Shown one piece after another: positions 1 through 51,391 of a stretch of 51,391 nucleotides of DNA (within the stretch, counting starts at the first letter, position 1; each line of letters starts with the position of its first letter). A program made the translations under genes and the position numbers. This DNA is from a virus. Where the stretch lies: positions 1 to 51,391 of the IMG/VR virus record IMGVR_UViG_3300013307_000007; one strand, given 5' to 3'. The notes below the pieces were generated by a model, which saw only the letters and a program-made list of their open reading frames with translations, ran no database searches and had not been told where the DNA came from.

Positions 1-123
1 GTGCCATGAAGACTCCTTCCGAGTCCTGAGAGGGCTTACTTCTGAATCGGCTCGTAGCTCACTTCGAACATGCCGTTGTAATCGAGGAACGTGAGTAGGT
101 TAGTTCCCTTCTTGAGCTGTCCA
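1..123. repeat. Terminal redundancy, left copy
   Basis: These bases are identical to 51269-51391, so the sequence closes into a circle of about 51,268 bp. The repeat begins just upstream of the start codon of the last leftward gene and ends inside the gene at 36-392. Physical phage ends rarely cut coding sequence this way, so an assembly overlap of a circular or circularly permuted genome is the more likely reading. It holds a small hairpin (GACTC-cttcc-GAGTC, 11-25). Confidence 0.97.
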
Positions 124-392
124 TCTCTGCACAGTGCCTTGATGTAGTTGTCAACACGAATGCAGGCGGCGCAGTTGTCACGTTCTGTGAGCTGACCACC
201 AGGTAACCGAGTCACTGTGTGCGTATGCGGAGTCAGGTCATGATAGGCCTGCAGCTCGCATATCTTGTCGGCAGTCGAGAGTCCCCTCATCGCGACTCTG
301 AACTTCTGCCACTCTTCGTTGTCGACCGCCTCAGCGATCCTCTTGCTGTTCGCTGTCACGCCTCTCTTCGGCGTCCTGATGCTGTTCGTCAT
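36..392 (-). CDS. Small CxxC protein, unknown function
   Basis: 118 residues, not recognised. The N-terminus is basic and the middle has a His-rich stretch (PHTHTVTR) followed by CAAC, a possible metal site. The start is an ATG preceded by GAGAGGCG, the ribosome-site type repeated in this arm. It lies just downstream of the promoter at 424-453, so it is probably the first gene of an operon that continues through the circle junction into the HTH gene at 50994-51275. Confidence 0.75.
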   Translation of the reverse strand: MTNSIRTPKRGVTANSKRIAEAVDNEEWQKFRVAMRGLSTADKICELQAYHDLTPHTHTVTRLPGGQLTERDNCAACIRVDNYIKALCRDGQLKKGTNLLTFLDYNGMFEVSYEPIQK

Positions 393-583
393 GTGCCGCC
401 TCTCTCGTTTGCCTTCTATCTTTATTATACAGCGGACTTTGCGTACCTAGCAAGCCCGCTCGTGCTCTGGCAAGAACCTCGCGACCATCTGTGCTCATCT
501 CGATCTTCCTAGGTTATAGAGACACGTAGTTAGATAGGTTCTAACCGAGGTCTAACTCGCTTAGTCATAGCCTTGCGCGGGTA
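393..583. other. Intergenic region with leftward promoter and TCTAAC motifs
   Basis: No convincing gene. It holds the leftward promoter at 424-453 and two TCTAAC hexamers at 540-545 and 551-556 within a T/A-rich stretch. The same hexamer recurs in noncoding DNA at 32534-32640 and 45251. Confidence 0.6.
424..453 (-). promoter_or_regulatory. Leftward sigma70-like promoter (copy 1)
   Basis: Read leftward: -35 TTGCTA (448-453), 18 bp, -10 TATAAT (424-429). It shares the 18-bp spacing and CTTGC-type -35 with five other sites in this arm and sits upstream of the gene starting at 392. Confidence 0.7.
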
Positions 584-898
584 TCACTTACTGCGTGTCT
601 CGTAATGTCTAACTAAGAATTCCTCTACCTCTGCCCGCTTGACTATCAGGTACGGGAAGATGGCACCAAGAAACCTAGCTGCATCACGTCCGTTGAGATC
701 TAGAAAGTAACAGCCACCTGTCTTGTTGCTCTGGAACCTAACATGCCCACCGAACTGAGCTGAGAGCATGTCAAGTACCTCACGTCTGGTCTGAGCTACA
801 CGACAGGAGAGAGACAGGTAACCATTACGCATGTCGGTACGTACATGACCCTCGCCATCAAAGAATCCCGCAGCATAGGCTAGGTCGACGTCTTTCAT
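584..898 (-). CDS. LAGLIDADG-type homing endonuclease-like protein
   Basis: 104 residues with one LAGLIDADG-like motif near the N-terminus (AYAAGFFDGEGHV, about residues 8-20), then a beta-rich body and a conserved-looking YLIVKR near the C-terminus. Single-motif members of this family act as homodimers that cut one DNA site. It is free-standing: its ATG overlaps the stop of the zinc-ribbon gene upstream by four bases (ATGA). The motif is clear; activity and target are unknown. It could also have been recruited as a DNA-binding protein. Confidence 0.75.
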   Translation of the reverse strand: MKDVDLAYAAGFFDGEGHVRTDMRNGYLSLSCRVAQTRREVLDMLSAQFGGHVRFQSNKTGGCYFLDLNGRDAARFLGAIFPYLIVKRAEVEEFLVRHYETRSK

Positions 899-1242
899 GC
901 GTACGGGTTGCGGATCTCGAAGCCTGGTTGTGTCTGTGCCTGTTCCTCAGCCTTGAGGTAGTCAATGAGTTCCTTGGCACGCACATCGTGATCCTTGAAG
1001 CCCGCATAGATCTTAGCCTCACCTGTGTGGTTCTTTGGAGCAGGCACTGACCCGTCAGGGCGGACCTGGACATTCCAGCACGTGTCGAACCATGGGCAAA
1101 GCTCGTTCATGCAGTAGATCAGGTGCACAGTCGTGCCTCGTGGAAGGTCGTTCTGCCCCCCAACGTTTACCGTCTTCCGGTCCTCTCCAGGCTTACTACA
1201 CTTGGGGCACCTAGAAGCTTCCTCAAACGTCGAATCAGCCAT
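895..1242 (-). CDS. Zinc-ribbon protein, unknown function
   Basis: 115 residues. Cysteine pairs CPKC near residue 12 and CMNELC near residue 44 suggest a zinc ribbon; the rest is polar. The start codon overlaps the stop of the upstream winged-helix gene (TGATG) and the end overlaps the LAGLIDADG gene (ATGA), so the three are translated as a coupled unit. Proteins of this shape are common among early genes of actinophages, but no specific role can be assigned. Confidence 0.75.
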   Translation of the reverse strand: MADSTFEEASRCPKCSKPGEDRKTVNVGGQNDLPRGTTVHLIYCMNELCPWFDTCWNVQVRPDGSVPAPKNHTGEAKIYAGFKDHDVRAKELIDYLKAEEQAQTQPGFEIRNPYA

Positions 1243-1664
1243 CAGGATGTTCCCTTCACGAGTGTTTCCAGTTCGTTGACTCTGGAAGTCAAATTGCGAA
1301 TCTGTTGGTCATGCATGTCGACCTTGCTGGGCTTGCGAGGTGCCTTGGGCTTGTCGTCGATGTGCTGTTTGAATGCAGCCTCGGTTGGCTCCGACAGAAG
1401 CTCCCACTGAGACTTGGACGTGCCACCTCCCCTTCGAAGCTGCTTGACGCAACCCATAGCCTTCAAGGTGTTCATGCACTTCGAGTAGTAGGGCACGCTC
1501 AAGTTCAGTGTTGACGTGATCAGATTAACCAACATGCCTTCGTACACAGTCATGTTGATGCCCTCTTCGGTCTGAACATTCTGAGCCTGAGACAGCATCT
1601 CCTTGTACACTGACTGTACATGTCCGTACAACGAAGGCATCACGCTAGCGTCGAGTTCAGACAC
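1242..1664 (-). CDS. Putative winged-helix DNA-binding protein with coiled-coil tail
   Basis: 140 residues. The first two thirds look like a winged helix: a helical segment, a run like a recognition helix (SVPYYSKCMNTLKAMG), then a basic Gly-rich wing (QLRRGGG). The last 25 residues form a likely coiled coil that could dimerise it. The start is a GTG at 1664, chosen because AAGGAGGT sits six bases before it; an ATG at 1640 is the alternative. It overlaps the upstream gene by 25 bases. Probably a phage regulator or replication-associated DNA binder (inference). Confidence 0.75.
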   Translation of the reverse strand: MSELDASVMPSLYGHVQSVYKEMLSQAQNVQTEEGINMTVYEGMLVNLITSTLNLSVPYYSKCMNTLKAMGCVKQLRRGGGTSKSQWELLSEPTEAAFKQHIDDKPKAPRKPSKVDMHDQQIRNLTSRVNELETLVKGTS

Positions 1665-1906
1665 TTCAACACCTCCTTCTGGTATGATGCAGACACAGTG
1701 TAGTCGTCCATGATGTCAAGGAGTTCCTCTGCTGTCTGAATGTTCTTGTCGTTGATGGTCAAGCCTCGCGCTGTAGCTGTTGCCTCGATGTCCATGAGCA
1801 ACATGTCCTTAAGGTATTCAGCTGCACGATAACTAATCCTGATCGTCACCATCTTCGAAGACTGGTGACCTCTATTGGACCAGTATTTAAGTGTGCGCCC
1901 TAGCAT
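1640..1906 (-). CDS. Small protein of unknown function, first gene of operon
   Basis: 88 residues, unrecognised. The body looks helical and acidic in its second half. AGAGGGAG lies four bases before the ATG at 1906, and a leftward promoter lies at 1934-1963, so this is the first gene of the group running to 584. Confidence 0.7.
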   Translation of the reverse strand: MLGRTLKYWSNRGHQSSKMVTIRISYRAAEYLKDMLLMDIEATATARGLTINDKNIQTAEELLDIMDDYTVSASYQKEVLKCLNSTLA

Positions 1907-1933
1907 CCGTCTCCCTCTTACTGTGTTACATCT

Positions 1934-1963
1934 ATTATATCATGAATACACTTGTGAACGCAA
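1934..1963 (-). promoter_or_regulatory. Leftward sigma70-like promoter (copy 2)
   Basis: Read leftward: TTGCGT (1958-1963), 18 bp, perfect TATAAT (1934-1939) followed by AGATG. Predicted transcript starts about 20 bases before the start codon at 1906. Confidence 0.75.
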
Positions 1964-2110
1964 GACCTTTAGTGTGTTGACTTTTTTCTGTAACGTCCCT
2001 CCTACTTGCCTGCCGCCCACGTCTCCGCCATTCTCGCACGGAGCTCACTGGCAGTGCCACCTACATGAGCTGGGACTTCGCCGTAGTCTAAACGGGTTGT
2101 TACAGACGGA

Positions 2111-2150
2111 AAGCCCGGCACCGGAGAGGCGAATCTACAGTGCCGGGCTT
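2111..2150 (-). terminator. Strong hairpin, probable terminator
   Basis: Perfect 11-bp stem (AAGCCCGGCAC 2111-2121 with GTGCCGGGCTT 2140-2150) and an 18-base loop in the gap downstream of the gene at 2249-2731. No T-run follows, so it may back up the hairpin at 2179-2208. Confidence 0.6.
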
Positions 2151-2178
2151 CCCTGGGCGCAGCTCCACTGTCGTTTAA

Positions 2179-2208
2179 ATCACGCCTGAGTCCAGGAGCC
2201 GGCGTGAT
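2179..2208 (-). terminator. Leftward rho-independent terminator
   Basis: Read leftward: 8-bp stem ATCACGCC/GGCGTGAT (2179-2186, 2201-2208) followed by TTTAAA, 41 bases past the stop codon of the gene at 2249-2731. With the stem at 2111-2150 it separates this gene from the next operon. Confidence 0.65.
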
Positions 2209-2248
2209 CCCTATCTGAGTGACAGTTATGAGCCCGAAGCTCCCACCG

Positions 2249-2731
2249 TCACTCGGCCTCGGTGACCTCCGTGGACTCGGCCTCGGACGGGGCCTCGGCG
2301 GCCTTCGCAGCCGCACGAGCCTCCTTCTCGGCCTTCTTCTGCGCAGCAGCGGCCTTGCGGTCCGCAGCCAGCGTCTGACGCTCGGTCCACCAGGTGATGC
2401 CGGCCTCGAGCTTCAGGGCCTGACGCTCCTTGCCGAGGGAGTCCGTGACGGTCTCGATCGGGAACGGGTGGTCCTTCGGCGCGTTCTTCATGTAGCTGTA
2501 CACCATCTGGGGCTTCAGGGTGGTGACGTTGCCGTCCTTGTCCTTGTGAAGACCCTGCTTGGTGATCTCGGTGGCGAGGCCGACCGGAGTGACGTAGCCC
2601 TCCGGCAGCTCGCCGCGAGCCGGCTCCTTCTTCGCCTTCGGCTCCGCGCTGGGGGCGCTGGCCTCGGTGCTCGGGGCGTCGGTCTCGTCGACGGTCTCGA
2701 CCTCGTCCACAACGCTGTCACGACGTGCCAT
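2249..2731 (-). CDS. HTH-like protein with Ala/Glu-rich tail, probably highly expressed
   Basis: 160 residues. An acidic low-complexity N-terminus is followed by a compact domain (about residues 50-105) containing LKPQMVYSYMKNAP, which matches in pattern the segment LPPQMFYNYTTAR of the gene at 9054-9317; both look like excisionase-type HTH modules. The C-terminal 50 residues are an Ala/Lys/Glu helix. The start is the ATG at 2731, with AGAGGGAG seven bases upstream. Codon third positions are richer in G/C than in neighbours and the gene has its own promoter and terminators, which fits an abundant early DNA-binding protein (inference). Confidence 0.8.
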   Translation of the reverse strand: MARRDSVVDEVETVDETDAPSTEASAPSAEPKAKKEPARGELPEGYVTPVGLATEITKQGLHKDKDGNVTTLKPQMVYSYMKNAPKDHPFPIETVTDSLGKERQALKLEAGITWWTERQTLAADRKAAAAQKKAEKEARAAAKAAEAPSEAESTEVTEAE

Positions 2732-2812
2732 TTTAGTTCTCCCTCTTGTCGTTGCCGGTACTGCACCGGCACCTTGGTTAGGCCAACTTGTGTTGACCAT
2801 GCTGTACTACAC

Positions 2813-2829
2813 TACCACGTAAAGTGGTA
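2813..2829 (-). other. Leader hairpin in the 5' UTR
   Basis: TACCAC-gtaaa-GTGGTA hairpin within the roughly 127-base leader between the promoter at 2866-2895 and the start codon at 2731. It may stabilise the transcript; its role is not known. Confidence 0.4.
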
Positions 2830-2865
2830 CGTCTGTGTATTCGCCTCTCTCGCTTGCATACTTCT

Positions 2866-2895
2866 ATTATAGCATGCCCTAGAAGGACAAAGCAA
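2866..2895 (-). promoter_or_regulatory. Leftward sigma70-like promoter (copy 3)
   Basis: Read leftward: TTGCTT (2890-2895), 18 bp, TATAAT (2866-2871) then AGAAG. It directly abuts the hairpin at 2898-2942 and serves the gene at 2249-2731. Confidence 0.75.
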
Positions 2896-2897
2896 GA

Positions 2898-2942
2898 CCG
2901 GCACACCAATTTTCCCGAAGGAAGTTTTGCTCGGCGTGCCGG
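2898..2942 (-). terminator. Terminator-like hairpin between operons
   Basis: CCGGCAC (2898-2904) pairs with GTGCCGG (2936-2942), with a T/A-rich inner segment. It lies just past the stop of the gene at 2958-3251 and next to the -35 of the following promoter. Confidence 0.5.
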
Positions 2943-2957
2943 CCTCACTTAGAACCT

Positions 2958-3251
2958 CTAGCTGGTTCGGAGCAGTGCTCTGATCTGCGCCTTCGTCAGT
3001 GCCCCACTGTTGATGGCCTTGACGATGTCATCGGCAGTGACCGTCTTCTTGGCACCTACGCCGTAGGCTGCCGTGACGATCTTGATCTGCCGTGCCATGT
3101 GACCAGACTTGACACCGAGTGCCTTGTCCACACAGTCTGGACAGACCTTCGATCCCTTACCCGGGTTGACACCGATGGACAGGTGTGGCTCGCCTCGGAG
3201 CTCCCTCCTGCACGGGCCGATACACCTTACAACTGCACCTGCACGTCCCAT
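2958..3251 (-). CDS. Zinc-ribbon protein, unknown function
   Basis: 97 residues. An N-terminal four-Cys zinc ribbon (CIGPC near residue 10, CPDC near residue 37) is followed by a basic helical half ending in a small helix pair (ADDIVKAINSGALTKAQIRA). Start and upstream stop overlap as TGATG, so it is coupled to the gene at 3251-3592. Role unknown; a nucleic-acid-binding adaptor is possible. Confidence 0.75.
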   Translation of the reverse strand: MGRAGAVVRCIGPCRRELRGEPHLSIGVNPGKGSKVCPDCVDKALGVKSGHMARQIKIVTAAYGVGAKKTVTADDIVKAINSGALTKAQIRALLRTS

Positions 3252-3592
3252 CAGTTGCCTCCCTCGATCAGAAGTGCCCGTGTGTCACGCACGTTCATGG
3301 TAGTGGTCATCTCGATTTCGAGATCACTACACAGTCCCGTGAAGTGATCGAGGCAAACTTCCCAGCTGCCCCGCCACTGCATCTTGTACACGTCGTTCTC
3401 TTCGTCTAGCGCGTCCCTGGTGAGGACGCTATAGACCTCGTCCAAGTTGTTGTATACCAGGAACACATCTACGATCCTGTCGTGCTCGGTCGTCCTTCGG
3501 ACGTCCTTCGGATCACTGTCGAAGACCGTGTACGGGAGTCCGCCGTAGAAGCGGAACACGATGCGATCGTGACTATCGAGTGCGATGTTCAC
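3251..3592 (-). CDS. Hypothetical protein with structured leader
   Basis: 113 residues, unrecognised, mixed alpha/beta and acidic. The start is a GTG at 3592 with AGAGGAG five bases before it. The promoter at 3695-3724 lies about 100 bases upstream, and the leader folds into two perfect hairpins (3635-3668 and 3615-3631), suggesting control at the RNA level. Confidence 0.7.
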   Translation of the reverse strand: MNIALDSHDRIVFRFYGGLPYTVFDSDPKDVRRTTEHDRIVDVFLVYNNLDEVYSVLTRDALDEENDVYKMQWRGSWEVCLDHFTGLCSDLEIEMTTTMNVRDTRALLIEGGN

Positions 3593-3614
3593 AACATCTC
3601 CTCTGTTTAGTTCA

Positions 3615-3668
3615 GGTGCAACTCTTGCACCCGTGCCTGGTGGCCGATCTGTGAGCGCACCACCAGGC
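3615..3668 (-). promoter_or_regulatory. Two-hairpin 5' leader
   Basis: Stem 1: GCCTGGTGG/CCACCAGGC (9 bp, 3635-3643 and 3660-3668). Stem 2: GGTGCAA/TTGCACC with a three-base loop (3615-3621 and 3625-3631). Both lie between the promoter at 3695-3724 and the ribosome site of the gene at 3251-3592, not after a gene end, so they are an attenuator, stabiliser or protein-binding site rather than an ordinary terminator. No T-run follows. Confidence 0.55.
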
Positions 3669-3694
3669 TGCCTTGCAGCTATGCTCTTAATTCA

Positions 3695-3724
3695 ATTATA
3701 TAGGCACCCAAGAGCACATTGCAA
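3695..3724 (-). promoter_or_regulatory. Leftward sigma70-like promoter (copy 4)
   Basis: Read leftward: TTGCAA (3719-3724), 18 bp, TATAAT (3695-3700). It lies immediately after the stop codon of the gene at 3732-3917. Confidence 0.75.
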
Positions 3725-3731
3725 GACCTTA

Positions 3732-3917
3732 CTACTCGATGGCATCCAGTGCTACAACCTGGTATTGACGGTAGACGATCTTGTCATCCTCGTCTGTCCC
3801 ACTGTGGTACTGACTTGCCATCTCGGTTGCGGCCTTCTTTGTCGGTGTGAAACCTGCCAAAACCCAGGCCTTCTCACCCTCCGGTCCGCTACCAACAACG
3901 AACACTGCGTACTTCAC
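3732..3917 (-). CDS. Small hypothetical protein
   Basis: 61 residues, a compact alpha/beta-looking protein (MKYAVFVVGSGPEGEKAW) with no recognised family. The GTG start overlaps the stop of the gene at 3914-4228 by four bases (GTGA), so it is translationally coupled to it. Confidence 0.7.
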   Translation of the reverse strand: MKYAVFVVGSGPEGEKAWVLAGFTPTKKAATEMASQYHSGTDEDDKIVYRQYQVVALDAIE

Positions 3918-4228
3918 TGCATCACCTCCTCTAGGGTGTAGGGGAAGTCAACTAGGCGCCCTGTGTTCGGTCCTTGCCCAGCAACGAGGACGTTGCCAAC
4001 CACAGGTACGCCTAGGATCTTGTGCGCACGAAGATTGGGTGTGAGGCCCTTGGAAAGACCACCTTCGTCGCATATCACGAACAGCTTGTCATCAGGGACA
4101 CGCCACTGCGTAACCCAACCGCCGATGAGATCCATCCAGGCACGCCAGTCATCCTCGACGTCCTTGGTCTCGATCGGTTGCAGTGCATCGATCGGGATGA
4201 ACAGCATCTTGATTGCGCGACGAGGCAT
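3914..4228 (-). CDS. DUF3846-like protein
   Basis: 104 residues. The pattern CDEGGLSKGLTPN followed by VPVVGNVLVAGQG and a C-terminal VDFPYTLEEV resembles DUF3846 proteins of actinophages, which have no known role. The start is the ATG at 4228, with AAGGAGGT upstream and a TAATG overlap with the gene before it. Family match is from memory of the pattern, so moderate. Confidence 0.7.
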   Translation of the reverse strand: MPRRAIKMLFIPIDALQPIETKDVEDDWRAWMDLIGGWVTQWRVPDDKLFVICDEGGLSKGLTPNLRAHKILGVPVVGNVLVAGQGPNTGRLVDFPYTLEEVMQ

Positions 4229-4521
4229 TAGCACACCTCCTTCACGGTGTCCCACCAGTAGTGCTGGTAGCCTTCGGTGTCATCTTCGATGCGGTGTCGG
4301 TTGCTCCAGTGGTTAACCATGTCAGTGACACCGTCTTCCTTGAGGGCATCTTGCAGCATGCGGACGCACATCCAGCTCACCACCTCTCGGCGAACCGGTG
4401 CGTTGCCAACGTTGCCTGTTGGCGACCCATGCTTCATCACGTACAGGGATGCGAGGAACGCATCGGCCGTGTTATGGCCGTACGTTCGCTCGATGTCCTC
4501 GATCACTGTCATACTTCCCAT
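4228..4521 (-). CDS. Hypothetical protein
   Basis: 97 residues, mostly helical and rich in Trp and His near the C-terminus. No family recognised. The start at 4521 has GAGAGG at good distance; an in-frame ATG at 4512 overlaps the upstream stop as ATGA. It overlaps both neighbours and so belongs to a coupled string of small genes. Confidence 0.7.
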   Translation of the reverse strand: MGSMTVIEDIERTYGHNTADAFLASLYVMKHGSPTGNVGNAPVRREVVSWMCVRMLQDALKEDGVTDMVNHWSNRHRIEDDTEGYQHYWWDTVKEVC

Positions 4522-4751
4522 GGAACCTCTCCCTCGTGGGTTGCTGCTACTGCACCCTCATGGAACTCGTAGCGCACCTTCTCCCTGACTGCAGCTTTCT
4601 GCACCGCAGCCAATGGCAACCCACTCAGTGCGAAGCACGCGAGCCCTACGGGTATGCCAATGATTGTACAACAGAAGAAGATACCGAGCAGCACGAACGG
4701 CGCACCAGCGATGTACGCTAGTACGGACAGGATGATGTACTTAGTAGACGT
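4509..4751 (-). CDS. Small membrane protein, possible ACG start
   Basis: 80 residues if begun at an ACG codon at 4751, 61 if begun at the GTG at 4694. The ACG reading gives a natural N-terminus (TKYIILSVLAYIAGAPF) with two hydrophobic segments, an AAGGAG four bases before it, and a stop nine codons upstream; no ATG, GTG or TTG exists between that stop and 4694, and the GTG has no ribosome site. Role unknown. Confidence 0.6.
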   Translation of the reverse strand, partial: TSTKYIILSVLAYIAGAPFVLLGIFFCCTIIGIPVGLACFALSGLPLAAVQKAAVREKVRYEFHEGAVAATHEGEVPWEV

Positions 4752-4775
4752 GGCTCTCCTTTCCGCCTTGAGCTG

Positions 4776-5093
4776 TCAGTTGCTGAGTGCAGGGGCGTGC
4801 AGTGCGATCTGGAGGTCCGTACTGGCGTAGTCCCAGCAGACATCGCTGTTGATGTGGACCTTGCTCCTGCATCCACGTGGCTCGTGGTCGATCTCCTTGA
4901 CCAGCAAGGTCTTGATGATCTTGCCCGTCTTCTGGTCCTGCGCGGTAACGATCCTGTCACCCTTGCGCAGGTCCTTGGGCTTCCAGGTCACCGCGATGTG
5001 CTTCTTTGCATCGAACCCGGTGTCCGTGTCAGCACCCATGTGTGCGTCGATGAACTGTTCCTGCGCGCTCTGCGGTCGCGCTCTCTTAGTCAT
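4776..5093 (-). CDS. Hypothetical protein
   Basis: 105 residues. The middle looks like a small beta barrel (KKHIAVTWKPKDLRKGDRIV), similar in feel to SH3-like domains, but no family is recognised. AGAGAGGCG precedes the ATG at 5093. Confidence 0.7.
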   Translation of the reverse strand: MTKRARPQSAQEQFIDAHMGADTDTGFDAKKHIAVTWKPKDLRKGDRIVTAQDQKTGKIIKTLLVKEIDHEPRGCRSKVHINSDVCWDYASTDLQIALHAPALSN

Positions 5094-5125
5094 AGTTCGT
5101 TATCCGCCTCTCTGTTGTTGTATGT

Positions 5126-5141
5126 TTGCACTGGCGTGCAA
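5126..5141 (-). other. Small hairpin upstream of gene
   Basis: TTGCAC-tggc-GTGCAA stem in the 100-base gap between the genes at 4776-5093 and 5193-5318. Terminator or leader structure; no T-run. Confidence 0.35.
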
Positions 5142-5192
5142 CACCGCCCAGGGTTCGGGGATTCACCTGGACGATGCAAAACGTCAGTGCTG

Positions 5193-5318
5193 TCAGGGCT
5201 GACAGTACGTGCAGTTGTTAATCTCGTACGTTGCGATCATGCCCGGCAGTGTGTAGGCGATACTGGCTGCGATACCCAGACAAATGAGCACCAACAGTAC
5301 CAGCCGCACCTTAGCCAC
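5193..5318 (-). CDS. Tiny membrane peptide
   Basis: 41 residues: a hydrophobic segment (VRLVLLVLICLGIAASIAY) followed by a short tail with CTYC. The GTG start at 5318 overlaps the upstream gene end by eight bases. One of a set of very short membrane peptides in this arm; function unknown. Confidence 0.6.
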   Translation of the reverse strand: MAKVRLVLLVLICLGIAASIAYTLPGMIATYEINNCTYCQP

Positions 5319-5646
5319 GGTTCCGCTTGCGGCTGTTGCGTGCAAGCTTGTTCTTCTTGCGCCGCTGTTCGAGCCTCTTTGCAAGTGGCTTCGTTGGGTG
5401 CTGATAGTCGATGCCTGCAAACATCGTGCTCTTGGCGTTCAGTCCCTTGAGCACCGCTAGCTCGTACCTGGTAGGCTCTTCACCTTTCGAAGTGTCAGGC
5501 CTCTTAGTGTGCTCGAAGTGGAAGTCCACCTGATCGCGCCACCGCTTGAGGTTGAAACGTCGCAGGAACCCTCTCGGGTCTGTGGCGATCTCTTCCCTCA
5601 TGGCAGTGAGCTCAGGGTCTTCGACTTCCGTGTTGTCTTCGATCAT
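5311..5646 (-). CDS. Basic hypothetical protein
   Basis: 111 residues with an acidic N-terminus, a central domain (FLRRFNLKRWRDQVDFHF) and a very basic C-terminus (RRKKNKLARNSRKRNRG) that could bind nucleic acid. The start is the ATG at 5646, two bases past the stop of the exported-peptide gene. Not recognised. Confidence 0.7.
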   Translation of the reverse strand: MIEDNTEVEDPELTAMREEIATDPRGFLRRFNLKRWRDQVDFHFEHTKRPDTSKGEEPTRYELAVLKGLNAKSTMFAGIDYQHPTKPLAKRLEQRRKKNKLARNSRKRNRG

Positions 5647-5648
5647 GT

Positions 5649-5939
5649 TCACGCCTTGGGCGGGAAGCACACGTACTTGGTTGCCCCCGCCCAAGTCCCA
5701 CCCAGGATGACACCCTGGCTCAAGCACAGGTCACCTGCACTGGTGTAGTCCAGCACAACCTGTCGGCGCGGAGGCGCGGGGTTGAGCACATAGATCGGGT
5801 CGCCCCACACACCCGGTGCAATGCTCCCGGGAGGCTGCGTAGTCGTTGCACTAGCTGTGTTGACGTGTGCCTGGTATGACGCGCCTAGCACACTAGCGCC
5901 TACCAGCGCAGTACCGACAATGCGACGAATGTTGTTCAT
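5649..5939 (-). CDS. Small exported protein
   Basis: 96 residues with a clear signal peptide (MNNIRRIVGTALVGASVLGA, then a likely cleavage after NTASA). The mature part is about 67 residues with two cysteines that could form a disulfide. The second of two ATGs (5939) is chosen because AAGGAG lies six bases before it. The promoter at 5981-6011 serves it. Exported small proteins from early phage operons may act on the host envelope or block superinfection (inference); no family recognised. Confidence 0.75.
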   Translation of the reverse strand: MNNIRRIVGTALVGASVLGASYQAHVNTASATTTQPPGSIAPGVWGDPIYVLNPAPPRRQVVLDYTSAGDLCLSQGVILGGTWAGATKYVCFPPKA

Positions 5940-5980
5940 GACCATCTCCTTGAGGTGCGCAGCATTCTGCTGCTACTTCT

Positions 5981-6011
5981 ATTATATAGCGGACACCCTA
6001 TGTGTCCGCAA
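5981..6011 (-). promoter_or_regulatory. Leftward promoter with embedded palindrome (copy 5)
   Basis: Read leftward: TTGCGG (6006-6011), 19 bp, TATAAT (5981-5986). A perfect 8-bp inverted repeat, GCGGACAC-cctat-GTGTCCGC (5989-6009), fills the spacer and runs into the -35, as a repressor operator would; it could also be a terminator for the upstream gene. Confidence 0.7.
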
Positions 6012-6112
6012 GACCGCTTTCCAAGTCGGAAACGCAGCCAGTACCGTACACAGAACCACAGAACCACAGGGCGATTGTTCTATGTACGATACAAGCTGAG
6101 GTTCGAGTAGTG

Positions 6113-6385
6113 CTAATCGCCGTACAGTGGACTCCAGTAGCCTAGTTCGCTCAGGACAGCTAGACACCCTTCTCGGGACACATCTTCCGCGTTGTGGTCG
6201 AGTAGGCACTGCGTGTTGTTGCACAGCCACAGCTTGTGTGTGGGATCCCAGAACACAGCTGAGCTGCCCGCTGCGTACTTTTGGAGGTCCTTACCACACG
6301 CATGGCACTCGTAAGGTCTGTCTTCGTCGTGCTCGATGTGGCCGAAGATCTCCTTGAGCAGGTCTTCGGTTGCCTTGTCAGTCAT
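6113..6385 (-). CDS. Zinc-ribbon protein, unknown function
   Basis: 90 residues with CHACGK near residue 27 and CNNTQC near residue 55, a likely zinc ribbon. The ATG at 6385 is chosen over a GTG at 6400 because GGAGG lies eight bases before it. It overlaps the membrane-peptide gene as ATGA. Confidence 0.75.
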   Translation of the reverse strand: MTDKATEDLLKEIFGHIEHDEDRPYECHACGKDLQKYAAGSSAVFWDPTHKLWLCNNTQCLLDHNAEDVSREGCLAVLSELGYWSPLYGD

Positions 6386-6486
6386 CTGTTGTTCCTCCAC
6401 TCTCGTTCGACACCTCTGATGGTGAGGTAGATGGCTGTGACCACTCCGATCGCAACCAGTGTGAACCCTACGATCTGGTCTACCAT
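6382..6486 (-). CDS. 34-residue membrane peptide
   Basis: Reads MVDQIVGFTLVAIGVVTAIY followed by a basic tail: one transmembrane helix. It sits between two genes with a four-base overlap at its end and 18 bases from the gene before it, preceded by AGAAGGA. Function unknown. Confidence 0.6.
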   Translation of the reverse strand: MVDQIVGFTLVAIGVVTAIYLTIRGVEREWRNNR

Positions 6487-6503
6487 GTCGTCCTTCTGGT
6501 TGG

Positions 6504-6848
6504 TCACTGTGGGTGGTGGTAGGACTTGTTGATCATCGTGGACAGCGTCTTGACGTAGAACATCGTCAACGCTGACCAGTAGATGTCGTGAAGTGCACTC
6601 GTCTCAAAGATGAGGAAGATACCTTGGTTGCGTGCCTCCTCGTGGTCCTTCGGTGTCTCACCGCCGACCACGATGTGCTTGTCGTCGTACTGGGCTAGCA
6701 TCTCAGGTGCATGACGTCGTATGGTGCGACAACCAGCTGCGTGCTGTGCCTCCTGAAAGTACGCGTCCTCGTAGATCATGTTCGTGAACTGCTCGGCCAT
6801 CAGGTCGATGAGTTCGTCCGTCTCGTGCCTCGTGTCGTACGTTGTCAT
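6504..6848 (-). CDS. Hypothetical protein
   Basis: 114 residues, largely helical, His-rich. No family recognised. The ATG at 6848 is five bases past the stop of the gene before it, as in an operon. Confidence 0.7.
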   Translation of the reverse strand: MTTYDTRHETDELIDLMAEQFTNMIYEDAYFQEAQHAAGCRTIRRHAPEMLAQYDDKHIVVGGETPKDHEEARNQGIFLIFETSALHDIYWSALTMFYVKTLSTMINKSYHHPQ

Positions 6849-6853
6849 GTCGT

Positions 6854-7201
6854 TCAGATCCCTTCGTAGTCCCAGTTGGATTCGTTCGCCTTGTAGGTCA
6901 CGGTGCCGTACAGATCTACGACCCAGTCGCTGTCACCTGTTGCGTCCAGCGTGTCATCCCCTGTGCGACCGAAGTAGATGGTTCCTTCAAGGTCACCGCA
7001 GTCTGCAAGATAGGTTGCAGCACTGATAACACAGGTGAGGAACTGCTGTTCGAACAACGCGGTCACGCTGGAGTCGTACAGATCCTCGATCCCAACGTTC
7101 CAGCCCTTCGCCTCCTTGCGTCCGAGGTCTGTGTACTCGATGGTACCGAGCTCGACCGCGTAGGTTCGCTTCGCTTCCCACTTGCTGTTCTCGTACTGCA
7201 T
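6854..7201 (-). CDS. Hypothetical acidic protein
   Basis: 115 residues, acidic, beta-rich toward the C-terminus (GTIYFGRTGDDTLDATGD). No family recognised. It follows the zinc-ribbon gene at 7207-7353 by five bases. Confidence 0.7.
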   Translation of the reverse strand: MQYENSKWEAKRTYAVELGTIEYTDLGRKEAKGWNVGIEDLYDSSVTALFEQQFLTCVISAATYLADCGDLEGTIYFGRTGDDTLDATGDSDWVVDLYGTVTYKANESNWDYEGI

Positions 7202-7206
7202 GTTAG

Positions 7207-7353
7207 TTACCCCTCTCCGTCACACGTTGGTTTGCACACGACGTAGTACAGAGGAGTCTCGTCCTCGTTACCGAAGTCGTCACCCATGTTGGATGGTGCT
7301 ACGTACTGCGGCTTGGTCGGATCCAATTCGGTTCCGCACATTGCGCACTCCAT
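7207..7353 (-). CDS. Tiny zinc-ribbon protein
   Basis: 48 residues: CAMCGTELD at the N-terminus and CKPTC at the C-terminus make a minimal four-Cys zinc ribbon. AGAGAGGCGG precedes the ATG. Role unknown. Confidence 0.7.
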   Translation of the reverse strand: MECAMCGTELDPTKPQYVAPSNMGDDFGNEDETPLYYVVCKPTCDGEG

Positions 7354-7424
7354 GATCGTTACCGCCTCTCTGTGTGTGCTAGTAGGACAACACGGCACAC
7401 CTTTCGATGTACCGCGCTGACGCA

Positions 7425-7658
7425 CTAGTCCGTGGTGGGCTTGACCTTGTCGGGGCACTCACCCAGGTTGAGGTACCGCTCGTCCGGAATCAGGAAGTGA
7501 CTCCTGAAGTCCTTCTCGGTCTTGAGGAGGACACCGCAACCTGAGCACTTCAGGTTGCATGGTGTCTCGTCCTCCACCTGTGCTGTGAGGTTGTTGAACA
7601 CCTTGGCGGCCTCGTTCTGACGCTCTTCCAGGATCTGTTGTTTCGTACGTAGTGGCAT
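7425..7658 (-). CDS. Small zinc-finger protein
   Basis: 77 residues. Helical first half, then CNLKCSGCG and a distal Cys/His set (RSHF, GECPD), a probable C2HC-like finger. The ATG at 7658 is chosen over one at 7667 because AGAGAGG abuts the latter directly. Two bases separate it from the gene before it. Confidence 0.7.
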   Translation of the reverse strand: MPLRTKQQILEERQNEAAKVFNNLTAQVEDETPCNLKCSGCGVLLKTEKDFRSHFLIPDERYLNLGECPDKVKPTTD

Positions 7659-7660
7659 GG

Positions 7661-7951
7661 TCAACATCCTCTCTGTGGTGCGCTGGTGCCGTTGATGCGG
7701 TCGTGGTGCTGTGGACTGCGGAACGGTTGGTGATCTTGTGTCCAACCGACCTCGTGTGTCGGAACTGTCGCACACAGTGGTGTGTCTGCAGGTGCGAAGA
7801 TCGCGTCCAGGTGCCGAACTTGGCCCTTGACCCTCTGGAGTTCTTGGAGTGCGTTGTACTGTTTACGGCCTGTTCTGCCACTGCGGTGCTTGTTGGACCT
7901 CTTCGATGGGGTGCTTGCGAGTTCCATCATGCGTTCTAGCATCGTTGTCAT
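7661..7951 (-). CDS. Basic hypothetical protein
   Basis: 96 residues, basic (SKRSNKHRSGRTGRKQ) with a C-terminal half rich in His and Pro. AGAGAGGCG precedes the ATG at 7951. First gene behind the promoter at 8028-8057; not recognised. Confidence 0.65.
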   Translation of the reverse strand: MTTMLERMMELASTPSKRSNKHRSGRTGRKQYNALQELQRVKGQVRHLDAIFAPADTPLCATVPTHEVGWTQDHQPFRSPQHHDRINGTSAPQRGC

Positions 7952-8027
7952 GGTGTTTAGGTTCGCCTCTCTAGTGTTCTGGTTGTTGTGGTGCGTTGGT
8001 GTGCTGAGATCTTTCTCTCATATGACT

Positions 8028-8057
8028 ATTATATCATGGACCTTGAGGACTTTTCAA
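8028..8057 (-). promoter_or_regulatory. Leftward sigma70-like promoter (copy 6)
   Basis: Read leftward: TTGAAA (8052-8057), 18 bp, TATAAT (8028-8033). It starts the operon beginning at 7951 and diverges from the rightward promoter at 8311-8339. Confidence 0.75.
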
Positions 8058-8310
8058 GCCCCTTGGCGAGGGTGGGGGTATTGGGCCGATTTGGTAGGTA
8101 TTACCACCGTTCACCTTCTCTTTTGGGTCTATTCCGATGTTCCACCACGTCACTCACAAGTACTACCTCAGGTATTAGGTTATTAATCATTTGTGGGTAT
8201 AGTTATATATGGTAAGAAGACCGACAGGGCTGTTCTGAACCTGTTTGAGTGTTACCATTTGGTTTTTTCTAAGAGTGCTTATAATTGCTCACTTATTCAA
8301 GTTTGAACCG
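8058..8310. other. Divergent control region, no gene seen
   Basis: About 250 bases of A/T-rich DNA between divergent promoters. It contains short T/A runs and a second TATAAT-like hexamer near 8280, but no coding frame or long repeat that I can support. Operators or an origin could lie here. Confidence 0.5.
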
Positions 8311-8339
8311 TTGACTATTTGATGGTTTTACGTTATAAT
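8311..8339 (+). promoter_or_regulatory. Near-consensus rightward promoter
   Basis: TTGACT (8311-8316), 17 bp, perfect TATAAT (8334-8339). The best promoter by consensus in the window. The expected transcript start falls on or next to the ATG at 8346. Confidence 0.85.
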
Positions 8340-8345
8340 AGAGGT

Positions 8346-8684
8346 ATGAGGAAACGACGCTTCCCGACCTCCAATGGTCTGCTTACCTGTTCCCGTTGCG
8401 GTGAGGACAAGCTCCACACCGAGTTCCGACGCGAGGATCGCTCCGACGGCCCCCACTGGCATTCCTGGTGCGACGACTGCCGAAAGTCGTACCAACGCAA
8501 CTACCAACGGCAACGCACCGAGGAGGGCAGGGAACTCGCGCGTCAGGAAGCCAACGAACGAGGCCTCGCCGAACTAAGGGCACAGACCGAATGGTTGGCC
8601 GCTAACCTACCACATCTCGGCCCGCCCCTAGTTCGGGACTCTGTGTCCCAGGAGGAGATAGACAGACTCTTCCCCAAGGACTAG
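8346..8684 (+). CDS. Zinc-finger protein from a leaderless transcript
   Basis: 112 residues. CSRCGEDKLHTEFRRE and CDDCRKSYQRNYQRQR form a four-Cys zinc module like the N-terminal finger found ahead of HNH or endonuclease VII domains in phages, but the nuclease part is missing and a helical acidic C-terminus follows. The promoter -10 ends six bases before the ATG, so the mRNA is probably leaderless, as is common in actinobacteria. It is isolated and runs against its flanks, which fits a stand-alone early regulator (inference). Confidence 0.75.
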   Translation: MRKRRFPTSNGLLTCSRCGEDKLHTEFRREDRSDGPHWHSWCDDCRKSYQRNYQRQRTEEGRELARQEANERGLAELRAQTEWLAANLPHLGPPLVRDSVSQEEIDRLFPKD

Positions 8685-8717
8685 GTCCCTATTCAATTGT
8701 CGCGCCCTGTGGTTCTG

Positions 8718-8873
8718 TTAGTACTGAGGGGCCGCCGTGATGTGACCTCGCCACGTAAAGTACCGCTTCGCCGACTCACAGTACCAACCAGAGGCGTCGA
8801 AGTGGTGCCACATGTCGAAGAGGAGTGGATGGACACCTGGATCCCCGCCACAATGCGGGCATGCGGGTTCCAT
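8718..8873 (-). CDS. Tiny Cys/His protein
   Basis: 51 residues beginning MEPACPHCGGDPGVHP, with CPHCGG, several His and one further Cys: a possible small zinc-binding protein. It overlaps the peptide gene at 8873-8953 as TGATG. Not recognised. Confidence 0.6.
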   Translation of the reverse strand: MEPACPHCGGDPGVHPLLFDMWHHFDASGWYCESAKRYFTWRGHITAAPQY

Positions 8874-8953
8874 CAGAACCACCGATCCACGAACCAGGAG
8901 ATGTTACCCCACTCGACCTGCGAGGGGTCTAGAATGCAGTCACTGTTGAACAC
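8873..8953 (-). CDS. 26-residue peptide
   Basis: A GTG at 8953 has the AGAGAGGCG ribosome site typical of this arm, and the frame runs 26 codons to a stop that overlaps the next gene as TGATG. It could be a leader peptide for translational coupling rather than a protein in its own right. Confidence 0.5.
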   Translation of the reverse strand: MFNSDCILDPSQVEWGNISWFVDRWF

Positions 8954-9014
8954 GGTTTCGCCTCTCTATGTGTTCTTTCGTACCCTGGAGGAATGTGTTC
9001 TGCCAGGGGAGGCA

Positions 9015-9042
9015 AGGTAGGGAACCTCACTGTTCCCTACCT
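9015..9042 (-). terminator. Strong hairpin terminator
   Basis: Perfect 11-bp stem AGGTAGGGAAC/GTTCCCTACCT with a six-base loop, just past the stop of the gene at 9054-9317. Confidence 0.7.
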
Positions 9043-9053
9043 CACCTTCCTTG

Positions 9054-9317
9054 TCAGACCTCGGTGGTCGCGGTGACCTGCTTCGCGAGGTAACCCTCGA
9101 ACCACTTGTTCAGTCCCTCGAGGGTGATCTCATACTTACCCTCGCTGACCTCGACGACCTCGATGAAGGAGTTCTTCCCAGCGCGGACGCGCGCGGTCGT
9201 GTAGTTGTAGAACATCTGGGGAGGAAGGACCTTCTCCACCCCTGCGTCCAGGAGGAGCTTGTTCACGATCCCAGCAGCCTTGTAAGGGGACACGCTGGTG
9301 ATGGTGGTGTTGGACAT
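9054..9317 (-). CDS. Small HTH-like DNA-binding protein
   Basis: 87 residues. YKAAGIVNKLLLDAGVEKV then LPPQMFYNYTTARVRAG reads as an excisionase-like HTH, with the PQM-x-Y-x-Y pattern shared with the gene at 2249-2731. Codon third positions are G/C-rich and AGAGAGGCG precedes the ATG. Its upstream region carries the palindrome at 9342-9360 and a strong terminator follows it, so it is a single regulated unit, plausibly an abundant regulator that may bind its own operator (inference). Confidence 0.8.
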   Translation of the reverse strand: MSNTTITSVSPYKAAGIVNKLLLDAGVEKVLPPQMFYNYTTARVRAGKNSFIEVVEVSEGKYEITLEGLNKWFEGYLAKQVTATTEV

Positions 9318-9341
9318 GGTAACGCCTCTCTGTGGTAGTGG

Positions 9342-9360
9342 ATATACACCCTTTGTATAT
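9342..9360. promoter_or_regulatory. Operator-like palindrome
   Basis: ATATACA-ccctt-TGTATAT, 7-bp arms with a five-base centre, 25 bases upstream of the gene at 9054-9317. A good candidate for a dimeric repressor site. Confidence 0.55.
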
Positions 9361-9396
9361 ACCCACCCCCATATAGAGACTATGTAGTTGTATGTA

Positions 9397-9576
9397 TTAA
9401 CATTCGCCTACATGTTTTGTTAGACAGCGAGTACATACGTTCTTACGACTATCTAGTATCTCTCTACGTTCGCGTAGCTTAGTCGCATCAGACTTAGGAC
9501 GACGAATGAATGATGTAGTAGGTTGTTTGATAGTTTGATATGAAGTTATATGATCGTTGTAAAATGTTTGAAACAT
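9397..9576 (-). CDS. AT-rich 59-residue basic Cys-containing protein
   Basis: Begins MFQTFYNDHITSY and ends with CTRCLTKHVGEC, a possible zinc knuckle; the middle is basic (RRPKSDATKLRERRE). An AGAAAG precedes the ATG by nine bases. Codons are much more A/T-rich than elsewhere (ACA, ATA, TTT, AAA), suggesting recent acquisition. An open frame of 60 codons in A/T-rich DNA is unlikely by chance, but no homologue is recognised. Confidence 0.5.
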   Translation of the reverse strand: MFQTFYNDHITSYQTIKQPTTSFIRRPKSDATKLRERREILDSRKNVCTRCLTKHVGEC

Positions 9577-9690
9577 GATTTATAACTTTCTGTTTGTTTT
9601 TATTTGAACTTCTAACTATATTATAACTTCGAATTCGAATTCGCAAACGGGCCCTGGGTCTCCCTCGCCAGTGGTATTAATCCAAGTGTT
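9577..9690. other. A/T-rich intergenic region with EcoRI-like palindrome
   Basis: No gene seen. It has a T-rich tract and a perfect 14-bp palindrome CGAATTCGAATTCG (9630-9643) ahead of the late promoter candidate. It could be an operator or part of an origin. Confidence 0.5.
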
Positions 9691-9742
9691 ACCGTGATAT
9701 ACCAACCGTTCTCCTCCCCTCGCTTGCTCCCTTTACTATAAG
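9691..9742 (+). promoter_or_regulatory. Candidate late promoter, copy 1
   Basis: ACCGTGATATACC (9691-9703) stands 44 bases before ACTATA (9735-9740). The same 13-mer stands 41 bases before ACTATA at 18678-18724, upstream of the capsid operon. No good -35 lies at the usual distance, which fits a promoter that depends on a phage activator (inference). Confidence 0.55.
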
Positions 9743-9780
9743 AACAAGCGTCCACGTGAGCGAGAGGGGACATCAACACC

Positions 9781-10167
9781 ATGGAAGAGCCAGAGCACGA
9801 CACCACGTCTGATAGGTTCGGTGGGGACGACTGGATCCCTGAGCGTGCCCTCAAGGCCGTAGAGATGGACAAGCAGGTTAACAGTGTCGCAGACCCCAAG
9901 ACGGGGGAAGCTGTCGAGCCTACGTCCCTGGCGATGATGCGCAAGCTGTTCCGTGACAATGGTCCGGCTGCAGCGATGAGGATCTGTCACATCGCAATCC
10001 ACGGCACGAACGACCGCACGGCGCTGGTCGCAGCTCAGTACGTCGTGGAGCGTGGCATGGGCCGCCTACAGGATGCAGCGCAGGTCATCGATGACCCGCT
10101 GACCAAGCTGTTCGAAGAGATGCAGGCCAAGGAAGACAGCAACACCCGCGACACCTACAGCACCTGA
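9781..10167 (+). CDS. Terminase small subunit, putative
   Basis: 128 residues. First gene of the late operon, a short way upstream of the large terminase. The region DRTALVAAQYVVERGMGRLQDAAQ is a helix pair of the type seen in small terminases, after an acidic N-terminus. This subunit recognises phage DNA and hands it to the motor. The call rests on size, helical character and position. GAGAGGGG precedes the ATG. Confidence 0.65.
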   Translation: MEEPEHDTTSDRFGGDDWIPERALKAVEMDKQVNSVADPKTGEAVEPTSLAMMRKLFRDNGPAAAMRICHIAIHGTNDRTALVAAQYVVERGMGRLQDAAQVIDDPLTKLFEEMQAKEDSNTRDTYST

Positions 10168-10224
10168 ACCATATACACACACCGCCACCACCCCACAACC
10201 CCACACCACCAAGGGAGCTCCGTC

Positions 10225-10380
10225 ATGGCACACAAGATCTCGGGCAGTCATGGTAGCAAGCCTGCGCGCAGTGGTAGCGTAGCCAACCAGGGGGTAAAGA
10301 AGACACCGCCGGGTAGCAAGGGTGCGAACAACAACGCATCCCGTGCAGTACCCAAGGGACAGAAGGGAAAGGTGTACTGA
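10225..10380 (+). CDS. Basic Lys/Ser/Gly peptide (MAHK family, copy 1)
   Basis: 51 residues beginning MAHKISGSHGSKPARSGS: low-complexity, strongly basic, no hydrophobic core. AAGGGAG precedes the ATG. It shares its MAHK start and composition with the gene at 10412-10561. Possibly a DNA-associated virion or packaging peptide (inference). Confidence 0.6.
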   Translation: MAHKISGSHGSKPARSGSVANQGVKKTPPGSKGANNNASRAVPKGQKGKVY

Positions 10381-10411
10381 TGCGTGGTACAAAGTGGGGC
10401 GGTAAGTGAGC

Positions 10412-10561
10412 ATGGCACACAAGACAACCCGCAAGGCGGTTCGTGCCACACCGAAGGGGGCTGGCACGAAGGTGCATGGCAAGTCGACGTCGAAGCCAAA
10501 GTCTATCAAGTCGGGTACGAAGCCCATGGATCCTAGCGTAACGACGAGGATGTTCACATGA
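10412..10561 (+). CDS. Basic Lys/Ser/Gly peptide (MAHK family, copy 2)
   Basis: 49 residues beginning MAHKTTRKAVRATPKGAGTK. Apparent paralogue of the preceding gene. A nine-codon frame (10380-10409, MRGTKWGGK) links the two with a TGATG overlap. The end overlaps the next gene as ATGA. Confidence 0.6.
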   Translation: MAHKTTRKAVRATPKGAGTKVHGKSTSKPKSIKSGTKPMDPSVTTRMFT

Positions 10562-10734
10562 ACCTGTTATACGTGATCCTGTACGTACTGGCGTGCGTCT
10601 GCTTCGCTGTGGCAGTATACGAGAGTCGCCCCAAGTCACAACCCACACACGTGCGACTGGACATGGTCGCACTGGGACTGCTCCTGTGGGTCCTTGTACC
10701 GACGATCCAGCACATTCAGGCCTACACGAACTAG
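10558..10734 (+). CDS. Small two-helix membrane protein
   Basis: 58 residues with two hydrophobic segments (LLYVILYVLACVCFAVAVY and VALGLLLWVLVPTIQ) joined by a basic loop. Its ATG overlaps the upstream stop. The hairpin shape is holin-like, but its place beside the terminase makes the role uncertain. Confidence 0.65.
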   Translation: MNLLYVILYVLACVCFAVAVYESRPKSQPTHVRLDMVALGLLLWVLVPTIQHIQAYTN

Positions 10735-10746
10735 GCACGCAAGTGC

Positions 10747-10766
10747 AAGGGCCAAATCGTGGCCTT
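10747..10766 (+). terminator. Weak hairpin, possible terminator
   Basis: GGGCCA-aatc-TGGCCT-type stem followed by TTATTATAT, between the membrane-peptide gene and the gene at 10831. Confidence 0.35.
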
Positions 10767-10830
10767 ATTATATACGGGGAGATCCACAAGCCGTCTGGTG
10801 AGAACCCAGGCACAACGAAGGAAGGTCAAG

Positions 10831-11073
10831 ATGCCTACCAAGGACTACCGAACCAAGTCCGGCCTAGATAAGGGCAAAGATCAAGGCAGGCGGGTAGTGC
10901 GCTACTTCACCGCAGCTGGCAAGATTCGCAACGCGTACGTCATCGATCAGGGTAGCTCCTCGGGCGTCAAGCTCCTTGTGCCTCAGGGTTCCACCCACAT
11001 TATTGTTGACAACGTGCCTCAGCGCGCGTCTGCGGCGACCAAGACTAACTGCTACGAGATCCGGCACAACTGA
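10831..11073 (+). CDS. Small beta-barrel-like protein, paralogue 1
   Basis: 80 residues. After a basic N-terminus the core RRVVRYFTAAGKIRNAYVID parallels the core of the next gene (HVSYLSASGKLRPATI), implying tandem duplication of an SH3-like small domain. GGAAGG precedes the ATG at 10831. Probably a structural or packaging accessory (inference). Confidence 0.65.
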   Translation: MPTKDYRTKSGLDKGKDQGRRVVRYFTAAGKIRNAYVIDQGSSSGVKLLVPQGSTHIIVDNVPQRASAATKTNCYEIRHN

Positions 11074-11074
11074 C

Positions 11075-11296
11075 ATGGCGCGCACCTTCACGCCGAGGGT
11101 GAACCGCCACGTCAGTTATTTGTCAGCGAGTGGCAAGCTTCGCCCAGCTACCATCACCGCCGTTGGATCTGTCAACGGCGGTATTGTGCTGCGCATAGGT
11201 CACTCACAGGTCTTGGGAGACGGCACAACTGGCATTTTGCGAGGCCCTATCAATCCCAACATTGCAGGCGTCGTGAACACGTGGAGGCCATACTAA
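11075..11296 (+). CDS. Small beta-barrel-like protein, paralogue 2
   Basis: 73 residues, beta-rich and Gly-rich, related in pattern to the gene at 10831-11073. Its ATG lies one base past that gene's stop and its own stop overlaps the large terminase start (TAATG). Role unknown. Confidence 0.65.
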   Translation: MARTFTPRVNRHVSYLSASGKLRPATITAVGSVNGGIVLRIGHSQVLGDGTTGILRGPINPNIAGVVNTWRPY

Positions 11297-12804
11297 TGGT
11301 CACTTCGGTTGGCCTGCCTGGCTTTGACATGCACAGAACCTTCTCGAAGGTTGGGTACACGCCTCACGCGCAGCAATGGCTATACCACAACAGCCTTGCG
11401 CGCTTTCGTGTGCCTACGTGCGGTCGGCGCTTTGGCAAGAGCACGATGGCTGGCCGGGACCTCGAGCCGAAGCTGTTCGCGCCTAGGAAGATGTTCTGGA
11501 TCATCGGACCGACGTATGATCTGGGCGAGAAGGAGTTCCGCGTCATCTGGGACGATCTGATCGTCAAGATGGGCCTCGGGCGTGACAAGCGGGTGAAGCG
11601 GTCGTACAACAAGAAGCAAGGGAACATGTACATCGAGTTCCCTTGGCAGACACGCCTGGAGGTCCGTTCTGCAGACCACCCTGAGAACCTGGTTGGTGAG
11701 GCACTTGACTGGGCAATCATGTCAGAAGCGGCGAAGCATAAGGAAGAGACTTGGTCCCGGTTCATCCGACCAGCTCTGGCTGACAAGAGAGGCGGCGCGG
11801 ATTTCCCGACGACGCCGGAGGGCTTCAACTGGCTCTGGGAACTTTGGATGCATGGACGAGACCCAGAGCTTCCCGAGTACGAGAGCTGGCGCTTCCCCAG
11901 CTGGATGAACGATGCGGTCTATCCTCTAGGGGAACTTGACCCAGAGATCATCCTGCTGAAGAAGACCATGATGCCTGAGCAGTTCATGCAGGAGATTGGT
12001 GCAGACTTCAGTAGCTTCGTGGGCAAGATCTTCCCGGAGTGGGATCTGACAAAGCACGTTAAGCATGTGCCGTTCAACCCTGCACTTCCGAACTACATGG
12101 CAATCGACTGGGGATACACGAACCCACATGCATGTGTTGAGTTCCAGGTTACACCCAACGATGAGATCCACATCTGGCGCGAGCACTACAAGGCCTACCA
12201 GACCGTGCCAGACATGTGCGATGAGCTGAAGAACCGAGAGCAGCCTGTTGGCTACCACCTCGACATGGCATTTGGCGATGCAGCGGACCCTGAGGCGGCG
12301 GAGACGGTGTCACAACTGCTCGTTGGGTGCTTCGCTATGCCAGAAGCTAAGGAGAACTGGCGCGAAGGCATCGATATGGTGCGCTCGTTTATGAAGGAGC
12401 GCCAGTACGGCGAGGATGAATGGGGCGCTCCACTCGAGCGGCCAGGCTTCTTCGTCGACTTCAGCTGCAAGAACGTGATCCACGAGTTCAACAACTACAG
12501 GTCTAAGGCACCTGTGTCGGGCAATAACGTACCTGAGATGGGCCAGAAGCAGAAGGACCACACGCTTGACGCGATTCGCTACGGCTTGATGCACGTGTTC
12601 AAGCTGGGTTGCATCTATCACCTGACAGATGCGATGAACTTGGGTTCGGGGTACACACCAGGCAATCGTCCCTCATACACGATTCAGCAGACAAGCGACC
12701 TCATTGCCACGGAGCGCGGCATCTTGGTACCTGCTGGGTCTGTGCATTACTCGCTCGATAGCAGCCAAGAGGCCGGCTACTTTACTACTAACATGGAGTT
12801 CTGA
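11296..12804 (+). CDS. terL: Terminase large subunit
   Basis: 502 residues; the ATPase/nuclease motor that packages phage DNA into the prohead. Walker A CGRRFGKST near residue 44, Walker B DWAIMSEA near residue 138, and an RNase H-like nuclease domain starting at MAIDWGYTNPHA near residue 266, with a later acidic motif (HTLDAIRYG near residue 422). The length is usual. The ATG at 11296 is chosen over an in-frame GTG at 11281 because of the TAATG coupling. It overlaps the portal gene start as TGATG. Confidence 0.92.
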   Translation: MVTSVGLPGFDMHRTFSKVGYTPHAQQWLYHNSLARFRVPTCGRRFGKSTMAGRDLEPKLFAPRKMFWIIGPTYDLGEKEFRVIWDDLIVKMGLGRDKRVKRSYNKKQGNMYIEFPWQTRLEVRSADHPENLVGEALDWAIMSEAAKHKEETWSRFIRPALADKRGGADFPTTPEGFNWLWELWMHGRDPELPEYESWRFPSWMNDAVYPLGELDPEIILLKKTMMPEQFMQEIGADFSSFVGKIFPEWDLTKHVKHVPFNPALPNYMAIDWGYTNPHACVEFQVTPNDEIHIWREHYKAYQTVPDMCDELKNREQPVGYHLDMAFGDAADPEAAETVSQLLVGCFAMPEAKENWREGIDMVRSFMKERQYGEDEWGAPLERPGFFVDFSCKNVIHEFNNYRSKAPVSGNNVPEMGQKQKDHTLDAIRYGLMHVFKLGCIYHLTDAMNLGSGYTPGNRPSYTIQQTSDLIATERGILVPAGSVHYSLDSSQEAGYFTTNMEF

Positions 12805-14435
12805 TGGGCTGGTTCAAGGACAATATCCTGGGAGCTGTCCCTGCGTACCAGCAGAGCGACCTCCCCAGCGAGGGTGATGGCAGTACGATGACTCTCGAGC
12901 GTACTCTCACCGAGAATGACCTCGTCGACATCGTAGAAGGCAGGGATGGCCCTGTGGTGATTGTAGCCGAAAGGGACCGCGGGCTGACCGGGACAGCGTT
13001 GAGCGAGTGGGAAGCACTCAACCCGCAGGCTCGTGCCCTTCGTGAGTCGCGCACTACGGCCGAGATGACAATCCCGAGCCTCTCGGAGATTGGCAGTTCG
13101 AGTCCTTCGCCATTCACTACCTTTGCTCGCATGGAGTACAACCGATCGCTGCAGGGTCTTATAGGTCTGCAGAAGTACGACCAGATGCGTCGCTCGGATG
13201 GGACAGTCCGCGGCACGCTGCGCAAGGTGAAGACTCCCGTTCTTGCTGGGCGCTACTACGTCGAACCGTACTTGAAGATGGGCAATGATACACCCACTAC
13301 GATTGATCAGAACGTTAGTAGCTTTGTACAGTGCAGTCTGTTTGACTGGATGAGCACGCCCTGGATGCAGACGCTAACAGAGGCACTGCTCATGTGCGAC
13401 TTTGGCTACTACATGTTCGAGAAGGTGTGGGAGCCTCGCATTGTCGACGGGCAAGAGCGTATCGTGTTGAAGAAGCTTGCTCCTAGGCATCCGATGGATG
13501 TCAAAGAGTGGTACTTTGATGCAAACGGAGGCCCAGCCGCTGTTGCATTCTTCAACAATGTGAACGATGTGCTTGGTGAAGACATTATTATCCCGATCGA
13601 CAAGCTCCTGGTCTTCACGTTCGACAAGGAAGCTGGCAACATCGAGGGTATCTCGGTGCTTCGTTCGGCATATAAGCACTGGTACTACAAGGACATGCTG
13701 TACAAGATCGATGCGATCCAGAAGGAGCGTCATGGCATTGGTGTCCCTGTCATCAAGCTCCCGCCCGGGTTTAGCGACTCCGACAAGCTTGCGGCAGAGA
13801 ACCTGGGACGCAACCTTCGTACCAATGAGCGTGCACACATTGTCCTTCCGCCCAACTGGGAAGTCCTGTTCGCAGAGCTTAGTGGCTCGCCTGTCGATTG
13901 CCTGAAGTCGATTGAGCACCACAACCAGGAGATCGAGAAGAACATCGTTCACGACAGCTCGAACGCGGATGACGACAAGCAGACCATGTTCCTCAAGGCG
14001 ACTCGGTTCATTGCACAGATCGTTGTTGACGCGATCAACGAGTACTTGATTCCACAGATCGTCGACTACAACTTCGCGCGGGCGGGTTACCCCAAGTTGT
14101 GTGTACGGCAGATTGGTGAGCAGGCGGATCAGCGTACCTGGAGCTTCTCGATCCGCAACCTGGTTGGTGCGAATATCATTCAGCCAGACGACAAGCTCGA
14201 GTCCTACGCACGAGAGATCATGGATCTGCCTGCGAAGGATCCGACAACGACTCGTATCGGCACTGTCAGCGAGCGCGTGAGTGTTCAAGGCGAGCTCGCA
14301 CCTAAGCCGGGCGATGCGTCCGCTGCAGATGCTGCCCCTCAGCCGGGCACCACACCACAGCCCACGAGGCAGACGCCTCCTGGTACGACACCACCTAACA
14401 ACAAGAACAAGGGCAACGACACCTCTGGAGGGTAG
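12804..14435 (+). CDS. Portal protein (Mu gp29/DUF935-like)
   Basis: 543 residues. The portal dodecamer is the DNA channel at the head vertex. The segment MRRSDGTVRGTLRKVKTPVL and the later FGYYMFEKVWEPR, with a helical stem rich in charged residues, resemble the Mu gp29-like portals. A Pro/Thr-rich tail (about residues 490-543) is low-complexity. It follows the large terminase with a one-base overlap, the standard order. Confidence 0.88.
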   Translation: MGWFKDNILGAVPAYQQSDLPSEGDGSTMTLERTLTENDLVDIVEGRDGPVVIVAERDRGLTGTALSEWEALNPQARALRESRTTAEMTIPSLSEIGSSSPSPFTTFARMEYNRSLQGLIGLQKYDQMRRSDGTVRGTLRKVKTPVLAGRYYVEPYLKMGNDTPTTIDQNVSSFVQCSLFDWMSTPWMQTLTEALLMCDFGYYMFEKVWEPRIVDGQERIVLKKLAPRHPMDVKEWYFDANGGPAAVAFFNNVNDVLGEDIIIPIDKLLVFTFDKEAGNIEGISVLRSAYKHWYYKDMLYKIDAIQKERHGIGVPVIKLPPGFSDSDKLAAENLGRNLRTNERAHIVLPPNWEVLFAELSGSPVDCLKSIEHHNQEIEKNIVHDSSNADDDKQTMFLKATRFIAQIVVDAINEYLIPQIVDYNFARAGYPKLCVRQIGEQADQRTWSFSIRNLVGANIIQPDDKLESYAREIMDLPAKDPTTTRIGTVSERVSVQGELAPKPGDASAADAAPQPGTTPQPTRQTPPGTTPPNNKNKGNDTSGG

Positions 14436-14437
14436 TA

Positions 14438-15031
14438 ATGCCAAGCGCAATGATGGATCGCAGCGCCCTGCAGGATGATGTCCTGCTCGAGCTGGTACGT
14501 AACCGCGTCAAGGAAGATGGTGCGGGTCTATACGGCTTCGGAGTGATCGAACTCCGTGGACCACGTGGTGGACTCAAGAAGCGGATCCACTTTGTCAACC
14601 TGATCACTGATGCTGGTGACCTGTACTATGCTACTCGAGGAGTTGCTGGTGTCTCGCCCGCAGCGCCATCGGATGCGACAAAGGTGACTGGTATGAAGCT
14701 TGGCACAGGCACAACAGCTGTTGCCAAGTCGGGTGCTGGCGCTGCGCTGGTCACCTACTTGTCCGCTAGCAACCAGGCTTTCGATGCCACGTGGCCGAAG
14801 ACGACGAACCTCGGTGGCGGCCTTGGTGTTACTGCTGAGTATCGCGTCCTCTTCGCTGCTGGTACTGCAACGAACGCAGCCCTCACGGAGGCGGTGATTG
14901 TTAACGACGCTGCGACGAACGCTACATCAACCGCGGCTAACACGATCAGTCGGATTGTCTTTACGGCCATCAACAAGGGCGCCCTTGACACTCTGACGAT
15001 CACGTGGTCGCACAAGTTCCTTGGAGTGTAA
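14438..15031 (+). CDS. Probable virion protein, unknown
   Basis: 197 residues. An N-terminal charged helix is followed by a beta-rich domain with FVNLITDAGDLYYATRG and a C-terminal TITWSHKFLGV. It resembles small structural proteins found after portals in actinophages, but the exact role (head fibre, decoration) is not established. GGAGGG precedes the ATG by five bases. Confidence 0.65.
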   Translation: MPSAMMDRSALQDDVLLELVRNRVKEDGAGLYGFGVIELRGPRGGLKKRIHFVNLITDAGDLYYATRGVAGVSPAAPSDATKVTGMKLGTGTTAVAKSGAGAALVTYLSASNQAFDATWPKTTNLGGGLGVTAEYRVLFAAGTATNAALTEAVIVNDAATNATSTAANTISRIVFTAINKGALDTLTITWSHKFLGV

Positions 15032-15035
15032 CATA

Positions 15036-15953
15036 ATGCGTAAGAGCCTAACATTGCTGGCTGTCGCTAGCCTTGTACTCGGGGGGCTCTTTGCAGGCGC
15101 TGGGTCGGCGCAAGCAAAAGGGGTAGTGAAGTTCGACGCTCAGAAGGGATGTGTTCCGATCCTAGGCTTTGCACCTACGGACTCGACACGTCTGAATGGA
15201 ATGCCAGATGCAACAACGCACGAGCACATGTTCTGGGGGAATCCGGTACCTGTAGGCAACAACACTGTCACGTACGACGATGCGACTGCTATCGGACCGA
15301 ATTCCTGTGCGACGCAGCCAGATGACCGGGCTGGTGAGTGGATGCCTGCACTATGCACTGACAGTACGTGTACAACCAAGATCACGGCATCTCACCCACT
15401 AGTGTACTACCGGTGTATGGGTGGCATCAACAACGGTTGTCCGAACACACAAGAGATTCCTGCCGATGCGAGACTGATCTCTAACCACTACAACTGGACG
15501 TGTGGTCAGCATAGCGGAGCAGGTGCTACGCCCGTTCAAGAGATTCCAGACTGTGCGAAGTACAACGTCACAAACAAGCCTGGTGATGTGCTTACGTTCC
15601 ACAACATCTTCCAGGACTGCTGGGATGGGTTGCTGAACGATCATACGGTGCCAGGCGACATCAACGACAACAACCACTTTACCTGGTCGGTTGCCAAAAA
15701 GTGTCCGGCAGAGTTCCCGATCCCGGTGACTCAGGTCAAGTACGCAGTCCAGCTCCCAGTTCCTTTTGGTACTGACTACTCGCAATTGATCCTGAGCTCG
15801 GATGTGCAAGAAGGTACCGTGCATGGTTTGAGCGCGCATGGTGACTACTCGCAATGGTGGCTGAAGAGTACGAAGAACCCAGGTCACACAGTTCTGTTGG
15901 ACTTCCTTCAGAAGTGTGTGATTCCTGCACAGCAAGCTGCTGGCTGCGGCTAG
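15036..15953 (+). CDS. Exported DUF1996 protein
   Basis: 305 residues with a clear signal peptide (MRKSLTLLAVASLVLGGLFA, cleavage likely after SAQA). The mature part has the HEHMFWG-type motif and paired cysteines typical of DUF1996, an extracellular family known in fungi and actinobacteria, sometimes beside carbohydrate-binding modules. Substrate unknown. The ATG at 15036 is preferred to an upstream TTG. Exported proteins are unusual in a head operon; it may modify the host envelope or be carried on virions (inference). Confidence 0.85.
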   Translation: MRKSLTLLAVASLVLGGLFAGAGSAQAKGVVKFDAQKGCVPILGFAPTDSTRLNGMPDATTHEHMFWGNPVPVGNNTVTYDDATAIGPNSCATQPDDRAGEWMPALCTDSTCTTKITASHPLVYYRCMGGINNGCPNTQEIPADARLISNHYNWTCGQHSGAGATPVQEIPDCAKYNVTNKPGDVLTFHNIFQDCWDGLLNDHTVPGDINDNNHFTWSVAKKCPAEFPIPVTQVKYAVQLPVPFGTDYSQLILSSDVQEGTVHGLSAHGDYSQWWLKSTKNPGHTVLLDFLQKCVIPAQQAAGCG

Positions 15954-15966
15954 GGAGTGAGTAGGC

Positions 15967-17601
15967 GTGACGGCTACGGCGGCGGTTCTCGGCACAGCTG
16001 TTCAACAGCTGACTATGCCGATTACTTCTGCTGCCGTCACGCCTACCGCTGGTCGCGTAATTGAAGTCCATGTTGCTGTCTCTGGGAGTTCGGGTGCTAC
16101 TGGAGCACTTACTACAGCCTCTATCACACCATCACAGGGGTCGTGGACGTGGCGGTTGAGCCAGATCGCTCCTGCTACAAACACCACGGTGGCCACATAT
16201 GTGTTCATTGCCGACGTACCTGCTGGCTTGACCGGCACGACAACGTTCCAGGTCGCTGGCTCGGGCGGTACTGTCTCTGCAGCCTCCATCGAGGTAGTGG
16301 AGATTACAGGCTCAGACGTTGCAGCCAATGCCGTGTTCACCGGTGGGCAGACCAACACGGCTAGCGCTTCCGCTACCATTACGTTGTCGCAGACACCGCT
16401 TACTACCGACCTAGTCACTGTGCAGTGGAGTTCCCGCAACCTTCACACCGCAGCGGACTACTCTGCTAGCACGTTTGCCTCGCTAGTGTTTGTGCAACAG
16501 TCAGGTGCCTCAGCCACACAGGACATCGGTACTCGCTCTGGGTCGACCTCAACTGCTTGTCAGGTTCAAGGCCTAAACAACGTCTCCAACACAGGTGTCA
16601 CGGTTCTCTACCCACAAGCGCCTTCCGGTGGCACAGGGTGGACCGCAGGCGAGACCGCAAGCTCTGGTCTTACAGACACGGCAGCCTTCGACCAGACCAA
16701 GCCGACCACAGATGACACAGGCGAGACGGACACCTTCGCACTTGCTCAGGGCAAGTTCGTTACAGATGACTCGGGTCTCACAGACACTTCGACTTCGTCA
16801 GTTGGACGAGGCCTTGGCGACCCGATGGACAGCTCAGGCCTAACTGACATACAGATCGTATCCGTTGGTCGTGGCCTGTCAGATCCGTTGGACTCGGCAG
16901 GTCTTGCTGACACCAACAGGTTTGACCAGGGCAAAGCGACGATCGACAACTCTGGTCTCACGGACTCGGTTGTTATCGTACACGGCATCTTCATCGCACA
17001 GACGGACAGTACCGGTCTTACTGATACTGCAACTGAGCAGCTCAACGCTGGCGGCTCGTCCTTCACAGCTGGTGAGACTGCTAGTGCAGGTCTTACTGAC
17101 ACAACAGCATTTGATCAGAGCAAGCCCACAACGGACAGCGCTGGTCTTACTGACAGCGCTACTCTCGCCGGCGCTTACAACCGTGTCACGGTAGACGATT
17201 CAGGCCTAACTGACACCTCTGTCATCTCGAAGGGTGCTAACAGCGTAAGCGTTGACTCCAGTGGCCTCACAGACTCAGCGTTGCTAAGTTCAGCGTTCTC
17301 GCGAGCCATTACAGATCCTTCCGGGCTCACAGACCCTGTGGTGTTTGTAGTCGGAAGGGGCGCGTCGCAGACTGACGTCGTCGGACTAACTGATAGCGTA
17401 GTGTTCGTGATGTCTCGTGCGATTACGATCATGGACATTGCAGGAATGACGGAGACCACAGTAATTGTGGATAGTGGCTCTGTTACATACCGGGTGAAGT
17501 TTGGCATTCTCAAGCCGCGCGTTCGTATTGGTGCGCCGAAGGGCAGGATCGATATGGGAGAACCTAAGGCACGTATTTCGATTGGAGCTCCAAAGCTATG
17601 A
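15967..17601 (+). CDS. GLTD-repeat surface protein
   Basis: 544 residues, GTG start. An N-terminal beta domain (about 1-230) resembles in pattern the N-terminus of the tail protein at 27647-29161. Residues about 232-500 hold 14 copies of a 19-24 residue unit centred on GLTDT/GLTDS (variants GETDT, GLADT, GMTET), Thr/Ser/Asp-rich. The last 30 residues carry a small basic repeat (IGAPKGRIDMG). No signal peptide seen. The repeats could form an extended fibre, perhaps calcium-binding. Likely a virion or cell-surface adhesin (inference). Confidence 0.8.
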   Translation: MTATAAVLGTAVQQLTMPITSAAVTPTAGRVIEVHVAVSGSSGATGALTTASITPSQGSWTWRLSQIAPATNTTVATYVFIADVPAGLTGTTTFQVAGSGGTVSAASIEVVEITGSDVAANAVFTGGQTNTASASATITLSQTPLTTDLVTVQWSSRNLHTAADYSASTFASLVFVQQSGASATQDIGTRSGSTSTACQVQGLNNVSNTGVTVLYPQAPSGGTGWTAGETASSGLTDTAAFDQTKPTTDDTGETDTFALAQGKFVTDDSGLTDTSTSSVGRGLGDPMDSSGLTDIQIVSVGRGLSDPLDSAGLADTNRFDQGKATIDNSGLTDSVVIVHGIFIAQTDSTGLTDTATEQLNAGGSSFTAGETASAGLTDTTAFDQSKPTTDSAGLTDSATLAGAYNRVTVDDSGLTDTSVISKGANSVSVDSSGLTDSALLSSAFSRAITDPSGLTDPVVFVVGRGASQTDVVGLTDSVVFVMSRAITIMDIAGMTETTVIVDSGSVTYRVKFGILKPRVRIGAPKGRIDMGEPKARISIGAPKL

Positions 17602-17900
17602 ACGTGCTAACGATTACATCGCTGGTCGACACCGAGGTGTTCGTACCAGTGTTTGCATTCGCCAACGGCGCGAGGTTCGATCCCTCGGCTTGGACAGTTG
17701 ACGTGTCGACTCGTTTGATTAACACCACCACGCCATTGGTGTATAGTGGGGGTGCATGGGAGTTGGATGACCTGGGGGTACAGTGTGCAAAGAAGACACT
17801 GAACCTTGCCGTAGGGAGGTATGAGCTATGGCATCGAGTAACTACCCCGTCGGGTATTTGGGCTCAGCAGACCGGCGTCGTCGTAGTGGTTGCACCATGA
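17598..17900 (+). CDS. Small beta-rich protein, probable virion accessory
   Basis: 100 residues, beta-rich with a C-terminal Val-rich strand (QQTGVVVVVAP). The start overlaps the repeat-protein gene as ATGA and the end overlaps the membrane-protein gene as ATGA. It is likely a partner of the repeat protein; no family recognised. Confidence 0.7.
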   Translation: MNVLTITSLVDTEVFVPVFAFANGARFDPSAWTVDVSTRLINTTTPLVYSGGAWELDDLGVQCAKKTLNLAVGRYELWHRVTTPSGIWAQQTGVVVVVAP

Positions 17901-18328
17901 GAGTCTTCTTCTTCGACATAGACCAGAAGCGGAACCCCTTTGAGGTGTTCCTACTCGTTGCTTGCTTGCTGGCTAGTGTCGTTAACGTACTTGGTGCCGG
18001 TCCGCCCAATAGCATTCGCGATTCCCTGCCTCACTGGGCCCAGTATATTTGGGAGTACCTTCTGCTTGGTGGAGCGCTTGTGGCGCTCATTGGTCTTTGG
18101 TGGCCGAGGAAGAAGGCTACAAGCTATATTATCGAGCAGGTTGGCCTGGCTGCTGTAGGTAATGGCTGTGCCTTCTATGGCATCGCAGTTCTCTTCTTTG
18201 CTGGACCTCAAGGTGTAGTAGCAGCTTTTATGGCTCTCGGATTTGGTGCAGCGTGCTTGTGGCGCTACGGGCAGATTGAGTCGCTATTGCATGAGGCGAT
18301 CAAAGAGAAGGAGAAGAGGGGGGCATAG
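17897..18328 (+). CDS. Four-helix membrane protein
   Basis: 143 residues with four hydrophobic segments (starting at FEVFLLVACLL, EYLLLGGALVALIG, GLAAVGNGCAFYGIAV and GVVAAFMALGFGAA) and a charged tail. It is part of the accessory group between portal and protease. Holin-like function is possible, but a clear holin lies beside the endolysin at 31441. Confidence 0.75.
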   Translation: MRVFFFDIDQKRNPFEVFLLVACLLASVVNVLGAGPPNSIRDSLPHWAQYIWEYLLLGGALVALIGLWWPRKKATSYIIEQVGLAAVGNGCAFYGIAVLFFAGPQGVVAAFMALGFGAACLWRYGQIESLLHEAIKEKEKRGA

Positions 18329-18675
18329 TGGATGGTCAAACTGTAGCCGCTATTCTGGCATCGTCGAGTATTGGTACCGTTGTTGCTGTTGCTATCCAGG
18401 GGTGGAACAACAGACGCAAGCTGGGCGCTGAGGCGACACAGATCATCACTAAGGCTGCCACAGATGTCATCAAGGAGGTACGTGAAGAGAATGCACAGCT
18501 TCGGGCAGATCGTGCTAAGGATCGTGCTGACCTAGAGGCGGTAAAGGTGTTCATCGCCGCGCACCGCATCTGGGACATTCATGCACAGTCAACCATCGTA
18601 AGACTGGGAGGTTCAATTGAAGCACCACCTGCAGTTCCCATCGAGTGGACCAACCTGTGGGCAGCAGGTAGCTAG
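18328..18675 (+). CDS. Membrane-anchored coiled-coil protein
   Basis: 115 residues: an N-terminal membrane segment (TVAAILASSSIGTVVAVAI), then a coiled coil (VREENAQLRADRAKDRADLE) and a short C-terminal region. The GTG start overlaps the upstream stop (TAGTG). Proteins of this plan are common in actinophages as anchors or lysis helpers. It may partner the four-helix protein. Confidence 0.7.
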   Translation: MDGQTVAAILASSSIGTVVAVAIQGWNNRRKLGAEATQIITKAATDVIKEVREENAQLRADRAKDRADLEAVKVFIAAHRIWDIHAQSTIVRLGGSIEAPPAVPIEWTNLWAAGS

Positions 18676-18677
18676 TA

Positions 18678-18726
18678 ACCGTGATATACCTACGCTTGTC
18701 CTTCCGGAAAGCGGACGCACTATACT
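18678..18726 (+). promoter_or_regulatory. Candidate late promoter, copy 2
   Basis: ACCGTGATATACC (18678-18690), identical to 9691-9703, followed by TTGTCC (18696-18701), 19 bp and TATACT (18721-18726). It precedes the protease-capsid operon. Confidence 0.6.
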
Positions 18727-18745
18727 ACAGTAGAGGAGGGCGATA

Positions 18746-19909
18746 ATGGATCAAGTGTTCGGGTACTGGGCTGACGCCACCGGCCTGCAGTTTGACGAGC
18801 AGGGAAAGACTTGGATCCACGCAATGCCAATCGGCAAGTACGAGCACCCAGTGTATGGGGAGCTTGACTTTACTCCCGAGCGTGTTCAAGCTTACGCCGA
18901 CAGTGTCAAGAATAAGACACGCGGCGTGGAGTTGGACATTGACTACGACCACAAGGCTAAGGATTCTAAGGCCGCTGGTTGGGTTAAGGACGCTGACGTT
19001 CGCGCCGATGGTCTTTGGCTTTCTGTTGCGTTCACTCCGCCTGCAATGACTGCGCTGAAGAACAAGGAGTACAAATACTTCAGCCCTGAGTTTCACGACG
19101 AGTGGACTGATAGCAAGGGAGTCAAGCACAAGAACGTCCTCTTCGGAGGCGGCATCACCAACAGGCCCTTCCTGAAGGACCTGACACCTGTAAATCTGTC
19201 TGAGCTCGTTGAGCCGGGCGCAACCCCCAAGGAAGGAAACAAGGTGGATGGCAAGCAGCTCCGAAAGTTGCTGAAGCTGTCCGAGGACGCGACCGACGAG
19301 CAGGTCGATGCCGAGCTCAAGAAGCAGGCAGACGCGCTCGACGCTCCGAACCCGGACGAGCACAAGGATGAACCCGTCGTTGCTGTACTGAGCGAGGAGG
19401 CGATCCAGAGTCTCACGAAGGCCCTGGGTGAGAACGGCCCCGCGGTGGCTGAGGTCCTTCGTGTGCAGGGTGAGTCGATCAAGACGTTGACCGAAAACGT
19501 TGAGGTGCTCACGACTGCTAACCGTCTCTCCGAGGCGCAGAACACCGTTCGTAAGCTGAACGAGACTGCAGCGTCGAAGAAGCTGATGTTCCCGGCGAGT
19601 GTTTCGACCCAGCTGTCTGAGGCGCTCACTCTTCCCCCGGCTCAGCAGGTTGCGAAGATGCTCTCGGCGATCGAGGACCTTGCCAAGACGGGCTTCGTCC
19701 CGACTGGTGAGAACCCCGTTCGTCGGCAAAGTGGTTCTGAGACCACTGGCGACGCGGCCAAGCAGTTTGGCGAGAAGGTCAAGGAACTCCAGAAGGAGGA
19801 CCCGAACCTTCAGTACGCCGACGCGGTCTCCCGGATTGCGCTCTCCGAGCCTGACCTGTGGGAGAACTACCGCACCGAGATGTTCGAGGGTGCGGGGGGA
19901 GGTAACTAA
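18746..19909 (+). CDS. Mu I-like prohead protease with scaffold domain
   Basis: 387 residues. The N-terminal half (about 1-165) has the Mu I protease pattern: ELDIDYDHKAKD, then AAGWVKDADV, YKYFSPEF and the GGGITNRPFL segment. The C-terminal half is helical, acidic and coiled-coil-like, as in a scaffold. It cleaves scaffold and capsid parts during head maturation. It directly precedes the decoration and capsid genes, as in Mu-like head modules. Confidence 0.85.
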   Translation: MDQVFGYWADATGLQFDEQGKTWIHAMPIGKYEHPVYGELDFTPERVQAYADSVKNKTRGVELDIDYDHKAKDSKAAGWVKDADVRADGLWLSVAFTPPAMTALKNKEYKYFSPEFHDEWTDSKGVKHKNVLFGGGITNRPFLKDLTPVNLSELVEPGATPKEGNKVDGKQLRKLLKLSEDATDEQVDAELKKQADALDAPNPDEHKDEPVVAVLSEEAIQSLTKALGENGPAVAEVLRVQGESIKTLTENVEVLTTANRLSEAQNTVRKLNETAASKKLMFPASVSTQLSEALTLPPAQQVAKMLSAIEDLAKTGFVPTGENPVRRQSGSETTGDAAKQFGEKVKELQKEDPNLQYADAVSRIALSEPDLWENYRTEMFEGAGGGN

Positions 19910-19911
19910 CC

Positions 19912-20316
19912 ATGGCTAACTACGTTCTGGATAAGGGCTACATCGCGACTGGTGCTACGGCCTACCAGTACGGTGAGCTCGTCGTCCCGTCGGGTACGGC
20001 TGGTACCTCCGTTGCTCGGGCCACCTCGGCCGGCTCGGCGCTCATCTTGGGTGTGTGCCAGGAGGATCTGGACACGACTCGTCTTGCCACTGGTAAGGCT
20101 GTCATCGGCGTACGTCTGATGGGCATTGCGCGAGTCATTGCGGGTGTCAACAACATCACGTACGGCGCTGCTCTTACGAACGACACGTCAGCTCGTGCTG
20201 TCCTGCAGGCTGGTGCTGTTGGCTCGGGTTCCCCGTCCTTCGGGCGTGCCCTGAGTCCGTCCGCGAACGTCGGCGACCAGATCGACGTTCTTCTCACGCC
20301 ATTCGGCAACGTCTAA
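19912..20316 (+). CDS. Capsid decoration protein (DUF2190-like)
   Basis: 134 residues, beta-rich: YIATGATAYQYGELVVPSGT and later GVRLMGIARVIAGV match DUF2190-like head decoration proteins, which stabilise the shell. It sits two bases past the protease gene and just before the major capsid gene. Confidence 0.75.
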   Translation: MANYVLDKGYIATGATAYQYGELVVPSGTAGTSVARATSAGSALILGVCQEDLDTTRLATGKAVIGVRLMGIARVIAGVNNITYGAALTNDTSARAVLQAGAVGSGSPSFGRALSPSANVGDQIDVLLTPFGNV

Positions 20317-20337
20317 ACAAGGGAGGTGTAAAGCAAC

Positions 20338-21339
20338 ATGGTTTACCAGCCTACAGGAACCGGCAACGTTCACTTCGATGCCATCCTGACGCAGATCTCC
20401 CTTGCCTTCCCCAACAACGGGTTGGTCGGGGAACAGCTGTTCCCGACCGTGGTAGTCAAGAAGCAGTCGGACAAGTACTACGTGTTCGGCCGTGAGGCAT
20501 GGCTTCCGGAGTACAACGACCTGCGTGCTCCTGGCACTGTGGCAAACGAGATCCCGGGCTACCACGTGTCGATCGACACGTACTACGCTCAGGAGCACTC
20601 GCTGCAGATCCCGGTCACGGATGAAGAGCGTGAGAACGTCGACACGTCCTTCTCACCGGACCGAGATGGTGCCGAGCTCGTCACGAGCAAGATCCTGCTG
20701 GCCCGCGAGGTCAAGATGCAGACGATGGTCACCACGGTGGCTAACTACGCATCGGGTCTGTCGGTTACGCTGTCCGGTACGTCGCAGTGGAGTGACTACG
20801 TCAACTCCAACCCGATCTCGGACATTCGTACGGGCTTCCGGGCCATCAACGCGAAGGTCTTCTTCGACCCGAACGTGGGTGTTATCCCCTACCAGGTCAT
20901 GTCGATTCTGGAGGACCACCCGGATATCATCGAGCGGATCAAGTACTCGGAGCGTGCTATCCTGACGCCCGAGATCATCGCTGCGGTGTTCAACCTGCAG
21001 AAGGTCATCGTGCCTGGTGTTGGCATTGGTACCGGTCCGACTGGTGCGAGTGGTAACGCCATCACGGCGGGCTACCTGTGGGGCAAGGATGTCGTCCTCG
21101 CTTGGGTACCGCCTCGTGCGGGTCTCAAGATCCCTGCGTTCGCGTACGAGTTCGTCTGGGGCTATGGTGGAAACCAGGCTCAGGCAGTCGATCGCTGGCG
21201 TGAGGAGCCTCGCAAGTCTGATCTCATTCGTTGTAGCCGTCGGTACGACCTGAAGATGGTGGGTGTCGAGATCAACCCGGCATCTGGCGACTTTGGTAAG
21301 TCCGTCACTGGTTACCTGATCAAGGCTGCTGTCGCCTGA
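20338..21339 (+). CDS. Major capsid protein
   Basis: 333 residues, of HK97-fold size. It follows protease and decoration genes, has GGAGGTG upstream and strong codon bias toward G/C third positions. Features seen: FPNNGLVGEQLFPTVVVKKQ near the N-terminus, a spine-like helix region, and WRVEP-like RWREEPRKSDLIRCSRRYD near the C-terminus. It resembles capsid proteins of phages with Mu-type head modules. Confidence 0.88.
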   Translation: MVYQPTGTGNVHFDAILTQISLAFPNNGLVGEQLFPTVVVKKQSDKYYVFGREAWLPEYNDLRAPGTVANEIPGYHVSIDTYYAQEHSLQIPVTDEERENVDTSFSPDRDGAELVTSKILLAREVKMQTMVTTVANYASGLSVTLSGTSQWSDYVNSNPISDIRTGFRAINAKVFFDPNVGVIPYQVMSILEDHPDIIERIKYSERAILTPEIIAAVFNLQKVIVPGVGIGTGPTGASGNAITAGYLWGKDVVLAWVPPRAGLKIPAFAYEFVWGYGGNQAQAVDRWREEPRKSDLIRCSRRYDLKMVGVEINPASGDFGKSVTGYLIKAAVA

Positions 21340-21353
21340 GAGGAGGTACTGAC

Positions 21354-21653
21354 ATGGCTGTTGTTGCGCTTACGAAGATCAAGCACGGCAATGCTGATGG
21401 CACTGTCGTCGAGCTAGAGCCGGGTGACAAGATCCCGGGCAAGACCTTCTCGAAGGAAGAGCTCGAGGCTCTTCAGGCTAGTGGTTCGATTGGTCAGCCT
21501 GCTGCTGAGAGCAACCAGGAGCTGGAGATGGCGAAGGCTCGTGTTGCTGAGCTGGAGGCCCAGCTGGCAGAGCGTGAAGAGGCTGCTAAGGCGAACGAGA
21601 AGCCCTCCGAGCCTGGCATCACTCCTGGTGCTGGTGAAGAGGAAGGCAAGTAA
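21354..21653 (+). CDS. Small coiled-coil head protein
   Basis: 99 residues: a beta N-terminus (TKIKHGNADGTVVELEPGDK) then a coiled coil (KARVAELEAQLAEREEAAKA) and an acidic tail. Located between capsid and connector genes; likely a minor head protein. Confidence 0.65.
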   Translation: MAVVALTKIKHGNADGTVVELEPGDKIPGKTFSKEELEALQASGSIGQPAAESNQELEMAKARVAELEAQLAEREEAAKANEKPSEPGITPGAGEEEGK

Positions 21654-21656
21654 GTC

Positions 21657-22109
21657 ATGCCACACATCACGGTTCAGCAGGCGCAAGCTTGGGCAGAACA
21701 GTCCAAGCTTGCCCTGGGATCGCTGGACCTTGAGCTGGAGGATCAGGTAGCCACCCAGGTGCTCGGAAGAGTAGCACAGGCTTATGATGTCTCCAGCTGG
21801 ACTGACGATACTACGACGCCTGACATTGTTCGGTCTGCCATCGCTATGACCTACGTGTCCTGGTTCTACAGCAGACAGTACAGTGAAGATGAGCCCAATA
21901 CCAACGAGTATGCCATCCGGCTACTCGCGATGGCAGAGGATCTCATTGCAGGTATCATCACAGGTGCTATCGAGGTACCAGAGGAGCCCATCCAGACAGA
22001 TCTGGGTGAAGCTGCCTTCTACCCAACCGATGCATCTTCAGCTATGGAACCGACACTCGACGATTCGAGTCTCGGCGGTCCTGTGTTCTCGATGGGAACG
22101 GTGTTCTAG
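21657..22109 (+). CDS. Head-tail connector protein
   Basis: 150 residues. Helical N-terminal two thirds (VQQAQAWAEQSKLALGSLD, then PDIVRSAIAMTYVSWFYSR) typical of gp6-like adaptor proteins that sit below the portal, followed by a flexible acidic tail. Position right after the capsid genes supports the call. Confidence 0.75.
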   Translation: MPHITVQQAQAWAEQSKLALGSLDLELEDQVATQVLGRVAQAYDVSSWTDDTTTPDIVRSAIAMTYVSWFYSRQYSEDEPNTNEYAIRLLAMAEDLIAGIITGAIEVPEEPIQTDLGEAAFYPTDASSAMEPTLDDSSLGGPVFSMGTVF

Positions 22110-22840
22110 TGCCAAGCGCCAAGCGTGCAGTACTTGGCAACCTGGGCATGCATCGAATCGGTGCCAATGCCTCGATTGGTGTTACCCTTGAGGACACAGT
22201 AGGTATTACGGCAGCCAAGATTGACAAGCTCGGCCTCGATATCAGGTCATTTCGAGTGCCTCTAGAGCGGTCGATCAAAAGGGTTATGGCCCCCTCACTT
22301 GTTGAGAACTTCAATGCGCAAGGTCGTCCGGATGCTTGGGAGCCCTTGTCCGCAGCTACTCTCGAGATCCGTTCCAGGATGGGTTGGGAGGGCGGCGCTA
22401 TCCTCGTCTTGACGGGTAAGCTTCGCAAGACGATGGGACAGTTCAACATCTGGACTGTTAATACCAAGGCTGCGATCATCAAGGGCCTCCCGGACAACGT
22501 CTGGTATGGCAACCTTCAGAACTCTGGATATGAAGGTGCCTCGATGAAAGCGCTGATCAAGAAGCACGGTAGCGCGTTCAAGGCTCTGCAGGAGATCCAG
22601 GATCGCCAGCGGTCTGTACTTGCATCCGCAGTACTTGGTAGGACGACTGGAAAGAAGGGGCCTGCGGGTAAGCGCACTCTTCGTGTGCAGAGCGTAACAC
22701 AGTCTATGGGTGGTGGAGCTGCTTCGATCCCAGCGCGTCCGTTCGTTATGTTCCAGGACGAGGACCACGATGCGATCACTGAGATCTTCATCGAGTGGCT
22801 CGGCGAGCGTATGGTCAGAGCTGGAATGGTTGTGACCTGA
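22109..22840 (+). CDS. Tail completion/virion morphogenesis protein (Mu gpG-like)
   Basis: 243 residues, GTG start overlapping the connector stop (TAGTG). The C-terminal part contains IPARPFVMFQDEDHDAI, the ARPF-plus-acidic pattern of the P2 gpS/Mu gpG morphogenesis family, preceded by a central SAATLEIRSRMGW segment. Acts at the head-tail joint. Confidence 0.75.
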   Translation: MPSAKRAVLGNLGMHRIGANASIGVTLEDTVGITAAKIDKLGLDIRSFRVPLERSIKRVMAPSLVENFNAQGRPDAWEPLSAATLEIRSRMGWEGGAILVLTGKLRKTMGQFNIWTVNTKAAIIKGLPDNVWYGNLQNSGYEGASMKALIKKHGSAFKALQEIQDRQRSVLASAVLGRTTGKKGPAGKRTLRVQSVTQSMGGGAASIPARPFVMFQDEDHDAITEIFIEWLGERMVRAGMVVT

Positions 22841-23304
22841 TGCCATACGCGCTGACATCTAAGGCCTCGGACGTTGCAATATTTGTCAAGACCGTTCTGG
22901 AAGACAACGCTGCCAGCTTCTTCTCAGAACCGATCCAGGCTGTGTTCTATGGAGATCAGGACAAGATTCCCTCGACCCCTGCAGTTTGTGTAGAGGTCAA
23001 TGAGAAGTCTCGTACCATGCGTGGTGCGCAGAAGACGTACACCATCGAGATGGAGATCTACGTCATTGTGTACCATTCTAAGGTACAGTCTCCGCAAGAC
23101 AATAGGCTGGATGCGGATGTCATGTCGGAGCAAGTCGAAGCACTTCTCCACAAGGACAACAAGTGTGGTGGACTTGTCATCGACTCGTTCGTCTCGAAGA
23201 ATGAGTCAGGCACAGCACAGAAGGCAGGATCCATCATTCGAAGCAATCGCATCACGTTCTACGCCATCTCGGCCGAACAACTCCCGCAAGCCCTAGGCAC
23301 TTAG
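22840..23304 (+). CDS. Tail terminator protein
   Basis: 154 residues, alpha/beta (TIEMEIYVIVYHSKVQ as a core strand pair). It sits between the morphogenesis and tail-tube genes, where the terminator ring that stops tube growth is normally encoded. Start overlaps the previous stop (TGATG). Confidence 0.7.
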   Translation: MPYALTSKASDVAIFVKTVLEDNAASFFSEPIQAVFYGDQDKIPSTPAVCVEVNEKSRTMRGAQKTYTIEMEIYVIVYHSKVQSPQDNRLDADVMSEQVEALLHKDNKCGGLVIDSFVSKNESGTAQKAGSIIRSNRITFYAISAEQLPQALGT

Positions 23305-23312
23305 GAGGTGTC

Positions 23313-23609
23313 ATGTACAGCATTAAGTTCGACCTGAAGGATCGGGGTAAGGACGAAGAGTTCCAGGTTCCAGGGCTTGGCACCTTCACGAACGACGGCA
23401 AGTGGAACGACGTGACGGAAGAGCAGGCAGATGCCTATCGTTCCCATCACCAAACGTACGAGGACGAGCTCGACGAGAACGGGCAAGTCAGGTCTCGTGT
23501 TGTTGTTCCTGGGCCAACGCTGTTGCAGGCGTACAGTGGTGTTGAGGGTATCACTGTCAAGACAAACAAGAGTGTCCAGCAGACGTTGCCCGAGGGAGAT
23601 GACAAGTAA
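23313..23609 (+). CDS. Small hypothetical tail protein
   Basis: 98 residues, charged, beginning MYSIKFDLKDRGKDEEFQVP. Strong AGGAGGTG upstream. It is coupled to the tail-tube gene by a TAATG overlap. Role unknown. Confidence 0.7.
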   Translation: MYSIKFDLKDRGKDEEFQVPGLGTFTNDGKWNDVTEEQADAYRSHHQTYEDELDENGQVRSRVVVPGPTLLQAYSGVEGITVKTNKSVQQTLPEGDDK

Positions 23610-24538
23610 TGGGATACGGCATCGGTGCCGGTGGCATCCTCGGCTTCGCACATGAGGTAACACCTGGTACATACGTGGCTCCAGCTTTCTACTGGCCGTT
23701 CTTGAGTGAAACGGTTAAGTTCCAACAGGACACGGTTTGGCGGCGTCCGATTAGGCAGAGCGCTGACATCATTGGCGGGGTGGCTGGTAACGCACACGTT
23801 GAGGGTGACATCGAGATGGAGGCGTTCGAGGACGCCATCGCCTACTTCATGTACTGTTCTCGCACAACGGTTGCCAAGTCGGGTTCGACGAACTTCACGT
23901 ACGTGTTCACCCCATCTTCAGCTGCTACACCCCCACGTACGTTCTCGCTGACGCTTGTCCGCAACGGCATCGTGTTCGGATACGTTGGGTGTATCGTTGG
24001 TGCCTACAAGCTGACTGTTGATAACGGCCTGTTGAAGATGACGTTCAGCATCGTTGGTCAGGATGAGGCTGTTCAGTCCGCTCCTACGCCTACGTGGCCT
24101 ACCGTCGTACCTTATGGCGCTGGCTCGTACAGCTTCCAGATCCCGACGGCAACGCAGGTCTTCGACGTTGATACCTTCGAGTTCAACTGCGATGACTCTG
24201 CAGACCCACAGTATCGTCTACGGAGTGCGGGTCGAGGTGCGCAGTTCGTCGCCTATGGGGAACGAACTGCGACACTTACCTGCGAACGAGACTTCCAGGA
24301 TCGCACTGACTACGATGCGTTCAAGGCCCTGACAGCACAGGCAATTCAGATCCTTGCATCGAAGGGTGCTAACAACCAGGTCATCCTGGATGCACTCGGG
24401 GCTATCAAGGACACGTACGAGGTGAACCTGAGTTCTCAGGGTGACCTTGTGCGTGCACAGGTTGCGTATCAGTTGCCGATCAATGCGGCAGGTAACGCTT
24501 TCACGCTGACAGTGAAGAACCAAGCCAACATCGTGTAA
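23609..24538 (+). CDS. Major tail tube protein
   Basis: 309 residues, beta-rich; GAGGILGFAHEVTPGTYVAP at the start is typical of phage tail tube proteins, and VDTFEFNCDDSADPQYR lies in the second half. Position before the chaperones and tape measure fits. Hexameric rings of it form the tail tube. Confidence 0.82.
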   Translation: MGYGIGAGGILGFAHEVTPGTYVAPAFYWPFLSETVKFQQDTVWRRPIRQSADIIGGVAGNAHVEGDIEMEAFEDAIAYFMYCSRTTVAKSGSTNFTYVFTPSSAATPPRTFSLTLVRNGIVFGYVGCIVGAYKLTVDNGLLKMTFSIVGQDEAVQSAPTPTWPTVVPYGAGSYSFQIPTATQVFDVDTFEFNCDDSADPQYRLRSAGRGAQFVAYGERTATLTCERDFQDRTDYDAFKALTAQAIQILASKGANNQVILDALGAIKDTYEVNLSSQGDLVRAQVAYQLPINAAGNAFTLTVKNQANIV

Positions 24539-24575
24539 GGCATCGTAGGGATGCAACAACTAGAGGGAGACAGAA

Positions 24576-24959
24576 ATGCCAAACGCAACGATCAACCTTG
24601 GCGAGACGACTACACTCGAGCTGAAGTCGCTCCCTGGTGGAGAAGTAGTTCTGAAGAAGATGTCCTACGGCGAGACACTCCAGCGTCGGGCAATCCTGAA
24701 GCTGACGCTGGAGATGTCGGGCAAGGGCAAGAACGCTGATGTCAAAGGCGAACTGGCAATGGCCTCTGAGGCTGTGAACCAGTTCGAGTTTGCTCACTGC
24801 ATCGTCGACCACAACTTGGAAGATGAGACGGGGCGAAAGCTCAACCTGAACAATGTGCAGGACCTCGCTCGCCTTGACCCGCGAGTTGGTCAGGAGATCG
24901 AGAAGAAGATCTCCGACATGAACAACTTCGAGGAGGAGGACGACGAGGGGGAATCCTAG
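24576..24959 (+). CDS. Tail assembly chaperone (gpG-like)
   Basis: 127 residues. A short beta N-terminus and helical body ending in an acidic tail (NNFEEEDDEGES). Functions with the frameshifted longer form to load the tape measure during tail assembly. GAGGGAGA precedes the ATG. The frame runs to TAG at 24957; a slip site at 24947-24953 allows the longer product. Confidence 0.8.
   Translation: MPNATINLGETTTLELKSLPGGEVVLKKMSYGETLQRRAILKLTLEMSGKGKNADVKGELAMASEAVNQFEFAHCIVDHNLEDETGRKLNLNNVQDLARLDPRVGQEIEKKISDMNNFEEEDDEGES
24947..24953 (+). promoter_or_regulatory. -1 programmed frameshift site
   Basis: G GGG GAA in the reading frame of the chaperone gene, four codons before its stop. The P-site tRNA can re-pair GGG after a one-base backward slip, entering the frame that is open through to 25180. 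Position and direction match the G/GT chaperone frameshift of long-tailed phages. Confidence 0.75.
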
Positions 24960-25180
24960 GCCTGCTTGAGGCAAGCATTGGAATGAATCGTGAGGTAGAC
25001 GACGACCGGGTGGCACTAGCCATTGAACTAGGTCAGATGTGCGAGACATTCCAGTGCTTGCCAGGAGCGGGCGGCCTTCTAGATCAGGACCCGTATCTAC
25101 TCAAGTTAGTCAGATCGTACCACAGAGTTGTAGCGCAGGTGCAAGAACAACAGACTAAGTCCGCAATACCTAGGCACTGA
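24950..25180 (+). CDS. Tail assembly chaperone, frameshifted extension (gpGT-like)
   Basis: 76 residues added by the -1 slip, giving a fusion of about 201 residues from 24576. Helical (VALAIELGQMCETFQCLPGA, then DPYLLKLVRSYHRVVAQVQE). An internal ATG at 24983 has no ribosome site, so translation by frameshift is preferred. Confidence 0.75.
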   Translation, partial: GILGLLEASIGMNREVDDDRVALAIELGQMCETFQCLPGAGGLLDQDPYLLKLVRSYHRVVAQVQEQQTKSAIPRH

Positions 25181-25193
25181 GGGAGGAGGAGAA

Positions 25194-27647
25194 GTGATCG
25201 GTGCAACAGAACTTCTCCTCATCCTTCGTGCACGCGACGAGGCAAGCCGTGTCTTGCGTGGCCTCTCTGGAAACATGCGGGCTATGTCTGCTGAGCAGAA
25301 GGCAGCCATCGCTTCAACCTTCGCTCGTGGTCAGGCTCTCGTTGGTCTTGGTGTTGGCATCGGCGCAGTAGGTGCAGCTGGACTTGCCTTCTTCGCTAGT
25401 TCAACCAAGGCAGCGATCGAGTACAACCAGCAAGCAGCGTTGACGTTGACGCAGCTCGACAAGGTTCATGGCTCGCTGGATGACCTGAAGACCATCGGTA
25501 AGGAAGTCGGCTCGGTAATCCCTGTAGCCTTCGAACAGATCCAGCCTGCTCTGTACGATATCTTCTCATCGATGGATACCAACCTCGCTGGCGCAAAGGT
25601 ACTGCTGACCTCATTCAGCAAGTCTGCAGTTGCTGGCCAGGTCAATCTGCAGGACTCTGCTCGAGCTACCATCGGTATTCTGAACGCCTTCCACCTAAAG
25701 GTCAGTGAAGTCTCCCGAGTCCAGGATGTCATGTTCCAGCTCGTCCGCAAGGGCGTTGGTACATATGCACAGTTCGCGGACACGATCGGTCGAGCTACGC
25801 CGTCAGCATCCAAGGCTGGACAGAGTATCGAGCAGCTCGCGGGCATGATGGCGTTCCTAACCCGAAACGGTCTGAGCACCGCTATGGCAGCTGCCTCTGC
25901 CGCTCGTGCTCTGGACGCTGTTGCCAACCCTGGCACAGAGGACAACTTCAAGCGCTTCGGTCTGTCAGTGCGCAACGCTGCAGGCGAGTTCAAGCCGATG
26001 ACACAGATCATCCAAGAGATGCAGGACAAGCTCTCCAAGATGACTGCACCTCAGCGTGCCTCCGCTCTGCATGCCATGTTTAGCCGCTCTGGTGGTACGA
26101 TCCAGGCTATGCGGTTCTTCAACGTAGCTGTCAAGCAGGCTGACCAGTTGAAGGCGCTCACCAACGACATGGTGAACTCGAAGGGTGCCATGGCTGGTGC
26201 CTACGACGTGATGTTCAAGCAGCCACAGACTCAGGTCCAGCTGCTGAAGAATAACATCCAGATCCTGCGCACCGAGGTTGGCGACATGCTTGTGCCTGCC
26301 TTCCAGCGTATGACGTCCTGGATCATCGTCGCAGTTAAGTGGTTCAACAATCTGAGTCCCCAGGTCAAGAAGATGATCGTCTTCTTCCTACTCTTTGCCT
26401 CGGTTGCGCTAGTCATCGTAGGCGTCATCACAGCAGTTGCCGGCATCTTCCTAATCCTCTCTGCTGCAGCGGCTGCTCTCGGAATTGGTCTTGGCACTAT
26501 CGCTCTAATCGGTGGAGTTGTCGTAGCTGCTATCATTGCCATCGGCGTAGCAGTGTACTTCGCGATCAAGTACCACAAGCAGATCTGGTCGTTCATGAAG
26601 GTTGTTTGGAACGACATCAAGAACTGGGTTGTCGGTGCCTGGCAGGCTATTTGGGGTTATATTGGTCCCACGGTGATGGCGATCTACAACTGGATCGTGA
26701 ACGCCTTTACAGCTGTCCTGAACTTCATTGTCAACACCTTCATGGCTGTGTACAACGCTGTGAGGGGACCGATGGTTATGATCTTTACCGTCGTGTCAGA
26801 TATTCTCCAGGCCATGTGGGCCGTCTTCACTACATACCTTGGGTTCATCTTCACCATCGTCAAGGGCTACCTGTCGATCATCTACAACGTCTGGAAGACA
26901 TACCTCACCTTTGTATGGGGCATTGTCTCATCCATCTTCAAGCTCATCTTCGCCGTAGTGTCCCTATACGTCGGTATGATTTGGTCCCTCATCAAGTTCT
27001 TCTGGCCCCTCATCGTGCAGGTAACGCAGACTGCTTGGGACATCTTCTACAACACCATCGGGAGTAAGATCCGTGCAGTGTGGACGGTTGTTAAGTTCTT
27101 CGTGACGACCATCTACAACTTCATCCATGACCACTGGGGCACGATTAAGACGATCACCTCCACTGCCTGGAACTTCATCCGTGACTCGATCGTCAACCCC
27201 ATCGAGGATGCGTACAACGGCGTTGTTACGTGGATTAACAAGATCATCGATAAGATCGGGTCCATTGCGGGTGCGATCAAGAAGCCTATTGACGCAGTCA
27301 CAGGCCTCTTGAACAAGCTGAACCCGCTCCACCGCAACTCCCCGTCTATCGTTGACAAGACCCAGGACGGCTGGTCCGCTATGAAGAAGGTCACCGACTA
27401 CGGCATTCGGCAGGTCATGGAATCTGCACGTCAAACCAATGGCTATGCTGCCAACATGGTAGCTAATGTCACGGGCAACACTGGAGGCGCCGGCCCTGTG
27501 GTTCCCGGTGGCGGAAGGGGCCCGGGTTGGACAGGTGGCGGAGGCAAGATCGTAGGTGTCGAGACGATGCATGTTCACACGCAGGAGATCGATCCTGTCA
27601 AGCACGCAGCTGACCTCGGCTGGGCTATTGCGGGGAGGCTGAGTTAA
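25194..27647 (+). CDS. Tape measure protein
   Basis: 817 residues, GTG start with GGGAGGAGGA upstream. N-terminal coiled-coil and Ala-rich helical part, then a long central hydrophobic and Trp/aromatic-rich region (about residues 385-640) with many membrane-like helices, and a Gly-rich C-terminus. At about 1.5 angstrom per residue the tail would be near 120 nm (inference). It spans the tail tube and sets its length; the hydrophobic part may enter the host membrane. Confidence 0.92.
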   Translation: MIGATELLLILRARDEASRVLRGLSGNMRAMSAEQKAAIASTFARGQALVGLGVGIGAVGAAGLAFFASSTKAAIEYNQQAALTLTQLDKVHGSLDDLKTIGKEVGSVIPVAFEQIQPALYDIFSSMDTNLAGAKVLLTSFSKSAVAGQVNLQDSARATIGILNAFHLKVSEVSRVQDVMFQLVRKGVGTYAQFADTIGRATPSASKAGQSIEQLAGMMAFLTRNGLSTAMAAASAARALDAVANPGTEDNFKRFGLSVRNAAGEFKPMTQIIQEMQDKLSKMTAPQRASALHAMFSRSGGTIQAMRFFNVAVKQADQLKALTNDMVNSKGAMAGAYDVMFKQPQTQVQLLKNNIQILRTEVGDMLVPAFQRMTSWIIVAVKWFNNLSPQVKKMIVFFLLFASVALVIVGVITAVAGIFLILSAAAAALGIGLGTIALIGGVVVAAIIAIGVAVYFAIKYHKQIWSFMKVVWNDIKNWVVGAWQAIWGYIGPTVMAIYNWIVNAFTAVLNFIVNTFMAVYNAVRGPMVMIFTVVSDILQAMWAVFTTYLGFIFTIVKGYLSIIYNVWKTYLTFVWGIVSSIFKLIFAVVSLYVGMIWSLIKFFWPLIVQVTQTAWDIFYNTIGSKIRAVWTVVKFFVTTIYNFIHDHWGTIKTITSTAWNFIRDSIVNPIEDAYNGVVTWINKIIDKIGSIAGAIKKPIDAVTGLLNKLNPLHRNSPSIVDKTQDGWSAMKKVTDYGIRQVMESARQTNGYAANMVANVTGNTGGAGPVVPGGGRGPGWTGGGGKIVGVETMHVHTQEIDPVKHAADLGWAIAGRLS

Positions 27648-29161
27648 TGACTCTAACCGCTTACTCAGGCGTAACTAATCCTACAGTTGCACTGGGCGCC
27701 TCGGGTGTTGCAGCAGGGGCTGCAACGATGCCCAACCCCGTTCCCTTCATCACGCAGGTAGGTGACAGGTTCATTACTTTTGTAGTCTACAACAGCTCTA
27801 CTGCATCCGTCAGCTCGATCGCCAATACCGGTACAGCTCTTACTTGGACTCGTCAGGGCTCGATCACTACGCAGGGTACTAACAGATTTGAGGTCTGGGC
27901 TAGTACACCTGCTACAAACGTTCAGTCAACGCTTATTACCGTGACTATGTCTGCTTCCGTTACGGGCATTGCGACATCGATTCAGGTCACTGGATTCCCA
28001 GGTGCTCCAGTTACTCCTGTAGTTTCTAGCGGTAGCAGTACTACGCCTAGCAGTACGGGACCTACAACTACCTCAGCTAGTGGTCTGCTACTTTGGACCG
28101 GCGCGAACGTTACTACTTCTACCCAATCCATCCAGCGTAGTATACCTGCGAATAATTTCGTCATCATTGCTGGTTCGGGTTCAGGCACACTTATACAGCA
28201 CGTGTCTGCTGTTGCTCTCGAAGGTGTACCTAACGTTGCTCCTAGTGTGCTATGGAACAACATTACTTCAGGCGTTTGGTTCAGCTCCGGTGTGATCGTT
28301 CCCGGCCCTACGGTTCAGCTTGATGACCTGGCATTCCAAATGCGAGATGACAACACTGCAGTTCTGCTCAACGATCCTAACGACTTCACGCCTCCCTTCT
28401 ACGATGTTGAAAAGGTCACTGGTCTCGACGATGCTACAGTAAACTACTCCAGCTCCGAGATCGATGGCTCACATGGCAGTTATATTCAGGCAAAGTTCCT
28501 TACTGGAAAGACCGTTGTACTCGAGGGCACTCTATATGCTACACCACCAGTTGATGAAGCGCTTGTGGATGCAGTGAAGCTAAACTGGCGACCAGCGCCC
28601 AGTTCTACTATTGTGCCGTTTTACTACAAGAAGCCAAACCAGAGCCCTCGGTGGTCTAGCGCCAAGCCAATTAGCTTCAAGTGCGACGTTGATCGCGGTC
28701 GCGCAATTGGTCAGCTTCCATTCCAAGCTCAGTTTGCTGCGCCCGATCCTCGTTCATATAGCCTGCCGGTCCTACGACTAATCGCTACTCCTACCACAAG
28801 TTCGCAGTACGATGATTCCGTTGCGGTTGGTGGAAATATCGAGACGTTCCCGATCATCTACTTCAACGTGTATCCGTCGGAGATTGCTGCTGGTAGTTAT
28901 CAGTTCTTCAACCTTACTATTCCAAGTATTGTCAGCCCGTTGACTATTACAGCAGCAACTCTCGCTAGTGGTGCATACGCTTTCGATCTTGGTGCACGTA
29001 CCCTAACAAGAGTGGTTAGCGGAGTCGACTACAGTTCGGCCATTACCTCGAGAAACTGGTGGTGGCTTGTTCCTGGCATAACGAATGCCATTCGGTTGAT
29101 TCGTGTTGGTGGAGTTACCACTGACGGCTTCTCTATGTCCTATGCGGATGCGTGGCGCTAA
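27647..29161 (+). CDS. Distal tail (Dit-like) protein with extra N-terminal domain
   Basis: 504 residues. Residues about 1-220 form a Thr/Ser-rich beta domain resembling the N-terminus of the GLTD-repeat protein. From about 225 on, FQMRDDNTAVLLNDPNDFTPPFYD and later KLNWRPAPSSTIVPFYYKKP match siphovirus distal tail proteins. It starts the tail tip right after the tape measure (TAATG overlap). The N-terminal domain may bind host glycans (inference). Confidence 0.8.
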   Translation: MTLTAYSGVTNPTVALGASGVAAGAATMPNPVPFITQVGDRFITFVVYNSSTASVSSIANTGTALTWTRQGSITTQGTNRFEVWASTPATNVQSTLITVTMSASVTGIATSIQVTGFPGAPVTPVVSSGSSTTPSSTGPTTTSASGLLLWTGANVTTSTQSIQRSIPANNFVIIAGSGSGTLIQHVSAVALEGVPNVAPSVLWNNITSGVWFSSGVIVPGPTVQLDDLAFQMRDDNTAVLLNDPNDFTPPFYDVEKVTGLDDATVNYSSSEIDGSHGSYIQAKFLTGKTVVLEGTLYATPPVDEALVDAVKLNWRPAPSSTIVPFYYKKPNQSPRWSSAKPISFKCDVDRGRAIGQLPFQAQFAAPDPRSYSLPVLRLIATPTTSSQYDDSVAVGGNIETFPIIYFNVYPSEIAAGSYQFFNLTIPSIVSPLTITAATLASGAYAFDLGARTLTRVVSGVDYSSAITSRNWWWLVPGITNAIRLIRVGGVTTDGFSMSYADAWR

Positions 29162-30222
29162 TGCCATCTCCAACACCTCTTAGTACTCCCGACTCCAGGT
29201 TTATACTTGAAGCGCGGGATCACAACGGTTTGTACCTCGCACAGGTACCTTACCGTAACTTGCAGGGTGAAACCTTTCTGCGTAAATCGCATCAGCTTCG
29301 TGGTGAGATTCCATTCCGTGAGTACCTCAACGTTCTACCGGCTACCGTTTATCCTGGCAAGCACGAACTCTGGCTGAGTGATCAAGTTACAGGTAATGTA
29401 CTCTTCGCTGGGCCCATGATTGATGGTACAGCTGGTAGTGATACTGGTGTCATCAACTTTAGCTGCCAATGTCCACAGGCATACCTGGCAAAGCGCTTTC
29501 TGAAGACTACCAAGACGTACACGGCACAACAGGGCGCTGATATCATGGTTGACCTTATTGCCTACGTCAACAGCATCCGTAGCACGAACATGACCACCAA
29601 CAAGTTGACATCCAATGCTACGACGGCAAATGCTACGTTGCAGGCTTCTCAGCGTTATGCCATCTCTGATCTACTGGCCGACGTCGCAGGCTATGGCGAT
29701 GGTACTGACTACTACTTTAGGTCTGCAGGTACAACCCACACACTTAGGCTGTATGGAGGCCTACTCGACCCCACTATTGGTACTAGGACGTGGGAGTATG
29801 GTGGTACACTTAAATCCTACTCGTTGCAGATCAACGGCGCACCTCTTGCCAACGATGTTGATGTTGTGGGGTCTAATGGTCTAATTGGCAACGCACAGGA
29901 TGCTACGTCGATTGCTAACAACAATGCACTCTACCAGGATGTTATCACAGGCAGTAATCTGACTGCACAGACGGATCTGAATAACGCTGCTGCACTACAG
30001 CTAAAGACTTCGAAGAACGTTATCCAGGTCCCTTCAATCGTCGTCAAGGATCTGTACCCAATGCAGGACTTTGATCTGGGCGATCAGTTCCAGGTGGTCA
30101 TCGATGATGGTTGGGCTCAGTTCAATCAGAACGTCAGAATTGTAGGCTGGCAAACTACAATCGGTGCAGGCGACAACCTAACCACTGTAGTGTACATCAA
30201 CAACTTGGACGAGGTGACATAA
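29161..30222 (+). CDS. Tail tip hub protein (Gp37-like)
   Basis: 353 residues. Begins with a tail-associated domain (LEARDHNGLYLAQVPYRN) and ends with DFDLGDQFQVVIDDGWAQFN, the pattern of siphovirus hub/Gp37-like proteins. Start overlaps the Dit-like stop (TAATG). No peptidase motif is visible. Confidence 0.75.
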   Translation: MPSPTPLSTPDSRFILEARDHNGLYLAQVPYRNLQGETFLRKSHQLRGEIPFREYLNVLPATVYPGKHELWLSDQVTGNVLFAGPMIDGTAGSDTGVINFSCQCPQAYLAKRFLKTTKTYTAQQGADIMVDLIAYVNSIRSTNMTTNKLTSNATTANATLQASQRYAISDLLADVAGYGDGTDYYFRSAGTTHTLRLYGGLLDPTIGTRTWEYGGTLKSYSLQINGAPLANDVDVVGSNGLIGNAQDATSIANNNALYQDVITGSNLTAQTDLNNAAALQLKTSKNVIQVPSIVVKDLYPMQDFDLGDQFQVVIDDGWAQFNQNVRIVGWQTTIGAGDNLTTVVYINNLDEVT

Positions 30223-30560
30223 TGCCTACGTTCCCACCTGATCTGTTTGCACGTATACTGCGCATCGAGAAGCGGATCGAGAAGGCCCTAAAGGCTCTCA
30301 CCATCTTTGGTACTACTACAGACCACTTTGAGAGTGGCACTGTTAGCATCACTATCGTGACAGCTAACGTAGTAGTTAGTCAGGCCGTTACCTTCGCCAA
30401 GCCTTTCACTGCAGCACCAAGAGTAGTCCTTGCGGTCGAGTCATCTGCTCCTGCAGCTGTCGCAGCTTCTGTGTCTAGCATTACAACGACTGGCTGTACG
30501 ATCTTCTTGAATCGTACAGCAGCGGGGACCAACCTTGTCGATTGGTTGGCTGTACTATAA
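30222..30560 (+). CDS. Small tail fibre protein with H-type lectin-like domain
   Basis: 112 residues: an N-terminal helix (LFARILRIEKRIEKALKAL) that could trimerise, then a beta domain with VTFAKPFTAAPRVVLAVES, the pattern of H-type lectin folds found at phage fibre tips. Probably a receptor-binding or accessory fibre. Confidence 0.7.
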   Translation: MPTFPPDLFARILRIEKRIEKALKALTIFGTTTDHFESGTVSITIVTANVVVSQAVTFAKPFTAAPRVVLAVESSAPAAVAASVSSITTTGCTIFLNRTAAGTNLVDWLAVL

Positions 30561-30574
30561 GGAAAGAGGGAGCA

Positions 30575-31441
30575 ATGGTTTCGTTTAATGCAAGACCGTT
30601 ACCGGGTCCTATCCCGTATACGGCCAACACTCCGTGGAGAGGGTGCCTACACACAACGCAAGGGTCGAGCACAACCGACTTCAACAACGGCGCGGTAGCA
30701 CCTCAGATTACGGCATGGCTACAACGTCGCCAGGTCTGGAAGCACTATGACTACACAAAGTACGCTGGCAAGGCGCTCAAGCACCCTGCAGGTACACCTG
30801 CAACGAACACCACACGGTGTGTACAGATCGAGGTTGTAGGATTCTGCGACGATGCTAACCTTAGCAGTCCGCTACACATCAGCAAGTGGACGGATGGGGA
30901 CTATGCCTTCCTGGCTGACCTCATGCGACAGGTCGAAGCTGACACTGGGATGAAGTCGCAGAGCAACGTGACGTGGAAGGCGTACGGCAACGGTGGTCTC
31001 AACGGGTCACCCACTTCCTACGGCACTAACAACGGTGTGCGTCTCGGATGGGGTGCCTGGGCCAAGTACGAGGGATGGCTTGGTCACCAGCACGTTCCGG
31101 GTAACGTTCACGGAGATCCAGGCAATATCGACATCAGCAAGCTGCTTGCCAAGGCAGCACCAGTTCCAACAGAGGGAGAAGAAGTCATGGCAGGTTTCGC
31201 AAGGTTCGCTGCGCCACATCCGAAGGCAGGCGCCCTGTACGTTACGAACTACATCAACCGTCGAGGTGTCGTCGCCGAGGACTATCGGAACGACATGATC
31301 GAGGACGGAGTCGACTACAACAAGGTGCACAACTTCACTTCTGACTCTGGCATGAACGCTTATGCCGGGGAGCTCGTGAAGAACAACGACGGTACGGTTA
31401 CCGACTACAACCCAGACACCAAGAAGTGGGAGCGTCACTGA
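30575..31441 (+). CDS. Endolysin, PGRP/amidase_2 type
   Basis: 288 residues. The N-terminal amidase domain (about 1-195) has LHTTQGSS with the first metal His, CVQIEVVGFC, and a C-terminal GHQHVPGNVHGDPGN with further ligands. It cuts the amide bond between muramic acid and the peptide stem. A C-terminal domain of about 84 residues follows a linker; an internal ATG at 31187 preceded by AGAGGGAGAAGAA could make it separately. GGAAAGAGGG precedes the ATG at 30575. Confidence 0.85.
   Translation: MVSFNARPLPGPIPYTANTPWRGCLHTTQGSSTTDFNNGAVAPQITAWLQRRQVWKHYDYTKYAGKALKHPAGTPATNTTRCVQIEVVGFCDDANLSSPLHISKWTDGDYAFLADLMRQVEADTGMKSQSNVTWKAYGNGGLNGSPTSYGTNNGVRLGWGAWAKYEGWLGHQHVPGNVHGDPGNIDISKLLAKAAPVPTEGEEVMAGFARFAAPHPKAGALYVTNYINRRGVVAEDYRNDMIEDGVDYNKVHNFTSDSGMNAYAGELVKNNDGTVTDYNPDTKKWERH
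31187..31441 (+). CDS. Possible separate cell-wall-binding subunit of the endolysin
   Basis: In-frame ATG with an unusually purine-rich ribosome site inside the endolysin gene would give an 84-residue C-terminal product starting MAGFARFAAPHPKAGALYVT. Other Gram-positive phage endolysins are known to make such a subunit from an internal start. Confidence 0.5.
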   Translation: MAGFARFAAPHPKAGALYVTNYINRRGVVAEDYRNDMIEDGVDYNKVHNFTSDSGMNAYAGELVKNNDGTVTDYNPDTKKWERH

Positions 31442-31638
31442 TGATTGCCAAGTACAAGAAGTTCGTGTGGGCAGTAGCGAGCGCTGTTGTCATCATCGCT
31501 ACTGGTCTGCTGCAGGTAGGCAACGTGATCCCTGACAAGTACACCCCCTGGGTTGCTGGTCTGGTTGCTATCCTAGGTGCCGCCGGTGTTCGCCAGGCGA
31601 CCAACGCACCTCTCGATGAAGGCCCTGAAGGTCCATAA
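31441..31638 (+). CDS. Holin-like small membrane protein
   Basis: 65 residues, with two hydrophobic segments (FVWAVASAVVIIATGLLQV and WVAGLVAILGAAGVR) and an acidic C-terminus. It overlaps the endolysin stop (TGATG). Such proteins release the endolysin through the membrane. Last gene of the late operon. Confidence 0.78.
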   Translation: MIAKYKKFVWAVASAVVIIATGLLQVGNVIPDKYTPWVAGLVAILGAAGVRQATNAPLDEGPEGP

Positions 31639-31650
31639 CACCCACAAGCA

Positions 31651-31703
31651 GCCTGGCCTCGTCTAACTCCTGCCCTACGGAGCTCCCTCGGACGAGGCCA
31701 GGC
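31651..31703. terminator. Bidirectional hairpin at the convergence of the two arms
   Basis: Perfect 13-bp stem GCCTGGCCTCGTC/GACGAGGCCAGGC with a 27-base loop that can itself fold (CTCC/GGAG). It lies between the last rightward and last leftward genes. Confidence 0.8.
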
Positions 31704-31709
31704 GTCTGC

Positions 31710-31823
31710 TTACTGCAAGTGCCAGATGATCCACATGACAGACATACCACAAGCGTAGCCCCAGGCATATCCACCACCCCAACCGTGACGCCACTCGTCG
31801 AATCCTTTCTTATTCCACTTCAT
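31710..31823 (-). CDS. 37-residue Trp/Gly-rich peptide
   Basis: Begins MKWNKKGFDEWRHGWGGGYA and has a hydrophobic end (CGMSVMWIIWHLQ) that may sit in the membrane. Its ATG overlaps the resolvase stop by four bases (ATGA). Function unknown. Confidence 0.6.
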   Translation of the reverse strand: MKWNKKGFDEWRHGWGGGYAWGYACGMSVMWIIWHLQ

Positions 31824-32314
31824 TTCCAGCCCTTCTCAAGCAGTGCCGTAGCAACCTCTGGCATGTTTCCCTTATGGATGATGTGCCACAAGAGGTGGCC
31901 ATATGCGTCCATGGCGTGGCCCTGCCCAGGGAACCACAGGCCGAGCTTTTCCAGGTTCTCTTTCTTCACGAACGATGTCTTAGAGACCTTGCCCATCGAT
32001 GCGGTCTGCTGGAACATCCGAACTCTGCCGATGTGTCTGTTGGCTTGAAACCAACGCTTCATGACACCGATGTACTCGCGCGAGATCAGTTCGGCGTTGT
32101 CCAAGTTGTTTCTGAAGAGGAAACTCTCGGTGATGATCGTGTAGTCCATCACATGCTGGTTCCCTAGCAGGAGGTCCAGTTGCTCGTGATGCTCTGCAGG
32201 TCCGAGCTGTCCACATGTGAACCTCGCCTCGTTCCAGATCGAGACATTGTCAACTGTCCACGTCGCCCAGCCAGTCGTACCACCAGGGTCGAATGCAATG
32301 ATGCGCCTAGTCAC
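31820..32314 (-). CDS. RuvC-like Holliday junction resolvase
   Basis: 164 residues, RNase H-fold: IIAFDPGGTTGWATW gives the first acidic residue, ITESFLFR near residue 62 the second, and HAMDAYGHLLW near residue 133 the last acidic pair. It resolves branched replication DNA before packaging. A GTG start overlaps the previous stop (GTGA). Confidence 0.8.
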   Translation of the reverse strand: MTRRIIAFDPGGTTGWATWTVDNVSIWNEARFTCGQLGPAEHHEQLDLLLGNQHVMDYTIITESFLFRNNLDNAELISREYIGVMKRWFQANRHIGRVRMFQQTASMGKVSKTSFVKKENLEKLGLWFPGQGHAMDAYGHLLWHIIHKGNMPEVATALLEKGWK

Positions 32315-32484
32315 AATTGCTCACCCACACTACCCGCCCAGCGAAGCACGTACAGCAGACGACGTACGTAGGGGTGTTCGTTGCTTGCGTTCCACTTACT
32401 CAGCTCGCGGTACAGATCCGCGAACTCAGCTCGATCACCTCTCAGGCGAATGGTGATCTCTCCCTCTTCCATGTCAATGTCCAT
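32311..32484 (-). CDS. Small hypothetical protein
   Basis: 57 residues, MDIDMEEGEITIRLRGDRAE at the start, then a helical basic half (YVRRLLYVLRWAGS). First gene after the promoter candidate at 32611-32640, coupled to the resolvase by a four-base overlap. Unrecognised. Confidence 0.65.
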   Translation of the reverse strand: MDIDMEEGEITIRLRGDRAEFADLYRELSKWNASNEHPYVRRLLYVLRWAGSVGEQL

Positions 32485-32649
32485 CAGGTCAGGCTCCTCT
32501 GTCTGTGGTTCTCTGGGTCAAAGTAACCCAGAGTCTAACTTGCGATCTAACAGTCGGTCCTCAATCCGTTAGTAAAGGGGTTTAGCTCTATGGACAAGCG
32601 AGTTAGAACTATAATAGAATCAGTCTAACTACCTGTCTAAAGCCCATCG
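32485..32649. other. Intergenic region with TCTAAC motifs
   Basis: No gene. It contains TCTAAC at 32534-32539, 32546-32551 and 32624-32629 and its complement at 32602-32607, around the promoter at 32611-32640. Confidence 0.55.
32611..32640 (-). promoter_or_regulatory. Leftward promoter candidate (copy 7, variant)
   Basis: Read leftward: TTAGAC (32635-32640), 18 bp, TATTAT (32611-32616). It keeps the 18-bp spacing of the other leftward promoters but has a weaker -10, and it overlaps the TCTAAC motif cluster. Confidence 0.5.
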
Positions 32650-32955
32650 TTACTCTAGGTTCTCGAGCTCTTGGATCTCAGCGTCGATCTCCTGACGTCG
32701 CGCATGAAGCTGCGCCAAGCGCTTCTGTGCCGACGAAGCATGCTTTGGTCGGATGCCGACGTTGTCCGGATCGAGATTCGTCTTATCACCATCGATGAAG
32801 AACACCTGCACCTTCTTGGTATCGATCGGGTGACCTAGCTTCTTGGCAGCAATCAGATGGTGTGTCAAGACCCACTTGTCTTCCGTCCGTGTGTAGTGGT
32901 AACCATTGGCAGATACGTTGGTACTACCTGGCTGCGCTGCTCTGCCCCTAGCCAT
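32650..32955 (-). CDS. Degenerate HNH-fold protein
   Basis: 101 residues. The core DKWVLTHHLIAAKKLGHPI then VQVFFIDGDKTNLDPDNV has the layout of small phage HNH proteins, but where active members have a His before IDG there is Phe (VFFIDG). A C-terminal helix follows. It probably binds DNA without cutting (inference). Eight-base overlap with the gene before it. Confidence 0.7.
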   Translation of the reverse strand: MARGRAAQPGSTNVSANGYHYTRTEDKWVLTHHLIAAKKLGHPIDTKKVQVFFIDGDKTNLDPDNVGIRPKHASSAQKRLAQLHARRQEIDAEIQELENLE

Positions 32956-33145
32956 TGAGTGTCCTCTCTAGTTTGTATTCACCGAAGAATACCAGGTCGA
33001 AGCCCTTCGTCCTCTGGTCGCGGATGTACATCTCCGCACGCATCTGGTCAACCCTGTACACAGTCTGAACTCGCTTGTCGCCTGTCCTGAACATCGTGAT
33101 CTTGTACAGCTTCGATCGGCTCGGTGCTGGTCCTCTAGCGCCCAT
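32948..33145 (-). CDS. Small basic protein
   Basis: 65 residues, beginning MGARGPAPSRSKLYKITMFR. Basic, likely alpha/beta, unrecognised. Its start overlaps the polymerase stop (TAATG-type), so it is co-translated with the replicase. Confidence 0.65.
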   Translation of the reverse strand: MGARGPAPSRSKLYKITMFRTGDKRVQTVYRVDQMRAEMYIRDQRTKGFDLVFFGEYKLERTLNG

Positions 33146-35619
33146 TAGACTTCACCCCAGTTGTTGCCGATCTTGACGTCTGTTTTGAACGTAACGTAGT
33201 CGCCCACGATCTTCTGAGCGGACTCGATCATTCGATTCGACACGAGCTCACCAACCCATTCAGCGTCGTCACGGTGGCATTCTACAAGCAGAGCGTCATG
33301 GATAATGTTACGAATATGTCCAATGCCTCTAAGGTCCTTGCGAACCTCTACAAGAGCACCGAGGCACATGTCAGACGCAGTCGACTGAGGCAGGAATGCC
33401 AGAGCCTCGTTCATCACGTTGTGCATGTTCTCTTTAGTGATCAACATGTAGCGACGGTGTCGACCGTAAGGTGTGATGAGGTCTTGTCCTGCTAAGACAC
33501 GAGCGCGGGTGTCCTCCCGAAACTTAACGATGTCGGGGATAACGGAGAAGAATCGTTCCATGCCCCGAGATGCTTCTGCACGGGATATTCCAAACTCCGT
33601 TGCAATGCTGCCAACTTCTCTTCCGTAGCCGACACCGTACACGTAAGCCTTAACTCGGATACGAAGTTCTTTCCAGGCAGACGGTACCATGTCCATCGCG
33701 TTGGCATTGGGGTAGAGTACAGGAGTGAGCTCATCAAAGAAGTCACGTTCGGCGTCGTTGAGGAGGGCTCTAAAGTACTCGTCTTGTGCCAGGAAGCATA
33801 GCACCCGCAACTCAGCCTGAGCGTAGTCCACGTGGACAAAGACATTCTCAGCTCTGGATGGAACATAGAGGCGACGAATCCGTGCCTCTCTCGGCTGGTT
33901 CTGCAGGTTTGGATTCCGACAAGCGAGCCGGCCGGTTGTAGTTCCATGCAGAAGGTAGGTCGGGTACACCCTACCCCCGTATAGGCGCTTACGGATACCC
34001 TTGACGTAAGTTCCATACAGCTTTGCCTCCCTTCGGTGCTCGAGCAGCTTGTTCAGGAACGCTACGACCTCTTCGTCCTGCTTTACGAAGGAATGCTCCA
34101 GCATCAACCGAAGCGTATCCTCGTTAGTAGTGTCTGTAGCGATTCGATGGTCAGCGAGGTACTTCTTGACCTGCAAAGGCGATCGTGGATTCAGTCCTCC
34201 TGACTTGTCGTAATGGCCAACCCTTGCGATCGTCGGTGTAACAATTCGACTAAGCTCGGTCTCAATTTCGTCAAGGGAGGATAGATAGGCGTCAGTGAGC
34301 TCGTCAAGATAGGCACGATCCACTGAAATACCGTTGAGCTCCAGATACATGAGTTGGTTGGATGCCGCCACCAGATAGTCATGGACTTGTCGTAGCTTCC
34401 CACCCTGTGCGGTGTCTCGATCGAACCGTGCGCTAAACATTTCGTACAGCGCGTATGTGCAAGCAACGTCGTAGGCGTTGTACCTGTATAGGAGATCCCG
34501 AGGGATAGCTCCATATCCGATGCCAGGTCCAACATATCGTTTGATCTCGTCGTCATACTGTGGCGCTCCTAGGTACTCGACTGCCATGAACTTCAAACCG
34601 TGAATGCCTGGCCTCTCGTCAAACGTATACGAGGCTAGCATCGTGTCGAACCAAAGCTCTAGTCCTCCGACGATGGGGTAGAGACCGGCAAGATCGAACT
34701 TGCCATTTTGAGCAACGAGTCGGTGGGCTCGGAAAAGATCTCCAAGTCGACCACGAACCTGTTGCGAGCCCATGACACCTTCAGCAAGTACGAGGACCCT
34801 ACCTCGAGCATAGCCGAGTCCCACACAGAGCATGCCGTAGTGGTTTGGATGGTCGAAAGCGGTGTCTTTCTCAATGTCGACCTCAATGTCGACAACAAGT
34901 GGCCCCTCTCTTGCAGTAAGCTCTCGATCGATCTTGTCGAGCCATCCGAGGGCTGCCAGTTCATCGTCAACGACGTCGAAGTGAGGTGGATTCCATACGA
35001 CATTAGGTGTACTTACCTTTCCGATGTCGGTAACGATGTAAGGGAAGAGATCAGCTTGACGCAAAGCCGCTGCAGGATGGAGCGTCGGTATAACACGAAC
35101 TCCAGGGAGAGATTCACTTCTTCGTCCGGGGCCCACGCGAAGCTTCGTGACACCAGTTTGCCCCAGAATTGACTGTGCGGCCGAGTTACCGAGAGCGATA
35201 ACTGTTTCGACGTCACACCCTTCTCGTCCCAGCTCTGCAACCAGTCGAGGTTTGCACGCCGCAATAGCTGCCTGCGAAGGAGTCGCGTTGTCAACTGGTC
35301 GACATAGGCAAGCATTCGTGAGGAATACTTCCGAGCGCTTGATCCCGTGGTGCTGGAGGACTTGGTTGAGGAGCTTCCCGCTCGGCCCAGTAAAAGGTAC
35401 ACCCAGTCTTGCTTCCTGGACGCCCGGCGCTTCTCCGACGATGGCGAGGTCTGCTTTGTCTGGCCCGAAGCTTGGGACATACCTTCCTGTTGTCCGGAGG
35501 GGACAGTCTTCGCAGTGGGCGAGCGGGTGCTTTCGTACTGCTCTAGAAACATCCTCCACGGCAGGTCCTGTTCTTGCCACTCCTGCCACAACCTCTGCAG
35601 CTCCTGGTTGTTCACTCAT
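33145..35619 (-). CDS. UDG-exonuclease-DNA polymerase I fusion
   Basis: 824 residues. Residues about 30-195: family-4 uracil-DNA glycosylase, with GEAPGVQEA at 62-70, HPAAALR at 181-187 and four Cys for an Fe-S cluster (C36, C39, C104/106, C122). Residues about 240-395: 3'-5' exonuclease with DIEVD, NGKFD and YNAYD. Residues about 420-824: PolA polymerase with VDYAQAELR (597-605), KAYVYGVGYG (657-666) and HDALLVE (774-780). All sites look intact. Tyr661 sits where T7 polymerase has Tyr, the dideoxy-tolerant form. ATG overlaps the DpdA stop (ATGA). Confidence 0.9.
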   Translation of the reverse strand: MSEQPGAAEVVAGVARTGPAVEDVSRAVRKHPLAHCEDCPLRTTGRYVPSFGPDKADLAIVGEAPGVQEARLGVPFTGPSGKLLNQVLQHHGIKRSEVFLTNACLCRPVDNATPSQAAIAACKPRLVAELGREGCDVETVIALGNSAAQSILGQTGVTKLRVGPGRRSESLPGVRVIPTLHPAAALRQADLFPYIVTDIGKVSTPNVVWNPPHFDVVDDELAALGWLDKIDRELTAREGPLVVDIEVDIEKDTAFDHPNHYGMLCVGLGYARGRVLVLAEGVMGSQQVRGRLGDLFRAHRLVAQNGKFDLAGLYPIVGGLELWFDTMLASYTFDERPGIHGLKFMAVEYLGAPQYDDEIKRYVGPGIGYGAIPRDLLYRYNAYDVACTYALYEMFSARFDRDTAQGGKLRQVHDYLVAASNQLMYLELNGISVDRAYLDELTDAYLSSLDEIETELSRIVTPTIARVGHYDKSGGLNPRSPLQVKKYLADHRIATDTTNEDTLRLMLEHSFVKQDEEVVAFLNKLLEHRREAKLYGTYVKGIRKRLYGGRVYPTYLLHGTTTGRLACRNPNLQNQPREARIRRLYVPSRAENVFVHVDYAQAELRVLCFLAQDEYFRALLNDAERDFFDELTPVLYPNANAMDMVPSAWKELRIRVKAYVYGVGYGREVGSIATEFGISRAEASRGMERFFSVIPDIVKFREDTRARVLAGQDLITPYGRHRRYMLITKENMHNVMNEALAFLPQSTASDMCLGALVEVRKDLRGIGHIRNIIHDALLVECHRDDAEWVGELVSNRMIESAQKIVGDYVTFKTDVKIGNNWGEV

Positions 35620-36392
35620 CCCACCCACCCCAGCATCGTCTGAACGTTCTTCTCACTGCACTCAGCCTGCTCCTGCTGGTACCGAAGGTCAAAGTAGTTC
35701 TTAGGTCGACTGATCTGCTTCGTGTCTTCCAGAAACTCGCGCTGCCAGCCATACACGAATGGCATCGATGTGTCGTAGCCTCGGACCCACGGCACCTGTT
35801 GCGCGGCTTCTTCCAGTTCAGTGCACCACAGGGGGTTGGCGCCCAGGAAATGTAGAGCCGGAAGATCGCTGCCATACTCGTTCTGCAGAGCCTTGGCTAG
35901 AGAGATACGTGCGTACGGGTTAGCGAGAGTGCCCAGCAGGTGGCGAGGGAGGCCAATGCTGGTGAGACTGGGACCCCATTCGGTTATAAGCCACTTGGTG
36001 TAGCTCCAGATCTCGTCGAGCCTCTTACCTTGTGCTACAGCCATAAACTTGAACGCCGTAGGGTTGTAGGCACTCCTGTTAAGGTAGTGCATAAAGCCTT
36101 CAAGTGCACGTATCGAGCCCTCGGCGTCCTTGATCATGTCTGGGATCACGATCTCATCCGCGTGAGACGCTACTGCGGCGCGCATGAGATCATCAGCAGA
36201 GCAGGAGTAGCCTTCTGCAGCTCCGTTGTCCAGGATGTAGTACTGCTTACCAGTTGGCTGTGACTCCTTCAATGAGGAGAACATTCGACGGTATTGCGGG
36301 TACTTGAACCAGAGCTGTGGCAGCAAGAGCTGATAGTCAGTCCGTGCATGGTAGCCAAACAGGCATGCTGGCGGAATCAGTGCAAGCTTCAT
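35616..36392 (-). CDS. dpdA: DpdA-like DNA 7-deazaguanine transglycosylase
   Basis: 258 residues, TGT-like barrel. ILDNGAAE (D55), EIVIPD (D85), IGLPR (146-150), HFLGANP (181-187) and RGYDTSMPF (D207) follow the pattern of phage DpdA proteins that replace guanine in DNA with preQ0 or a derivative. The Cys zinc site of tRNA transglycosylases is not seen. The start is the ATG at 36392, with GGAAGGTGG upstream. It sits at the end of the queuosine-precursor operon and overlaps the polymerase gene. Confidence 0.85.
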   Translation of the reverse strand: MKLALIPPACLFGYHARTDYQLLLPQLWFKYPQYRRMFSSLKESQPTGKQYYILDNGAAEGYSCSADDLMRAAVASHADEIVIPDMIKDAEGSIRALEGFMHYLNRSAYNPTAFKFMAVAQGKRLDEIWSYTKWLITEWGPSLTSIGLPRHLLGTLANPYARISLAKALQNEYGSDLPALHFLGANPLWCTELEEAAQQVPWVRGYDTSMPFVYGWQREFLEDTKQISRPKNYFDLRYQQEQAECSEKNVQTMLGWVG

Positions 36393-36496
36393 GCTACTGC
36401 CACCTTCCAGAACATGATGCAAATACACAACATAATGAACACCACAAAGGTAAAGAACAGCGCAGCGCCTACGTAGACATACCAGGGTTCCTTCAT
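36389..36496 (-). CDS. 35-residue membrane peptide
   Basis: One long hydrophobic helix (WYVYVGAALFFTFVVFIMLC). ATGA overlaps at both ends place it firmly in the operon between an NTP-PPase-like gene and dpdA. Function unknown; it may serve mainly to couple translation. Confidence 0.6.
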   Translation of the reverse strand: MKEPWYVYVGAALFFTFVVFIMLCICIMFWKVAVA

Positions 36497-36795
36497 TGTC
36501 CCCACCCTTCCTTCGTTCCTTTGAACGGTTCACTCAGGCTCGCCCCTGAGTCTTGTAGTGCTGCACCAAGCAGTAGGATCTTGATGCCTGTCATCGTTGC
36601 GTAGTTGCGAAGGTCTGCAACTTCCTCGACCGCCATACGCAGAGTGTCGTTGGTCAAGAAGGTGTACTCACCGTACTCAGCCTGACCCAACGTGTGCCGT
36701 TCACGACAAAGATCTTCGAACGCTTGCGCAGCAAGAGCAACGGCAGCCTTCTCGTTCTCAGTTACTTCCGGCAACGACGTCTCGTTCGGCTTCAC
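36493..36795 (-). CDS. NTP-PPase-like small protein
   Basis: 100 residues, all-alpha. LRMAVEEVADLRNYATMTG carries the E-E-x-x-D pattern of MazG-like nucleotide pyrophosphohydrolases, but the first acidic motif is weak. GTG start, AGGAGGG upstream, 38-base overlap with the gene before it. It may clean up nucleotide pools during base modification (inference). Confidence 0.6.
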   Translation of the reverse strand: MKPNETSLPEVTENEKAAVALAAQAFEDLCRERHTLGQAEYGEYTFLTNDTLRMAVEEVADLRNYATMTGIKILLLGAALQDSGASLSEPFKGTKEGWGQ

Positions 36796-37153
36796 GAACC
36801 CTCCTCTGCAGTATGAATCGCTGTTCGTTGACTATACGCTTGCGCTCGTAGGCTCGCTGCAAGTCGATGCCCATCAGACCAGCCAGCTCGCATAGGTATG
36901 TGTATACATCTGCCAGCTCATCGGCCAGTGCAACTCGTGTTGCAGGTGCGTTGTAGTCAAGCGAGCCGCGGTCGATCTTCTTAACAAGGTTGGCAACCTC
37001 TCCAGCCTCTCCGCACAGTGCCAGAGCATGGTGGCGAAGTGCATCGAACGTCTTCAGTCCGATTGACAAGTCGCCGAACCAGCGATAGCTGTCCTCCAGA
37101 CACTGAATAGAAGTCTTGCCAACCTCACTTAGCTCCGGCTTGCTGGGAGGCAT
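36758..37153 (-). CDS. MazG-like nucleotide pyrophosphohydrolase
   Basis: 131 residues. LALCGEAGEVANLVKKIDRG gives the E-x-x-E motif and LADELADVYTYLCELAG the E-x-x-D motif that bind Mg and the triphosphate. MazG-like enzymes hydrolyse (d)NTPs to monophosphates. AAAGGAA precedes the ATG. Substrate unknown; place beside the deazaguanine genes suggests a dNTP pool role. Confidence 0.8.
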   Translation of the reverse strand: MPPSKPELSEVGKTSIQCLEDSYRWFGDLSIGLKTFDALRHHALALCGEAGEVANLVKKIDRGSLDYNAPATRVALADELADVYTYLCELAGLMGIDLQRAYERKRIVNEQRFILQRRVREAERDVVAGSN

Positions 37154-37331
37154 CTTGTTCCTTTCTAGGTACGAGTGTCAGTGTGATGTAGTCAATAGTA
37201 GGACCTCTGCCGGCATTTACACCCGTTGGCTCGGTCGCCACTCGCTGACCCTTAACTTGATGCTTGTAGAACACATCGGAGTGTCCATCCTTGTACGCAA
37301 CCGTTACATGGTCGATGTCGTTCATCTTCAT
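37125..37331 (-). CDS. Small hypothetical protein
   Basis: 68 residues, beginning MKMNDIDHVTVAYKDGHSDV, beta-rich. ATGA overlap with the FolE gene and a 29-base overlap with the MazG-like gene. Unrecognised. Confidence 0.65.
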   Translation of the reverse strand: MKMNDIDHVTVAYKDGHSDVFYKHQVKGQRVATEPTGVNAGRGPTIDYITLTLVPRKEQDASQQAGAK

Positions 37332-37894
37332 TTGATACCTGCCATGAATTCCGCCTTTGCAGTACGAGTGTGGTCCCCGAATACTCCACGCATTGTCGAC
37401 GTGCGAGTTACGACTCCGGCCACTTCCACGCCACGTAGAGCCATGCACATATGTTCAGCATCCAAAACAACGGCCAGACCCAGCGGGGCCAAGTTCTCCT
37501 CGAGGAAGTCTCCAATTTCGTTGACGAGATCCTCCTGGACCCAAAAGCCCTTAGAGCAGAATTTGACAGCCCGAGCAAACTTACTAAGGCCAGCAATGAG
37601 GCGATCAGGTACATAGCCGATGTATGCCTGTCCGTAGAAGGGAAGGATGTGATGTGCACAGACAGTGTAGAACGGAATAGGTCCAAGTGAGATCATCTCC
37701 GTCGTTTCGTTCGCCGGGAACGTTGTAAAGTTGAATGGCTCACGCTCAGTCATCTGCTTGAGAGCCTGCACGAATCGCCTCGGCGTGTCCGCCCTGTGGT
37801 TCTCGTCTACACGATCCCACGCTTCCAGAGAGGACAACAAGTGTTCCGCTGCTTGCTCCTGTGTTGCAGACAACTTATAGTCTTCCAGCTTCAC
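37328..37894 (-). CDS. folE: GTP cyclohydrolase I (FolE)
   Basis: 188 residues. Converts GTP to dihydroneopterin triphosphate, the first step of preQ0 synthesis. CAHHILPFYG (79-88) and EHMCMALRG (147-155) give the zinc ligands (C79, H82 and C150), with GLSKFARAV between. GTG start with GAGGGGG upstream, one-base overlap with queE (TAGTG). The length matches short FolE types. It is embedded between queE and small genes in the operon. Confidence 0.9.
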   Translation of the reverse strand: MKLEDYKLSATQEQAAEHLLSSLEAWDRVDENHRADTPRRFVQALKQMTEREPFNFTTFPANETTEMISLGPIPFYTVCAHHILPFYGQAYIGYVPDRLIAGLSKFARAVKFCSKGFWVQEDLVNEIGDFLEENLAPLGLAVVLDAEHMCMALRGVEVAGVVTRTSTMRGVFGDHTRTAKAEFMAGIK

Positions 37895-38586
37895 TAGATC
37901 CCCCTCTTGTTTCGGTCCCAGATATGGTTGTGTACTTGCACGTTCAGCCTCCAAGGCAGTCCATCGTTGAGGACCCACTCGACTAGTGTTCCGTTGTCAA
38001 GGTGTCCCCAGGCAACGCCGTAGAACACTTCGAGGTCAGGACGATCCTTGAGGAACTCCTCATACAGGTTCGTCGCATGGTTGAAGTCGTTCACGTCCTT
38101 GATGACGAACTTGACTGCGTCGCCTTCGCCGAGGTGTTTGAGGTTCTGCAGGCGCATCTCGTTGGCGTAGTCCTCACCAGAGCCTGGAAGCTTCCAGTCC
38201 ATGACGAAGTTGATCCAATCGAAGGCCCACTCCGGGTACTCTAGGGTTCCATTGGAGAAGCACTCGATGGTCCGGAACCCCCGTGTAGCCAGCCCTCGAC
38301 AGAGTTCGAAAAGATCCTTGCTTGGCTGGAGGAAAGGCTCTCCGCCAGTGAGGCAGACCGAATGAGTTCCTTCTCCTGCCGCTTCGCTGACCCTATCCAT
38401 AACCTCCGTAACACTTGACTTGACCCATTGCATGCGAAAAGCCGGGTCGATTGCATGTTGAGTATCACAGGGCCAACCTGGACAGCGTAGGTTACAACCA
38501 CCGAACCGCAAGAACACTGTTGGTCTTCCAACTCGTGGTCCTTCTCCTTGGACACTCTCATACACCTCATCTACTCGTAGGACCAT
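37894..38586 (-). CDS. queE: QueE, 7-carboxy-7-deazaguanine synthase
   Basis: 230 residues. Radical-SAM enzyme turning carboxy-tetrahydropterin into 7-carboxy-7-deazaguanine. The N-terminus YESVQGEGPRVGRPTVFLRF is typical. The cluster motif is CNLRCPGWPC (C31, C35, C40), that is C-x3-C-x4-C rather than the usual C-x3-C-x2-C. TGGEPFLQP follows. The start overlaps the queD stop (TGATG). Confidence 0.88.
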   Translation of the reverse strand: MVLRVDEVYESVQGEGPRVGRPTVFLRFGGCNLRCPGWPCDTQHAIDPAFRMQWVKSSVTEVMDRVSEAAGEGTHSVCLTGGEPFLQPSKDLFELCRGLATRGFRTIECFSNGTLEYPEWAFDWINFVMDWKLPGSGEDYANEMRLQNLKHLGEGDAVKFVIKDVNDFNHATNLYEEFLKDRPDLEVFYGVAWGHLDNGTLVEWVLNDGLPWRLNVQVHNHIWDRNKRGI

Positions 38587-39023
38587 CAGAGGCCATCCGC
38601 TGCGTATGACCATATGGCTGAGTTGACTGCTGTCTCTTGAACGTATACACAGGTGATTGCACTACTAACTTGCACATACGCAACCCGTGCTAGTACTTTG
38701 GCTACTGCCTCAACTGTCGGCCAAGGCAGATTCTCAGCAGCAAGGTTCGCACCGAAGACAAATACCTTCGAGCCATCCTGCCTGAACGCTTCGAGGAGCT
38801 TGTCATCCTCGCCGAGCATCGTCCCATGATCGAGATAGGTGTCGACCCAGTCACGAAGTTCTCTCTTCATTACACCATACTCGAGAGTCAGACCGTTCTC
38901 GTCCATATCTTGATCAAAGGACCATTCCACCTGCCAACTGTGCCCGTGGATGCTCTGACACTTTCCGGGTAGGAAAGGCAGCCGATGAGCCGTCTCGAAG
39001 TTATGTTTCACTGTCACGATCAT
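38586..39023 (-). CDS. queD: QueD, 6-carboxytetrahydropterin synthase
   Basis: 145 residues. FETAHRLP and KCQSIHGHSW hold the zinc His ligands and the catalytic Cys; a C-terminal CVYVQET segment follows. Makes carboxy-tetrahydropterin from the FolE product. ATGA overlap with the gene upstream. Confidence 0.9.
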   Translation of the reverse strand: MIVTVKHNFETAHRLPFLPGKCQSIHGHSWQVEWSFDQDMDENGLTLEYGVMKRELRDWVDTYLDHGTMLGEDDKLLEAFRQDGSKVFVFGANLAAENLPWPTVEAVAKVLARVAYVQVSSAITCVYVQETAVNSAIWSYAADGL

Positions 39024-39361
39024 TCGGTGTACCCTCCTTCATCCCAGATGGTCAGTGCGATTACAGAGTACACCGCGCGGTCCAGCAACGTGTCACGAAT
39101 AGGCTCATTCGCCGGCTTCGCAGTACGACTCTTCCACAACCTGGGCAGGAGAATCCGAAGACGCGCCTGCTTCGTGGATATAAGTGCCTCAACTGCATGG
39201 CCTCCAGTGAGAGAGAGTTGATAGGCAGAGTCGTAAAAGTTCTGGTTGGGGTGATCGTCTCCTGCATAGTCATGCCCCTTCGCTCGATGCGTCTTCACCA
39301 TCTGAATGAGAACGGCCTCGAAGTCGTTGTCTGGGTTCAGTGTGATCTCAGGCGTTGGCAT
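39020..39361 (-). CDS. DUF1599-like nucleotide-modification-associated protein
   Basis: 113 residues, all-alpha: KTHRAKGHDYAGDDHPNQNF then a helix ending IRDTLLDRAVYSVIALTIW. This is the pattern of DUF1599 proteins (NTP-PPase-like), often linked to phage base modification. GGAGG precedes the ATG. Its place between queC and queD supports a link to the pathway. Confidence 0.7.
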   Translation of the reverse strand: MPTPEITLNPDNDFEAVLIQMVKTHRAKGHDYAGDDHPNQNFYDSAYQLSLTGGHAVEALISTKQARLRILLPRLWKSRTAKPANEPIRDTLLDRAVYSVIALTIWDEGGYTE

Positions 39362-40145
39362 CTGCGGTCCTCCAGAACTCTTCATCGGCATAGATGGTGT
39401 AGTCCTGCCCATCAAACTCGTCCTGTGTGACTGCCTGTGCCTGCGCAATGGCTTCCAGGCGTTCCACACACGTGCCGCACTTGCCGCAGTGGATGTCTCC
39501 ACCCTGATAGCACGACCAGGTGTCTTCGAAGGGCATTCCGTTGATGATGGCCTGCTTTGCGATGTACGCCTTCGTCTCGTAGATGAACGGCGTCAGGATC
39601 GGCTGATGAAGCGACAGGTTGCCGAAGCCCTGGTTGCCATATGCAGCTGCCTGACTGAGAGCTGTGATGAACTCCGGACGGCAGTCAGGATAGATGAAGT
39701 GGTCGCCTGCATGCACAGCTGTAGCGACGCACGTCGCGTTCCGAGCAACTGCTACACCGAGCGCCAGGCTTAGCATGATCATGTTACGGTTCGGAACAAC
39801 CGTTGCCTTCATGTTCTCCTGCGCGTAGTGACCTTCTGGCACAGCGTTTCCAGACACAAGGCTACTGCCAGACTCACCAAGCAGATCAGTGAGTCCAGAA
39901 GCTCCAATGTCCAGGATGTCGTGACGGAGCCCAAGCTTGCTTGCTGTGCGCACTGCATACTCCAACTCCTTCTTGTGTCGCTGTCCGTAGTCAAAGCTCA
40001 ACAGATCCAGACGCACCTCCGGGTACACTGCACGCAACATGTACACCAGGGATGTCGAGTCCATGCCTCCGCTGAACACAACCACACAACTCTCGGTTGG
40101 CTTCTGCCTTACTGCCGTCTTGACGACGAGTGGGTCTTCACTCAC
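39348..40145 (-). CDS. queC: QueC, 7-cyano-7-deazaguanine (preQ0) synthase
   Basis: 265 residues. PP-loop SGGMDS at 25-30 activates the carboxylate with ATP; VVPNRNMIMLSLALGVAVA is the next conserved block; SCYQGGDIHCGKCGTC gives four zinc cysteines near the C-terminus. Makes preQ0. There is no extra GAT domain. GTG start with GGAGGA eight bases upstream, within the end of the primase gene. Confidence 0.92.
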   Translation of the reverse strand: MSEDPLVVKTAVRQKPTESCVVVFSGGMDSTSLVYMLRAVYPEVRLDLLSFDYGQRHKKELEYAVRTASKLGLRHDILDIGASGLTDLLGESGSSLVSGNAVPEGHYAQENMKATVVPNRNMIMLSLALGVAVARNATCVATAVHAGDHFIYPDCRPEFITALSQAAAYGNQGFGNLSLHQPILTPFIYETKAYIAKQAIINGMPFEDTWSCYQGGDIHCGKCGTCVERLEAIAQAQAVTQDEFDGQDYTIYADEEFWRTADANA

Positions 40146-42390
40146 TTGTAATTCCTCCGGGTGTCACAGGGTAAAGGTTGTAGCCTCTACCGGATGCCTG
40201 CTTGGTAATAAGTCCTCTGTCTTCCAGGGTTGAGATAACCGATGCCGCCTCTCTCGAATCCAGGTGGTACGACTGCATGATTCGACTCTTGGTGATACCC
40301 GGCCGAAGCTGGATAGCTCCATAGATAGTGTCGAACTTCCGCTCTGTCTGACTCTTGCCTACCGTGCTCATGACGTCCTTAACGAAGAAGCGCCACTGCT
40401 CACCATAGAAGATGGCACGTAGCAGGTGCGCTTCCGTTACAACCACTTCCTCCTGTCTTGTTTCCGCAGCGGAAAGTAACACAGCCGCCTTCAGCACGCT
40501 CTTGCTCAGTCTGTCAAATGTAGGTGTCATGACATCTGCACGCTCACTCGACAAGCCTGCCTGCAACATCTCGCTCTCGAACTTGTTATAGCGAACCCAG
40601 GCATCCTCTGTCAGACGCGCCTGGAAGATTTTCTGCTGCTGAATCGTGATCTCACTATTCTTGACCTGCATTGTTTCGGTGACACGGTAGTGCTTGAACA
40701 ACCCTTCGAGTTCCTCCCGAATTGCATCGGAGGCCCCTGTGGTCTTTGGACTGGGAGGGCCCAGCGGTTTGACCTTGGTGATATCGCTCTCTGCCGTAAT
40801 GAACACGAAGCGAGGCATGAAGCCTGAGCTTACCTGTTCGAACGTCAAGATCGATGTCACCTTTTGCTTAATGCCACCTGCAAACACCACTAGAATAGGC
40901 TCTTTGACTTCAATGGTGTCCTTGCGCAGTACTCTCTTGAACATCTTGCCATCGTAGAGCTTGGTCAGGAGTTCAGCCATCCCCGCCATGTAGTCCTTCT
41001 TGGTCATCTGTTCCAAGAGACCACTGAACTCGTCACGAAGAAATACCGAAGGTCTGCCAGGACGGGTAGCCAGTGTAGTCAGCAAGCCCTCGATCGAGCC
41101 ATCCGTAGCAAGTACCGCGTCCGGATCGATCTCCGCTACCATGTCCATCGCGATGTCCATTGCGGTTGACTTTCGGGTCAACGTCGTGTCTGCGAGGATC
41201 ATGAACCACAGGTTGGGGATTATAGTTCCGAACGACGTCGGTAAACGGACAGCTCCCGCAATAAGTGCCGAGAGTGCCACAAATGCGCCCGCCTGATGAT
41301 ATTGAGGTGCAGCGTCGCCCAGAGATCGTGCCCATGTTATGTACCTCTCGATGAATGTGTCTGGCTGCTGAAGAACCAGCTCTCTTTCCCCTTCGGACAT
41401 GAGTGGTAGGAAGTCCTCGTCGTACACACCGAATGCTTCCATATGCTTATGGTGGTGAACTTCTGCACGACAAACCTCCTGCCATAGGAATCGAGGATCC
41501 TTGCCGTCGCGAGCGTACTTATTACAGGCCGCATCTCTGCAAACTACGTACACCTCTGTGCGAGTCATACCCTGTTCGAAGAGAAGCATCTGCATGTTCC
41601 AGAGCTTCTCGCTCCAACTCGTTACCTGCGGTGTGTCCGTGTACATCGCCCAGACCATCGGATTGATCGTGCGACGGTAACGTTGCAGTACTGCCATACC
41701 TCCCATCTCCCTGGCTTCGTCGCTATCTCCGATGACAGCCTGACAGTCTTGCTCCGAAGGCATTGGAATGCTCAGGTACGAGAATCCATCCGCTTCCGGA
41801 TATTCTTCGAACTCGTCCATCCTGTACGCAGTACGTGTGAGTTCAACGATCTCGACCGAAGGCAAAACCTTAGCCTTCATGTACTTGTAGTTCGACGTCC
41901 AAGGCACACGAAGCAACTGCGTTAGGTCCCAACCACTTCTATCTGCTCCCTCTGCTGCATGCCGATAGGCAATTCGTCTGCTGAGAGCTTCAACGTCCTC
42001 TGGTTCCGGATGCCTGTCTAGACACCAGTAGGCCTGGTACCGACCTGGAGAAGACTCGATGATCACCGACGGATGTACAAGCAGCTTATCCGGGCGGCAC
42101 CGATCCAGATCGGCCCAGGCTACTGGCGTGCTGCTGACGTTGTCTTTGACTCTCTCGGGAGCCGATAGCAACTGTGGGCAGAACCAAACGTTGTAACCCA
42201 CCAAGTGCTCGTTGACACTTTCCAGCAGCAAGTCCTCTTCCTCGGGCCACTGAAAGAACTCCTGTTGGAAGTCCTTCTTGTTGCTCGAGTTGCCGAACGC
42301 CAGGCACACGTAACCAGACTCCCGGCCGAAGATGAGACGAAAGAACACCTGCCGTCTCGCATCGGCGACCTCGGAGATCTCTGCTGGCAC
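40138..42390 (-). CDS. PrimPol/DUF3987 primase-helicase
   Basis: 750 residues. An N-terminal archaeo-eukaryotic primase-like domain (WADLD at 92-96, then SSPGRYQAYW and DLTQLLRVPWT) is followed by a DUF3987-type ATPase (about 345-600), whose P-loop region ILADTTLTRKST lacks the usual glycines. The C-terminus is a winged helix (SRIMQSYHLDSREAASVIS). It likely primes and unwinds phage DNA. GTG start, GAAAGG upstream. It sits before queC. Confidence 0.82.
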   Translation of the reverse strand: MPAEISEVADARRQVFFRLIFGRESGYVCLAFGNSSNKKDFQQEFFQWPEEEDLLLESVNEHLVGYNVWFCPQLLSAPERVKDNVSSTPVAWADLDRCRPDKLLVHPSVIIESSPGRYQAYWCLDRHPEPEDVEALSRRIAYRHAAEGADRSGWDLTQLLRVPWTSNYKYMKAKVLPSVEIVELTRTAYRMDEFEEYPEADGFSYLSIPMPSEQDCQAVIGDSDEAREMGGMAVLQRYRRTINPMVWAMYTDTPQVTSWSEKLWNMQMLLFEQGMTRTEVYVVCRDAACNKYARDGKDPRFLWQEVCRAEVHHHKHMEAFGVYDEDFLPLMSEGERELVLQQPDTFIERYITWARSLGDAAPQYHQAGAFVALSALIAGAVRLPTSFGTIIPNLWFMILADTTLTRKSTAMDIAMDMVAEIDPDAVLATDGSIEGLLTTLATRPGRPSVFLRDEFSGLLEQMTKKDYMAGMAELLTKLYDGKMFKRVLRKDTIEVKEPILVVFAGGIKQKVTSILTFEQVSSGFMPRFVFITAESDITKVKPLGPPSPKTTGASDAIREELEGLFKHYRVTETMQVKNSEITIQQQKIFQARLTEDAWVRYNKFESEMLQAGLSSERADVMTPTFDRLSKSVLKAAVLLSAAETRQEEVVVTEAHLLRAIFYGEQWRFFVKDVMSTVGKSQTERKFDTIYGAIQLRPGITKSRIMQSYHLDSREAASVISTLEDRGLITKQASGRGYNLYPVTPGGITSE

Positions 42391-42520
42391 GTGAAACCTT
42401 TCTAGTTGTAGTGGGCGGGCTGACGATCACGAGCCGTAAGCAACCTCGTATGCAGCCTGTACCGACTTTTAGGTCTCTTCTCGCTTACGGTCAGCGACCT
42501 ACGGTAGCGCCCGACTTGAA
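42391..42520. other. Intergenic region with hairpin
   Basis: CCGTAAGC (42434-42441) pairs with GCTTACGG (42483-42490) around a 41-base loop. It lies between the ssDNA-binding gene and the primase gene and may adjust expression between them. No promoter is obvious. Confidence 0.45.
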
Positions 42521-43105
42521 CTACGGGAGGATCGAACCGCCGGTGCTCTGCGAGGCACCAGCCACTGCGGTGTCAGCCGAGAAGATCGACTTGACCTCGT
42601 TCTTGTAGATCTGGCCCTGCGCGGGGTCGTAGCCGTTCTCTGGCTTCATCGCGTAGCTGTCCAGCTTCCGAACGACGCTGACGACCAGCTCCTTGCCGAT
42701 GAGCTCGTCGATCGAGGGCACGACGATCTCAACACCAGGCTTGGGCTTCTCACCCGTGACAGCCTGGAGCAGCTGGCTCAGGGTGTAGCCCGCGCCGGTC
42801 CAGAGCATGACGCGCAGGAACAGGACGCGCTTCTCGTACGCACCCTCTTGAATGTCCAGACGAAGGTTGTACATCGGCTTGCCCGGGTTCTTCTCCGACT
42901 TGGAGTGCTCGAGCTTACCGTCAGTGATCCGAACGCGGTACTTGCCCGCAGGGATCGGAGCGAAATCACGTGCCTCGCTGCTGGCCTCTTCCTCGGAGAA
43001 GTTGATCCGGATCGGACCTTCGTCTGCGACACCGGGACCATCGCCGAACGTAGCGCCCGGGGGCAGCAGGTCGACGTCGGGCTCGGGGGTCTTGGATGTT
43101 GCCAT
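42521..43105 (-). CDS. DUF669-like ssDNA-binding protein
   Basis: 194 residues. Acidic N-terminus, then a beta domain (PIPAGKYRVRITDGKLEHSK, KRVLFLRVMLW) typical of DUF669 single-strand-binding proteins, followed by a flexible tail. Codon third positions are G/C-rich, suggesting high expression. It neighbours a Sak4-like ATPase, as in phage recombination modules. Confidence 0.8.
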   Translation of the reverse strand: MATSKTPEPDVDLLPPGATFGDGPGVADEGPIRINFSEEEASSEARDFAPIPAGKYRVRITDGKLEHSKSEKNPGKPMYNLRLDIQEGAYEKRVLFLRVMLWTGAGYTLSQLLQAVTGEKPKPGVEIVVPSIDELIGKELVVSVVRKLDSYAMKPENGYDPAQGQIYKNEVKSIFSADTAVAGASQSTGGSILP

Positions 43106-43148
43106 GTTTCTCGTTGTCCTTTGTCTCAGTTTTGCGTGGGTGTTCTGT

Positions 43149-43937
43149 CTACTTGTACATCAGCTCGTACAGAGTCTTCATAGTTGGATCCATGACGATC
43201 TGAGGGAGCTTGTTCGTCCGATCTTTAGCGACGTGCGTGTCCGTCTTACGGGTCAGCAGGATGCGCTTCATCTCGGTGACTGTCTCACCACCTGGTTGTG
43301 TTGGCGGTGTCACTACCTCCTTGGTGTAGTAGTATACCACTACGTCAAGGAATGCTGCTACCTCTCCTCGCAGCTTGCCGGGAAGAGATGGCGAGTACGT
43401 GGTCACGCCTGTGCGTTCGTTCTTCACGTCTGCACTCAGCGCCGTGAAGATCGTGTGCACGGGCAGATCGCGGAAGCCTCTGACGAAGCGCCGAATCTGC
43501 TCGAGACTCTTTCCCCACTCACGTACAGAAGGAATGTCCGGGTCACGCGACGAGTCCTTCTCCACTACGTCCAACATGATCTGCATCATGTTGAACTTCT
43601 GCACCTCAGTCAACGAGTCGATAACTACCGTGTTGTAGATGTGATTGCCACGGTACAGCTCGTTGTACAGGTCCTGCACCTGTTTCCAGGTCTTCACCCG
43701 CACTACATCAACATCTGGGTAGGAGTTACGGAGTGTCTCCGTACCTCCTTCCACGTCGACCATGAGTACAGGCCGCATCTGAGGTACTCCATCAGCCGAT
43801 GCTGCTAGCTGAGTCTTACCTGTACCACTATCTCCCCAGATGCACATGTTCAGTTTGGGCTCGTGACCAGTCAGTCTGTGGATCTTCAGACCGGCCAACG
43901 AACCTGGTGCCAGTGTGTCTGTTGCGATGTTATTCAC
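43149..43937 (-). CDS. Sak4-like RecA-fold ATPase (AAA_24)
   Basis: 262 residues. Walker A GDSGTGKTQ near residue 35, Walker B NTVVIDSLTEV near residue 102. Such proteins act in single-strand annealing recombination with an SSB and a nuclease, which flank it here. The start codon (GTG at 43937) overlaps the ribosome site; a downstream start is possible but none is evident. Confidence 0.8.
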   Translation of the reverse strand: MNNIATDTLAPGSLAGLKIHRLTGHEPKLNMCIWGDSGTGKTQLAASADGVPQMRPVLMVDVEGGTETLRNSYPDVDVVRVKTWKQVQDLYNELYRGNHIYNTVVIDSLTEVQKFNMMQIMLDVVEKDSSRDPDIPSVREWGKSLEQIRRFVRGFRDLPVHTIFTALSADVKNERTGVTTYSPSLPGKLRGEVAAFLDVVVYYYTKEVVTPPTQPGGETVTEMKRILLTRKTDTHVAKDRTNKLPQIVMDPTMKTLYELMYK

Positions 43938-43942
43938 CTCCT

Positions 43943-45169
43943 CTACTCTGCGCCTTTAGATTCCGTGGATGCTTCTTCACGGAGGTAGTAGTGTTCCTTC
44001 TTCTCGAACAACGTGTCCAAGGTGTACTGGTAGTCTTCACCAGCGAACACACCTAGGCACGGTTGGCGGAAGGCACAGAAGCGACAACTGAAACGTCCAG
44101 GACTAGGATAGACACGGAGTGTAGGGCTCAACATGTCCAGAGCCTCTTCACCAATGCCCTTCTGAATCTGGATGCACTGAGTCTCGGACTTCATGATCTG
44201 GTGGTTCGAGTAGTAAACGATGCCCTCTGCCTGTAAGAATTGAAGGAACTCGTCATACAATCCTGCCTGGAACGCTTCAGCATCGTACTGTGCTACGTGC
44301 GCCTGGTAGGTTTCGTAGTCAGTGTTCTGCTGCTTGTTCTTGCTGAAGAGGCAGCCCTTGCGTCTGTATACGTTCTGTGCCGGAGGTTGGGGGTAACCCT
44401 TCTTGATCTCGCGGTAGATGAACCCGAGCACGTTGATACCGATGGATCGTAGGGCCCAGATGTACGATCCGATCTGGTCATCCAGCTCAAGGAACTCGTC
44501 CTTCTCACCTGACACAGTGATAGCCGCAGCCGTCTTCCAGTCATAGATCCAGTAGTTGCCATACTGGTCCTGCGCCAGCATGTCAATGCGCCCGGCATAG
44601 ACGACCGGCAGACCTATCCAGCTATCACGATCGCCTGGGAGTTCGTGCTCGATGTTGTACTTTGTCATGCGCTCTAGACACTGGAAACACTTGCAGTACA
44701 TCAGCTCGCCGGTGTCTGGGTGCGGGATGGGAACCATGAACTGGATCTCAACCTTGACCGGACGGAAGCCACGATCGAGCGCAGGAGCAAGCTTCTCGAA
44801 GTAGTGCTTGAACATGCCACGGCCTAGTTCGACACGTTCGTTGTAGTCCTGTTGCACCTCGTCGTCAAGTTGAACCTGTCCTGTGACCTCGAGAGCCGCT
44901 CTGCGCTGCACCTCACACCTATCGACGAACGCCTTGATGGCCAACTGGGAAACAACCTCACGAGGCATGTCCCACGTGTCTGGATTGTAGTACACTTCGA
45001 AGCCCTTGTGGAATGCTGTCCCGAACTCAAGCGGCTTGGCCGTCATCGTCGGGTAGTATCTCTGACGAGAGATCCAGTCCCATCGTCTGCGGCAGCCACG
45101 GAACGACTTTCGCTCAGACGTATGGATCTCATGCACAAGGCGCAGCTCGATGTGCTCCTGTAGGTCCAC
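43943..45169 (-). CDS. RecB/Cas4-like PD-(D/E)XK nuclease
   Basis: 408 residues. VYAGRIDMLAQDQYGNYWIY followed by DWKT gives the nuclease motif D...DxK; a C-terminal SCRFCAFRQPC cysteine set may hold an Fe-S cluster. Early HKGFEVYY is typical too. GTG start with AGAGAGGCG upstream. Works with the Sak4-like and SSB genes downstream in recombination or DNA processing. Confidence 0.82.
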   Translation of the reverse strand: MDLQEHIELRLVHEIHTSERKSFRGCRRRWDWISRQRYYPTMTAKPLEFGTAFHKGFEVYYNPDTWDMPREVVSQLAIKAFVDRCEVQRRAALEVTGQVQLDDEVQQDYNERVELGRGMFKHYFEKLAPALDRGFRPVKVEIQFMVPIPHPDTGELMYCKCFQCLERMTKYNIEHELPGDRDSWIGLPVVYAGRIDMLAQDQYGNYWIYDWKTAAAITVSGEKDEFLELDDQIGSYIWALRSIGINVLGFIYREIKKGYPQPPAQNVYRRKGCLFSKNKQQNTDYETYQAHVAQYDAEAFQAGLYDEFLQFLQAEGIVYYSNHQIMKSETQCIQIQKGIGEEALDMLSPTLRVYPSPGRFSCRFCAFRQPCLGVFAGEDYQYTLDTLFEKKEHYYLREEASTESKGAE

Positions 45170-45267
45170 TACGTTCGCCTCTCTTTCCTGTTACTATGAT
45201 ATAGTTTACCAGATACCCTCACGTGGACGAAAGGGGTCTAGATATAACAGTCTAACTTGATTTCGTG
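45170..45267. other. Short intergenic gap, weak promoter candidate
   Basis: Holds TCTAAC at 45251-45256 and a weak leftward promoter candidate TTTCGT-18-TAAACT (45204-45233). No gene. Confidence 0.35.
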
Positions 45268-45630
45268 TCACGTCGTCGTCTCCTTGTTCTCGGTAGGGGT
45301 AGAAGCAGCCAGAACAGCCCGGATGGCGTCCAAGGCGTTGAGCGCGTCGGTGTCGGCGAGTGCTCGGATGTCGTCTACCTGACCCGCCAGGCGGTCGTAG
45401 TCGTCGATGACGCCGCTAAGCGCAGCCTCGGCCTCGGCTAGTTGGGTTCGGAGCCCCGCCACCTCAGCGTCAGCCTTGAGCATTGCGTGGAGACCGATGT
45501 AGTCCACGGCGGACTTGAACTCAGCGAAGTCCTCGGCCGACTCACCCAGGCTTGTCACCCTGGCCCACGTCATGGCCGCAGCTCGCCACTCGTCGGCCCG
45601 CCCGTCTTCCTGTCCTACGTTGGCGCTCAC
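45268..45630 (-). CDS. GC-rich coiled-coil protein
   Basis: 120 residues, Ala/Asp-rich, with a coiled coil (AGLRTQLAEAEAALSGVIDD). The GTG start at 45630 overlaps the previous stop (GTGA). Its GC content is well above the rest of the phage, shared only with the gene before it, which suggests a recent arrival from a high-GC genome. Function unknown. Confidence 0.7.
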   Translation of the reverse strand: MSANVGQEDGRADEWRAAAMTWARVTSLGESAEDFAEFKSAVDYIGLHAMLKADAEVAGLRTQLAEAEAALSGVIDDYDRLAGQVDDIRALADTDALNALDAIRAVLAASTPTENKETTT

Positions 45631-46385
45631 GACGAGCCCAGGATCAGGTCGGCAGCAGCAGCCAAGGCCGACTGCCACCCCCAGAGATGCGCATCGTGGT
45701 CTCGGCTCGGCTGCAACTCCTGGACACGGTCTGCCAGGTCGGCTCGTACAGCAGCCACAGCAGCAGCAGCGAAGCGCTCACCGTGCGGATCGTCGCGCCA
45801 GCCGCCGTGCGGCTGGTACTGGCACGCCTGGTACGGCTCGACCGCACAGACCGGGCAGGCGATGGAGTACGGGTCTGTGTCGATCATCGGTCGGTCTCCT
45901 GGTGACTTTGCTTCGGCAAGGTCGTCTGGTTGGACGGCAGGAACAGCAGGGGCGCAGCGCGGACCGTCGCCGCACTCCGGCCCGCAGTCCGGCCAAGAAC
46001 ACTCCCGCTCCTCGGCTGCTGGTTGGGCACCAACAGACGCAGCGAGGGCAGCGCGGGCAGCGGCCCACGCCTTCGGCTTGTTGTGGCGATAGTCGGCTCG
46101 AAGGGCAGACAGTTCAGCCGACCACACCCCTTTCGCTGCGTCGCTGCGGTCCTTCAAGTCCTTGAGCCGCACCAGTTCGCGCAGGGCAGCCTCGGCCTCC
46201 CGTCCGTCTGCTCGTCCCTCGGGTAGAGGAGAAGCGGCCTCGGCCTCGTGTTCGGCGCAGAGCGCGGCCACGTAGTCCGGGCGCCGGATATGACAGCCAC
46301 ACGGCAGCAGCGACCCCGGCATCGGTCCCGTCGTCATCCCCTCTTCCGCTGCTCGTTGGTCGTCTGTCGACCCCACACTAGTCAT
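45627..46385 (-). CDS. GC-rich zinc-finger protein
   Basis: 252 residues, very Ala-rich. A C-terminal zinc element (CPVCAVEPYQACQYQPHGGW, then HGERF) matches the CPxC...C...H..R pattern of actinobacterial phage zinc-binding domains; a second Cys cluster (CSWPDCGPECGDGPRC) lies in the middle. High GC like its partner at 45268-45630. Starts within TAATG at the stop of the exported-lectin gene. Confidence 0.7.
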   Translation of the reverse strand: MTSVGSTDDQRAAEEGMTTGPMPGSLLPCGCHIRRPDYVAALCAEHEAEAASPLPEGRADGREAEAALRELVRLKDLKDRSDAAKGVWSAELSALRADYRHNKPKAWAAARAALAASVGAQPAAEERECSWPDCGPECGDGPRCAPAVPAVQPDDLAEAKSPGDRPMIDTDPYSIACPVCAVEPYQACQYQPHGGWRDDPHGERFAAAAVAAVRADLADRVQELQPSRDHDAHLWGWQSALAAAADLILGSS

Positions 46386-47203
46386 TAGTTGACCTGCCCA
46401 TACTCAACCCAGGAGACCTGGCAGTTGCACATGTCGCTCGTGTAGGTTGCTCCGGTCATAGGGTAGTTGCCTGACTCAATGTACTTGCCAAGCAGACTCA
46501 TACGACTACCAGAGCCAGTCAGACCAATGTTGCCAAGCTGCCCAGGCTGAGTTGCTACCAGCTGGTGGTCAAGGTACCAGTAGGACGTAAAGCCGCCGAA
46601 TCGATAGCCAAGTTCATGCCACACACCGTGCTGGTAACCACTAATGCCCAACCACTGCTTCACACAGCCAGTTGCACCCTGAGCCTTCACGTACCAGGAA
46701 CTAAGCTTGACCTGGCCAACCGTGTCACCAGCAGTGCAAGCATCATGTCCGTTGGAGTTATTCCACTGCAGCATGTTCATGCCATCGTTCTCACCAGCCA
46801 GAACCTTGATACCAAGGCACACATAAAATGCCTTGCTACCAGGCGAGATGTTTGCTGTATTGGTAGTCAACAGTCCGTGGTCATATGCATAGACTGAGCC
46901 GCCCGATACAGTGACCTGATTTGTAACAACCCGAGGATCTGTAGCGTTCTGTGTGACGTACAGTACGTCGTCCGGGAAGTCGTTCAACGACTCGTGCAAC
47001 CCGTTTGCGACGGTTGTCTCGTTGAACGTCCAATACTTGTTTGTGTAGATGCCACCCGACTCTGCGGGGCAGTTTGGCGACGGAATAGCCATGATAGGTG
47101 GTACGACACTAGCCACTCGCCCTGTGGTGCCCTGTGCAGCGGGAACCCCGGCTGCCAGACAAAGTGCCAATGCAGTTCCGATTGCCCACTTCTTAGCAAC
47201 CAT
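46385..47203 (-). CDS. Exported concanavalin A-like lectin/glucanase-fold protein
   Basis: 272 residues with a signal peptide (MVAKKWAIGTALALCLAAGV). The mature part is beta-rich: TNKYWTFNETTVANGLHESL, DVLYVTQNATDP, GVWHELGYRFGGFTSYWYLD, typical of ConA-like folds that bind or cut polysaccharide. Six cysteines could form disulfides. The ATG at 47203 has AAGGAAGGGA upstream. Perhaps an exported cell-surface effector (inference). Confidence 0.75.
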   Translation of the reverse strand: MVAKKWAIGTALALCLAAGVPAAQGTTGRVASVVPPIMAIPSPNCPAESGGIYTNKYWTFNETTVANGLHESLNDFPDDVLYVTQNATDPRVVTNQVTVSGGSVYAYDHGLLTTNTANISPGSKAFYVCLGIKVLAGENDGMNMLQWNNSNGHDACTAGDTVGQVKLSSWYVKAQGATGCVKQWLGISGYQHGVWHELGYRFGGFTSYWYLDHQLVATQPGQLGNIGLTGSGSRMSLLGKYIESGNYPMTGATYTSDMCNCQVSWVEYGQVN

Positions 47204-47411
47204 GACGACACGTCCCTTCCTTGATTTGCTCGCCGCGGGCCCAATGCCTACAGGCGATACGGACACTGAACGTTTCCCGACCCGAATGTACTAGGCCGTA
47301 TAGTGGGTCGATCGTAGCCTCCACGAATGCCGGCTTGATGTCCCAGTTGGTGAACGAGGTTGCAGGTGGTGCCTCTGCGACCTTGCTCCCTCTATTGTCG
47401 TACTTAGCCAT
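47193..47411 (-). CDS. Small hypothetical protein
   Basis: 72 residues, beginning MAKYDNRGSKVAEAPPATSF, with Cys/His near the end (IACRHWARGEQ, TCRHGC). It overlaps both neighbours. Unrecognised. Confidence 0.6.
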   Translation of the reverse strand: MAKYDNRGSKVAEAPPATSFTNWDIKPAFVEATIDPLYGLVHSGRETFSVRIACRHWARGEQIKEGTCRHGC

Positions 47412-47796
47412 TAACTGGCTCCTTCCGACTCTCGTAGACGGCGTTGACAATCTTACCTGGTGTCCCGATGACGAAGAAGTTCCGATCAGGCCACTCCTTG
47501 CCTTCGAGCAGATTGACGGGTTGCTGCCCAACACCCTTACCAGGCTTGTTGCAGCAGCTCTTCACACCCCACCCAAACTTGGCTCCACGTCTACTAGTGC
47601 CTGAGGTGTCCCGTGTCTCAGGTGGACACTCACAGAACTGCGTTGGCCACTTGAAGACACCACGCAGCTGGACCTTGATCTCGAATCCCAGAGCGCCCGT
47701 GACATCAGGTATGAAGCCTCTGTCACCTGATGCCATTGAGATGAGCTGGTCAGCTTTTTCGTCGTCAGCTATCTCCAGCAGGACCAACTTCGCCAC
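47404..47796 (-). CDS. Hypothetical Cys-containing protein
   Basis: 130 residues. Several Cys (CECPP, SCCNKPG) suggest metal binding; ends in an alpha/beta segment (DRNFFVIGTPGKIVNAV). GTG start, AGGTG upstream. Unrecognised. Confidence 0.7.
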   Translation of the reverse strand: MAKLVLLEIADDEKADQLISMASGDRGFIPDVTGALGFEIKVQLRGVFKWPTQFCECPPETRDTSGTSRRGAKFGWGVKSCCNKPGKGVGQQPVNLLEGKEWPDRNFFVIGTPGKIVNAVYESRKEPVNG

Positions 47797-48034
47797 CGAG
47801 CACCTCCCCTTTGATCCGCCGAACTACATCAGGTGAGTTTGGTACCAGGATCCACTCACGCACATTCGCGAGTGGTACGCAGGTGATAACTCCGTCCTGT
47901 CCTGTGATCTTGACGCACCCAGGAAACAGGTTATCAGGCTTCCAGCTACGAATGTTCTTGAACTCGTACTTCCGTACCTCTCCATCTGTGTACTCGAACA
48001 GCAAGTAGCCATCCGGTTCAGTCTTGGTCGCCAT
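47765..48034 (-). CDS. Small hypothetical protein
   Basis: 89 residues, beta-rich first half (GYLLFEYTDGEVRKYEFKNI) resembling a small DUF-like single-domain protein. AAGGAGGTG precedes the ATG. Overlaps neighbours by 17-32 bases. Confidence 0.68.
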   Translation of the reverse strand: MATKTEPDGYLLFEYTDGEVRKYEFKNIRSWKPDNLFPGCVKITGQDGVITCVPLANVREWILVPNSPDVVRRIKGEVLGGEVGPAGDS

Positions 48035-48206
48035 CGAGCACCTCCTTCACGTCGTATTGAAGGTGATCGATCCCAGCACATGGTACGCCGTACTTGTGCA
48101 TGTGAATCACAGACGGCCTCGGGTCGTAGATGTCGATAGAGTTTCGGTAGGCCTGCGCCTTCATCGCCTGCAGGTCCAGGGTCTCGTTGTAGTAGTAGTG
48201 GTGCAT
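48018..48206 (-). CDS. Small hypothetical protein
   Basis: 62 residues, MHHYYYNETLDLQAMKAQAY, rich in His and Tyr. The ATG at 48206 has GAGAGGTGA upstream and overlaps the stop before it (TGATG). Confidence 0.65.
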   Translation of the reverse strand: MHHYYYNETLDLQAMKAQAYRNSIDIYDPRPSVIHMHKYGVPCAGIDHLQYDVKEVLDGDQD

Positions 48207-48355
48207 CAGTATGTCACCTCTCGTTGGAACAGGACGAACCATCCACCGTTGCCCTTCTGACCCATCGAGTGAACGGCCCACCCTTGCTTGCACGACTCTT
48301 CAATGTAATTCTGCACATCTCGGTCGCTAGGGATCTGCATGAAGTAGTACTCCAC
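48206..48355 (-). CDS. 49-residue protein
   Basis: GTG start within TAGTG at the stop of the gene before it; sequence MEYYFMQIPSDRDVQNYIEE, ending in a strand (GGWFVLFQREVTY). Both ends overlap neighbours, which supports translation. Unrecognised. Confidence 0.6.
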   Translation of the reverse strand: MEYYFMQIPSDRDVQNYIEESCKQGWAVHSMGQKGNGGWFVLFQREVTY

Positions 48356-48879
48356 TACAGCACCAGCTCGTAGGTGGTAGCCACCCAGATCTCCGGCATA
48401 CTGTCCTCGCCCAGCTCGATGAAGTCTAGGAGCTGATCCCAGGTCAGTCGCTCAGAGTTGTACCCGGTACGAGTACTCTTGATGGTAGTGTACCACTTGC
48501 CGTTCGCCTCGACACGGATAGCGGCGTAGCTGTACTCGGTACCACCCACGTTGCCGAAGGTCTTGTCGAAGGTGATGATGGTGACACCCTCACGAATCGG
48601 CTCCTGCGGACGAGCCATCGCCTTGGCGAGTGCCTCCTCAGCGAGTCGAACTCGTTCCTGTGCTGCTGCCAGCCTGTTGCTCATGGTAACGCCTCTCTGT
48701 TGGTTGTGCAGGTCTACAGCATCGATGATCTCGCCTGTGTGCACATGGAAGTACCTGTATGTGCCATCGGGCATTGGGATCCAGTCCTTCAACCCATACC
48801 TTAGTGACTCCTTCGGGTACGAAGGTGACTCTGTCGTATGGAGGACAAGGCCTGGTCCCCACGTTCTGTATTGCGCCAT
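48355..48879 (-). CDS. Hypothetical protein with nested strong start
   Basis: 174 residues from the ATG at 48879, which overlaps the helicase stop (TAATG). A second in-frame ATG at 48684 (MSNRLAAAQERVRL) carries AGAGAGGCG, the strong ribosome site used throughout this arm, and would give a 109-residue form: coiled coil plus beta-rich part. Both forms may be made. Function unknown. Confidence 0.68.
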   Translation of the reverse strand: MAQYRTWGPGLVLHTTESPSYPKESLRYGLKDWIPMPDGTYRYFHVHTGEIIDAVDLHNQQRGVTMSNRLAAAQERVRLAEEALAKAMARPQEPIREGVTIITFDKTFGNVGGTEYSYAAIRVEANGKWYTTIKSTRTGYNSERLTWDQLLDFIELGEDSMPEIWVATTYELVL

Positions 48880-50372
48880 TATGCTGCCTTCACCTCGCTT
48901 ACGTTGTCGAACTTGTCGCCGAGGATCGTCTTGATCCACGACCACTTCTGTTCGAGTCTAGTCTTCTTACCCAGATCGATCGTGTTACGGGCTATGATGT
49001 CGATGATCTGAACCGCTTCAAGTTGTCCGTCTCGGTGCAGACGGTCTTCGCACTGCTTGTTCTTCAACGTACTCCAGTGTCTGTCGAGGAAGATCATCGT
49101 GTCCGTCGACTCCTGAAGCCCGTCGATACCCTCCGCCATCGCAGCGATGACGCCGAGGAACACCTGTGTCCGATCGTTGTTGAACCGATGCACCATGCCT
49201 TTCTGCTCAGCCTCTGGCGTGTCCCCAGAGCACACAAACGAACTGATGCCATGCGCTGCCAACCTCTTCTGTGCGATGTAACAGATCTGCTTGCTCGATG
49301 ACACAACCATGAACTTCTTGTCGGGGTTATCCTTCAAGATGTCAATCAGCGCGTCGACCTTCGAACTCTCCTCGGTCAGACGAACTACCAACTGTTGGAA
49401 CTCTTCGAGTGCTCCTGTCTCCTTGTTGCGCCGCCTCTTCGTCTCCCACTGCACCACAGGGACTGCTAGCGCGATCTGACTGAGTCGAGTAAGTTGCGCG
49501 ACCACAACACCTGCGATGAGTGGGCTGTTCTCGTGTTCTCCAACCCAGGCGACCATGTCCTTCTTCATCTGGTCGTAGATCCTGCGCTGCGTTGATGACA
49601 GATCCACCCACACCTGATCGTACACCTTTGGCTTGAGCCAAGGCATAACACCATCAGGGTGGTGCTCACAGCACTTCTCGCGCTTCAGATGTCTGACGTA
49701 CCAGGGAGCCATCTCCTTCTGCAGGTACGGGAGGTTCGCGAAGTTGGGTCCTGTGATCTTGGTGTAGCCTTGCTTCTCGCCTCTGACGTAGACGTCTTCC
49801 TCGACTGTGTACGCTTTGCGGAACCTCCAGTACGAGGTGTAGTAGCTAGGCCAGAGCCAGTTGTTGATCGACCACAGACCTTCTGGCTTGTCACCAGATG
49901 CTGTCCCGCTTAGACCCAGCTTCCGTCCGGCGCTCCGCGTCGAAGCCCTGAGGGCGAGAGTAGCCTGCGCCTTCCTGTTCGAGGCACGATGAACTTCGTC
50001 GGCAATGACTGTTCCAAAGGAGATGCCTTGAAGGTCCTTTCGGAGCAGTCGAAGAGCATCCCAGTGCATAAGGAACACGTCACCGGAGGCTCGCCGGATA
50101 TCTCGCACAAACCGTTCGCGATTCTTCCGATCGATTGTGACGACATCCACATGCGGTGCCTGCCAAGCATACTTGTCCCTCCAGCTGTCAAACGTCCGTA
50201 GAGGTGCGATCACCAAGGTCGGCTTCTTCAGGTAGGGGTACCACTGCTGGTCGAGTTCGATCGCCTCGTGCGTCTTACCCGTACCCATCTCCGACCCGAT
50301 CAGTCCTGCTTTTTGTCGGAAGAGGAGCTCGATGTCCTCTTCCTGAAACTTGTACGGAACGAATCCAGCCAT
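48879..50372 (-). CDS. SNF2/DEAD-like helicase
   Basis: 497 residues. Walker A GSEMGTGKTH near residue 30, DEVH (VIADEVHRAS), then LGLSGTASG and the C-terminal RLHRDGQLEAVQIID with helicase motifs. Moves on double-stranded DNA in replication or recombination. The start is the ATG at 50372 with GGAGG upstream. It begins inside the end of the small membrane-protein gene at 50300-50470. Confidence 0.85.
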   Translation of the reverse strand: MAGFVPYKFQEEDIELLFRQKAGLIGSEMGTGKTHEAIELDQQWYPYLKKPTLVIAPLRTFDSWRDKYAWQAPHVDVVTIDRKNRERFVRDIRRASGDVFLMHWDALRLLRKDLQGISFGTVIADEVHRASNRKAQATLALRASTRSAGRKLGLSGTASGDKPEGLWSINNWLWPSYYTSYWRFRKAYTVEEDVYVRGEKQGYTKITGPNFANLPYLQKEMAPWYVRHLKREKCCEHHPDGVMPWLKPKVYDQVWVDLSSTQRRIYDQMKKDMVAWVGEHENSPLIAGVVVAQLTRLSQIALAVPVVQWETKRRRNKETGALEEFQQLVVRLTEESSKVDALIDILKDNPDKKFMVVSSSKQICYIAQKRLAAHGISSFVCSGDTPEAEQKGMVHRFNNDRTQVFLGVIAAMAEGIDGLQESTDTMIFLDRHWSTLKNKQCEDRLHRDGQLEAVQIIDIIARNTIDLGKKTRLEQKWSWIKTILGDKFDNVSEVKAA

Positions 50373-50470
50373 GCTGTGATCTCCTCCCTCCATGCGTAGC
50401 CTGCGTATGCACCTATGAACATCGGTAGTAGCGCCTTGAACATGCGCCATGCGAACACCAGAGCGATCAC
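50300..50470 (-). CDS. Small membrane protein overlapping helicase start
   Basis: 56 residues: one membrane helix (LLPMFIGAYAGYAW) and a Ser/Lys-rich tail. GTG start overlaps the upstream stop (TAGTG). It overlaps the helicase gene by 73 bases in another frame. Confidence 0.5.
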   Translation of the reverse strand: MIALVFAWRMFKALLPMFIGAYAGYAWREEITAWLDSFRTSFRKRTSSSSSDKKQD

Positions 50471-50727
50471 TACATCTCCTCCAGTACGTTACCCGTCAAT
50501 GGACAAGTCCACAGTACGACCCAACGGGTGCCCCTTCGTTCGAAGTCGAATCCCATTGTCTTGTATCCGTGACGCTTCCGGCACGAGCGACACCAAGTAC
50601 CGTCGCCCGCAAGGGCAGAAGAATTCTGCGGAGTCCATGTCGCTCCCTGATGCCGGAGCTTGCGCCTGAACACGCGTCCTCGCTCGTGTTGGAAGGACGT
50701 TGCGTTCTCTCCATCCTGCTTCGGCAT
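50470..50727 (-). CDS. Possible overlapping zinc-finger protein
   Basis: 85 residues, CRSCRKRHGYKTMGF and a further Cys (WTCPLTG). Most of it lies inside the gene at 50489-50923 in another frame; GGAGGAAC precedes its ATG and its stop couples to the next gene. Codon third positions look coding. Two long overlapping frames are unusual, so one may be wrong or a frameshift may join them. Confidence 0.5.
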   Translation of the reverse strand: MPKQDGENATSFQHERGRVFRRKLRHQGATWTPQNSSALAGDGTWCRSCRKRHGYKTMGFDFERRGTRWVVLWTCPLTGNVLEEM

Positions 50728-50923
50728 GTTCCTCCACCCATAGCATGCACTTGGTCATCGTAGGTGCGTGGTGTACTACAGCACCATCGAAGTAGACGGC
50801 CCAGCGATTCGCGTCGTGACCACGCCCTGAGCGGTTGACTCGCCAGTGACCGTCGACGCTGAGGTAGCCACCTGCGCTACGCTGCTTGTTCATCCAGCCA
50901 TCACGAAGCTTCTGGCGACTCAT
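50489..50923 (-). CDS. Hypothetical protein
   Basis: 144 residues from the ATG at 50923. The first 70 residues look well formed (GYLSVDGHWRVNRSGRGHDA, then WAVYFDGAVVHHAPTM); CPCGRRY lies in the second half. Start overlaps the peptide gene stop (ATGA). The last 80 codons overlap the frame at 50470-50727. Confidence 0.6.
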   Translation of the reverse strand: MSRQKLRDGWMNKQRSAGGYLSVDGHWRVNRSGRGHDANRWAVYFDGAVVHHAPTMTKCMLWVEEHAEAGWRERNVLPTRARTRVQAQAPASGSDMDSAEFFCPCGRRYLVSLVPEASRIQDNGIRLRTKGHPLGRTVDLSIDG

Positions 50924-50997
50924 CTCGATCCCCACCAAACTATACCAAAGAGAGCAACCCAGAAGGTTGTAACTAGCAACAGGCTTAGCCAGTTCAT
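50920..50997 (-). CDS. 25-residue membrane peptide
   Basis: MNWLSLLLVTTFWVALFGIV and a short basic end: one membrane helix. Four-base overlaps with both neighbours. Function unknown. Confidence 0.55.
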   Translation of the reverse strand: MNWLSLLLVTTFWVALFGIVWWGSR

Positions 50998-51275
50998 CTC
51001 GCTGCCCTCTCTTTCGCTTCCTTCTCGGCCAGGTATGCGTCTGCAGATGCCACATCGATGACCTTACGACCACAGATGCAAGGCTCTTCCTTGATGTACC
51101 CACGCTTGATGTAGTAGTACACCTTCTGCGGGTCTTTGATGCCCTTGTACTTGGCGTATTCCCGAACGGACATCTTCGCTGTGCCATTGAGGGCCGCCTC
51201 GTGTGCGTCCGCTAGCTCGTCAGCCTCGATGGCCTTCCTGAGCTCGTCCGCATTACCTAGCCTTGCCTGTGCCAT
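50994..51275 (-). CDS. Excisionase-like HTH protein
   Basis: 93 residues. An acidic N-terminus, then SVREYAKYKGIKDPQKVYYY and IKRGYIKEEP, the pattern of MerR/Xis-type winged helices, and a Lys/Glu tail. AAGGAG precedes the ATG. It follows the gene at 36-392 across the circle junction. With no integrase in the genome it is more likely a regulator or DNA-architecture protein than an excisionase. Confidence 0.78.
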   Translation of the reverse strand: MAQARLGNADELRKAIEADELADAHEAALNGTAKMSVREYAKYKGIKDPQKVYYYIKRGYIKEEPCICGRKVIDVASADAYLAEKEAKERAAR

Positions 51276-51391
51276 GAAGACTCCTTCCGAGTCCTGAGAG
51301 GGCTTACTTCTGAATCGGCTCGTAGCTCACTTCGAACATGCCGTTGTAATCGAGGAACGTGAGTAGGTTAGTTCCCTTCTTGAGCTGTCCA
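51269..51391. repeat. Terminal redundancy, right copy
   Basis: Exact copy of bases 1-123. It carries the start codon and AAGGAG ribosome site of the HTH gene at 50994-51275 and the 3' end of the gene at 36-392, showing that the leftward operon runs unbroken across the junction. Confidence 0.97.
51304..51391 (-). CDS. 3' end of the gene at 36-392, repeated
   Basis: Part of the terminal redundancy; the 5' portion lies beyond the window end and is present intact at 36-392. Confidence 0.9.
   Translation of the reverse strand, partial: GQLKKGTNLLTFLDYNGMFEVSYEPIQK

Follow-up and report, generated by a model that had tools for sequence, protein, structure and literature searches.

A complete preQ0 operon with a short TGT-fold transglycosylase beside a family A DNA polymerase in a virus record from IMG/VR

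Phages encoding the minimal set of FolE, QueD, QueE, QueC and DpdA insert a 7-deazaguanine base, with DpdA being essential for the insertion in CAjan, and phages with this gene set were predicted to carry preQ0 or ADG (PMC6884629). A high level of dADG modification is reported for Campylobacter phages, those of the CP220 kind reportedly carrying dADG, and the synthesis of a modified dGTP has been proposed for Campylobacter phages, while tRNA modification has been suggested for phages possessing the pathway without DpdA (PMC6884629). In the Z phages, MazZ converts dGTP to dGMP, and PolA is present in every phage but S-2L (PMC8342488).

The window analysed here is a stretch of 51,391 nucleotides (positions 1 to 51,391 of IMG/VR record IMGVR_UViG_3300013307_000007), which carries a 123-bp terminal repeat and is thus probably a complete genome. 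Its minus strand contains a leftward operon encoding QueC, QueD, QueE, FolE, a MazG-type NTP pyrophosphatase and a TGT-fold transglycosylase, followed by a PolA-type polymerase (Table 1). A megablast search of the phage collection gave no match for the region.

Pathway genes and operon layout

Table 1. Features of the operon and its flanks, in the order of transcription
Feature	Position	Strand	Family match (E-value)	Remark
primase/helicase-like gene	40138-42390			upstream of queC
queC (7-cyano-7-deazaguanine synthase)	39348..40145	-	PF06508 (1.1e-53)	
113-aa gene	39020..39361	-		between queC and queD; NTP-PPase-like by motif only
queD (6-carboxytetrahydropterin synthase)	38586..39023	-	PF01242 (2e-20); phrog_2389 (3e-32)	
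queE (7-carboxy-7-deazaguanine synthase)	37894..38586	-	phrog_2076 (1.3e-34); TIGR04349 (2e-40)	
folE (GTP cyclohydrolase I)	37328..37894	-	PF01227 (1.5e-42); phrog_2197 (2e-45)	
68-aa ORF	37125..37331	-		overlaps folE stop; ORF call only
MazG-type all-alpha NTP pyrophosphatase	36758..37153	-	PF03819 (4e-4); phrog_229 (1e-8)	
100-aa helical gene	36493..36795	-		family A7; directly upstream of dpdA-like gene
dpdA-like base-exchange transglycosylase	35616..36392	-		258 aa; TGT fold
family A DNA polymerase with N-terminal family-4 uracil-DNA glycosylase (UDG) domain	33145..35619	-	PF00476 (1e-52); PF03167 (8e-28)	

The sequence-only reading had proposed a complete preQ0 set with intact key motifs, arranged with a DpdA-like gene in one overlapping leftward operon, and the family models bear this out, matching FolE, QueD, QueE and QueC, the motifs of which were read, with all five genes at the positions claimed. 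QueC scores 174.8 bits with TIGR00364, over the equivalog cut-off of 150.3, and contains SGGMDS and CYQGGDIHCGKCGTC; it is complete, including its ATP and zinc motifs. QueE contains the motif CX3CX4C instead of CX3CX2C. The gene queC starts with GTG, preceded by the Shine-Dalgarno sequence GGAGG. The best-supported starts of queE (ATG at 38586) and folE (GTG at 37894, with the Shine-Dalgarno sequence AGGGGG) both lie inside the longest ORF and overlap the stops of queD and queE, respectively. The start of the polymerase gene overlaps the dpdA-like stop, and the polymerase possesses GEAPG and HPAA motifs. Stop/start overlaps and Shine-Dalgarno-like sequences show the operon to be translationally coupled. 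It reaches past 35616-40145 on both sides, to the primase/helicase-like gene upstream and the UDG-PolA polymerase downstream. The longer ORF at 37125..37331 has no family match.

The predicted absence of QueF and GAT-QueC was likewise borne out, as whole-record model searches for QueF and class II glutamine amidotransferase were empty while the same searches were positive in control genomes, and a family-model scan of QueC found no GAT domain. Neither a preQ0 transporter nor a canonical TGT was found in the record.

Three NTP-PPase-like genes had been claimed for the operon, of which only the MazG-type one was supported. This protein contains an intact GEAGEV...ELAD (the ExxE...ExxD motif); its Pfam score of 21 is slightly below the 22-bit cut-off, and its PDB relatives are iMazG (2q73, E 4e-7) and dCTPP1 (E 1e-6), its closest solved relatives being dCTP pyrophosphatases and not the dGTP-specific MazZ. 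Support was not obtained for the other two, for which hhalign found no relation to MazG. The 113-aa protein contains KGHDYA...NF, K.ARL and D..LDRAVY and belongs to a family of three known members; it matches phrog_1485, of unknown function, at E 8e-4 (3e-8 for its homologue in L016), and DUF1599, 'nucleotide modification associated domain 1', was matched only by the homologue in L004 (E 0.007). The 100-aa protein has no Pfam match, and its low-confidence model (pTM 0.45) has no PDB match; its family is conserved directly upstream of dpdA in 22 of the 75 related clusters, with R33, G37, Y41, G42, E58, D61, N64 and Y65 invariant.

The transglycosylase and its branch

The structural search that had been suggested for the dpdA-like product identified a TGT fold, that of tRNA- and archaeosine-guanine transglycosylases. 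Its AlphaFold2 model (pLDDT 96) has a VIA Z of 16.5 to archaeosine TGT, with all of the 50 matches listed being TGT, and Foldseek also retrieved TGT (E 5e-5); the closest viral model is that of phiST (TM 0.82). Residues D55, D85, H181 and D207 occupy TGT/DpdA catalytic-motif positions; the three aspartates are conserved and His181 is invariant across the family, and their register comes from hhalign alignment to 9g DpdA and, partly, to E. coli TGT. The two catalytic aspartate positions and the TGT-type barrel are both present, and the motifs LDN/LDSG, VxQG, HxLG and DT/CD-xxxP are colinear with those of DpdA1 and E. coli TGT. Identity as a canonical tRNA-guanine transglycosylase was rejected, since PF01702 gave no match even at E 10 and the sequence contains no CxCxxC zinc motif; the protein groups with phage transglycosylases, so the reading as DpdA-like rather than as a tRNA TGT stands. 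A Pfam scan of 34 family members also gave no TGT match, and the DpdA profiles, run against the PDB sequences, returned weak, unrelated matches only.

By sequence grouping, the window transglycosylase is a DpdA-like enzyme of the short branch comprising CP220, immuto, phiST and the Bacillus phages BSTP12 and Youna2, not of the 9g type. An iterated HMM recovers CP220, immuto, phiST and StAshley at E 5e-44 or better, with CP220, phiST and immuto all at E 8e-45 or better. The immuto member is annotated as a DNA guanine transglycosylase. A single-protein scan of IMG/VR gave no match, the relatives there being found only with a three-member alignment as the query. DpdA1 (9g/CAjan type) was rejected, with no tblastn match and an hhalign probability of 4% between the window family and 9g DpdA, and so was DpdA2 (nt-1 type), with 18% over 97 columns and with His181 invariant in the window family, DpdA2 lacking the conserved histidine (PMC6884629). 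Of two HVTV-1 proteins aligned by hhalign with DpdA4 in mind, one matched partially and one not at all. It is through its fold, the order of its motifs and its genomic context that the protein is linked to the biochemically tested 9g DpdA, sequence by itself giving no such link. The CP220/phiST/immuto family, including the window protein, is taken here to be the DpdA3 subfamily of Cui et al. 2023, which is reportedly tied to complete guanine replacement.

This branch is poorly annotated, and its genes are usually neighbours of the DNA polymerase gene of the phage and often of genes for nucleotide-pool enzymes. In a set of 52 relatives, non-redundant and well-flanked, a PolA gene is nearby in 45, and MazG and/or a dNMP kinase occurs in 29, three of them being MazG-kinase fusions, while 23 have neither within 6 kb. 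In 31 DpdA1 clusters, PolA is present in two, MazG in one when all members of each cluster are counted, and a kinase in none, although the counts are not phylogenetically independent and the DpdA1 set is essentially one lineage (a single cluster at 50% identity). Many IMG/VR loci share the operon order of the window, and homologues of its MazG occur in DpdA3-type loci; MazG being common in such operons of this branch, the view that NTP-PPase genes are less usual there had to be abandoned. A single-seed HMM for the HD domain, considered as another enzyme of the pool, matched immuto only.

Proposed route and its alternatives

The route considered likely is base exchange in DNA. FolE, QueD, QueE and QueC would convert GTP to 7-cyano-7-deazaguanine (preQ0), which the short TGT-fold transglycosylase would swap for guanine in phage DNA, with Asp207 bearing the covalent enzyme-DNA intermediate and Asp55 serving as the acid/base. 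The MazG-type pyrophosphatase may trim the nucleotide pool, the adjoining PolA would copy the modified template, and DNA bearing preQ0 would escape recognition by host restriction enzymes, resistance to which is probably what the modification serves. DNA as the substrate, preQ0 as the base, the density and the roles of MazG and PolA are inferred. As the enzyme is of the CP220/phiST/immuto type and not of the sparse 9g type, the exchange is probably of high density, and dPreQ0 is given as a prediction because minimal-set phages were predicted to carry preQ0 or ADG (PMC6884629). The 6-mer palindrome ratio is 0.93 in the window, near expectation, and 0.71 (depleted) in phage 9g, values not counted as evidence since the hosts differ.

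Substitution at the pool level, as in Z phages, seems unlikely: MazG would turn dGTP into dGMP, the base would be swapped on the free deoxynucleotide, a dNMP kinase would restore the triphosphate and PolA would build guanine-free DNA. The linkage of DpdA with PolA and MazG or dNMP kinase, the three natural fusions, and the CP220 homologue, with an HD-domain/ATPase gene on one side and a thymidylate kinase on the other, all point this way, as do the dGTP-to-dGMP activity of MazZ with the near-universal PolA of Z phages (PMC8342488) and the modified dGTP proposed for Campylobacter phages (PMC6884629). Against it, polymers are the substrate of known TGT-family enzymes, the window operon yielded no dNMP kinase, 23 of the 52 loci contain neither pool enzyme within 6 kb, one DpdA1 cluster has MazG too, and the window MazG is closest to dCTP pyrophosphatases. 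MazG genes are, moreover, common in phages generally, and dADG phosphates were reportedly not detected in infected Campylobacter. It is equally doubtful that the CP220/phiST/BSTP-type transglycosylase, PolA and MazG or dNMP kinase form one pool-level unit, yielding essentially guanine-free preQ0 DNA in parallel to the Z genome.

The same system might instead leave ADG or CDG in DNA through an incomplete or bypassed QueC step, as both are intermediates of the 7-deazaguanine pathway, dADG is reported in CP220-type phages, and preQ0 or ADG was predicted for this gene set (PMC6884629); a QueC that is complete in its ATP and zinc motifs and above the equivalog cut-off makes this improbable. That the operon raises queuosine-type modification of host tRNA and so improves translation, a role suggested for phages with the pathway but without DpdA (PMC6884629) and in keeping with the TGT fold and with VxQG, common to TGT but not 9g DpdA, is very improbable, given no PF01702 match, zinc motif or QueF, no tRNA genes found in the record, coupling of the dpdA-like gene to a replicative polymerase, and relatives including CP220, whose group reportedly carries dADG in DNA.

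A complete preQ0 operon is now placed with a transglycosylase branch linked to guanine replacement, whether dense or complete. The branch forms a conserved module with UDG-PolA, with MazG or dNMP kinase, natural fusions included, in roughly half of the loci sampled, and this makes it testable whether complete 7-deazaguanine replacement takes place before or after replication. Its profile and active-site signature are now usable for genes that public phage records label hypothetical, NadR, integrase or polynucleotide kinase.

Comparison with known systems

Youna2 (Weizmannia) and BSTP12/BSP7 (Bacillus) share the window's order of primase, queC, small gene(s), queD, queE, folE, dpdA-like gene and polA, but the place held in the window by MazG and the 100-aa gene is taken in them by a P-loop dNMP/thymidylate-kinase-like gene directly ahead of dpdA. 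Their dpdA genes, about 25% identical to that of the window, carry the four annotations just listed. CP220 gp056 (Campylobacter), immuto DpdA (Flavobacterium) and phiST CGPG_00065 (Cellulophaga) belong to the same transglycosylase family at about 20% identity, the phiST model having the same fold, and are associated with HD or MazG, kinase and PolA genes. Unlike the window, immuto has an additional QueF and a formyltransferase gene, phiST has no QueC annotated near dpdA, and in CP220, where the HD-domain/ATPase and thymidylate kinase genes flank dpdA, the Que genes are about 9 kb or more away.

The DpdA1 systems of Enterobacteria phage 9g and Escherichia phage CAjan also contain folE, queD, queE, queC and DpdA in one operon, with colinear catalytic motifs, but DpdA1 has FHxGE where the window has VxQG and adjoins PolB and clamp genes instead of PolA. 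The Z-genome clusters of S-2L and phiVC8 (PurZ, MazZ, DatZ, DpoZ) resemble the window in that a MazG-like pyrophosphatase, usually together with a dedicated PolA, lies near the base-making enzyme. The chemistry and the base are different, the window PolA is not a DpoZ, scoring 43.6 bits where the cut-off is 500, and the place of PurZ is taken in the window by the transglycosylase.

Gene organization and genome completeness

The minus-strand cluster that the sequence-only reading had proposed as a preQ0 operon is borne out, with QueC, QueD, QueE and FolE giving strong family-search scores in overlapping reading frames. Start-site reading tightened the gene boundaries, revealing stop/start codon overlaps at queC/113-aa gene, 113-aa gene/queD, queD/queE, queE/folE, folE/68-aa ORF and dpdA/polA. 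The operon exceeds the range first assigned to it, taking in a primase/helicase-like gene on its upstream side and a polymerase on its downstream side. The IMG/VR virus genome (51,391 bp) is probably complete, since its first 123 bp are exactly repeated at the end. QueE contains CX3CX4C (CNLRCPGWPC) in place of the radical-SAM motif CX3CX2C, a spacing found in 11 QueE proteins, this one included, of DpdA3-type loci (the CP220/phiST/immuto/BSTP12 branch).

Coordinates of the window features and of genes at related IMG/VR loci
Feature	Location	Strand
Direct terminal repeat	1-123 and 51269-51391	
UDG-PolA polymerase	33145-35619	-
dpdA-like gene	35616-36392	-
Small gene upstream of dpdA	36493	-
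MazG	36758	-
queE	37894-38586	-
113-aa gene	39020	-
Tandem dpdA-like paralogues	L029:5137-6972	
Tandem dpdA-like paralogues	L050:5911-7406	
MazG, DpdA1-type	L123:4616-4984	
MazG, DpdA1-type	L131:4107-4457	

Fold, motifs and branch of the transglycosylase

The 258-aa dpdA product matched nothing in Pfam or NCBIfam, and its sole family match across the Pfam, NCBIfam and PHROG searches was a PHROG of 'unknown function'. Its AlphaFold2 model (pLDDT 96), based on an alignment of 45 relatives, has tRNA-guanine transglycosylases (TGTs) as best PDB matches in Foldseek, and VIA-align gave Z 16.5 against archaeosine TGT, 50 of the 50 listed rows being TGT. Among viral models, the phiST protein of Cellulophaga comes closest (TM 0.82), and DpdA2 of Vibrio nt-1 is one of those that follow. 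D55, N56, H181, G184 and D207 are invariant in both family alignments; E60 and D85 vary little or not at all. In hhalign, LDN, HxLG and xDTSxP correspond to LDSG, HGFG and CDSS of 9g/CAjan DpdA, and VxQG, HFLG and DTSMP to IIQG, YLMG and DCVMP of E. coli TGT, each score being weak alone; the transglycosylase assignment is based on fold, motif order and gene context taken together. Tandem dpdA-like paralogues occur at two other loci, where one copy per pair has a changed LDN motif (LDT in L029, IANVG in L050), suggesting a putative non-catalytic partner.

Iterated HMM searches united the window protein, BSTP12, Youna2, CP220, immuto, phiST, StAshley and 77 IMG/VR loci in a single family, which we take to be DpdA3, a subfamily reportedly tied to complete guanine replacement. 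The window protein's nearest neighbour in a 34-member tree is from locus L004, in a small clade without strong support. Sequence comparison placed it with neither 9g-type DpdA1 nor nt-1-type DpdA2, and it is not a canonical TGT, having no PF01702 match and no zinc motif. Used as a tblastn query, the BSTP12 relative retrieved Campylobacter phages, Cellulophaga phages and a Flavobacterium immuto protein annotated as 'DNA guanine transglycosylase'; Campylobacter phages had been listed among those without a recognised DpdA (Hutinet et al. 2019, PMC6884629).

Polymerase and nucleotide-pool genes near dpdA

Three NTP-PPase-like genes had been proposed, which holds for MazG, the other two being candidates. 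MazG retains the acidic motif, and the closest proteins of solved structure are iMazG and dCTP pyrophosphatase rather than MazZ. The gene at 36493 matches no known family in family/profile and structure-match searches; it has an ExxDxxNY motif and is conserved directly upstream of dpdA in 22/75 clusters. The 113-aa gene shows a weak DUF1599 match, via a homologue only.

Among 52 non-redundant DpdA3-type loci with good flanks, a PolA gene lies within 6 kb in 45 and within 300 bp of dpdA in 34, while MazG occurs in 22, a dNMP-kinase-like gene in 12, and either or both in 29. The corresponding counts for DpdA1 clusters are 2/31, 0/31, 1/31, 0/31 and 1/31, a contrast between two groups rather than independent events, the DpdA1 set being essentially one lineage; Fisher values for this comparison are therefore not to be taken as probabilities. 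None of these genes was found in 10 DpdA2 loci. MazG is also found outside the DpdA3-type branch, between queD and folE in two DpdA1-type loci. MazG and dNMP-kinase profiles both match one protein in L019, L021 and L023 (backed by Pfam/PHROG for L019 and L023). The polymerase adjoining dpdA carries at its N-terminus a family-4 UDG domain that includes the motifs GEAPG and HPAA; this domain is present in 60/67 long PolA ORFs of DpdA3-type loci, and the arrangement occurs in 67 phage records, including Bacillus phage SP-15.

Predicted modification and relation to known systems

Pathway, operon, fold, catalytic motifs and gene linkage were seen here; by analogy with DpdA systems tested by others, base exchange would introduce preQ0 into the phage's DNA, where it would block restriction. 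Modification density is probably high, judging from the same branch. Known TGT chemistry favours exchange on the polymer, while exchange on nucleotides would be compatible with the linkage of dpdA to PolA and pool enzymes; for Campylobacter phages, an earlier proposal had modified dGTP made for the polymerase (noted in Hutinet et al. 2019, PMC6884629). For insertion into DNA, preQ0 is the most likely end base, since QueC looks complete, with ADG next; neither QueF nor a class II amidotransferase was found in the record. Among the neighbours of other DpdA3-type genes (A6 loci), three proteins belong to Vut_1 (vitamin/preQ0 transporter family) and three contain class II glutamine amidotransferase domains, which suggests other end bases or preQ0 uptake there.

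Palindromes of 6 bp reach 0.93 of the number expected from a Markov model in this genome and 0.71 in that of phage 9g, which is only suggestive of less restriction-driven site loss, as the hosts differ. The system as a whole is a further example of an already known type; what may have drawn less notice is that dpdA and polA form a conserved unit together with MazG, kinase or both.
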